Assembly (NCBI GenBank): GCA_020853775.1
Contig: JADYYH010000014.1
Coordinates: 1 to 36,411 of the forward strand
Reading direction: 5' to 3'
DNA length: 36,411 bases
Source: Nitrospira sp.
Lineage (GTDB): Bacteria > Nitrospirota > Nitrospiria > Nitrospirales > Nitrospiraceae
Below, in pieces: positions 1 to 36,411 of the stretch. Position 1 is the stretch's first letter. Each line of letters opens with the position of its first letter. The translations under genes were made by a program, and so were the position numbers. The notes below the pieces were generated by a model. It searched no databases and was not told where the DNA came from. It saw only the letters and a program-made list of their open reading frames with translations.

Positions 1-40
1 AGAGGTGGCTCCGGTTGGTTGGACAGTTTCTGCCCATTCT

Positions 41-55
41 TAAGTGGCGCCTGGC
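41..55 (+). repeat. Putative IS3 terminal inverted repeat, orfB side
   Basis: TAAGTGGCGCCTGGC lies just outside the orfB stop. It matches the inward-reading sequence at 1252-1237 apart from the two or three central bases. The true repeat probably extends outward to about position 20, where the similarity is weaker. Confidence 0.55.
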
Positions 56-65
56 GGATGCCTAA

Positions 66-896
66 CTACGCGGCGGTTTGCCGTGTCGTCAGATGGGCAT
101 AATAGACCTGGTCCGGCGTCTGGCCGTCAAGGGCCTGATGCGGCCGAGTCTGGTTATAAAACGTTAGGTAGCGCGCGAGCCCCTCCTGGGCCGCTCTGAC
201 GGTGTCATACGCGTGCACATAGACCTCCTCGTATTTGACCGTCCGCCACAGCCGCTCCACGAACACATTGTCTCGCCAGCAGCCTTTGCCATCCATGCTG
301 ATCTGAATGTCGTGGGCCTGCAACAGACCCGTGAACTCCTGGCTGGTGAACTGACACCCTTGGTCGGTATTGAAGATCTCCGGGCAGCCATACTGCGTGA
401 TCGCCTCCCGCACCGCGTCGAGGCAGAAATCGGTTGTCAGCGTATTGGAGAGCCGCCACGCCAGCACCCGGCGACTGGCCCAGTCCAGGACGGCAAAGAG
501 ATACAGGAAACCCCGCCGCATCGGGATATAGGTGATATCCGCCGCCCACACCTGATTCGGCCGTGAGACCACCAGGTCGCGCAAGAGATACGGATAGATC
601 CGATGGCCAGGCTGGCGCCGACTGAGAGCCGGCTTGCGATAGAGGGCCTCAATCCCCATGCGCCGCATCAAGGTGGCTACCTGGCGCCTGCCAATGACGC
701 GGCCCTCCTGCCGTAAGAGATCTCGCAGCATCCGCGCCCCGGCAAAGGGATACTGCAGATGCAGTTCGTCAATCCGACGCATCAGGGCCAGTACCGAGGC
801 AGAGAGGGGCGTCGGCTGGTAGTAGGCCGTCGAGCGAGACACCCCGAGGAGCTGACATTGCCGCACGACGGGCAATGTGTGCGTGCGGTCGATCAT
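66..896 (-). CDS. IS3-family transposase OrfB, DDE integrase catalytic subunit
   Basis: This is the catalytic half of an IS3 transposase (276 aa). It has an HTH_21-like N-terminal part (about residues 40-95) and then an rve/DDE integrase core. Visible motifs are the first acidic residue in WAADITYIP (about residue 120), the second in FNTDQGCQFTS (about 177), and the last in the region DNVFVERLWRTVKYEEVY (about 210-227). The C-terminal YNQTRPHQALDGQTP motif is typical of the family. Its ATG overlaps the orfA stop as ATGA, and its frame is -1 relative to orfA. It stays open upstream of the ATG, as expected if the active protein is a frameshifted OrfAB fusion. The frame is undamaged, so the element may still be mobile. 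Confidence 0.95.
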   Translation of the reverse strand: MIDRTHTLPVVRQCQLLGVSRSTAYYQPTPLSASVLALMRRIDELHLQYPFAGARMLRDLLRQEGRVIGRRQVATLMRRMGIEALYRKPALSRRQPGHRIYPYLLRDLVVSRPNQVWAADITYIPMRRGFLYLFAVLDWASRRVLAWRLSNTLTTDFCLDAVREAITQYGCPEIFNTDQGCQFTSQEFTGLLQAHDIQISMDGKGCWRDNVFVERLWRTVKYEEVYVHAYDTVRAAQEGLARYLTFYNQTRPHQALDGQTPDQVYYAHLTTRQTAA

Positions 897-1192
897 CGTT
901 TTGCGCTCAGCAAGCCCGCCTTGGAGAGCGCTCCTTCTAAAAAATCATTCTCCAGGGCCAGTTGGCCAATCTTGGCATGCAGCGTCTTGAGGTCCGGCGT
1001 CTCGGCGGGCGGCTTTGTCCCGCCAAACACGTCCGCGGCTCGCGCCAGCAACTGCTGTTTCCATTCCGTGATCTGCGTGGGATGGACCTGAAACTGCTCG
1101 GCCAATTCGGCCAGCGTCTTGTCCCCTTTGACGGCAGCCAACGCCACCTGCGCCTTAAACCCGGCCCCGTGATTCCGTCTCGTGCGCTTCAT
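893..1192 (-). CDS. IS3-family transposase OrfA, helix-turn-helix subunit
   Basis: This 99-aa DNA-binding protein has the HTH_Tnp_1 pattern seen in IS3 OrfA proteins. It begins MKRTRRNHGAGFKAQVALAA, continues with ELAEQFQVHPTQITEWKQQL as the recognition helices, and ends in a coiled/leucine-rich segment (LHAKIGQLALENDFLEGAL). I chose the ATG at 1192-1190 over the longer open frame from 1249, because the extra residues would come from the IS terminus and do not look like OrfA. The 3' end contains the slippery heptamer and stem-loop described separately. Alone, OrfA normally acts as a regulator; joined to OrfB it supplies DNA binding. Confidence 0.93.
   Translation of the reverse strand: MKRTRRNHGAGFKAQVALAAVKGDKTLAELAEQFQVHPTQITEWKQQLLARAADVFGGTKPPAETPDLKTLHAKIGQLALENDFLEGALSKAGLLSAKR
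903..944 (-). other. Programmed -1 ribosomal frameshift signal in orfA
   Basis: On the minus strand the heptamer T TTT TTA (944-938) is in the orfA zero frame (codons GAT TTT TTA). Six nucleotides later there is a stem, GCGCTC (931-926) with GAGCGC (908-903). It encloses a second helix, CAAG (923-920) with CTTG (914-911), around a GCGGG loop. Slipping back by one base enters the orfB frame, which has no stop before the orfB ATG. Slippery heptamer, short spacer and stem-loop are the standard elements of a -1 frameshift site. Confidence 0.75.
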
Positions 1193-1236
1193 TGCCTCGC
1201 TCCTCTCGTGAGCCACCCGCTGGTGGCGTGGGTGAA

Positions 1237-1252
1237 GCCAGGCTACCACTTA
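1237..1252 (-). repeat. Putative IS3 terminal inverted repeat, orfA side
   Basis: Read on the minus strand this is TAAGTGGTAGCCTGGC, the partner of the repeat at 41-55. It lies upstream of orfA, where the transposase promoter would be expected. Confidence 0.55.
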
Positions 1253-1254
1253 CC

Positions 1255-2115
1255 ACACAGTCCGAATTTCCGGAGCCCCCTCTGTATGACGGGAAGGACT
1301 ATTTCACGATCTACGATTTCGTGAAGGCGCATCACCACTTCAACGATCCTGAGTGGGACGGGGAACCGATCGAGCCGGAGCCGAAAGAACCCTGCGCAAG
1401 ATGCGGACAATCTCCCTGCCGATGCGAGAAACGGCCACCGCAACCTTGTGGTGTGTGCGGCAGGCGTCCATGCGTCTGCGAGCGAGAGCCTTGTGTGAAA
1501 TGCGGCCAGAGGCCGTGCCTGTGCAATAAAAAGGTAAAGGTGACGCTAGCCGATGGCAAAGCCCGAACTATTCAACACATGATGGTCACGACGTTCTGGC
1601 ATCCTGACGGCACGCCCATGTCGGCCCAGCAATTTCTGGAGTTGCTGTTCGGCAAGTTGCCGGAGTTCTTCAAGAATGAAGCCGAACTCCGCGCGATCTG
1701 GAGCCAACCTGACACACGCGCGAAACTCCTTCAAGGGCTCGCTGAGAAAGGGTTCGGTGCCGAGCAGATGGCGGAGATGCAACGCATCATCGATGCGGAG
1801 CGCAGCGATCTGTTCGATGTGCTCGCGCATGTGGCCTATGCGATGACGCCTCTCACGCGCGAGGAACGGGCTGCCCGTGCCAGGGCGGAGATCACTATGC
1901 ATTTCACCGGCAAACAACAGGCCTTTCTGGATTTCGTGCTGGCGCAGTACATCAAGGTCGGCGTGGAAGAACTGGCTCAAGACAAGTTCTCGCCGCTGCT
2001 CAAACTGAAATATCACAACGCCATCGCCGACGCGGTGGCCGACTTGGGCAAGCCCGAAGAGATCGGAAAGGTTTTCGTGGGGTTTCAGAAATATCTGTAT
2101 CAGCCGCAGCTGTAG
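1255..2115 (+). pseudogene. hsdR: 3' remnant of type I restriction enzyme HsdR (EcoEI-type C-terminal domain)
   Basis: About 285 residues survive, starting at the IS edge. The fragment reads FTIYDFVKAHHHFNDPEWDG, then a Cys-rich linker, then TIQHMMVTTFWHPDGTPMSA, LLQGLAEKGFGAEQM and DLFDVLAHVAYAMTPLTREE. This is the conserved C-terminal region of HsdR subunits of the EcoEI type (the EcoEI_R_C domain), which contacts the rest of the type I complex. The N-terminal nuclease and helicase motor domains are missing, because the IS3 element lies where they should be. No hsdM or hsdS is seen. The frame is open from 1192, but residues before about 1255 are IS-derived. The fragment cannot restrict DNA. 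Confidence 0.85.
1393..1524 (+). repeat. Three in-frame cysteine repeats inside the hsdR remnant
   Basis: Three copies of C-x2-C-G-x2-P-C-x-C occur at 1393-1425 (CARCGQSPCRC), 1447-1479 (CGVCGRRPCVC) and 1492-1524 (CVKCGQRPCLC). Each has four cysteines and resembles a zinc knuckle. They form the linker between the helicase side and the C-terminal domain. Confidence 0.85.
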
Positions 2116-2306
2116 GTGGGGAGATGGCTGATTGCAGGTAGTGGTTTACTTTTGAGCCATTCCTATCCCCCAATTTCGTGAGGATGGAATGTGAAGAGAG
2201 CTAGCTATTGATCCAGGCAGGGAAGATGAAAATGATTGGAGCGTGCGAAACGCTCAACGTTAGGATTTGGCCACGCCAGACGTTGAGCAAAGGATCTGGG
2301 CCTACA

Positions 2307-2690
2307 ATGAAGCACTGTGTATTGGTGTGCATTTCTTTGATGGTGACCGGTTGTATCGGCCCCCTGGTCCCGGTCAAGAAGATTGAGCAGCTTCCTGCTG
2401 ACGAGCGTCGAGCTGTCCTGGGATTGCCTATCTACAATGAGAGCCAGCTGAATGGAAAGGACTACGCGATCATTAATGTCGTCGAGGGTATTTCTTGCAA
2501 GAACAAGACGTGGGATCCTGCTGCCACTAAGACAGATGCGATCAGCCAGGCGAAGTATTGGGCTCGGGAACAGGGGGCAGATGGGATTATGAATTTGCAG
2601 TGCGATCTTCCAAGAGGAACGACTACGACCTACAACTGTTGGGAGAGCATCACCTGTACGGGGCAAGCCATCAAGTTTAATAATAAATAG
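2307..2690 (+). CDS. RcsF-like outer-membrane lipoprotein
   Basis: 127 aa from the ATG at 2307, where a lipoprotein signal starts (MKHCVLVCISLMVTGC, lipobox V-T-G-C with C16 as the lipidated residue). The longer frame from 2208 adds an unlikely N-terminus. The mature part contains DAISQAKYWAREQGADGIMN and CWESITCTGQAIKF, with four cysteines (C64, C99, C111, C117). Their number and placement recall RcsF, the envelope stress sensor held by two disulfides, and related small lipoproteins of the YbjQ-like fold. No Rcs phosphorelay gene is nearby, so only the fold is suggested, not the signalling role. An AAGGA-like ribosome site lies about 12 nt upstream. Confidence 0.65.
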   Translation: MKHCVLVCISLMVTGCIGPLVPVKKIEQLPADERRAVLGLPIYNESQLNGKDYAIINVVEGISCKNKTWDPAATKTDAISQAKYWAREQGADGIMNLQCDLPRGTTTTYNCWESITCTGQAIKFNNK

Positions 2691-2710
2691 TTGAACAACA
2701 GGTCGTGTCT

Positions 2711-2893
2711 ATGAACCGCCACGATCTCGAACATAAACTTCCCACGATGACCCAGGCGCAGCTCGTCGACACGGTCAAGACCTGCCTCGACATGATCGAA
2801 CGGCTGGAGAACGACCTCTCCGCCGGGGCGCGCAAGCTCGAAGAAATGTCAGCGCTGGTGAGGAAGCTGTCTGACACCAAGACCGCTGGCTGA
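2711..2893 (+). CDS. Small helical protein of unknown function
   Basis: 60 aa from ATG 2711; GTG 2705 in the same frame is an alternative that adds two residues. The sequence is strongly helical with a heptad-like run (CLDMIERLENDL, then ARKLEEMSALVRKLS), so a short coiled coil is likely. There is no signal peptide or membrane segment. It begins 20 nt after the RcsF-like gene and may be co-transcribed with it. I do not recognise the family. Confidence 0.55.
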   Translation: MNRHDLEHKLPTMTQAQLVDTVKTCLDMIERLENDLSAGARKLEEMSALVRKLSDTKTAG

Positions 2894-3013
2894 GGTTGCC
2901 ACGGGCCCACTCGATGGGCGGCGGGCTCATGCCCACGAAACATCTGGCCTATGTGACATCCCCGGGAGTATGGCATGACCGCGTTCCGTCAGCGGGTACT
3001 GCCGATCAGGGGG

Positions 3014-3283
3014 TTAGGCTGCGGACTGCTTGGTCACGTCCCAGCCGGGAAAGACCAAGACGGCTGGATGACATTGGAGAACCCGCGCCAGAGTTTTTGC
3101 CCGTTCGACGCCAAGATTGATGGTGTCGTTTTCAATGGCCGAGATTGTGGACTGTGAAATTTTGGTCCTTCGAGCCAGCTCGCTTTGCGTGAACCCTTGC
3201 AGTTCACGGACAATTCGAACGGATTCTCCTACCGAGACCACCACTCGCGCTTTTGCCGGGCGAACGTCTTTGGTTTTCATCAT
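3014..3283 (-). CDS. XRE-family helix-turn-helix regulator, HigA-like antitoxin
   Basis: 89 aa. A helix-turn-helix of the XRE/Cro type occupies about residues 25-75 (GFTQSELARRTKISQSTISA, then IENDTINLGVERAKTLARVL), preceded by a short basic arm and followed by a short tail. Two consecutive ATGs (3283 and 3280) are possible starts. The stop codon of an upstream RelE/HigB-like fragment overlaps the first ATG in ATGATG. Toxin followed by an XRE antitoxin is the higBA order, so this is probably the surviving antitoxin of a decayed pair. It may still repress its own promoter. Confidence 0.85.
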   Translation of the reverse strand: MMKTKDVRPAKARVVVSVGESVRIVRELQGFTQSELARRTKISQSTISAIENDTINLGVERAKTLARVLQCHPAVLVFPGWDVTKQSAA

Positions 3284-3405
3284 TGCCTCCGATAATCGTG
3301 GGCTGTCACGTCCATGATCACGACCAGTACGCGCTGTTCTTCAACTGTGTAGATCACTCGATACTGTGCATTCAACCTTCTATACCATATTCGATATAGC
3401 CCACC
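3280..3405 (-). pseudogene. C-terminal remnant of a RelE/HigB-type toxin
   Basis: Minus-strand translation from 3405 gives about 41 codons containing YRIWYRRLNAQYRVIYTVEE and VLVVIMDVTAHDYRRQ. This matches the last beta strands of RelE/ParE-fold toxins (the ...YRviY...vlvvimd...HDYR pattern). An in-frame stop lies directly upstream of 3405 and there is no start codon, so the N-terminal half is missing or in another frame. The stop overlaps the start of the XRE gene, the coupling normal for higBA operons. The fragment is too short to be a working toxin. Confidence 0.6.
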
Positions 3406-3549
3406 TCAAGGTCTCGTCCGTCTCCGACCTTCCATCGCGGCCAGGCGGCCGCCGATGGTGCCGCAGAGTCATGAGTGCTTCCCTGACCAGCTGAGTTATG
3501 GAGGCAAGATCCCCGGTCTCCGGACGTGATGTTGGCTGACCTGAACCAG
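3380..3549 (-). pseudogene. Possible ribbon-helix-helix antitoxin fragment
   Basis: A minus-strand frame ending at TAG 3382-3380 reads RPETGDLASITQLVREAL and then degenerates. ETG-x-(4-6)-ITQLVREAL looks like the second helix region of CopG/ParD ribbon-helix-helix proteins. There is no clear start. It overlaps the toxin remnant in another frame, so the block may be the scar of more than one toxin-antitoxin pair. This rests on one short motif. Confidence 0.3.
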
Positions 3550-3606
3550 ACGTTTCCTGTTAAGATGCACGACCCTTAGGAACATGTGGTCAAGGAAAGG
3601 CCTGCG

Positions 3607-5007
3607 ATGTCGAAGCCCTCACAATCGAATGCCGTGCTGGTGGCGATCCGCACCCCCCGCGTGACTGTCGAGGAAGTGGACAGTTCGCTGCAAGAGCTCA
3701 CCCGCCTGGTGACGACCCTCGGGTACCGGGTCGTGGGCCGTGTCACGCAAAAGCGGAGTTCCGATCGATATGCGGCAGTCCTGGGAGAAGGCAAGCTCGC
3801 CGAATTGGCGCGGTGGACCGGTGGCCCCGGGAAAATTGAGCTGGCGTTTGGCCGGTCGGGTCACAAAGCCGCGACGAAGGACGAGGCGGCTGATGTGGAC
3901 GTTCCGGAAGAATCCGACGATGACGAATCGGATGACACTCTTGAAGCGGCCCCAGGCCCTGGGGAAAGGGCGCAGATTGTCATCGTGGACTGTGATCTGT
4001 CGCCGTCTCAATTGAAAAACCTTGAGCGTGCCGCCGGCGTGCCGGTCCTCGACCGTACCGGGGTCATCATCGAAATTTTCAGCTGGCACGCGCGCACGAG
4101 AGCGGCCCGTCTGCAGGTGGAGATCGCACGTCTCAATTACCTCGCGCCACGGTTGCGGGAAACCGGCGGGGGTAGCGAGCGGCAAGGCGGGGGAGTCGGT
4201 GGCAAAGGAGCCGGAGAGACGAGTCTCGAGCTCGATAAGCGCAGAATCCGCGATCGTACGAAAGAACTCCGGGAGGAACTGGCGGCCATCGGGGACGAGC
4301 ACCAGACGCGCCGCGCCAGACGGGAACACGAATTGACGGTCGCGCTCGTGGGGTACACCAACGCCGGGAAATCCTCGCTCATGCGTGCGATGACGGGCAT
4401 CGAGGTGCTCGTGGCCGACAAGCTGTTCGCCACGCTCGATACCACGATCCGGCCCTTGTATCCGGAGACGCGTCCCAAAGTGCTGATGTCCGATACGGTG
4501 GGATTCATCAAAAAGCTCCCGCACGATCTGGTGGCGTCGTTCAAGTCGACACTGGATGAAGCGGCCAGTGCCTCGCTCCTGCTGTTTGTTGTCGATGCCT
4601 CAGATCCGTCCTTTCGCTCCCAACTCGATGTCACGCGGAAGGTGTTAGCCGAAGTCGGCGCCACGGATGTCCCCAGCCTGTTGGTGTTGAATAAACGCGA
4701 TCGTCTCGCGCCGGATGAACTCGCGGCCCTGAAGGCGGAATATCCCGATGCTGTGTTGCTGTCCACGCGAAGCAAGGACGATCTGCAGGCGCTCCGTGAG
4801 CGCATTATGGGGTACTTTGAGAGCGACATGCTCGACGAGGAATTACGGATTCCGTTTACCGCTCAAAAGGTCGTTGCGGAGATCCGCGCCCGGATGCGAG
4901 TCTTGTCCGAAGCCTACGATGCCGAGGGACTCACGATACGGGTGCGATCGACCCCCGAGAACCTGGCGGCGATCAAACAGAAGCTCGCGCGTATTCCAAA
5001 AACATAG
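3607..5007 (+). CDS. hflX: GTPase HflX
   Basis: 466 aa from ATG 3607, which has AAGGAAAGG 7 nt upstream; GTG 3586 would add seven residues. HflX splits stalled or idle 70S ribosomes. The N-terminal HflX domain (about 1-190) is followed by the Gly-rich stretch GGGSERQGGGVGGKGAGE and the coiled part, then the GTPase domain: G1 GYTNAGKSS (from residue 249), G3 DTVGFI (296) and G4 NKRD (362). The family C-terminal region is present. One oddity is an acidic insertion near residues 91-115 (VDVPEESDDDESDDTLEAAP) within the N-terminal domain. The gene has its own upstream space and appears monocistronic. Confidence 0.96.
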   Translation: MSKPSQSNAVLVAIRTPRVTVEEVDSSLQELTRLVTTLGYRVVGRVTQKRSSDRYAAVLGEGKLAELARWTGGPGKIELAFGRSGHKAATKDEAADVDVPEESDDDESDDTLEAAPGPGERAQIVIVDCDLSPSQLKNLERAAGVPVLDRTGVIIEIFSWHARTRAARLQVEIARLNYLAPRLRETGGGSERQGGGVGGKGAGETSLELDKRRIRDRTKELREELAAIGDEHQTRRARREHELTVALVGYTNAGKSSLMRAMTGIEVLVADKLFATLDTTIRPLYPETRPKVLMSDTVGFIKKLPHDLVASFKSTLDEAASASLLLFVVDASDPSFRSQLDVTRKVLAEVGATDVPSLLVLNKRDRLAPDELAALKAEYPDAVLLSTRSKDDLQALRERIMGYFESDMLDEELRIPFTAQKVVAEIRARMRVLSEAYDAEGLTIRVRSTPENLAAIKQKLARIPKT

Positions 5008-5092
5008 TGCTCACCCCATCGAGCCTCTCCGGTTCATGCCTTGCGATCACACTGAAGACGTGAGACCTTAAGGCGACTGAGCTGATTCCCAC

Positions 5093-6178
5093 ATGAATAT
5101 TCTCCAAGCAACTCAGGCCTATGAACGGTGGTCGGCGCAGCAGATGCCGTCTGTGCCTGACGATTTGCGGCTGAAGCACGCCATGATGACGCAGAGCCCA
5201 TTTTCATTTCTGCGCGCCACCTGTTACCGGTGGATGCAGGTCTGGCCGGAAGTCTGTGCCGATCTAGCGACCGCGCCCTCGCTGCGGTCGGTGGCCGATC
5301 TCCACGTCGAAAATTTCGGCACGTGGCGCGACAGCGAAGGCCGCTTGATTTGGGGCATCAATGATTTTGACGAGGCCTGCCTCTTTCCTTGTGCCAGCGA
5401 CCTGGTGCGCTTGGTCGCGAGTGCCAAGCTCGCCGGTAGGGCTGAGCGTCTCGCCGTCAAGTTGGACGAGGCCTGCGAGGCGGTGTTGACCGGCTACCTC
5501 GAAGGGCTGCGGGCCGGCGGGCGGCCGTTTGTGCTGTCGGAGCAGCATTCCTGGTTGCGTGAGATTGCCACGAACTCCCTGCGCGACCCGGTGAAGTTCT
5601 GGAAAAAGATGGTGGCCCTGCCGATGGTTCAAGAAACGGTGCCTCACGAGGTGACGAATGCGCTTGAGCAGGTGATGCCGGAGGCGGGCTTATCGTATGG
5701 TCTGCGGCGGCGCGTATCGGGGCTGGGAAGCTTGGGGCGCCCGCGCTGTGTCGCTCTCGCTGAGTGGCGCGGCGGTAAGGTGGCCCGGGAGGCCAAACGG
5801 TTGATTGCTTCCGCCGGGCTCTGGGCTCAAGGGCGTCAGGGAGGCGGCCCGCTTCTGTATCAATCGATGTTGGAGCAGTCAGTGCGTTGTCGTGATCCCT
5901 TTGTGCGGATGCAAGGCCAGTGGTTGCTCCGGCGGTTGTCGCCCTATTGCTCTCGTATTGAACTGACGGCCTTGCCGAAAAAACGAGATGAGGGCAAGTT
6001 GCTGTATACCATGGGTTGGGAGACGGCGAATGTGCACCTCGGCGACCCGCAACAGATCAAGGCTGTGCAGCGCGACCTCGCTGCACGAAAAGCCGGATGG
6101 CTGCGAAAGGCGGCAAAGGCGATGATCAAGGCGACGGTCGCGGATTGGAAAGAGTGGGCGGCACACCATGCGGAGTAA
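5093..6178 (+). CDS. DUF2252 family protein
   Basis: 361 aa. DUF2252 proteins have a kinase-like fold (APH/choline kinase type) but no established reaction. The family signature is clear: FSFLRATCYR (about 37-46), VADLHVENFGTW (67-78) and INDFDEACLFPCASDLVRL (89-107). The D-x-H-x-x-N and NDFDE residues (D69, H71, N74, N90, D91, D93) correspond to a putative nucleotide/metal site. A C-terminal YTMGWETANVHLG motif is also present. There is no signal peptide, so it is cytoplasmic. It overlaps the downstream phosphatase by 11 bp, so the two are probably translated together. The ribosome-binding site is weak. Confidence 0.85.
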   Translation: MNILQATQAYERWSAQQMPSVPDDLRLKHAMMTQSPFSFLRATCYRWMQVWPEVCADLATAPSLRSVADLHVENFGTWRDSEGRLIWGINDFDEACLFPCASDLVRLVASAKLAGRAERLAVKLDEACEAVLTGYLEGLRAGGRPFVLSEQHSWLREIATNSLRDPVKFWKKMVALPMVQETVPHEVTNALEQVMPEAGLSYGLRRRVSGLGSLGRPRCVALAEWRGGKVAREAKRLIASAGLWAQGRQGGGPLLYQSMLEQSVRCRDPFVRMQGQWLLRRLSPYCSRIELTALPKKRDEGKLLYTMGWETANVHLGDPQQIKAVQRDLAARKAGWLRKAAKAMIKATVADWKEWAAHHAE

Positions 6179-6674
6179 TCCTTCACGCGAACAGAACAAC
6201 CTGACGACGTTGACGTCGTACCCGCTCAATTTGCCAGGCCGGATCTATGGCAGCGCGATGCCGTTTGGCCTCTATGATCCCGAAGGGACGTTGTTGCCGG
6301 AGTTCCGAGCCGCGGCCATCCATGGCGTGGTGCTGCTGGCCGAGCCGGAGGAATGCCGGGAGAAGACGGGGCGGGATCTACTGGCGATCTATCGTGATGA
6401 AGGATTGACGGTATTGCCGCTGCCGATTCCGAACTACGGCATTCCTATGGATGGCCGCCTATCCGACGTGCTCCGTCAGGCTCACGAGCAGGCTGCCCAG
6501 GGCCATAACTTATTGATCCATTGTTCCGCCGGGCTCGGCCGCACAGCCTTGTTTGCCACGTTGCTAGCCCGGTCGGTGTTGAGACTGTCCGGGTCGGAGG
6601 CCCTGGCCTGGCTGGGATGTCACCAACCAGGCGCCCTCCTCACGCCCGCGCAAATCATGTTGATCATGGAGTGA
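6168..6674 (+). CDS. Small dual-specificity / tyrosine phosphatase
   Basis: 168 aa. The cysteine phosphatase signature H-C-x5-R is complete: HCSAGLGRT at residues 118-126, with C119 as nucleophile and R125 binding phosphate. A plausible general-acid region (PNYGIPMDG) lies upstream, as in dual-specificity phosphatases, and the first strand (GVVLLAEPEECREKTG) fits the fold. The protein is cytoplasmic. Its start codon lies inside the last codons of the DUF2252 gene, implying translational coupling and perhaps shared substrates. Whether it acts on protein, sugar phosphate or nucleotide cannot be told from sequence. Confidence 0.85.
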   Translation: MRSNPSREQNNLTTLTSYPLNLPGRIYGSAMPFGLYDPEGTLLPEFRAAAIHGVVLLAEPEECREKTGRDLLAIYRDEGLTVLPLPIPNYGIPMDGRLSDVLRQAHEQAAQGHNLLIHCSAGLGRTALFATLLARSVLRLSGSEALAWLGCHQPGALLTPAQIMLIME

Positions 6675-6766
6675 AAAACCTAACTGATCATGGCATCCGC
6701 TAGGAGGAATGAGGGCCATGTTGGACAAAATTCGCCGGTCTGCGCGTCACCGTCGGTTCTCGGTGC

Positions 6767-7324
6767 TCATTTCCTGGCGGAAGACAGCTCGACATTCTCC
6801 CTGATCTTGACCCATTTGTCCCATCCATAACCTTTGGCTGTGCTTCTGATCGCTTCCCGGGCGGCGGCGATGGTTTGGTTCATCTTGTCCCGGTTCGCGG
6901 TGGGCTGGTATCGCACGACGATCTGGAGAGTCTCGGGGTCCATAAGAACAATGTCGAGCGAGTAGGGCTGGTCGGGACTGGCCTCCCGCCTGAGCCCGGC
7001 TCGCATGACTAACGCCAGCCATTCGCCCTCCGTGGGCATGTACGGCGCGAGACCGGGCCGACCGGACGTCGATTGCGCGTTGCTCGTCACACTTTCCTCT
7101 CTCTCCTCCCGCTCGACTTTGCATTCACTGTTGCGACAGACCTTGGCCCGCGTTTCCCTCTCCTCCAGGCATGCGACCTTATCGCCCGCACTAATGGCAT
7201 TGTCGAGGCACTTTCTCGTCTCCGCATCAGAGGCGTTGAAACAATCCGAACAGGAGGTCTGCGCGTAGAGCGGCGCGCCAAGGCACAAGAGGGAACACAA
7301 TGCGAATAGAAAGCGTACGTTCAT
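6767..7324 (-). CDS. Secreted Cys-rich protein of unknown function
   Basis: 185 aa from ATG 7324, which has GGGAGG 8 nt upstream; the longer frame to 7453 is not needed. A signal peptide is clear (MNVRFLFALCSLLCLGAPLYAQ, cleavage after Ala-Gln). The mature N-terminus holds six cysteines in CSDCF, RKC, VACLEE, KVCRNSEC, probably disulfide-bonded in the periplasm. The C-terminal part (YSLDIVLMDPETLQIVVRYQ, then a helical stretch ending WVKIRENVELS) looks like a small alpha/beta domain. I do not recognise the family. It is convergent with the phosphatase gene. Confidence 0.75.
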   Translation of the reverse strand: MNVRFLFALCSLLCLGAPLYAQTSCSDCFNASDAETRKCLDNAISAGDKVACLEERETRAKVCRNSECKVEREEREESVTSNAQSTSGRPGLAPYMPTEGEWLALVMRAGLRREASPDQPYSLDIVLMDPETLQIVVRYQPTANRDKMNQTIAAAREAIRSTAKGYGWDKWVKIRENVELSSARK

Positions 7325-7633
7325 GATTAAACCTCCCGCAAACAGTGCCGAGATACCCTGCGCATGAAGCGTCGTTCGACTGTTCACCGATGGCCGGAAC
7401 GGAAGCTCGATGAGACTCCCCGTGATTCCCTCGCAGCCTGTCGGTTCCTGCACTATCCTCTACGCCTCTCGATGCTCCATTTCAATCATGCCAAGGGCCG
7501 TTCGATGCGGATATCACGGAAGTGACTCTCGGGGAAGGCAGTCTTGTAATCACACCGTATGAGGCCGCACACTGCCCGGCGATGACGCTGCCGCAGGCTG
7601 AAGAGGATTGAACAGGAGTCAGGAGAGAGCCTC
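7325..7633. other. Intergenic region with no recognised feature
   Basis: This 309-bp space separates the divergent secreted-protein gene and the MazG-like gene and should hold both promoters. I see the two ribosome-binding sites at its edges but no convincing -35/-10 pair, repeat or small ORF. Confidence 0.5.
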
Positions 7634-7978
7634 ATGTTGAATGATGAAGTGCTGGCGACGGTGCTGGAGTTTCGACGGAAGCGCAATTGGGAACAGTTTC
7701 ATAAGCCCAAGGAACTCGCTGCTGCTATTGCTGTCGAGGCGAGCGAATTGCTCGAAGTCTTTCAATGGAAAACCCACGAGGAAGTGGCGCGGCTGCTTGA
7801 AAGCCCGTCACGGGAGCGGGTGGAGGATGAAATTGCCGATGTGGTAATGCTCCTCTCGTACCTCTGTCACGATCTTGGCCTTGATGTGAACGCCGCGGTG
7901 CGCTCCAAGTTGAAGAAGAACGAGGCCAAGTATCCGGTCGAGAAATCCTACGGCAATGCACGAAAGTATGACGAGTGA
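7634..7978 (+). CDS. MazG-like nucleotide pyrophosphohydrolase (RS21-C6/DCTPP1 type)
   Basis: 114 aa, the usual length for the single-domain all-alpha NTP pyrophosphatases that hydrolyse non-canonical or excess dNTPs (often dCTP analogues) to dNMP and PPi. The magnesium-binding acidic motif is intact: E35-x2-E38 in VEASELLEVFQW and E66-x2-D69 in VEDEIADVVMLLSYL. The N-terminal FRRKRNWEQFHKPKELAAAI is typical of the subgroup. A strong purine-rich site (CAGGAGAGAG) precedes the ATG. Role: cytoplasmic nucleotide-pool cleaning. The exact substrate is uncertain. Confidence 0.92.
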   Translation: MLNDEVLATVLEFRRKRNWEQFHKPKELAAAIAVEASELLEVFQWKTHEEVARLLESPSRERVEDEIADVVMLLSYLCHDLGLDVNAAVRSKLKKNEAKYPVEKSYGNARKYDE

Positions 7979-8246
7979 ATAGATCCAGGCGGGAGAATCC
8001 GGGGGGAGTCGGAGAGAGGAGGATCTGCAGGGAACCGCCCGAGTCACTGACGTCATGCAGGATCTCGTGCCTGGCGCGGGGCTGTGAACTCCGGGGTTTC
8101 TCAACCAGCGCGCGTTTGCATTCGACCAGGTTGATCGGTCATTGTCTCTGATGATACCAAGGAAAGGGGCACCATCGAGCGCTTGAGCAGGTTTCATGGA
8201 GAACGGCGTCGATCGCGGCTCACCAGGACACAGCGGAGGACGGACT

Positions 8247-8342
8247 ATGGAACCTTTGACCATCATCGGCGGGCTTGCCCTGATTATCGGCATCGTTGGT
8301 GTTATCGTGCTGCTGAAAGGCAGGAGGAAGAAGATTCGTTGA
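8247..8342 (+). CDS. 31-aa single-span membrane peptide
   Basis: ATG 8247 follows GGAGGA at a 6-nt spacing. The product is a hydrophobic helix (LTIIGGLALIIGIVGVIVLL, residues 4-23) followed by a strongly basic tail, KGRRKKIR. By the positive-inside rule the tail should face the cytoplasm. It is too short for default gene callers. The cupredoxin gene starts 53 nt downstream, so the two may be co-transcribed. No family is recognised. Confidence 0.65.
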   Translation: MEPLTIIGGLALIIGIVGVIVLLKGRRKKIR

Positions 8343-8394
8343 ACGGGTGAGCCGAATAGACGGTTCGATCGTATCCAGACACAGGAGGTCCGAC

Positions 8395-8853
8395 ATGGGA
8401 GCACATGGAACGTGGAGATGGGGAGGGATGCGTTGGGGAGCCTTCACGGCCTTGGCGCTTACAGGGTGGTCGATGACCGGTGCGATGCCAAGCACCACGC
8501 TGGCTGGTGATCCTGGGCAGGAAATCCGTATCGAGATCTCCATCCGCGACTTCAAGTACGTGCGCACCAAGATGCAGCCGGTTCGCACGGGAGTGCCGGT
8601 GCTGTTTGTCATCCACAACGAGGACTCCGTCCGGCATGGATTCATCTCGCCCCTCTTTTCGGGCCGCCCCGTGCGGGGTGAAGGCGAAGGTATTGAGGCC
8701 TTCGGATCGGGAATCGAGGGGTTCCATCTCGATCCCGGCAAAACGTTGATGATTCGTCTGACTCCCGACGAACAGGGAAAGGTCACCTTTCGCTGCGATC
8801 TGCATCCGGATCTGGAAGGCGAGTTGTATCTGATGGATGTCCCCGTTGGGTAA
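8395..8853 (+). CDS. Periplasmic cupredoxin-like protein
   Basis: 152 aa from ATG 8395, preceded by AGGAGG at a 6-nt spacing. A signal peptide or N-terminal anchor covers about residues 1-37. The rest is a cupredoxin beta-sandwich: IRIEISIRDFKYV at the start, VLFVIHNEDSVRHGF around H81, and VTFRCDLHPDLEGELY with C134 and H137 at the end. H81, C134 and H137 can supply a type 1-like copper site. The usual axial Met after the C-x2-H is absent, so the site may have another axial ligand or none. Context: it follows a 31-aa membrane peptide and precedes a terminator hairpin. Confidence 0.8.
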   Translation: MGAHGTWRWGGMRWGAFTALALTGWSMTGAMPSTTLAGDPGQEIRIEISIRDFKYVRTKMQPVRTGVPVLFVIHNEDSVRHGFISPLFSGRPVRGEGEGIEAFGSGIEGFHLDPGKTLMIRLTPDEQGKVTFRCDLHPDLEGELYLMDVPVG

Positions 8854-8871
8854 CCCATATGAATGGGTTTT
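8852..8871 (+). terminator. Terminator-like hairpin at the end of the cupredoxin gene
   Basis: AACCCAT (8852-8858) pairs with ATGGGTT (8863-8869) around a 4-nt loop, and the stem runs into a short T tract (TTTT ending at 8871). The stem overlaps the stop codon of the cupredoxin gene. The T tract is short, so termination may be partial. Confidence 0.5.
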
Positions 8872-8900
8872 GGAAGAAAGGCCGGAGTGAGGGCTCCTGA

Positions 8901-8928
8901 ACAGACGATGGCGAGAGGAGTCGTCTGT
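8901..8928 (+). repeat. 8-bp inverted repeat, hairpin without T tract
   Basis: ACAGACGA (8901-8908) and TCGTCTGT (8921-8928) are perfect complements around a 12-nt loop. It lies 30 nt after the first hairpin in a gene-free stretch. It may stabilise the cupredoxin mRNA 3' end or be a protein-binding site. Confidence 0.45.
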
Positions 8929-9225
8929 TGCATGCCTCCGTCCCAGGACGATCCGAATATCGATAGTGATAGGGCGAGGGGAGAGGCATGACGGAACGGT
9001 CGTAGAATGAGCTGCACCGGATCGACGGATCTGTCCCGATCGAAGATGTTGGCCTCGTGGGAGACGCGTGAGGGCGGCGCTTATCCGACGGGACGAAGCT
9101 CAGGTTTGGTTCTGTGTGGCGCGCGATGGAAAGCCCGGCGCTGCACCGTACCCTTACATGCGGGAAGCATCGCCTGACGGACTCGCCGGTCACCTCTCCT
9201 TTCACACCTCAGCCGCGTTTCCCTC
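8929..9225. other. Gene-free stretch before promoter A
   Basis: About 300 bp between the cupredoxin hairpins and promoter A. An open frame runs through 9068-9283 but has no ribosome site, crosses the promoter, and shows no family resemblance. I see nothing else supportable. Confidence 0.4.
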
Positions 9226-9281
9226 CATGAACCTCTTTTTCATCTCTCGCTCATGGGCCGTTCATCTGCCTGGCGTAGAGT
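9226..9281 (+). promoter_or_regulatory. Promoter A: palindrome plus 11-bp phased repeats plus -10
   Basis: CATGAA starts at 9226. TTCATC (9239-9244), CTCATG (9250-9255) and TTCATC (9261-9266) begin 11 bp apart. Exactly 9 nt then separate the last repeat from TAGAGT (9276-9281), a -10-like box. There is no normal -35; the repeats occupy its place, as in PhoB-type activated promoters. The same layout occurs at 10929 and 12888. Here the CATGAA/TTCAT spacer is 7 nt rather than 6. Confidence 0.65.
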
Positions 9282-9503
9282 AACGTCAAGCGGAGACAGG
9301 TCAAGGCCTGCCGAGCCGCTGCTGCGACCCGGCTGTCGTCTGATCACGCCTCCCCCACGGAGGTTCCTCAAACATCACAGGCGGCCCCCGCTTCTCTCGC
9401 GCCTCGTCGGCACCTGTTTCCGCCGGGCAATCAGGCGGAGCGCCCGGTTGCCCTCCACCAGGTCGGATCTCTGTTGCCGGCCACTGACAAGGAGGGTTGT
9501 GAA
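9282..9503 (+). other. Long 5' leader of the 34-aa peptide gene
   Basis: About 222 nt lie between the -10 box and the GTG start. It contains AAGGCCTGCCGAGC (9303-9316), identical to 11010-11023 in the leader of the paralogous unit, and CAGG/CCTG able to pair around it (9297-9300 with 9307-9310). The two leaders are almost the same length (-10 to start codon 228 and 231 nt). This suggests a functional untranslated RNA region rather than random spacer. Confidence 0.45.
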
Positions 9504-9608
9504 GTGAATGGGCCGAACCACATGTTCTTTATCCCGCTGTTGTTGTTGGTGTTCCTGGGCATGGGTATTATGGTTGCCTACGGCGTCTGGCTGCTCGACC
9601 TCCCGTGA
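9504..9608 (+). CDS. 34-aa single-span membrane peptide, paralogue 1
   Basis: GTG 9504 has AGGAGG 8 nt upstream. The peptide is mostly one hydrophobic helix (MFFIPLLLLVFLGMGIMVAY, residues 7-26) and ends GVWLLDLP. The end is nearly identical to that of the 36-aa peptide at 11209 (both have MGIM, then GVWLLDLP). Short single-span peptides with conserved ends often bind larger membrane complexes, as CydX does in cytochrome bd oxidase, but no partner is encoded here. It is transcribed from promoter A. Confidence 0.7.
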   Translation: MNGPNHMFFIPLLLLVFLGMGIMVAYGVWLLDLP

Positions 9609-9652
9609 TAGGCTCGCAAGTCTTGAGTGAAGGAAATGAACGGAGTTGAACC

Positions 9653-9718
9653 ATGATGGAAAAGAGAACCATCGGCGTCTCTGCTTTCCTGGAACGGCCA
9701 GCGAAACGGGAGCTGTGA
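9653..9718 (+). CDS. Possible 21-aa peptide downstream of paralogue 1
   Basis: ATG 9653 has GGAG 8 nt upstream and encodes MMEKRTIGVSAFLERPAKREL. Its position matches that of the 44-aa membrane protein at 11364 in the paralogous unit (44 nt after the upstream stop in both), but it has no hydrophobic segment. It may be a remnant or a chance frame. Confidence 0.25.
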   Translation: MMEKRTIGVSAFLERPAKREL

Positions 9719-9877
9719 CCCGCTCCGTCGAATCAGTCCGGTTTCACTCCTTGTGTCATTACGTTATCATGCATAATTGCGAGACCGGTCGTAGCTGAAC
9801 CACTACTTCACATGCGCCCACGATGATCTCGGACGGTGAGGAACAACCGACCGAACAGATGAGGATTCGATGTCACG

Positions 9878-10396
9878 ATGAATGCACATGAAGACAGAAG
9901 AGCCGGGCCTCTGCGGAGCTTTCTGACGGAGGACCACCAGCGACTCGATGCGCTGTTGCAAGCGGCATTGAGGGTTCACAGTCAGGTCGATGTCGCCGCC
10001 TATGATCGATTCCGTGCAGGCCTCCTTCGGCATATCGGCATGGAAGAGAAGATTCTCCTGCCGGCGGCGCAGCGACTCCGGGGCGGAATTCCGTTGCCCA
10101 TGGCCGCGAAACTCCGGTTGGACCATGCGGCCCTCGCGTCACTGCTCATGCCGACTCCCACCGCATCCATCATTGCGCAGGTTCGCGCGATCCTTGCGGA
10201 CCACAATGCCCTGGAAGAAGGTCCGGACGGCCTGTACGAGCTCTGTGACGATCTGTGTCGATCCGAAAACGATCAACTGATGAATCGCCTTCGCGCCGCC
10301 CCAGCACGACAAGCGATGCCGCACTCCGATAGTCCCGCCGTGATGATTGCCGTGCGCCGAACGTTGGAGCGGGCCGGCTATCACTGTCCAGATTGA
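9878..10396 (+). CDS. Hemerythrin HHE domain protein
   Basis: 172 aa. Four-helix hemerythrin-type domain with the expected di-iron ligands in order: H20 (FLTEDHQRLD), H52 and E56 (LLRHIGMEEKILLP), H83 (LDHAALASLL) and H109 followed by E113/E114 (LADHNALEEG). Such cytoplasmic proteins bind O2 or NO through a di-iron centre. The domain ends near residue 140; the tail is variable. Upstream ATG 9870 gives only a three-codon frame, so 9878 is the start. A TCAT/TCAT pair 11 bp apart lies upstream near 9756-9770, reminiscent of promoters A-C but without the same -10 spacing. Confidence 0.9.
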   Translation: MNAHEDRRAGPLRSFLTEDHQRLDALLQAALRVHSQVDVAAYDRFRAGLLRHIGMEEKILLPAAQRLRGGIPLPMAAKLRLDHAALASLLMPTPTASIIAQVRAILADHNALEEGPDGLYELCDDLCRSENDQLMNRLRAAPARQAMPHSDSPAVMIAVRRTLERAGYHCPD

Positions 10397-10671
10397 TTGT
10401 AAAGAGACCGGACCGTTCCCAGCGGATCGCACGAGCCCGGGAGACCTTGTACGCTCAGGCCATCGGCTCCCACGCCGTCGTCATAGAACGCGACTTGACC
10501 CGGCACTGTTCTGGTGCGCGTCGTGGTCGAGCGAGTCTGGGAATCACCGGGCAGGAGCGCGAAGAACTTATAGACGTTCGTGTCTGCCGACATGGAGTCC
10601 TGCAGGGTGAGGTTTGCCGCACTGGGGCGGTTTCACGTGCCATCCGTACAGACGATGATGTTCTTCGACAT
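10381..10671 (-). pseudogene. DUF2235 gene remnant with a premature UGA
   Basis: From ATG 10671 (preceded by GGGAGG) the minus strand reads MSKNIIVCTDGT, then TGA at 10635-10633, then NRPSAANLTLQDS, TNVYKFFALLPGDSQT and GQVAFYDDGVGADGLSVQ. DUF2235 proteins (alpha/beta hydrolase-like, related to Tle1 phospholipase effectors) start with this order: (V)CTDGTWNRP, PTNVxKF, FYDDGVG. The TGA replaces the Trp of DGTW. The frame ends after 97 codons where the family is several hundred residues long, and its end overlaps the 3' end of the hemerythrin gene. The intact ribosome site suggests fairly recent decay. Confidence 0.75.
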
Positions 10672-10689
10672 GGTGCTATCCTCCCGCCT

Positions 10690-10928
10690 TGGTTGATATG
10701 AGCGGTTTCTCATGGGCCCGCCGCATGGCCGGTGTGGTGGTTGAGGGAGTCGGCGATCTCCATGGGTGGAACGCTGCGACCGAGCAGAGTGTCGGTCAGG
10801 GTGATGTCTTGTCAGGACGAATCATAGTGTGCCACAAAAGTGAGGTCAATGGATCTCGTGTGCACGCTCTTCCAATCTCAACCTTCAACCTGATCCTTCA
10901 TCTCGTACGCCTCACGTCTTCTTCCATT
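10690..10928. other. Gene-free stretch before promoter B
   Basis: About 240 bp between the DUF2235 remnant and promoter B. It would hold the promoter of the remnant on the minus strand. The plus-strand frame from 10689 runs through promoter B and shows no protein-like features, so I do not call it. Confidence 0.4.
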
Positions 10929-10983
10929 CATGAAGCCTTCTTCATGTCCTGTTCATCCCCTGCTCATCTTGCTGTAGTACAGT
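10929..10983 (+). promoter_or_regulatory. Promoter B: palindrome plus 11-bp phased repeats plus -10
   Basis: CATGAA (10929-10934), 6 nt, then TTCATG (10941-10946) form a perfect inverted repeat. TTCATG (10941), TTCATC (10952) and CTCATC (10963) are direct repeats at exactly 11-bp steps. Nine nt after the last repeat is TACAGT (10978-10983). Of the three copies this is the most regular, and it should drive the small-peptide and nucleotidyltransferase unit that follows. Confidence 0.7.
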
Positions 10984-11001
10984 GTCATCAAGCAGAGCGC
11001 G

Positions 11002-11019
11002 GGCAGGCGAAGGCCTGCC
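11002..11019 (+). other. Leader hairpin of transcript B
   Basis: GGCAGGC (11002-11008) pairs with GCCTGCC (11013-11019) around GAAG. It sits about 20 nt after the -10 box and contains most of the 14-nt block shared with leader A. It may be a stabilising or regulatory 5' RNA element. Confidence 0.45.
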
Positions 11020-11208
11020 GAGCTTGCTGTGACAGGAGACCTGCCTGATCGAGATTCTACAGTCGGAGTCGATCAGCGTGGCGCACGAGAGGCTTTTCCT
11101 GAGGCTCGTCACGGTCCGCCTGTCCTATCGGAGAATCCGGCCCGAGGCCTGTTTCTCCCTCATCATCCGGATCCCTCAGGGCCGGCCTTAGTAAGGAGGG
11201 CTGCGCAG

Positions 11209-11319
11209 GTGAACAGTTTGAATGAGACGCTCTCGACATCGTTGGTCCACCTAGTCCTCTTCCTGGCGATGGGCATCATGATCCTGTGGGGAGTGTGGTT
11301 GCTTGATCTGCCGGGATAG
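11209..11319 (+). CDS. 36-aa single-span membrane peptide, paralogue 2
   Basis: GTG 11209 follows AAGGAGG. The product is MNSLNETLSTSLVHL, then a hydrophobic helix (LVLFLAMGIMILWG) ending GVWLLDLPG. It is a clear paralogue of the 34-aa peptide at 9504. Both genes share start-codon type, leader length, promoter layout and the bases just after the stop (GATAGG-x-x-CGC-x-AGTC). The duplication was therefore of a whole transcription unit. Function unknown. Confidence 0.72.
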   Translation: MNSLNETLSTSLVHLVLFLAMGIMILWGVWLLDLPG

Positions 11320-11363
11320 GACCGCGAGTCACCATTCGAAGGGAAAGGGAAAGGAGAATCACC

Positions 11364-11498
11364 ATGTTTGATATAGGAGGCATGCCCATGTATCCGGCTG
11401 TCATCTTGGCCGGACTGACGTTGTTTGCCTGGATCGTTGTGATGGTGAGGTCCTATATGGATGAGACACCGGCTGATTTCGAGGACGCATCGGTCTAA
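11364..11498 (+). CDS. 44-aa single-span membrane protein
   Basis: ATG 11364 is preceded by AAGGAG at about 7 nt. It has one hydrophobic helix (MYPAVILAGLTLFAWIVVMV, residues 9-28) and an acidic C-terminal tail (YMDETPADFEDASV). It lies 44 nt after the 36-aa peptide gene in the same orientation, so co-transcription from promoter B is likely. Family not recognised. Confidence 0.65.
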   Translation: MFDIGGMPMYPAVILAGLTLFAWIVVMVRSYMDETPADFEDASV

Positions 11499-11581
11499 CC
11501 GGAAAGGAAGGTGGCGAACGTGCTGCGCCCGTCAAATGCGGGCGCAGCGCGGAGAAGGAGGGCATAGTGAAGGAGGTCTCT

Positions 11582-11785
11582 ATGCACGATCGAAGCCCTG
11601 TTTACACGAGAGAACCGGATTGGTCCGGCGGCGACCGCACTACCCTGCAAACCGAGGAACGCAAGGTGCTCGCCCTATTGGTGCTCTATGTGGCGCTGAT
11701 CCTTTCCGCGCTCTGGGGGGTAAACCGGCTCGAACGTTATGTGGAGGCGCAGCAGGAGCCGGTCAACGCCGCTGAGAACTCGTGA
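11582..11785 (+). CDS. 67-aa single-span membrane protein
   Basis: ATG 11582 has AAGGAGG 5 nt upstream; the in-frame GTG 11567 lies within or before that site and is less likely. A polar N-terminus (residues 1-28) precedes one hydrophobic helix (VLALLVLYVALILSALWGVN, residues 29-48) and a charged helical tail (RLERYVEAQQEP). It is the third small membrane protein in the promoter B unit. No family recognised. Confidence 0.65.
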   Translation: MHDRSPVYTREPDWSGGDRTTLQTEERKVLALLVLYVALILSALWGVNRLERYVEAQQEPVNAAENS

Positions 11786-11838
11786 GCCTCCGGATCGGCA
11801 GGAGGCGTACACCATGTTAGTGACGAAAGGGGGCGGAG

Positions 11839-12789
11839 ATGACGGAGCGGAGTGGCGGGGGAGCCGTGTGGTCGATCGTGCTCGCGGGCGGCGATGGTCT
11901 ACGCACGCAAGGATTCATTCGGAGTTGGTTGGGTGTCGACCGACCAAAACAATATTGCACCTTCGTGGGAACGAGGTCGATGTTCCAGCACACCCTGGAC
12001 CGAGCGGCCCGGCTCATCCCCTGGAACCGGATCGTCGTCGTGGCGGCGGCTCATCATCAAGAAGAGGTCTGGGAACAGCTTGAGAAGAGAGATCCGGGCC
12101 TGGTGCTGTTTCAACCCATGAATCTGGATACGGCCGCGGGCGTGCTGTTGCCCTTGACGCACATTCTTGCTCGTGATCCGGAGGCGACCGTCGTCATCTA
12201 TCCTTCGGACCACTTCGTGTATCCCGAAGACCGCTTCCTGGAGAACGTGGAACAGGCGGTCGAGACCAGCGAACGGATTGGTGGGCGGCCTCTGTTGCTG
12301 GCCACAAAACCGGACCAGCTTGAATTGGAATACGGCTGGATCCTTCCCGGCAAACGCCTGACGGTAAACGGAGCGCAAGATGCGCGGGCCGTCCATTCGT
12401 TCATCGAAAAGCCGCCCGCGGCCCAAGTTGCCATGCTGACGGGCTCCGGCGCTCTGTGGAACACCATGGTGGTGGTGGCCAAAGGGGCGTCCCTCTGGGC
12501 CCTGGGAGAGCGCTCGTTGCCCAAGATGATGACGCTGTTCGGACGGCTGAAAGAGGCCATCGATAGTCCACGGGAACCGGAGATCCTCGAGACGATCTAT
12601 GGTGTCATGCCGCGGCGCAATTTTTCGACGCACATGCTGGAAAGTGCGCCGGAGCGACTGGCGGTCATGGAACTGCGTGACGTGCTCTGGAGTGATTGGG
12701 GTCGTCCCAGCCGCATCGTGCAGATGCTCGAGAAAATCGACAGGCGGCCGGCCTTCGCCGATGCGAACCTGCCGGCGCTGCCGGCGTGA
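11839..12789 (+). CDS. Mannose-1-phosphate guanylyltransferase-like nucleotidyltransferase
   Basis: 316 aa. GT-A nucleotidyltransferase of the ManC/GMP type, which makes GDP-mannose from GTP and mannose-1-phosphate for surface polysaccharide. The N-terminal loop is IVLAGGDGLRTQG, followed by RPKQYCTFVG; the usual G-x-G-x-R-L-W-P is altered to GDGLRTQG. Further family motifs are QPMNLDTAAGVLLPLTHIL, VVIYPSDHFVYPED (metal-binding Asp), LEYGWI and VHSFIEKP. The C-terminal isomerase domain of bifunctional ManC is absent. Given the changed loop the exact substrate is uncertain. The ribosome site is GGGGGCGGAG. It follows three small membrane genes and probably belongs to the promoter B transcript. 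Confidence 0.8.
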   Translation: MTERSGGGAVWSIVLAGGDGLRTQGFIRSWLGVDRPKQYCTFVGTRSMFQHTLDRAARLIPWNRIVVVAAAHHQEEVWEQLEKRDPGLVLFQPMNLDTAAGVLLPLTHILARDPEATVVIYPSDHFVYPEDRFLENVEQAVETSERIGGRPLLLATKPDQLELEYGWILPGKRLTVNGAQDARAVHSFIEKPPAAQVAMLTGSGALWNTMVVVAKGASLWALGERSLPKMMTLFGRLKEAIDSPREPEILETIYGVMPRRNFSTHMLESAPERLAVMELRDVLWSDWGRPSRIVQMLEKIDRRPAFADANLPALPA

Positions 12790-12887
12790 GCGATGAGCGG
12801 CAGAGCGTTCCTGATATGAAGGCTCTGCCGCATCCTTCTATTCTCTCCGTGAAAGCGATCGAGCCTCGCCTCCGTTTCGTCTGCTTC

Positions 12888-12942
12888 CATGAAGTCATTT
12901 TCATGCCGTACTAATCATCTCCTCATGTTGGTGGGCTATAGT
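12888..12942 (+). promoter_or_regulatory. Promoter C: palindrome plus phased repeats plus -10
   Basis: CATGAA (12888-12893), 6 nt, then TTCATG (12900-12905) form a perfect inverted repeat. A degenerate second copy, CTAATC (12911-12916), and CTCATG (12922-12927) keep the 11-bp phase. Nine nt later is TATAGT (12937-12942). Spacing from CATGAA to the -10 box equals that of promoter B to the base. The transcript leads into the 102-aa gene at 13031 with a shorter leader (88 nt). Confidence 0.65.
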
Positions 12943-13030
12943 GAGGCAGGATGAGCCGGGACCGGCGCCACCCGAGCCTTCCCGAGCACCCGATTCGAGT
13001 CAACACCGGGGGCGCGCATGAGGAGGAGCC

Positions 13031-13339
13031 ATGAAAGATCTCACCACACGCATATCGGTCGTCGAGCGAGCAGTCGGATCGGACAGAACCAGGCCGGCGT
13101 CTTACCGGCTCTCGGAGCTTGCCGCCTGGTTGTTCAGCATCCATGCCGATCGCTGGAAACGGCGGGCCTTGTTCTACGAGTGCCATCGCGACTACTTTCC
13201 GGGGTTGGCATCCGGTCGATTCGTCGAGCGTTGTCGTGAACTGGAGGCGAGTTATCGAGGCCTCGCTCAAGTGTTATTCACTATGCCGGCTCCGGTTCGC
13301 TTGGTGCCGATCCGGGTGACTGTTTCCCGGCTCAAGTAG
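13031..13339 (+). CDS. 102-aa basic protein of unknown function
   Basis: ATG 13031 has AGGAGG 6 nt upstream. The sequence is basic and mostly helical (LSELAAWLFSIHADRWKRRA, FVERCRELEASYRGLAQVLF) without signal peptide or membrane span. It is expressed from promoter C, so it probably shares the stimulus of the two small-peptide units. I do not recognise the family. Confidence 0.65.
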   Translation: MKDLTTRISVVERAVGSDRTRPASYRLSELAAWLFSIHADRWKRRALFYECHRDYFPGLASGRFVERCRELEASYRGLAQVLFTMPAPVRLVPIRVTVSRLK

Positions 13340-13421
13340 TGCGGGAAGAATCAGGCCAAGTGCGGTTCGCTCCCCATTTGATTCCAGCATTGAATCTGTG
13401 CGGCTGACGGCTTACGCTAGG

Positions 13422-13440
13422 CCATAGGCTGTCAGCCTAT
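13422..13440. repeat. Short inverted repeat upstream of the hydrolase gene
   Basis: ATAGGC and GCCTAT flank TGTCA in the 118-bp gap before the alpha/beta-hydrolase gene. There is no T tract, so it is more likely an operator or mRNA hairpin than an intrinsic terminator. Confidence 0.3.
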
Positions 13441-13457
13441 TCAGAAAGGGGAGCGGT

Positions 13458-14372
13458 ATGCTGGTTTCTCGAATCTCTCTCGCATTGGCACTGGTCGGGT
13501 TTGTCGGGTGCGTCGGCACGGCCCCTCCGGTTCGCACCAACAGCGGCGCGCATCCCCCTCAACTGGCCGACGTCATTCCGCCCGATCAGCCGTTCCAACG
13601 CCATATGGTCGATCTCGATGGCCTGCATCTCAGCATTCTTGAGGCGGGGACGGGCGATCCGATCATCTTCGTGCATGGCGTGGTCACCACCAGCAACATC
13701 TTCCCCAAATATGTCGGCACCTATTCGCCGGAGTTTCGCGGTATCGCGGTAGACCTGCGCGGCTATGGCGATTCGGAAAAGCCGGCGACCGGATATTCCA
13801 TTCCACAATTTTCCAACGACTTGATCAAACTGGCCGATGCGCTGCAGATCAAGCAGGCGGTGTGGGTAGGTGTGTCGATGGGCGGTATGATTCTGCAACG
13901 GCTGGCACTCGATCATCCTGAACGCGTGCGGGCGTTGGTGCTGGTCTCGACGACCGACGGGCCGATGATCCTCGATAAGGACATTCCGACGATCGGGGCG
14001 CCGCGCGACTATCGCGATGTCTCGAAGAACATGATCGTCGAGAGTTTTCCGGTCGGCACGCAGGCGAAGACCTACCAGCCGCTGCTGGATCGTATTCCGA
14101 CCTGGAATGGCACGGTGATCCGGGAGGCCCTGACGTCCATGTCGCAGTTCAACGTCTATGGCCAACTCACGCGCATCCGGGTGCCGACGTTGATCATGGT
14201 CGGGGCGAAGGATGACGTGGCGACGTCGGCGATTGCCGAGGGCATCCAGTCGCAGATTGCCGGCTCGCAGGTGGTCCAGTTCGAGACCGGTCATTTCATG
14301 ATGACGGAAGACCCCGATCGGTTCCGCACCGTGCTCGGGGAGTTCTTGAAAGGGTTGCCGCCTTCGCAGTAG
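13458..14372 (+). CDS. Alpha/beta-hydrolase lipoprotein
   Basis: 304 aa. The N-terminus is a lipoprotein-type signal (MLVSRISLALALVGFVGC, lipidated C18), so the enzyme is likely membrane-tethered outside the cytoplasm. The hydrolase fold is complete: oxyanion motif FVHGVVTTSN (71-80), DLRGYGDSEKP (99-109), nucleophile elbow GVSMGG with S140, acid in MVGAKDDV (D252 or D253), and catalytic His in FETGHFMM (H279). Substrate unknown; the family includes esterases, epoxide hydrolases and dehalogenases. AAAGGGG lies about 8 nt before the ATG. A GC-rich inverted repeat (ACGGGC/GCCCGT) follows the stop. Confidence 0.88.
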   Translation: MLVSRISLALALVGFVGCVGTAPPVRTNSGAHPPQLADVIPPDQPFQRHMVDLDGLHLSILEAGTGDPIIFVHGVVTTSNIFPKYVGTYSPEFRGIAVDLRGYGDSEKPATGYSIPQFSNDLIKLADALQIKQAVWVGVSMGGMILQRLALDHPERVRALVLVSTTDGPMILDKDIPTIGAPRDYRDVSKNMIVESFPVGTQAKTYQPLLDRIPTWNGTVIREALTSMSQFNVYGQLTRIRVPTLIMVGAKDDVATSAIAEGIQSQIAGSQVVQFETGHFMMTEDPDRFRTVLGEFLKGLPPSQ

Positions 14373-14475
14373 TGCGGCAGGAAGACGGGCGATTCGCTGC
14401 CCGTGCGCCGCATCCGGCGGGATGGTATGATGCCCGAAGACAGTTCACGTTGTAATATCACTCAGAGGGGACATT

Positions 14476-14892
14476 ATGACCACGTACGTATCGCGATCGA
14501 TCATCGGCATCTCACTGGGCCTGTTGCTCTGGTCGGGAACCGGCCTTGCGACGGAACCGGCCGATGTGGAGAAGTTCGTCAATGCCCGGATCGAAATCGG
14601 CGAGATGATGACCAACTATTTCAAGGGCGGGGAATCCTACGGGGCAGGGCAGCGGCCGTCGCCGGAGAAAATGAAAGAAATGGGCGACGATATCAACGGC
14701 AAGCTCAGTGACCTGCTGTCAAAGCGAGGCCTGTCGCTGGAGGAATATCGCGTGCGCAGCAAAGAAATCTTTGCCGATAAGGAAGCCGTGGACGCCTATC
14801 TGGCCAAACACCCAGATCTGAAGACCCGGTATGACGCCTTGCCGCTAAGCCGGATGAGCGGGGGAGGAGGGAGCACCGGTCGGGGATATTAG
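14476..14892 (+). CDS. Secreted helical protein of unknown function
   Basis: 138 aa. It starts with a signal peptide (residues 1 to about 26, ending GTGLATEP) after an AGAGGGG ribosome site. The mature protein is helical and charged (EKMKEMGDDINGKLSDLLSK, LSLEEYRVRSKEIFADKEAV) with a Gly/Ser-rich tail (MSGGGGSTGRGY). There are no cysteines or obvious metal sites. Family not recognised. A TATGAT -10-like box lies at about 14427-14432 and a strong terminator follows the gene, so it is probably monocistronic. Confidence 0.75.
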   Translation: MTTYVSRSIIGISLGLLLWSGTGLATEPADVEKFVNARIEIGEMMTNYFKGGESYGAGQRPSPEKMKEMGDDINGKLSDLLSKRGLSLEEYRVRSKEIFADKEAVDAYLAKHPDLKTRYDALPLSRMSGGGGSTGRGY

Positions 14893-14932
14893 CAGGCGGG
14901 GAACCGCTGAACGACTGGCCCACACATTCACA

Positions 14933-14967
14933 CGCTCGGCGTATGCATCAGTACGCCGAGCGTTTTT
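14933..14967 (+). terminator. Rho-independent terminator
   Basis: CGCTCGGCGTA (14933-14943) pairs perfectly with TACGCCGAGCG (14952-14962) around an 8-nt loop and is followed by TTTTT. It ends the 14476 transcript. On the other strand there is no T tract, so it acts in the plus direction only. Confidence 0.9.
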
Positions 14968-15007
14968 CATTTCGCGAGCGTCGCTGAACGGGCTGTGAGA
15001 AGCAGTC

Positions 15008-15457
15008 TTACACCACCTGAATGAACAGGTTAGTCAAGTGTTCCATGCCGATGCAGTCGAGGATGCAGTAGGCGCGATACTGCATGCGGCCCTTCTCGCC
15101 GGCGAGAAAGCTGACCGTCGATTCCCGGTTCATCATCCAGAGAGGGCTGGTTTCCTGCTTCCAGCCGTCTTCGGCGCGAACCGTAATCTGATGCGTATCT
15201 CCCGCGGCCAAACTGGTGAGGTCTTCACCGAAGACGAAGGTGATTTTCACCATGGTGTCCTTGGGCACCTGTAACAGGCGTTTTCCGCCATAGGGTTTGC
15301 CCTTCTCATCGAAGAATCCCTTCTCGCTCACGCGCACCTTGATCTCCAGCGGAGCCTTCTCATGGCCGTTGGCATAACTCAGTGCCGGCGCACCCAAGGC
15401 GGCGGCAAGGGCCAAGGTGGTAAGGCCAGTGGCGAATCGCTTCATGATCTCCTTCAT
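15008..15457 (-). CDS. Periplasmic cupredoxin-like protein with a C-x3-C motif
   Basis: 149 aa. Signal peptide through about residue 29 (ending PALSYANG). The body is a cupredoxin sandwich: LEIKVRVSEKGFF, VKITFVFGEDLTSLAAGDTH with H89, and RAYCILDCIGMEHL with C131, C135, M138 and H140 near the end. Two cysteines three residues apart, with His and Met after them and a His upstream, recall the binuclear CuA site of oxidase subunit II and nitrous oxide reductase, but the spacing after the second Cys differs (Met at +3, His at +5). It could bind mono- or binuclear copper. ATG 15457 has GAGGAG 9 nt upstream; ATG 15445 is a possible alternative. Confidence 0.8.
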   Translation of the reverse strand: MKEIMKRFATGLTTLALAAALGAPALSYANGHEKAPLEIKVRVSEKGFFDEKGKPYGGKRLLQVPKDTMVKITFVFGEDLTSLAAGDTHQITVRAEDGWKQETSPLWMMNRESTVSFLAGEKGRMQYRAYCILDCIGMEHLTNLFIQVV

Positions 15458-15692
15458 GATCCTGGTCTCCTCTATTAGACCGGCTGCTGTTTGAGTCGGC
15501 CCTTCCCTGATTGGGAGCGATGGTGGTGTACTGTTGCGGAGACGAGAGCGGAGTGGGTTGTTCAGTACGATGCGGACTGTGTGTTCCCGAATGCTTCGCC
15601 TGCTGTATTGACCTTAGCACAGGAGCGGTAGTTGGCAAGTTCTTTCACCGGATGCGCAGGCGCGATCTGGAGGAAAAGGGGATGCGTCTTGC

Positions 15693-16493
15693 TCAGGGTA
15701 CACCCTTGTCCAGCAAAGTTTTGGCGGCATCGATGGGGATCTCGCGCCAGGTTCCCGGTTGAAGATCTCCGAGCGTGAAGGGGCCGTATTGAATGCGGCG
15801 CAACCTCGTGACTTCATGGCCCAGCGCCTTGAACAGGCGTCGGATTTCCCGGTTCTTTCCCTCGGTCAGCGTCACATCCAGATGCGATTCCCGCCCGGAG
15901 CGTTTTTGAATGGTCAGCGCCGCGCAGTGCAGACGTTCGCCCTGATCGTCAAGGCCCTCGATGGCCGCCTGCGCATGGTTGTCCGTGATCTCGCCGCGCA
16001 CCGTGACTAAATAGCGCCGCGGCACCCGCTGCGTCGGATCCGTCAAATAGCTGGAGAGGGCGGTGTCATTCGTGAGCAGCAGCAAGCCGCTGGTGGCCTG
16101 GTCCAACCGTCCGACGGTGTGCAGCCGGCTGAACTCCGGAGGCAGCACGTCGAAAATGGTGCGGCGGCCGTTCTCGTCATCATGCGTCGTGACCAAGCCT
16201 TTGGGTTTGTGAAACAGGATGAAGCGCGGCGTGCCTTGCTGAAGCGGCTGTTCGTCGAGCGTGACGGCATCGCCGGGCCACGCCACCCAGGTGTCCGGCT
16301 GGCGCACGAGGCGTTGATTGATGCGGACCCGTCCGGCCCTGATCCACCCCTGCGCTTGGCTTCGGCTGGCGATGCCCAGCTTCGACAGGAGGCGGTCCAG
16401 CGTAACGCGTTTCGCGCTGTCAGGATCGGCAGGAGACTGCGGGCGACTCGTTGCGGGCCTGTCTCTTTTTTGGTCTGAAGATTTTCTGCGCAT
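15693..16493 (-). CDS. rluB: Pseudouridine synthase, RsuA/RluB/E/F family
   Basis: 266 aa. It modifies uridine in rRNA. A basic, Pro-rich N-terminal tail (1-30) is followed by an S4 RNA-binding domain (about 31-78: RVTLDRLLSKLGIASRSQAQ) and the catalytic domain. There the motif GRLDQATSGLLLLT supplies the catalytic Asp (D131). FHKPKGLVTTH and EGKNREIRRLFKALGHEVTRL are also typical. RluB (23S U2605) is the most likely orthologue; RluE or RluF cannot be excluded. It is divergent from the adhesin-E-like gene at 16653. Confidence 0.88.
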   Translation of the reverse strand: MRRKSSDQKRDRPATSRPQSPADPDSAKRVTLDRLLSKLGIASRSQAQGWIRAGRVRINQRLVRQPDTWVAWPGDAVTLDEQPLQQGTPRFILFHKPKGLVTTHDDENGRRTIFDVLPPEFSRLHTVGRLDQATSGLLLLTNDTALSSYLTDPTQRVPRRYLVTVRGEITDNHAQAAIEGLDDQGERLHCAALTIQKRSGRESHLDVTLTEGKNREIRRLFKALGHEVTRLRRIQYGPFTLGDLQPGTWREIPIDAAKTLLDKGVP

Positions 16494-16652
16494 GGCTGAC
16501 TCTACACCGCTGGATGGTGAAAGAGAAGCTGCGGCGACGGCTGCATGTCATGCATTTCCGATGGTATGATGACGGCGGTTTTGCTGGATGTGAGCCGGTT
16601 GCGCGACGCACGATCGCGATTGATGCACTGTCGGTCAATGGGAGTAGGTGTG

Positions 16653-17045
16653 ATGGTGAAATATCTGGGCGTGGTGCTGTTTTCCATGCTGCTGTGTGTG
16701 AATGCGGCGTCGGCTGAGTGGCTGATAGTCGGCGGCACGCATAAGTATGACGGCTATGTGGACATGGCGACGATCGGGCCCACCGACAAGACGGTCGCGC
16801 TCTGGACGTTGAAGGACTTCAAGGTGGATCGGCAGATTCCGCAGGGCACCTATCGATCCGTCCGGATCAAGAAACAAATCGATTGCGAGGGCCACAAGAG
16901 CCGCCCGTTGCAGACCAAATATTATGCGAGCCAAATGGGAAAGGGCCGTCCCCTGCAATCCGGCCAGGCGACACGCGAATGGTCGCGGGTTACGCCCGGG
17001 AGTGACGGCGAGGCGGAGTTGAAGAACGCCTGCAAGAAGGTCTAA
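16653..17045 (+). CDS. Secreted protein, surface-adhesin E-like
   Basis: 130 aa from ATG 16653; the longer frame from 16545 crosses the promoter region. A signal peptide (MVKYLGVVLFSMLLCVNAASA, cleaved before EWL) precedes a small domain: WLIVGGTHKYDGYVDMATIG, VALWTLKDFKVDR, YRSVRIKKQIDCEGHKSRPL, YYASQMGKGRPL. This pattern (conserved W, YVD, YRS, one Cys pair, YY-x3-MG-x-G) resembles the adhesin-E-like family of small secreted proteins. Two cysteines (IDCEG and NACKKV) probably form a disulfide. The role in adhesion is not established for most members. Confidence 0.6.
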   Translation: MVKYLGVVLFSMLLCVNAASAEWLIVGGTHKYDGYVDMATIGPTDKTVALWTLKDFKVDRQIPQGTYRSVRIKKQIDCEGHKSRPLQTKYYASQMGKGRPLQSGQATREWSRVTPGSDGEAELKNACKKV

Positions 17046-17054
17046 GGCCTCGGT

Positions 17055-18304
17055 ATGTCTGCCACCGCTCGTGTCATCATCGTCGGTGCCGGTCTCGCTG
17101 GTCTGGCCTGTGCCCTCCACTTAGTCCGGCGCGGGGTCGCCTGTACTGTGGTCGAAGCGTCGGACGAGGTGGGCGGCCGCGTTCGTACCGATCGTGTGGA
17201 CGGGTTTCAACTCGACCGCGGCTTTCAAGTGTTGCTCACCGGGTATCCCGAAGCCGCGAGTCTGCTCGATTATCCCGCGCTGCACTTGCATTCCTTTCAT
17301 CCCGGCGCGCTCGTGCGTTACGCCGGCGGGTTTCACCGGATCAGTGATCCGCTCCGTCGTCCGCAGGATCTTTTTTCCAGCCTCATAGGCCCGATTGGCT
17401 CGTGGCGTGACAAGCTGACGATTCTCCGCTTGCGCCAGGATGCACTGAACCACCGTGTCTGCGCGCAAGCCGGCGGAGGGGAGCGCACCACCCTGGAGAC
17501 CCTACAGGCCTATGGCTTGTCCCCTGCGATGCGGGAGCAGTTTCTCCGGCCGTTCCTCGGCGGCGTGTTTCTCGATCCATCGCTCTCGATGCCCTGCCGG
17601 ATTTTTGAGTTCGTGTGGGCGGCCTTTTCGCGCGGAGCTATTGCGTTGCCGCAGGCGGCATGGGCGCCATCGCGGAGCAGTTGGCCTCGTCGCTCCCGCC
17701 CGGTTCGGTCCGCCTGCGCGAGCCTGTCACGCAACTCGACGGCAAGCAGGTCGAGCTCGCGTCGGGCGAACGTCTTTCTGCCGATGCCGTTGTGTTGGCG
17801 ACGGACTATGCTACGGCGGCGACGTTACGTGGAGAGCCTGTATCAGCCGCGCCAGGCCGTCTATCGACCACTCTCTATTTCGAAGCCGCGGCTCTGCCGG
17901 TGCGTGGACCTTGGTTGTTGTTGAACGGAGAGGAGCAGGGGCCAATCGGCACAGCCTGTGTGTTGAGCGAGGTCGCGCCGACCTATGCTCCTCCCGGGCG
18001 AGCACTCATTTCGGTGAGCCTTGCTGATCAGACGGTGCCTGTCGAAGTAGACCAGCAACAAACCGTACGTGCACAGTTGCGCGAATGGTTCGGTGCGACA
18101 GTGGATGGCTGGCGGCACCTGCGGACCGATCACATCAGCCGGGCGCTGCCCCCTATCGCGTTGCTCGGTGCTCAACAGGGATCCGCATCACCGCGCCTGA
18201 AGCCGGGGTGGTATCAGTGCGGCGACTATTGTGAAACCGGCACGCTGGACGGGGCGCTACTGTCGGGGCGACAGGCGGCCGATGCGATTCTGGCCGATCT
18301 GTGA
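17055..18304 (+). pseudogene. FAD-dependent amine-oxidase/desaturase-like oxidoreductase, frameshifted
   Basis: Together two frames cover about 416 aa. The first (17055 to about 17651) has the FAD-binding IIVGAGLAGLACALHLVRRG, VVEASDEVGGRVRTD and FQLDRGFQVLL. The second (from about 17654 to 18304) continues with AGGMGAIAEQLASSLP, ADAVVLATDYATAATL and the FAD-closing YQCGDYCETGTLDGALLSGRQAADAI. At 17649-17656, CCGCAGGC should read CCG-GCA-GGC: one base is missing. Both halves are otherwise intact, so the break is recent or a sequencing error. The family is related to protoporphyrinogen oxidase and phytoene desaturase; substrate unknown. Confidence 0.85.
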
Positions 18305-18771
18305 GCGGGAGACTGATTGTGGTAGCGGCCGACCGGAAAACACGGGGGCTCCTCCTGATGGCGACGGCGATCCTGCTCGTCGCTGCGTCTCAACCTGTTT
18401 GGGCCGATCCTGCCTCTGAGCAGCAATTGCAAGCCCTGGCCGGGCAGGGGGACGCCAATGCGCAATGGATGTTGGGCCAGGCCTTGCTCACGGGCAACCT
18501 GGGTTCGGTTGATGAAGCTGAAGCGGTGCGCTGGTTGCAACTGGCAGCGGATCAAGGCCATGCCCTAGCACAGCGCGATATGGGGATGTTGTATGAGCAG
18601 GGGCAGGGCGTCACCCAGGATACGTTGGAAGCGTTTTTCTGGTATTCCCTCGCCAGTCGTCAGGACAGCGGGCGGGCCAGAGTGCGGCGCGATCTCCTGG
18701 CGGCGATGCTCACTCCAGATCAGCGGGACGCCATTGCGGCTCGTCTCAAAGGATGGCGGCCGAGCCGGTAG
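18301..18771 (+). CDS. Sel1-repeat protein, exported
   Basis: 156 aa from GTG 18301, which overlaps the oxidoreductase stop as GTGA; ATG 18358 is a possible alternative. A hydrophobic signal (GLLLMATAILLVAASQPVWA) leads into Sel1-type TPR units: ALAGQGDANAQWMLGQALLTG, EAVRWLQLAADQGHALAQRD, MGMLYEQGQGVTQDTLEAFF and WYSLASRQDSGRARVRRDLL. Sel1 proteins scaffold protein interactions, here in the periplasm. The overlap implies co-translation with the oxidoreductase, so the frameshift there could reduce its expression. Confidence 0.8.
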   Translation: MSGRLIVVAADRKTRGLLLMATAILLVAASQPVWADPASEQQLQALAGQGDANAQWMLGQALLTGNLGSVDEAEAVRWLQLAADQGHALAQRDMGMLYEQGQGVTQDTLEAFFWYSLASRQDSGRARVRRDLLAAMLTPDQRDAIAARLKGWRPSR

Positions 18772-18799
18772 GGTGTGCAGACGCTCACCCTGATTGCTC

Positions 18800-19297
18800 T
18801 CAGCCCTGCGTCTGCCGTCGAAAGAGGTCGGTGCTCAGCGACTGAATGCGGTCGAGGAAGAGCAGACCATTCAAATGGTCTACCTCGTGCTGAAACGCCA
18901 GCGCCTCGAATCCAGAGGTGGTGAGCGTCACGATCCGGCCATCGAGCGCCAGGCCTTCCACTACCGCCTGTTCATGCCGCAGAACATTGCCGGTATAGTC
19001 CGGCACGCTTAAACAGCCTTCCCGCAGCACCTTCCTCCCTTCCAACGCAAGAATGACCGGGTTGACCATCACGATCAGCCCATGTCCTTTCTCGCCTTTT
19101 TTGCGCGACACATCCACGACGATTACGCGTAGGGCATAGCCGATCTGCGGCGCCGCCAGGGCGACTCCGGGAGAAGCGGCCAGGGTATCGAGCAGGTCTT
19201 GTGCCACGGTCTGCGTCGCCGGATCGGTGGGCAGGCAGGCCGCGCTGTCAGTTTTCAACGTCGGATGGGGATAGTGCAGAACCGGACGGATCGCCAC
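18800..19297 (-). CDS. def: Peptide deformylase
   Basis: 165 aa, typical length. It removes the N-formyl group from nascent proteins. All three metal-site motifs are present: GVALAAPQ (44-51; the common form is G-x-G-L-A-A-P-Q), EGCLSVP with metal ligand C95, and QHEVDHLNG with H137, E138 and H141. Only 2 bp separate it from the upstream GcvR-like gene, so they form an operon. There is no fmt next to it, unlike the arrangement in many genomes. Confidence 0.96.
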   Translation of the reverse strand: MAIRPVLHYPHPTLKTDSAACLPTDPATQTVAQDLLDTLAASPGVALAAPQIGYALRVIVVDVSRKKGEKGHGLIVMVNPVILALEGRKVLREGCLSVPDYTGNVLRHEQAVVEGLALDGRIVTLTTSGFEALAFQHEVDHLNGLLFLDRIQSLSTDLFRRQTQG

Positions 19298-19299
19298 GG

Positions 19300-19848
19300 T
19301 TAGAACGTCACACTGTCGAGGGGGCGGAACGTAAGATCGACACCCAGCAGCGGCTTGAGTGCTTCCAGCGCTTGCTTGAGTTGCTCGGCCTGCCGATCCT
19401 GCGGCAGTTGGATTTCCAGCACCATGACGTAGACGGGCACTTCGCCGGAGCCGATCACGCGGGTGTTCATGTCGGTGATGTTGCCGCCTTGGTCCGCCAC
19501 GGTGCGCGCGACTTGCGCCACGATTCCGGGATGATCCGCCCCATAGACCGATAACATAAAGGTCGGCACCTCCGGCATGTGCTGCCGGAGCGCAGCCTGA
19601 TCGGGGAGCGCTCTGCAGAGCACGGCCAGGTCCAATGGTCGCGTGGAAACTGTGAGTCTACCGCCAAGGGCCTCGGCGTCGAGCCCTTGCGGCAGGCGGA
19701 CCATGAGCATCATGGTGAACTCGCCGCGGAGTCTGGTCATGCAGCTGTCTTCGATGTTGCAGCCGAGTTGGTAAAGGCTGTCGGCCATGAGGGCGACGAT
19801 GCCGGGGCGGTCTTGACCGAAGGCGGTGACGATGGCGAAGTGGTCCAT
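19300..19848 (-). CDS. Tandem ACT-domain protein, GcvR-like
   Basis: 182 aa from ATG 19848; the longer open frame (to 20181) overlaps hrpB and is unlikely. Two ACT domains are visible, one starting FAIVTAFGQDRPGIVALMAD with LGCNIEDSCMTRLRGEFTMM, the second starting FMLSVYGADHPGIVAQVART with GGNITDMNTRVIG. The G-D-x-P-G-I-V and G-x-N-I-x-D signatures define the amino-acid-binding ACT fold of glycine cleavage repressor GcvR and its relatives. The ligand may be glycine or another amino acid. No strong ribosome site is seen; 19893 is an alternative start. Confidence 0.85.
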   Translation of the reverse strand: MDHFAIVTAFGQDRPGIVALMADSLYQLGCNIEDSCMTRLRGEFTMMLMVRLPQGLDAEALGGRLTVSTRPLDLAVLCRALPDQAALRQHMPEVPTFMLSVYGADHPGIVAQVARTVADQGGNITDMNTRVIGSGEVPVYVMVLEIQLPQDRQAEQLKQALEALKPLLGVDLTFRPLDSVTF

Positions 19849-19958
19849 GAGCGGTTCGTTGGGTGATCGTCCGTCAGACGTGCCGCGTAGCATGCGGGAA
19901 TCGCTGACGATTGGCAAGTGGGACGGCGATGCCTGTTCAACCGGCGCCCGATAAATGG

Positions 19959-22457
19959 CTACGTGCGCCGCTTGGTCCGGTTGGTCGGCTGGGCGCTGAG
20001 CGGATCGTCGGGCCAATGGTGGCGAGGGTACCGTCCGCGTAATTCCTTCTTCACCTCCTGATAGGTGGAGCGCCAGAAGCTCGCCAGGTCCTTGGTGACT
20101 TGCACCGGCCTGCTCGCCGGCGAGAGCAGATGCACCATGACCGGCACGGTGCCCCCCGCGATCCGCGGGGTGTCCTGACAACCGAACATCTCCTGCAGTC
20201 GTACGGCCAACACGGGCGAGTCACCCTGCTCATAATCCAGCCGGACGTGTGACCCGCTCGGCACCGTGATGTGCGTCGGCGCGAGGCGGGGCAATTCCTG
20301 GCGTTGCTGCCAAGTCAACAGGCCGTCGAGCGGGGCCTGCAGGTCCATGCGACGCAATTGCGCGAGACTGGTGTGTCCGGTCACGAACGGGCCCAGCCAG
20401 TCCTCCAGACGTTTGGCCAGCGCCTCGTCGGAAAGATCCGGCCAGGTGGAATCGAGGCGATGGAGAAACGCGATCCGTGCCCGCCATTGTTGCTGCTCCT
20501 TTGTCCAGGGCAACACGGCGAGTCCGACGCGACGAAGACCGAAGAGTAAGGCTGCGGTCACCTGGCTCTGATCCGGTTCGTGGGTGGCGCGATCGTCCAG
20601 GATCAACTGGCCCCAGCGCCGCTGGCGTCGTGCGCGGACTGATTCGGACCGGTCATCCCACTCCAGCACATCCACGGAGCAGATCTGGTCGGGGCAGTGA
20701 CGCTCGAGATCCTGGATACGCACGGGCGCGGCAGCGAGAATGCGGGTCCAATCGCCTGTCCCGTCGAGCTGTGCCACGACGAGGTAATCTTCTTGCGACA
20801 AGCCCTGCTGCCCGTGGAACGATGCGCCGCGGCCATTGGCGAGGCGGAACCGCCCGTCACTGCCGGCGAGTCGTTGCGCGACACGATCCGGGTAGGCAAG
20901 GGACAGCAGGAGGCCGAGGTGATCGATACCGTCACCGGATGGGGCATTCAGTTGAAGTTGTCGCCGCCACTGTTCCGACGCCCGTGTGACCCGTTCACAC
21001 CCTGCCCGGTTGATCGTCGCGCCCGCGAGGTGTTCTCTTTTGCCGTGTAGGGCTTCCACGCGCAAGCGAAGGTCGGCGTTGCGCCAGCCGGGGGCGCCTT
21101 GCAGGATGTCGCGTTCGCTGAGCAGTGCGGCGACGTCGCAGGCCCAAGGGCCGAACCCGAGCGGCAGGGCGGCGACCATCATGTGGGCCAGCCGGGGGTG
21201 CACCGTGACGTGAGCCAACCGGCGGCCGTGGGACGTGAGCGTGCCTTGGGCATCGAGCGCGCCCAGTTGCCGGAGCAGGTCTCGCGCCTGCGCCAGCCCG
21301 CCGGACGGTGGCGGATCAATCCAGGACAATTCAGCCGCGTCGAGCACGCCCCATTCCGCTAGTTCCAATGCGAGCGGCGCCAGATCGGCCTCGAGTATTT
21401 CCGGCGGCCGTCGCGGGAGCAGGGCCTGATGCTCGGCATGGGTCCAGAGACGGTAGCAGGTACCAGGCTCCAAGCGTCCGGCCCGTCCGCGACGTTGATC
21501 TGCCGCATCGTGCGTGACGCGAATCGTGTCGAGCCTGGTCAGTCCGGTGCGTGTATCGAACCGTGGAACACGCATGAGTCCTGCATCGATGACGACGCGC
21601 ACGCCTTCGATCGTCAAACTGGTTTCGGCGATGGAGGTCGCCAGCACGATTTTTCGACGGCCTGTCGGTGCGGGGAGAATGGCCTGTTCCTGTTCGTCTT
21701 GCGGGAGTTCCCCGTGGAGAGGGGCAATGATGACGTCCTGTCCCAGCTGCGTCTCCCGCAGCTGTCGCTCGACGCGCCGGATCTCCGCCATGCCGGGCAG
21801 AAAGACCAACAGACTGCCTGATTCTTTGGTAAGAGCCAATTTGATACTTTGCACCACCGCCGGTTCCAGGTGGCCTTCGACCGGTTGGTCGAGATACTGC
21901 GTCGTGACGGGAAAGAGTCGGCCTTCGCAAGAGATGGTCGCGGCGTCGGATAACATGCCGGTCACGGCGGCGCAGTCCAGTGTCGCCGACATGACCAGCA
22001 GGCGAAGGTCCTCACGGAAGAGCCGCTGTGATTCCTTTGCGAAGGCCAGTCCGAGGTCGGCCTGCAGGCTGCGTTCGTGGAATTCATCGAAGATCACGAG
22101 TCCGTATCCGGCAAGCGATGGATCATGTTGCAGGAGACGCGTGAGGATGCCTTCGGTGACGACCTCGATGCGTGTGGCTGCGCTCACTTTGGATTCGTGC
22201 CGGATGCGGAAGCCGACGGTTCGGCCTACCGGCTCGCCAAGGCTTGCGGCCATATAGGCGGCGGCGGCGCGCGCGGCCAGGCGGCGTGGTTCCAGCATGA
22301 TCAGCTTCTGGCCGGTCAGCCAGGGTTCCTCGAGCAGGGCCAGCGGAACACGGGTGGTTTTCCCCGCTCCGGGTTGTGCGGTCAAGAGCACCGATCGGTC
22401 CGTCGCCAGCCGCTCGCGGAGGGCGGGAATCGCCTCTTCTATTGGTAATCGGTCCAT
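19959..22457 (-). CDS. hrpB: ATP-dependent RNA helicase HrpB
   Basis: About 832 aa from ATG 22457; a TTG at 22487 would add ten residues. DEAH/RHA-type helicase with motif I AQPGAGKTTRVPL, motif II in the HrpB-specific form DEFHERSLQADL, motif III SATLD, motif IV/V region VLATSIAETSLTIEGV and motif VI DQRRGRAGRLEPG. The helicase-associated domain and the HrpB C-terminal domain (ending near FWRSTYQEVKKELRGRYPRH) follow, so the protein is full length. The RNA substrate of HrpB is not well defined. No clear Shine-Dalgarno precedes either start. Confidence 0.95.
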   Translation of the reverse strand: MDRLPIEEAIPALRERLATDRSVLLTAQPGAGKTTRVPLALLEEPWLTGQKLIMLEPRRLAARAAAAYMAASLGEPVGRTVGFRIRHESKVSAATRIEVVTEGILTRLLQHDPSLAGYGLVIFDEFHERSLQADLGLAFAKESQRLFREDLRLLVMSATLDCAAVTGMLSDAATISCEGRLFPVTTQYLDQPVEGHLEPAVVQSIKLALTKESGSLLVFLPGMAEIRRVERQLRETQLGQDVIIAPLHGELPQDEQEQAILPAPTGRRKIVLATSIAETSLTIEGVRVVIDAGLMRVPRFDTRTGLTRLDTIRVTHDAADQRRGRAGRLEPGTCYRLWTHAEHQALLPRRPPEILEADLAPLALELAEWGVLDAAELSWIDPPPSGGLAQARDLLRQLGALDAQGTLTSHGRRLAHVTVHPRLAHMMVAALPLGFGPWACDVAALLSERDILQGAPGWRNADLRLRVEALHGKREHLAGATINRAGCERVTRASEQWRRQLQLNAPSGDGIDHLGLLLSLAYPDRVAQRLAGSDGRFRLANGRGASFHGQQGLSQEDYLVVAQLDGTGDWTRILAAAPVRIQDLERHCPDQICSVDVLEWDDRSESVRARRQRRWGQLILDDRATHEPDQSQVTAALLFGLRRVGLAVLPWTKEQQQWRARIAFLHRLDSTWPDLSDEALAKRLEDWLGPFVTGHTSLAQLRRMDLQAPLDGLLTWQQRQELPRLAPTHITVPSGSHVRLDYEQGDSPVLAVRLQEMFGCQDTPRIAGGTVPVMVHLLSPASRPVQVTKDLASFWRSTYQEVKKELRGRYPRHHWPDDPLSAQPTNRTKRRT

Positions 22458-22564
22458 GGTAGGGTGCGCGCTGCGAGGACGCGTCAACCGGACTGTAGCA
22501 GAAACGGGGCCCGCGCGCCGAGGGCCAATGAGGGATCCCGTTAGATCGAGGAGTGTAACGGACG

Positions 22565-22765
22565 ATGCAACGATTGATATGGACGAGCGACAAACCGAAA
22601 CAGGCCGGCTGGTATTGGTGGCGAGGGCTTGGAGAGGATATGGATCCGCTCATTCTGTTCGTCGATCAGGTAGGCTATTTCCAATGGCCTGACGGGGCGT
22701 CTCAGGAAGTCGGCCTGACCAAGGGCGAATGGGCCGGTCCGATCGCACCGCCGGAGGACCCGTGA
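22565..22765 (+). CDS. 66-aa Trp-rich protein of unknown function
   Basis: ATG 22565 is preceded by GAGGAG about 11 nt upstream. The short soluble protein is rich in aromatics (GWYWWRG, VGYFQWPDG, GEWAGPIAPPEDP) with a pattern like W-x3-PxxxGWYWWR. It resembles small phage-type or regulatory beta domains but I cannot assign a family. Its stop overlaps the next gene's start in GTGA, so the two are co-translated. Confidence 0.65.
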   Translation: MQRLIWTSDKPKQAGWYWWRGLGEDMDPLILFVDQVGYFQWPDGASQEVGLTKGEWAGPIAPPEDP

Positions 22766-23364
22766 GTGTGACGATGATTGCTCTGCCTGCCAGTTGCGAA
22801 CGAGCCCTGCTTGAGCGATTCTTGCGGGCCGAAGCGATGGCCTTGTGGGCGGTGCGTGCCGCTCAGACCCAGCAGCTCCCCCGCCATGTACAGACGTTTC
22901 TTCAGCGGCATGAGACGGATGAGCAGGACCATCTCAGGCAATTCGAAGGTATGCTCGGGACGCTGTCTCAGCGGCCGGCAGCATTGCCGACGGTGCCTTC
23001 GCAGTGGGAAATGCTGGCCGTGCTGCTGTTCGGGTATGAGGCGCTGGGACTGGAGTTTGCCACGTTGCTGGCCACGATCAGGCCGGATCTCTCGGACATC
23101 CTCGACGATGAGCAGGTGCACGTCGGCTTTTTCGAGAAGGAATTGAAGGGGATTCTAGCCGGTGGGGAGATCGGCGCACAGCAGGCCCGAGAGGCGGCGC
23201 GGACTTGGTGGAAGAAGTTGCCGCGCACGGTGGATCGATATCTTCAGGACCCCTCGCTTGAACCCTATCGAAGCGACCTTCGCAGGCATATTCTCGGGGT
23301 GATCGGGCAGCGGTTCGTCAACTTGGGATTACTCGCCGAGGCCACACGTCCGATGGCACGCTGA
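22762..23364 (+). CDS. Ferritin-like di-iron helical protein
   Basis: 200 aa from GTG 22762, which overlaps the upstream stop; GTG 22768 or ATG 22774 are alternatives, and GGAGG lies at 22753. A four-helix bundle with ferritin-like ligands is visible: E24 on helix 1 (FLRAEAMALWAVR), E54-x2-H57 on helix 2 (RHETDEQDHLRQFE), a Glu in YEALGLEFATLL on helix 3 and E-x2-H in LDDEQVHVGFFEKEL on helix 4. These spacings fit a di-iron carboxylate centre as in rubrerythrin, COQ7 or MiaE-like proteins. No signal peptide. The reaction is unknown. Confidence 0.65.
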   Translation: MSVTMIALPASCERALLERFLRAEAMALWAVRAAQTQQLPRHVQTFLQRHETDEQDHLRQFEGMLGTLSQRPAALPTVPSQWEMLAVLLFGYEALGLEFATLLATIRPDLSDILDDEQVHVGFFEKELKGILAGGEIGAQQAREAARTWWKKLPRTVDRYLQDPSLEPYRSDLRRHILGVIGQRFVNLGLLAEATRPMAR

Positions 23365-23605
23365 CGATCCTCGTTCCGCGGAGCGTCGGGACTCTGCACA
23401 GCGCCTTTCTAACTGCCGAATCTCGCCCCTCAGGACCCATTAGTTATCTGTGTGGCCGTCGCTGATCGGTGATCACTGCACGTCACACGAATTAACCGGT
23501 GAAAATTGCGGAAGGCGTCGAGGGAATCCTTACAGGGGTAGGAAGCAGGGGAGACATTCGGGATGCGCGGCAGACTTGTTCCGGCTGAACGAAGGATCGA
23601 ACGTG

Positions 23606-24574
23606 CTACGTGGCGACCGGGACGAGTCCGCCGACGACGCCGATCTTGCGGAACTTCTGGTCGCGTTCGGCAATGAGTTGGTCGGTCGGCAATTCAACCA
23701 GGGCGTAGAGCTGATTGGCCAGCGCCTTGGCGACCCGGTCGCACATGGCACGCGGGTTACGATGCGCGCCGCCGAGGGGTTCAGGAATGACCTCGTCCAC
23801 GATGCCAAGTCCAACGAGGTCCTGCGCGGTCATGCGGAGCGACGCCGCGGCATCGGGCACCTTGGTCGGATCGTCATACAGAATTGCGGCGCAGCCTTCG
23901 GGGGAGATGACCGAGTAGACGGAATGTTCCAGCATGAGAATCCGGTCGCTCACGCCCAAGGCCAGCGCGCCGCCGCTGCCGCCTTCGCCGATCACGACGG
24001 AAATAATCGGGACGGTCAGCCGGGACATGACGAACAGGTTTCTGGCGATGGCTTCGGCCTGTCCGCGCTCTTCCGCGCCGATGCCGGGATAGGCGCCCGG
24101 CGTGTCGATCAAAGTGATGATGGGGCGGTTGAACTTCTCTGCCAGGCGCATGAGTCGTAGCGCTTTGCGGTAGCCTTCCGGATTGGGCATGCCGAAATTG
24201 CGCTGCATGCGTTCTTTGAGGGTCTTGCCCTTCTGATGACCGATGATCATGACCGAGCGATCGTTGAAGCGGGCGAATCCACCGACGATGGCGCGGTCGT
24301 CGCCGAAGTTACGATCACCGTGCAGTTCGAGAAATTCGCGGGACAGTTCGTTGATATAGTCGAGGGTCGTGGGCCGTTGAGGATGACGGGCCAGCTGGGT
24401 CCGTTGCCACGGAGTCAGGCTGGTGTAGAGCTGATGCTCGACCTGCGCGAGTTTGGTCCGCAGCTTACGGATTTCGTCCTGGGTGCCGGACTTGGGTGAC
24501 TCGGCGGAAGCCAGCTTCTCGATTTTTTCTTCGAGTTCGCGGATCGGTTTTTCAAAGTCGAGGTAGTCTCTCAT
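23606..24574 (-). CDS. accA: Acetyl-CoA carboxylase carboxyltransferase subunit alpha
   Basis: 322 aa, usual length. With AccD it moves the carboxyl group from biotin-AccB to acetyl-CoA, making malonyl-CoA for fatty-acid synthesis. Family markers: N-terminal helical part (YLDFEKPIRELEEKIEKLAS), TPWQRTQLARHPQRPTTLDY, DRNFGDDRAIVGGFARF, LIDTPGAYPGIGAEERGQAE, and GEGGSGGALALGVSDRI for the oxyanion and CoA site. It lies 37 bp after dnaE on the same strand; a dnaE-accA pair is common in bacteria. Confidence 0.97.
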   Translation of the reverse strand: MRDYLDFEKPIRELEEKIEKLASAESPKSGTQDEIRKLRTKLAQVEHQLYTSLTPWQRTQLARHPQRPTTLDYINELSREFLELHGDRNFGDDRAIVGGFARFNDRSVMIIGHQKGKTLKERMQRNFGMPNPEGYRKALRLMRLAEKFNRPIITLIDTPGAYPGIGAEERGQAEAIARNLFVMSRLTVPIISVVIGEGGSGGALALGVSDRILMLEHSVYSVISPEGCAAILYDDPTKVPDAAASLRMTAQDLVGLGIVDEVIPEPLGGAHRNPRAMCDRVAKALANQLYALVELPTDQLIAERDQKFRKIGVVGGLVPVAT

Positions 24575-24611
24575 ACTCCTGAACTCCCTTACGGGTGTTG
24601 CCTAGGTTCGC

Positions 24612-27600
24612 CTAGGTTACCAAAGTGATGGCGCCTTTGCCCAGCACTTCCTCAATATCGGCGACGAAATGCTCGCTAGGCGTGATCTTCACGTTGGGCA
24701 GGGGAGACGTCCGGGCTTCGATGGTGCCGCCAAGCGCCATGATGAGCGCCACGGTCGACGAACCGGGGTATTTCTGAAACACCTGCCGCAGCATGGGAAG
24801 CCTGGTGGAGGCCGTCGGGCTATCATGCAGGCGAATCATCACCCGCGAGATGCCCTTGTTCTGTAATTCGGCCAGCGGTTCGATCTTGGTCCCGCGCAAC
24901 TTGGTGCCCTTGTCTCCGCGATCGACGGTACCCGTCAATCGCACGACCTGTTCCGGCACGATCATGTCGGCATGGTCTCGGTAGAGGTCGGGAAAGGCTA
25001 TCACTTCTATCACGCCATGTAAATCCTCCAGCGTGATGTACGCCATGCGATCGCCCTTTTTGGTCAGCATGGATTTCACGGCGGTGATGATGCCGCAGAG
25101 TTTCACTTCGCGGCCGTCCGGCACATCGGCGACCTGCGTACTCGTCGTGTTCGCGAAAAGTTGAATGGCGGCTTCGTACCGCGCCAGCGGATGGGCGCTG
25201 ATGTAGAAGCCGGTCAACTCACGTTCATACTTCAACAGTTCCCCTTGGCTCCACTCGGGGACATCGGGCAAGGCCGGATCGGCAAGATTCTGCGGAAGGC
25301 CCCCGACGTCATCACCGAAGATGCTGGTCTGTCCGACGGCGCGTTCCTTTTGAATGCTCACGCCTTCGTCCATCGCCTGATCAAGCACGGCCAGATACTG
25401 TGAGCGCCGTCCTCCCATGGAATCGAAGGCCCCCGCCTTGATCAGGCCTTCCATCATGCGCTTGTTCAGCTTGCGGAGATCGACGCGGCGGAACAGGTCA
25501 AAGAACGAGCGGAACGGGCCGTCCTCTTTGCGCGACTCGATGACCGCTTCGACGGCACCTTCGCCGACATTCTTGATGGCCGCAAGGCCGAACCGGATGC
25601 TCTTGTCGACGACGGCAAAGTCTTTCTGGCTCTGATTCACATCGGGCGGCAGCACGGGGATCCCGAGCCCGCGACATTCGGTGAAGTAGCCGACGATCTT
25701 GTCGGCGTTGCCCATGTCGGTCGTCATTAGGGAGGCCATGAATTCCGTCGGGTAGTGCGCCTTGAGATAAGCCGTGTGGTAGCAGACCACGGCATAGGCG
25801 GCGGCGTGCGATTTGTTGAAGCCGTAGCCGGCGAACTTCTGGATCAGCTCGTAGAGTTTGTCGGCTTTTTTCTCCGCGATTTTTTTCTGTTTGGCGCCTT
25901 CCAGGAATTGGACCCGGAGCTTTTCCATTTCCTCCGGTTTCTTCTTACCCATGGCGCGGCGCAGAATGTCCGCTTGTCCCAGCGAGAATCCGGCCACCTT
26001 GTTGGCGATGGCCATGACCTGCTCCTGATACACGATGACGCCGTACGTGTCCTTCAGGATCGGCTCGAGTTCGGGCATCTCGTAGGCAATAGGAATCTTA
26101 CCCTGTTTGCGCTTGATGAAGTCCGGGATCAGATCCATGGGACCTGGACGATAGAGCGCGATGATGGCGATGATGTCCTCGAACCGGTCGGGCTTGAGGC
26201 CCATCAGCAGATCGCGCATCCCGGAGCTTTCCAACTGAAACACGCCGGTGGTTTTGCCGGAGGAGAGCAGGGAGAAGGTCGCGGGATCGTCGAAGGGTAA
26301 TTGTTCGACTCGTAGCGGGGGCTGATCGGGTCGGCCCTGGTTGACGAGGGACTCGGCGCGCTGAATCATCGTCAACGTTTTCAGGCCGAGAAAGTCGAAT
26401 TTCACCAGGCCGATTTTTTCGACATCACCCATGGAATATTGGGTGACGATTTCGTCCTTGGGGCCTTTATAGAGTGGGACATGCTCCGTGAGCGGCTGGT
26501 CGGAAATCACGATGCCGGCCGCGTGCGTGGAGGCGTGGCGCGCCAGTCCTTCGAGCGACTGCGCGACCGACATGAGTTCTTTGACCTTCACATCTTTGTC
26601 GACGAGTTCCTTGAGGCGCGGTTCCTGTTCGAGCGCCTTGTCGAGCGTCATCTTCAAATCGTCGGGCACGAGTTTGGCGATCCGGTCCACTTCGGCGTAG
26701 GGCATTTCGAGGACGCGGCCGACATCGCGAATGGCGGCCTTGGCCTTCATGGTTCCGAAGGTGATGATTTGCGCGACGTGGTCTTCGCCGTATTTGTGGA
26801 TGACGTAATTGATGACTTCGTCCCGACGATCCATGCAGAAGTCCATGTCGATGTCGGGGAGGGACACGCGCTCGGGGTTCAGGAATCGCTCGAACAGCAG
26901 CGAGTAGACCAGCGGATCGAGGTCGGTGATGCGTAGGGCATAGGCGACAAGACTGCCGGCGGCGGAGCCGCGACCGGGTCCAACGGGAATGCCGCGCGAG
27001 CGCGCGAACTTGATGATGTCCCACACGATGAGAAAGTAGCCGGCGAATCCCATCGAGCAGATCACCGCGATTTCTTCTTTCAGCCGGATCTGGTACGCCA
27101 GCTCGGGGATGGAACTCGGCCGTTCCTTCAGGCGCTGCGCCAGGCCTTCCATCGCGAGTTGCTCGACGTAGGTTTCGCGGGTGAGCCCTTCCGGTACTTT
27201 GAACTGGGGCAGATAGGTTTTGTTGAGCGCCAGTTCGAGGGTGCAGGCTTCGGCAATCTTGACGGTGTTGGAGACAGCCGTCGGCATTTCCTTGAACTCG
27301 GACAGTGCCTGATCGGTGGATTTCACGTAGAGCTGGTCCGTGTCGAACTTCATGCGGTTGGGATCGTTGATCGTTTTCCCCGTCTGCAAGCACAGCATGA
27401 GGTCGTGCGGACGCGAGTCTTCTTTTTTGAGGTAGTGGCAGTCGTTGGTGCCGGCGAGGGGGATGCCGAGTTTCTTATGGATGTCGAGCAGTCCGTCGTT
27501 GGCGATACGCTGGTGTTCCAGCCCGTTGGCTTGCAGTTCGAGGTAATAATTATCCTTGCCGAAAATCTCGCGATACTCGCCCGCGGCCTTGGTCGCGCCG

Positions 27601-28064
27601 GCCAGATCTTTCTGCCCGATGAGATAGGCGACTTCGCCGCTCAGGCAACCGGACAGGCCGATCAGGCCTTCATGGTGCTGCTGTAAAATTTCCTTATCCA
27701 TCCGTGGCTTATAGTAGAAACCTTCAAGATACGCTTTGCTCACGAGTTTGATGAGGTTCTGGTATCCCTTGAGGTTTGTGGCCAGCAGGATGAGATGGTA
27801 GTAGTCGTTGTGCGCGAGGTGTGAATTCTTCTCCAGCCGGCTTCCCGGCGCCATGTAGGCTTCGCACCCGATGATGGGTTTGACGCCATGTTCCCGGGCC
27901 TTCCGGTAAAACTCCACCGCGCCGAACATGTTGCCGTGATCGGTCATCGCGACGGCCGGTTGCCCGAACGACTTCACCTGTTGCATCAGGGGGTCGATCT
28001 GATTGGCGCCGTCGAGAAGGCTGTATTGGGTGTGGAGATGGAGATGGACGAATTGTGATGCCAC
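24612..28064 (-). CDS. dnaE: DNA polymerase III subunit alpha
   Basis: 1150 aa, close to the E. coli length. Replicative polymerase catalytic subunit. Order of domains: PHP (about 1-270, starting FVHLHLHTQYSLLDG), polymerase palm with catalytic PDIDMDFCMDRRDEV (about residue 396), thumb/fingers (GKTTGVFQLESSGM, ALYRPGPMDLIPDFI, YGVIVYQEQVMAIA, GYGFNKSHAAAYAV), tandem HhH region, OB fold (VKLCGIITAVKSMLTKKGDR) and C-terminal tau-binding part. The start is GTG 28064 with no strong Shine-Dalgarno. It is of the DnaE1 type without an internal proofreading exonuclease. Confidence 0.98.
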   Translation of the reverse strand: MASQFVHLHLHTQYSLLDGANQIDPLMQQVKSFGQPAVAMTDHGNMFGAVEFYRKAREHGVKPIIGCEAYMAPGSRLEKNSHLAHNDYYHLILLATNLKGYQNLIKLVSKAYLEGFYYKPRMDKEILQQHHEGLIGLSGCLSGEVAYLIGQKDLAGATKAAGEYREIFGKDNYYLELQANGLEHQRIANDGLLDIHKKLGIPLAGTNDCHYLKKEDSRPHDLMLCLQTGKTINDPNRMKFDTDQLYVKSTDQALSEFKEMPTAVSNTVKIAEACTLELALNKTYLPQFKVPEGLTRETYVEQLAMEGLAQRLKERPSSIPELAYQIRLKEEIAVICSMGFAGYFLIVWDIIKFARSRGIPVGPGRGSAAGSLVAYALRITDLDPLVYSLLFERFLNPERVSLPDIDMDFCMDRRDEVINYVIHKYGEDHVAQIITFGTMKAKAAIRDVGRVLEMPYAEVDRIAKLVPDDLKMTLDKALEQEPRLKELVDKDVKVKELMSVAQSLEGLARHASTHAAGIVISDQPLTEHVPLYKGPKDEIVTQYSMGDVEKIGLVKFDFLGLKTLTMIQRAESLVNQGRPDQPPLRVEQLPFDDPATFSLLSSGKTTGVFQLESSGMRDLLMGLKPDRFEDIIAIIALYRPGPMDLIPDFIKRKQGKIPIAYEMPELEPILKDTYGVIVYQEQVMAIANKVAGFSLGQADILRRAMGKKKPEEMEKLRVQFLEGAKQKKIAEKKADKLYELIQKFAGYGFNKSHAAAYAVVCYHTAYLKAHYPTEFMASLMTTDMGNADKIVGYFTECRGLGIPVLPPDVNQSQKDFAVVDKSIRFGLAAIKNVGEGAVEAVIESRKEDGPFRSFFDLFRRVDLRKLNKRMMEGLIKAGAFDSMGGRRSQYLAVLDQAMDEGVSIQKERAVGQTSIFGDDVGGLPQNLADPALPDVPEWSQGELLKYERELTGFYISAHPLARYEAAIQLFANTTSTQVADVPDGREVKLCGIITAVKSMLTKKGDRMAYITLEDLHGVIEVIAFPDLYRDHADMIVPEQVVRLTGTVDRGDKGTKLRGTKIEPLAELQNKGISRVMIRLHDSPTASTRLPMLRQVFQKYPGSSTVALIMALGGTIEARTSPLPNVKITPSEHFVADIEEVLGKGAITLVT

Positions 28065-28119
28065 GAGGTTGGATTGTAGTGAGGGGGAAAGTTGAAGTCA
28101 AACAAAAGGGGGACGGGGA

Positions 28120-28215
28120 GGAGGGTGGTGTGAGGGGCCCCTGTGCTCGCGCAACGCGCGAACTTGAAAGCCCCTCGTTGGACGCGCGCAGCCGGAGCCC
28201 CTCACACCACCCTCC
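28120..28215. repeat. 19-bp perfect inverted repeat, large hairpin
   Basis: GGAGGGTGGTGTGAGGGGC (28120-28138) is exactly complementary to GCCCCTCACACCACCCTCC (28197-28215). The 58-nt loop itself contains partly complementary GC-rich stretches (GTGCTCGCGCAACGCGCG against the GACGCGCGCAGC side). It sits in the divergent space between dnaE and the 28438 gene, where no terminator is expected. It may be a REP-like or MITE-like element or a regulatory cruciform. Such elements are usually multicopy; no second copy lies in this window. Confidence 0.8.
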
Positions 28216-28437
28216 ATGAGGAGAGAATGAGCGGATTCGGAAGTCTTGGACGCGCGATGGAGGGCTCCCAGCCACCATCCAGAAAAAAGAAAACGACTTC
28301 CCTCCTGCATCTATTTCCGCCGTTGACACTTTCCCTTCTCAAGTCTAGCCTGTCGCTGATTCTGCGTAGGCGATGTTCGGCAGTTCACGTGTGAAGACCC
28401 GAGCCTCGACATTCCGACTCGTAAGCAGGTCGTTCGA

Positions 28438-31400
28438 ATGGCGGAACCAAAAGACGAAAAACCGAAACTGCCGCTGGCCGGTCTGATGGCGCTGCTCTTC
28501 GCGGCGGTGAGCAGCCTGATCATCTATCAGGGGCCGATCAAGACTTGGCGACCGATCGATAAGGAGGCGGAAAAGTCTGCGTCGGTCGTGCGTGATCGTG
28601 TCCAGACGCGGCTCTGGCAGGATCCGTTCGAGGCGGTGGCGAGCCACATTCAGAAAGAGAAGGCTTCGGATGGCAAGGAGCATGGGCACCATACTTCGCC
28701 AGGGTTCATAGAAGGAACTCACGCGACCCATGCGCAATTTCGCTTTCGCTTGATGCCGGTGTTTGTTGATGGAAGTCCCTATGCCAGCGGCGTGGAGTCG
28801 AGGCTGCGTGACCGGTATGCGCTGGTGTCGGCGCTGGGCGCGGCCGGGTATCTGCCGGAGTCCGGAGAATCCATCGGGTACTTCGAATGGAAATCGACCG
28901 ACACGGTGGCCACGATTGTCCCGTCTGAATGGTTCGTGCCGGGCCCCAGGTTATTGAAACCGGACCAGGCCGGACAGCACGAGGCTCAGCCGATTCTGGT
29001 CCTCTGGCTGAAAGAGCAAGATCTCGGCTCGAAGCCGCTGCGCACCCTGACAAGCTTGGTGACGTATCTCAAGAAGGAGATGAACACGACGCCGTCGGCC
29101 TATCGCGTGTTGGGACCCCGCACCTCCGGTTCGCTCAGCGCCATGCTGGAGGAACTCAAGCCGAACTCTACGGCGGCCAATCCGATTCCCACCGCTGCAT
29201 CTGCGCCTCGCCCGGTCGTTCCTTCGGTGTTGATGGGCGCGGAATTGTATTCCTCCTGGGCCACGGCGGCTGACCCGGTACTCCTGGGCGAGACCTCTTT
29301 CCAGCCGACGGCCCGGCCGGTAGAAGATCGTTTCGCGGCCGCCGGCTTGACGTTGATCCGGACGATCGGCAGCGACGACGAATTGGTGAGCGAATTGGTG
29401 CTCGAGTTGAAACGCCGCAAGATCGACGTCACTGCACCATCGAACCGTCCGCATATTGCCTTGATCTCCGAATGGGACACCCTCTATGGACGCTCGTTGC
29501 CGCGCACGTTCGTGGCGGTCGCCGATCGCTGGGCCGAGGCCGCACAGGGACAACCTGTTCAGACGTTGGCGCAGCACCTCCATGCGCTTCGTGATGAGCA
29601 GTACCCGGATTGGGTACATCGGTATTCGTATCTCGCGGGCCTCGACGGGGAATTGCCGCCCAAGGAGAACGGGAAAGAGGCGGGTGGGGCCAAGGGCAAA
29701 TCGGCTGAGAAGGGCGGAGGTGGCGAGGCGGTGGTGGAAGAGACTCCGGTCGGTCGAAGCCAGCTCGACTATCTGCGTCGTCTGGTTGAGCAGTTGAAGC
29801 GGGAGGAAATCTCGTCCAATGGCGAGTTCATGGCAATCGGGGTATTGGGGAGCGACGTCTATGACAAACTCATGATCCTGCAGGCGTTGCGCAAGGATTT
29901 TCCCCACGCTCTGTTTTTCACCACTGACCTGGATTCACGCCTCACTCATGCCACCCAGCTGTCCTGGACGCGCAATCTGGTGGTCGCTTCCCATTTCGGC
30001 CTGGAACTCGATCCGCGGTTGCAGACCCCGATCCCGCCATTCCGCGACAGTTATCAAACCGCGCTGTTTTATTCCGTCTTGCGGGCGGTGGACGCCCTTG
30101 AGGCCGTACCGGAGAAACAGGCGTTGACACTGTCCACCGGCGCGAAGTTTTCCGCAGAGGTGATGCCGCGTCTGTATGAAGTCGGCCGCCATGGCGCGGT
30201 CGATCTCAGTCCGGATCCCCTCCCTCAGGCCGGCGCCCTTCCGGCTCTCCACCTGCTGCGTGCCGATGTGGATCCGGCGACCGGCGCGCTGCGCCTGCCG
30301 TCGCTGCGCACGATCGGCCTTCTTCTTTCCGCGGCGGGGCTGATGTTCCTGTGTGCCCTGCTGATTAACAGCGAGCTCTGGTCGTTGTGCCGGGGGCGTA
30401 GGTTCGCCGGTCTCCTGGCCATACTGGCCCTGGCCGGTGTGATCGTGGTCGCCTTCTTGGCCGGTGTCAGACTGGACGGGACCGGCGGCGAACCGTTTAC
30501 CTTCACCGATGGGGTCAGCGTATGGCCCACGGCGACTCTGCGCCTCCTCGCGTTTGTGCTCTGCGTGATGTTCTTTGCTCATTCGTGGTGGCGGCTGTGG
30601 GAAAGCGATCGAACATTGATTCGGGGATTTCGACTGCTGCGTCTTGATGCCGTGCTCTCGCGCCCGTTCCGTTCGTGGATCGGCATCCATCGTTGGCTGC
30701 CGCCTCTCGTTGGTCATGCGGAAGCACGGGAGCTCTGGCACGAGTATCGTCTACTAGGGGCGTGGCAGGAGCGAGTACGACGCGTGGTGCCGCAGGTACT
30801 GGTGTATGGACTCTTTGGACTCGTGCTGATGCTGCAGTCCGGCTTTCCCGTCATGCCCTGTCGGGGGGGCGCCTGCTTTACGCTCAATTACATCATCCTC
30901 GGATGCAGCGTCGTTGCCATGACGCTCTTGATGTTTTATGTCGTCGATGCGACACGTCTATGCCGCCGCTTGATTACGATCATGATCGGGACCCGGATTG
31001 AATGGCCCCAGCGGCTGCTCGCGCGGGAAGCGGCCAAGTACGAGGTCGAGGAGGCCTACGTGCACGAATGGCTGGGCATTCAGTTCATTGCGAAGCGGAC
31101 GGCGGTCATCAGTGCCATGATCTATTATCCGTTTGTGATTGTCTTCCTGATGGCGGTGGCGCGGCACAGTTACTTCGACCGTTGGGATTTTCCGGCTGGC
31201 TTGCTCGTGATCTTCACCCTGAACGCGCTCTATGCCTTCGGCAACGGCATGCTCTTGCGGCGGTCGGCCGAACACGCGAAGCGCGAAGCGGTGTGGCAGT
31301 TGAAGGACCGGCTCAAGAGTCTGTCCGATGAACCAGTGGGAAAACAGACCAAGCGGCGGCACATCGAGCGCATGGTCGAGGTCATCGAACAAACGCAGGA

Positions 31401-31509
31401 GGGCGCGTTCCTGCCGTTCACCCAACATCCGCTGTTCGGAGCGATTGCCTTGCCGACGGGCGGTACCGGCCTGGTGTTTCTGCTGGAGTATTTGGCCACG
31501 CTCTTCTGA
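28438..31509 (+). CDS. Large membrane protein: ectodomain plus about seven C-terminal spans, unknown function
   Basis: 1023 aa. An N-terminal hydrophobic helix (about residues 13-31) anchors a region of about 590 residues expected outside the cytoplasm. That region contains repeated alpha/beta elements such as RPHIALISEWDTLYGRSLPR and IGVLGSDVYDKLMILQALRK, then FFTTDLDSRLTHATQLSW and LVVASHFGLELDP, resembling periplasmic-binding/ANF-receptor folds. A Lys/Gly-rich low-complexity linker lies near residues 405-430. Seven hydrophobic segments follow at about 624-645, 656-677, 699-719, 782-803, 816-838, 886-908 and 917-940, then a charged helical tail. I know no function for the family. Upstream is the divergent dnaE gene; downstream are a TPR gene and a PLD-like gene. 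Confidence 0.75.
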   Translation: MAEPKDEKPKLPLAGLMALLFAAVSSLIIYQGPIKTWRPIDKEAEKSASVVRDRVQTRLWQDPFEAVASHIQKEKASDGKEHGHHTSPGFIEGTHATHAQFRFRLMPVFVDGSPYASGVESRLRDRYALVSALGAAGYLPESGESIGYFEWKSTDTVATIVPSEWFVPGPRLLKPDQAGQHEAQPILVLWLKEQDLGSKPLRTLTSLVTYLKKEMNTTPSAYRVLGPRTSGSLSAMLEELKPNSTAANPIPTAASAPRPVVPSVLMGAELYSSWATAADPVLLGETSFQPTARPVEDRFAAAGLTLIRTIGSDDELVSELVLELKRRKIDVTAPSNRPHIALISEWDTLYGRSLPRTFVAVADRWAEAAQGQPVQTLAQHLHALRDEQYPDWVHRYSYLAGLDGELPPKENGKEAGGAKGKSAEKGGGGEAVVEETPVGRSQLDYLRRLVEQLKREEISSNGEFMAIGVLGSDVYDKLMILQALRKDFPHALFFTTDLDSRLTHATQLSWTRNLVVASHFGLELDPRLQTPIPPFRDSYQTALFYSVLRAVDALEAVPEKQALTLSTGAKFSAEVMPRLYEVGRHGAVDLSPDPLPQAGALPALHLLRADVDPATGALRLPSLRTIGLLLSAAGLMFLCALLINSELWSLCRGRRFAGLLAILALAGVIVVAFLAGVRLDGTGGEPFTFTDGVSVWPTATLRLLAFVLCVMFFAHSWWRLWESDRTLIRGFRLLRLDAVLSRPFRSWIGIHRWLPPLVGHAEARELWHEYRLLGAWQERVRRVVPQVLVYGLFGLVLMLQSGFPVMPCRGGACFTLNYIILGCSVVAMTLLMFYVVDATRLCRRLITIMIGTRIEWPQRLLAREAAKYEVEEAYVHEWLGIQFIAKRTAVISAMIYYPFVIVFLMAVARHSYFDRWDFPAGLLVIFTLNALYAFGNGMLLRRSAEHAKREAVWQLKDRLKSLSDEPVGKQTKRRHIERMVEVIEQTQEGAFLPFTQHPLFGAIALPTGGTGLVFLLEYLATLF

Positions 31510-31569
31510 GAAGGGCGGTGCCGCATAAGGACGATCGGCGTCAGGGAGGGGAGGAAGGAACAGCTATCC

Positions 31570-32381
31570 ATGAGCAAGAGATCTCCACGCACCGGCACAG
31601 AGGGGAAGCGGCTTGCCAGGCCGGCGCCTACGCATCCCGTTCTCAAAGAGAGCCACACCCTGGAACAGGCTCAAGCCTTGATCTCCCGTGCTTGGGAAGC
31701 CACGACCGGCCGGCAAGCGGTGGCGTTTGCTCGCCAGGCGCTGGAGCTCTATCCCGACTGCGCAGATGCCTACACGGTGTTGGCGGAAACTCAGGCGCGG
31801 TCGGCAGAGGAGGCCTGCCTCCTGTATCAGCAAGGCGTGGACGCCGGAGTCTCGGCGAAGCCGTGTTTCTTCAGCATGCGGGGCACTTCTGGGGATTGAT
31901 GAAGACCAGGCCCTATATGCGCGCGCGTCAGGGCTTGGCCGATTGCTTGTGGGCTCTCGGCCGGAAAGAGGAGTCCATCGCGCATGGCGAAGCCTTGTTG
32001 GAACTGAACCCTGATGACAACCAAGGCATTCGTTACGGGTTGCTGAACCGCTACCTTGTCGTGGGAGATGATGCCGCAGCAGAACGTCTTCTGCGTCGGT
32101 ATACGCATGATTCCTCTGCGGCGTTTCTCTGGAGCCGTGTCTTGCTTGACCTTCGCCGAGGAGACCAGGTCGCAGCAAAGAAGAATTTGCAAGCGGCGAT
32201 GCAAGGCAATCGGCATGTGGCCGACTTGTTCACTGGACAACGGAAACCACCGGCTTGCTTGCCGAAACAGGTTTCACCGGGAGACCGGCATGAGGCGGCC
32301 CTGTATTTTGCGGGATCCGCCGAGGCCTGGCTCGCTTCATCGGATGCGATGGAATGGCTGATGGAGCAATTGACGGAGTGA
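31570..32381 (+). pseudogene. TPR protein, frameshifted
   Basis: Two frames join into about 270 aa. The first (from ATG 31570) has LEQAQALISRAWEATTGRQA, AFARQALELYPDCADAYTVL and ARSAEEACLLYQQGVDAG. The second continues LGEAVFLQHAGHFWGLMKTR, PYMRARQGLADCLWALGRKE, LLELNPDDNQGIRYGLLNRY and further TPR helices. The switch lies at about 31848-31850 (GCCGGAGTCTCGGC), where one base, or four bases as in GGAGAGAGTCTC, appear to be missing. No other damage is visible, so decay is recent or the call is an artefact. The GHFWG, RPYMRAR and LNPxDNQGxRY motifs mark a conserved TPR family of unknown function. Confidence 0.8.
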
Positions 32382-32431
32382 TCGCGAGGCTTGTCTTGCT
32401 GACATTTCGCTTTCTCCGAGCCGCCTCATCC

Positions 32432-32460
32432 TTGCTTCGTCTGCACAGACCTGATAGAGT
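32432..32460 (+). promoter_or_regulatory. Putative sigma-70 promoter of the PLD-like gene
   Basis: TTGCTT (32432-32437) and TAGAGT (32455-32460) are separated by 17 bp, the optimal spacing. It lies about 200 bp before the likely start of the PLD-like gene, implying a long leader. Confidence 0.4.
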
Positions 32461-32469
32461 TTACTCGTT

Positions 32470-32526
32470 CGCGTAAGGCCTTCCATGCCGAGGGCTGCAG
32501 CCTTCCAATGGACGACGTCTTACGCG
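32470..32526 (+). other. Inverted repeat in the leader of the PLD-like gene
   Basis: CGCGTAAG (32470-32477) pairs with CTTACGCG (32519-32526). Inside, AAGGC (32476-32480) can alternatively pair with GCCTT (32500-32504). The two pairings compete for the same AAG, so the leader could switch between structures. It starts about 10 nt after the putative -10 box. Confidence 0.35.
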
Positions 32527-32657
32527 ATGGTTGTTTGTGCCTACTGCCGCGCCGTTTCTGCTGAGCACACCGCCGAAGGTTGTTTTCCTCCGTCGTTCGC
32601 ATCGCCAGCCCGTCACAGCCGTGGGATCGTGTTATTACCCGTACGAGAGGTGTTTCC

Positions 32658-33650
32658 GTGTTTCGCCAATTCAATTCCATTCTCAGGGCCTGTCTCCGCC
32701 ATGCGACAGGTAGCCTATCTCATATGGTCATCGTCGCGATGAGCGCAGGCATTGCGCTCCTTCTACCGGTCGGAGCCAGGCAGTTGCTGTCGTTCTGGTC
32801 ACGTGTCGAACAGAACCCGGTGTCACTGGTGGTGGCCGAAATGATGACCGCCGTGCTGTTCATTGCCGCCTTCACCTATCTCCATCGCAGTCGGCAGGAT
32901 CGAATGCTCGCCCAAACCGCGCTTGGCGCTGGCCTGGTTTCGTTTTTCCCGCGGCCCGGGGTAGACGCCCGCCGGCGCATTCAAACCTTGAAAGACGAGC
33001 AGGGCAACGGTCGTTCAGTGATGGTCATCGGATCCAGCGGAACCGGAACGCTGGTCGATCAGGTCGGGGATCTGTCGTCCATCCTCGACACCTGTCTGGA
33101 GGCCAAGATTCTCCTGGTGAATCCCTTTGATACGCAGGCGCGCACGCGTATCCAGGCTTTGGCGCATCCCGCGTCCCCCTATCCGACCTTTCGGGAAGAG
33201 GTCCGCCAGAGCATCGCGCTGCTCAAGCGTCTGAAAGCCATCGGCAAGGTGGTGAAGTTGAAGTTGTATGCTGATGCGCCGTTGGTCAAACTGGTCATCT
33301 GGGGTGACTATCTGTGGTTGCAGCATTATCATGCCAATCTGGAACGTCAGACCATGCCCGAATATGTCCTGCAACGAAACCGCAAGGAGCAGGGCCTCTA
33401 TACCTTCTATGCCCAGTACTTCCTGCAACGGTGGGAGAGTCCTGAATTGCCGGAGTACGATCTGGATACCGACGAACTGGTGTATCGCAGCCGAACCGGT
33501 CAGGAGATCCGGCGGGAGCCAGTCGAGATCGGGGTTGGTGGAGCGACGGGACCGTGCGACGACGTAGCCCATCTGGATGCTCACGAGGCCTTTCGATTGC
33601 TGCATGCGCCGGGCCCGTACATGCCGGTTCGCGGATACGACGTCGAGTAG
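32658..33650 (+). CDS. Membrane-anchored PLD-like protein without HKD motifs
   Basis: About 330 aa from GTG 32658, which has GAGAGG about 9 nt upstream; the frame is open from TTG 32580, and ATG 32724 is another option. Two membrane helices (MVIVAMSAGIALLLPVGARQ, VVAEMMTAVLFIAAFTYL) lead into a cytoplasmic domain. That domain has MVIGSSGTGTLVDQ, AKILLVNPFDTQARTRIQAL, VVKLKLYADAPLVKLVIWGD and GLYTFYAQYFLQRWESPELP, the strand order of a phospholipase D-like half-domain. The catalytic H-x-K is missing, so it may bind rather than cleave phosphoesters. It shares orientation with the two preceding genes; function unknown. Confidence 0.65.
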   Translation: MFRQFNSILRACLRHATGSLSHMVIVAMSAGIALLLPVGARQLLSFWSRVEQNPVSLVVAEMMTAVLFIAAFTYLHRSRQDRMLAQTALGAGLVSFFPRPGVDARRRIQTLKDEQGNGRSVMVIGSSGTGTLVDQVGDLSSILDTCLEAKILLVNPFDTQARTRIQALAHPASPYPTFREEVRQSIALLKRLKAIGKVVKLKLYADAPLVKLVIWGDYLWLQHYHANLERQTMPEYVLQRNRKEQGLYTFYAQYFLQRWESPELPEYDLDTDELVYRSRTGQEIRREPVEIGVGGATGPCDDVAHLDAHEAFRLLHAPGPYMPVRGYDVE

Positions 33651-33760
33651 GCCGCATCCGCGTGAGAGGTTTGATCGTTCTTTCCGGTACAATGGCTGCA
33701 TGTGTCGTTGTACGATGACGGTCGTGTGGATGCAGGAATCCGGGGATGGAGCGACGAGCG

Positions 33761-34945
33761 ATGAATGATGCAGTGGAACGACGTGCAGCCGCCTCGGTGA
33801 CGGCTGTGTTTTCGTACGGCTTCCGCCCGTTTTTTCTGGGCGCCGCATGCTTTGCAGGCCTGGCTGTTCCGGCCTGGATCGTCATGCTGTCGCTGGGGAT
33901 TGGTTCGACGGGTCTGGCTGCGCCTCGTGAATGGCATGTGCACGAAATGTTGTTCGGATTTCTGCCTGCCGTGATTACCGGGTTTGTGCTGACGGCGGTC
34001 CCTAATTGGACGGATCGTCCGGCCATCCACGGGCGGGAATTGGCAGGGCTGTTCGGCCTGTGGCTCGCGGGTCGTGTTGTGATGGCGGGGCCGTGGGTGC
34101 CGCCGGTCTTCGCCGCCATCGTCGATGCGGCCTATCTGCTGGTGTTGGCAGGAATCCTGTGGCGTGAGATTGCAGGGGGAAAAAGTTGGAGTCATGCGCC
34201 GATCGGCATCCTGCTGAGTTTTTATGCGGTCGCGAATCTGCTCTTTCATGCGTGTGAGCTCAACGGCGTAGCGACGGATCTGCCGGAGCGCCTGGCGTTG
34301 GGGCTGGACATGACGCTGCTGGCTTTCATCGGCGGACGCGTGACGCCGAATTTTACGCGCGAGTTTCTGGTTCAGGCCCGCAGGCCGGAGAAGCCGGCGC
34401 GGTTTACCCATCCTGACCTGGCGGCAATAGGAATGATCGCGTCCGCCTCGGCCGTCTGGGCGATATGGTCGCAGGGGACCGTGGCCGGGGGACTTCTGAT
34501 CCTCGCCGGAGTCCTCAATCTCGTTCGCCTCTCGCGGTGGTACGGCTGGTGTACCTGGCAGGAGCCGCTGGTGTTTGTGTTGCACTGGGGTTATGCGTGG
34601 CTTGTGCTGGCGCTCATTCTGCTCGGGTGCGCCGCGCTCGGCGTTGGCCTGCCGAAGGAAGATGCGGTGCATGCCCTGACCACAGGCGCGGTAGGCGTCA
34701 TGACCTTGGGCATTATGACTCGTGCGAGTTTGGGGCATACGGGGCGCACAAGGCATGCCGACCCGGCAACGGTCGCGATGTATGTACTGGTCACCTGCGG
34801 GGCCATCCTACGAGTGTTCGGGGTGGGTATCGGTCTGCCGACCGGTCTCGTACTCGGTGTTGCCGCGTTCTGTTGGAGCGGCGCGTATCTCCTGTTCGCG
34901 ATGGTTTATGGTCCGTACCTGCTGCGACCGAGTCAGGAGGAGTAG
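33761..34945 (+). CDS. nnrS: NnrS family membrane protein
   Basis: 394 aa from ATG 33761 (GGAG 9 nt upstream; ATG 33746 adds five residues). NnrS is a heme- and copper-containing polytopic membrane protein that protects cells from nitric oxide. Family motifs are present: YGFRPFFLGA near residue 20, WHVHEMLFGFLPAVITGFVL, TAVPNWTDRP, GGRVTPNFTREF and LHWGYAWLVL, spread over about twelve hydrophobic segments. The conserved His of WHVHEM and of LGHTGR are likely metal ligands. It stands alone here. A hemerythrin with possible NO affinity lies 23 kb away. Confidence 0.93.
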   Translation: MNDAVERRAAASVTAVFSYGFRPFFLGAACFAGLAVPAWIVMLSLGIGSTGLAAPREWHVHEMLFGFLPAVITGFVLTAVPNWTDRPAIHGRELAGLFGLWLAGRVVMAGPWVPPVFAAIVDAAYLLVLAGILWREIAGGKSWSHAPIGILLSFYAVANLLFHACELNGVATDLPERLALGLDMTLLAFIGGRVTPNFTREFLVQARRPEKPARFTHPDLAAIGMIASASAVWAIWSQGTVAGGLLILAGVLNLVRLSRWYGWCTWQEPLVFVLHWGYAWLVLALILLGCAALGVGLPKEDAVHALTTGAVGVMTLGIMTRASLGHTGRTRHADPATVAMYVLVTCGAILRVFGVGIGLPTGLVLGVAAFCWSGAYLLFAMVYGPYLLRPSQEE

Positions 34946-35001
34946 GGAACGGCGGGTCGCTTGGCAGTGATGCCGTCAGGCATCCTGACTGAGTCGTGTG
35001 G

Positions 35002-35656
35002 TTAATCTCTTCCGAGCTGAAGCCGACTCTCCTCGAACCCCGACGTTAACACCAGACGGCAGTAAAACGCATCCGCGAGGGGCTGCAAGTTCACGCAGTC
35101 GGCTTCGTTGTATGCGAGCAAGAGGTCTCGATCTCCCTCATCGCGTTGGTGCCGCCACCGGTTCCATTGCCGGACGGCATCCTCTCCCGAAAATCCTTGG
35201 ATTGCCGGGATGCGACTGATGCCTGTCTGGCGTTCAATGGCTTTGAGCCCTCCACGAAAACCCAATTGCCGGCCGATGCCGCAGAGATCGATGTGCGGCT
35301 GTTCCAGCGTCAGGTCGGCAAAGTGCGCTCGCAACATCGGCAGGTCGAACGTCGAGCCGCAGAAGGTGACCAGCAGATCGTACTGTGATAATTCTTGCCT
35401 CAGGCGAAGCAGGCTCAGCGACTCGTTTCGGACCAGCGCGGTATAGCGTCCCCGGCCATACAAGCCCACCATGGTGATCTGCCCGAAGGAGTCGGTTTCG
35501 ATATCGAGATAGATCGCCCGTTCGCGCAGCCATTCGTAGAGACGCCACTAGTGACGAGCCGCCAGGGTTTTTGCAAAGTACCGGCTATCCTGTTGCTCGA
35601 ACCGTTCCTGTGCTTCTCTGATCCGGTCGTCGAAGAGAGCCTTTCGGCCCGTACTA
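35002..35656 (-). pseudogene. YprB-like RNase H-fold exonuclease, amber codon plus IS truncation
   Basis: Reading from the IS edge the minus strand gives ALFDDRIREAQERFEQQDSR, YFAKTLAARH, then TAG (35550-35548), then WRLYEWLRERAIYLDIETDS, VTFCGSTFDLPMLRAHFADL, GGLKAIERQTGISR and LLLAYNEADCVNLQPLADAF. The DEDD residues (D-I-E, the Asp in STFDLP, the Asp in NEADCVN) mark the YprB/RNase_H_2 exonuclease-like family. The frame is continuous across the stop, so CAG (Gln) to TAG is the simplest explanation. The 5' end is lost to the IS5 element at about 35656. No start codon lies between the stop and the first catalytic motif. Confidence 0.8.
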
Positions 35657-35666
35657 GACAGTGTCG

Positions 35667-36411
35667 TCACGAGATATTGAGCCAGAGAGCGAGGCAGCGG
35701 ATCTGGACAGCGGCGAGGAAGGATTTGGTGTTTTTGGCGTCACGCGTGGCGATACCACGCCATCTTTTGAGCATCAGGAACGCGTTTTCGATCAGGTGGC
35801 GCAGTTTATAGAGCGCCTCATCGTAGGGTCTCTGATCTTTTCTGTTTCTCTTCGGCGGGATGACAGCGCTCATGCCTTGGGCGGCAGCCTGTTCAAGGAT
35901 GGCGTCGGTATCGTATCCCTTGTCCGCGATCAGATGATCGGCATCGATCCCCTCGATCAAGCGGCTTGCCTGTGTGCAATCCGCGCGGGTACCTTCTGTA
36001 ACAACAACTCGGACCGGCATACCAAACGCATCCACGGCCAGATGTATTTTTGTGTTGAGCCCCCTTTTGTACGGCTCATATCCTGATTGCCGCCTTTGGC
36101 TCCGGCAGCGTGCGGGTGAACCTTGCAGTGGCTGGCGTCGATCATCAGCCATTCGTAATCGGGCGCATCGATCAAAACTTCCAGAAGACTTTCCCAAATT
36201 CCCTTGTCCCGCCAACGAATGAAGCGACGGTGCGTGTTGCTCCATCCGCCGTACTCCGACGGCAGATCGCGCCACGGTGCGCCCGTTCTCACAATCCAGA
36301 ACACCGCGTTGATAAACAGGCGATTGTCTTTGGCCATGCCACCCCAGACACCCTTGCGTCCTGGCAACTGAGGTTCCAGCAACGCCCAGGTTTCATCGGA
36401 AATGTCGTGGC
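35667..36411 (-). CDS. IS5-family transposase, two frames joined by -1 frameshift, 5' partial
   Basis: Frame A (36411 down to 35957) reads HDISDETWALLEPQLPGRKG, FWIVRTGAPWRDLPSEYGGW and MIDASHCKVHPHAAGAKGGN (first catalytic Asp). Frame B (to 35667) reads LNTKIHLAVDAFGMPVRVVV, ADKGYDTD (second Asp) and FLMLKRWRGIATRDAK, with the final Glu in RHLIENAF. The joined DDE protein matches IS427-group elements, which normally use a frameshift. The switch is at the AAAAGGGGG tract. Perhaps one or two N-terminal residues lie beyond the window edge. No inactivating mutation is seen. Confidence 0.9.
36060..36068 (-). other. Probable -1 frameshift site of the IS5 transposase
   Basis: On the minus strand AAAAGGGGG spans 36068-36060. 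Frame A reads ACA AAA GGG GGC, and frame B (CTC AAC ACA) begins right after the G run in the -1 register. Adjacent A and G homopolymers allow tRNA or polymerase slippage. The protein homology changes frame at this point. Confidence 0.6.

Follow-up and report, generated by a model that had tools for sequence, protein, structure and literature searches.

The window analysed here comprises 36,411 nucleotides and represents one contig (C14) of a 4.25-Mb Nitrospira genome. On its forward strand (positions 28438 to 31509) the open reading frame list showed a coding sequence (CDS) for a receptor-like protein of 1023 amino acids (aa), counted from its ATG, which homology searches, alignment and tree assigned to lineage A of an unnamed protein family. 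Upstream, in divergent orientation, lies dnaE (DNA polymerase III alpha; 24612 to 28064, reverse strand), identified by reading its translation. Downstream, on the forward strand, the receptor gene is followed by the remnants of a TPR gene (31525 to 32378), a gene for a two-span protein that the original prediction called PLD-like (32580 to 33650; no family match above the cut-off) and the gene for NnrS (33746 to 34945; PF05940, E 7e-105). ORFs in two frames at the end of the window (35667 to 36409) resemble an IS5 transposase by eye.

The start of the receptor protein, MAEPKDEKPKLP, is kept across its lineage in the alignment, homologues are found over the full length and dN/dS values for pairs of close relatives are 0.15-0.19. 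The CDS is therefore a real gene under purifying selection. Its best named matches are in two Nitrospira metagenome-assembled genomes (L032, L033), with 79-83% identity over the full length. A scan of genome contigs with short exact peptides of the 1023-aa protein returned three close relatives. No family in Pfam, NCBIfam or PADLOC matches the whole protein, and we found no description of the family in the open-access literature. The family is well conserved and unannotated in Nitrospira-type bacteria.

The protein begins with a membrane anchor (residues 11-29; 28468 to 28524; Kyte-Doolittle 2.33), which had been predicted and is seen in 23 of 23 relatives. It is followed by a conserved linker, SRP...RLWQDPF..AV (residues 33-70; 28534 to 28647), with invariant R38, P39, R58, L59, W60, D62 and P63. 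The same linker is found in a fragment from a Methylosinus plasmid described below. The original prediction placed an ectodomain of about 590 residues behind the anchor; this anatomy was borne out, with the ectodomain extending to about residue 620. Its central part, residues 104-600 (28747 to 30237), probably adopts a type I periplasmic-binding (LivK/ANF-receptor) fold, as judged from profile-profile comparison, and 55 of its 497 alignment columns are invariant throughout two old lineages of paralogues. Two motifs already highlighted in the original prediction are among the best-conserved sequences of the family: IGVLGSDVYDKL (residues 467-478; 29836 to 29871; invariant G468, D473, Y475 and D476) and FFTTDLDSRL (residues 493-502; 29914 to 29943); a third, LVVASHFGLEL (residues 514-524), is conserved as well. 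A further family signature in the alignment is YSYLAGLDGELP (residues 396-407; 29623 to 29658).

Comparison of the ectodomain profile with an alignment of LivK-type binding proteins collected from the same phylum gave a score of 35.3, compared to a mean of 15.1 and a maximum of 22.3 for 100 column-shuffled LivK controls and a best score of 26.6 among 24 unrelated families. The match was reproduced with 57 sequences (35.8) and with the two halves of the LivK set (30.7 and 36.6), which supports the binding-protein-like character proposed for this region. Tested singly, the segments 179-278, 253-343, 293-403 and 428-543 match LivK colinearly. In this pairing the stretch LVLWLKEQD...GPRTSG corresponds to a strand and the (F/G)G.TSS turn of LivK (GPRTSG: residues 226-231; 29113 to 29130; S230 invariant), and the next matched stretch runs from there to IGSDDEL; SSWATA (residues 272-277; 29251 to 29268) aligns with (Y)PAST. 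The stretch IALISEWDTLYGR is paired with IAVLHTDTVYG, with EWDTLYGR (residues 345-352; 29470 to 29493; invariant D347, Y350 and R352) on the LivK pattern avl..DT.YG, and region 467-500 is paired with a strand of the second lobe. Among single segments, 293-403 scores highest (31.0 versus a shuffle maximum of 22.2); this segment, 253-343 and also 458-600 score above all of their own shuffles. For 179-278 and 428-543 the score stays at or below the best of 40 shuffles of the same segment; part of the argument is therefore carried by the order in which the segments match.

On its own scale, hhalign gives the LivK match a probability of 13-18%, and a second type I family (PF04392) scores 20-22, barely over its shuffles; for these reasons we rate the fold as probable and not as proved. 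Direct Pfam searches at E<=1 (PF13458, PF01094 and others) found no match, neither in the protein itself nor in 23 family members, and sequence and profile searches of the PDB returned chance-level matches only. Only four sequences, about 80% identical, entered the AlphaFold models of the full protein and of the ectodomain, whose pLDDT of 32-34 is too low for use. The ectodomain thus resembles the profile of the LivK/leucine-type binding proteins (PF13458, Peripla_BP_6) in colinear segments, but lies below Pfam detection, is much larger and carries insertions. In contrast to LivK, the receptor protein is membrane-bound and carries a fused domain with several spans, and its lineage A members have no linked ABC transporter.

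In the alignment of 57 sequences S230 and Y350 are invariant, position 276 is T or S, and D313 is present in 56 sequences. The class C amino-acid motif of mGlu1 consists of Ser165, Thr188, Asp208 and Tyr236 (PMC2680970). Transferred through the LivK alignment, and not through an aligned mGlu sequence, S230, T276, D313 and Y350 would recall the positions of this motif, which we take as a lead that the ligand is possibly amino-acid-like. The conservation of 55 of 497 ectodomain columns across two old paralogous lineages suggests one conserved ligand for both.

The C-terminal part shows hydrophobic peaks near residues 634, 668, 704, 792, 827, 899 and 931, each in 22-23 of 23 relatives. The corresponding spans, assigned by hydropathy and supported by the relatives, cover residues 625-643 (30310 to 30366), 659-677 (30412 to 30468), 695-713 (30520 to 30576), 787-805 (30796 to 30852), 818-836 (30889 to 30945), 889-907 (31102 to 31158) and 922-940 (31201 to 31257). 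A weaker segment near residue 1007 (residues 998-1016; 31429 to 31485) reaches the threshold in 16 of 23 relatives and may be an eighth span or a re-entrant segment. The "about seven" spans of the original prediction are hence seven robust ones (at least 22 of 23 relatives), possibly eight by hydropathy. Loop charges in the relatives are +1.3 to +3.3 on the inner side and -3.3, +0.7 and -1.7 on the outer side. From this charge bias one would expect the short loops to lie outside together with the ectodomain, and three long loops (715-781, 838-888 and 942-996) are predicted to lie inside.

In the membrane domain, 16 of 406 columns are invariant in the family alignment, and most of these residues lie in or beside the outer loops. 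The first such loop, GGEPF..(D/E)G(V/I)S.WPT..LR (residues 684-702; 30487 to 30543), contains invariant E685, P686, G692, S694, W696, P697 and R702; the loop PCRG (residues 807-810; 30856 to 30867) contributes P807, R809 and G810, and RHSYFDRW (residues 909-916; 31162 to 31185) contributes R909 and D914. Searches of the membrane part with 23 relatives at E<=1 revealed no meaningful or consistent Pfam match, including transporter and 7TM families, 7tm_3 and PF07695.

A polar outer patch of this kind would be appropriate for docking or gating, as expected for a binding-protein-fused transporter or a ligand-gated channel in which the flytrap domain delivers a solute to, or gates its passage through, the 7-8-span domain. 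Fusions of binding proteins to permeases or channels are established, with GlnPQ and GluR0 as examples, and provide a precedent. Against this reading, none of the Pfam transporters matches the membrane domain consistently, the score of this domain with LivH/LivM (PF02653) is 15.3 and below those of unrelated families (up to 23.9), so that the permease of a LivKHM-type ABC importer is not found in it, and no gene for an ABC ATPase or a second permease adjoins lineage A copies. We consider a transporter or channel rather unlikely.

A search with the single protein detected matches in 64 of 295 sampled Nitrospirota genomes, and the family profile in 87 of 395. The profile-positive genomes belong to 13 of 169 genera, mostly from two families, plus one distant genome. 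A marginal profile match in one genome (G231; E 0.002) turned out to be a sensor kinase and is at chance level over 395 genomes. A tree of 57 sequences separates two old lineages, A and B, and some atypical copies. Lineage A includes the copy of the window; lineage B includes a paralogue in the same genome (C3:46143-49406), about 30-37% identical. A truncated N-terminal copy is encoded on plasmid pMSC49b of Methylosinus sp. C49 (L077:13908-14366), near Fic and WGR genes, and the family therefore reaches beyond Nitrospirota. This fragment was the sole match in the plasmid searches, and the family was absent from the viral contigs and phages searched.

The original prediction grouped the receptor gene with the TPR and PLD-like genes in a signalling or defence locus. 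This grouping was not upheld. The TPR gene is frameshifted near 31839-31848, with tblastn matches in two frames; it is also frameshifted in one relative (L036), and of eleven relatives in the comparison, six (L038-L042 and L045) yielded no match to it. It is either decaying or mis-sequenced, and it is not part of a unit with the receptor gene. The PLD-like protein is an independent gene, found in 61 of 295 genomes and there mostly far from the receptor gene or in genomes without one. Both genes stand beside the receptor gene in one genus only, within a longer block with dnaE and nnrS, and lineage A copies of other genera have different neighbours. The expected conserved linkage with these two downstream genes across homologues thus failed to appear, with neighbours in lineage A being shared mainly within the genus. 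In three otherwise differing genera, a distance of about 3 kb at most separates NnrS from receptor copies (window 33746-34945, L046:4251-5474 and L050:11978-13162); this proximity may represent an old linkage.

Lineage B genes follow selO: among 50 genomes with both genes, the two lie on one contig and no more than 5 kb apart in 47, and no more than 500 bp apart in 36. A phospholipase/carboxylesterase-type gene comes next, usually after about 10 bp, with another alpha/beta hydrolase gene behind it. This row is stable and operon-like in several genera; at L059:4727-12695 and syntenic loci it consists of selO, (a glucose/sorbosone dehydrogenase gene), the lineage B paralogue, the phospholipase/carboxylesterase gene and the second hydrolase gene. 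SelO has been tied to redox homeostasis (PMC10364804). A co-dependence of SelO and the receptor was considered and rejected, as SelO is found in 88 of 98 genomes of the bacterial family, including receptor-less ones. The esterase-type gene next to lineage B, together with the charged and aromatic invariants (E685, R702, R809, R909, D914 and W696) clustered in or beside the outer loops, would be in line with an outer-face membrane enzyme that has the flytrap domain as its regulator or supplier, with lipids or precursors of the cell wall as examples of a substrate. We regard such an enzyme as improbable; the protein shows no likeness to known membrane enzyme families and no recognised catalytic motif.

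The atypical copies have other surroundings. The most distant and divergent one (L053) has a gene for a class III cyclase with a fused TPR-S domain (cyclase-TPR-S; L053:11333-12760) 188 bp downstream, which is a single case. Another (L052) lies 119 bp from a gene for an MBL protein that resembles defence MBL effectors. At L052:2869-7794 there is a row of patatin-like, 653-aa (some relatives are annotated as S8 peptidase) and MBL-fold genes, which is likely a mobile defence-type cassette. Its S8-like and MBL genes recur on plasmids of Rhizobium, Hymenobacter, Deinococcus and Methylorubrum, with patatin, DUF2235, SIR2, AAA and CBASS genes as neighbours. Five annotated plasmid stretches with the S8-like and MBL genes have no protein of the receptor family, and the cassette is therefore probably an independent mobile element.

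The position of the L052 copy beside this cassette and the truncated copy on the Methylosinus plasmid are the two points in favour of the original idea of a defence role, with the receptor protein as the sensing part of an anti-phage or another conflict system. They are set against the recurrence of the S8-like and MBL genes on many plasmids without a receptor gene in the five annotated stretches, the lack of family matches in viral contigs and phages, and the stable housekeeping contexts of lineages A and B. The ectodomain is moreover conserved and not diversifying, as seen from its invariant columns and the dN/dS values. Defence models match neither the receptor protein nor its two downstream neighbours, and PADLOC matches near atypical copies are sporadic, as are their defence-like neighbours in general, which does not amount to the proposed enrichment near defence genes. 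We therefore consider a role in defence very improbable: the receptor gene is a housekeeping gene in Nitrospira and its relatives and does not look like a defence gene.

The best explanation, in which our confidence and our doubt are about equal, is a membrane-anchored housekeeping ligand sensor that acts on a separate cytoplasmic partner. This reading is based on the flytrap domain over a helix bundle, the invariant polar outer face and the three long inner loops. The two-lobed LivK/ANF-type periplasmic domain would close on a small ligand, possibly an amino-acid-like one. The bundle beneath it, of seven or perhaps eight helices, could receive this closure through the polar outer-end residues E685, S694, W696, R702, R809, R909 and D914, and the three long cytoplasmic loops would then relay the change to the partner. 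We infer this coupling and the signalling output from the arrangement of conserved residues. Further points counted for a sensor are the lack of linked ABC genes in lineage A, a membrane part unlike LivH/LivM and the cyclase-TPR-S gene next to the L053 copy. On the other side, the protein has no cytoplasmic signalling domain, the family neighbourhoods reveal no constant partner gene, and SelO and the esterases next to lineage B do not belong to the classical signalling proteins.

Several known receptors resemble such a sensor in part. The 7TMR-DISM proteins (PF07695/PF07696) also combine a bacterial outer domain with about seven spans; however, their outer fold is different, PF07695 has no match in the receptor protein or elsewhere in this genome (G000), and the receptor protein is without a cytoplasmic output domain. 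Sensor kinases with type I binding domains, such as a 739-aa ORF (L126), have by eye a similar binding-protein-like outer sensory domain, but cross the membrane once or twice and are fused to a kinase, whereas the receptor protein has neither a kinase nor another known output domain. A flytrap domain on a seven-helix bundle counts as a hallmark of the class C receptors of eukaryotes. With these G protein-coupled receptors (mGlu, GABA-B and taste receptors) the protein shares, by analogy only, the layout of an outer flytrap followed by about seven spans, and its S/T/D/Y positions may resemble their amino-acid motif. In contrast to them, it has an N-terminal anchor, a possible eighth segment and no cysteine-rich linker, and its membrane domain is unlike any Pfam 7TM family. 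The analogy to 7TM receptors drawn in the original prediction consequently holds for the layout, with seven robust spans and one doubtful one, and does not extend to homology with 7tm_3, for which 23 members gave no match at E<=1.

The combination of a flytrap domain and a seven-span bundle in one bacterial family appears undescribed in the open-access papers and the libraries searched, its parts being of known kinds. Tentatively, and with more doubt than confidence, we propose that these proteins are bacterial receptors of class C layout, of independent bacterial origin, which would bind amino-acid-like ligands and signal without a fused kinase or cyclase. If this is true, the same layout, with an unrelated membrane part, would have evolved convergently, and the family would be suited to testing how the closure of a domain is transmitted to a helix bundle. 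For the bacteria themselves, the family represents a conserved, unannotated gene in most sampled Nitrospira-type nitrite oxidisers, with a paralogue in the SelO-esterase row, and it gives a handle on environmental sensing by these slow-growing and environmentally important organisms.
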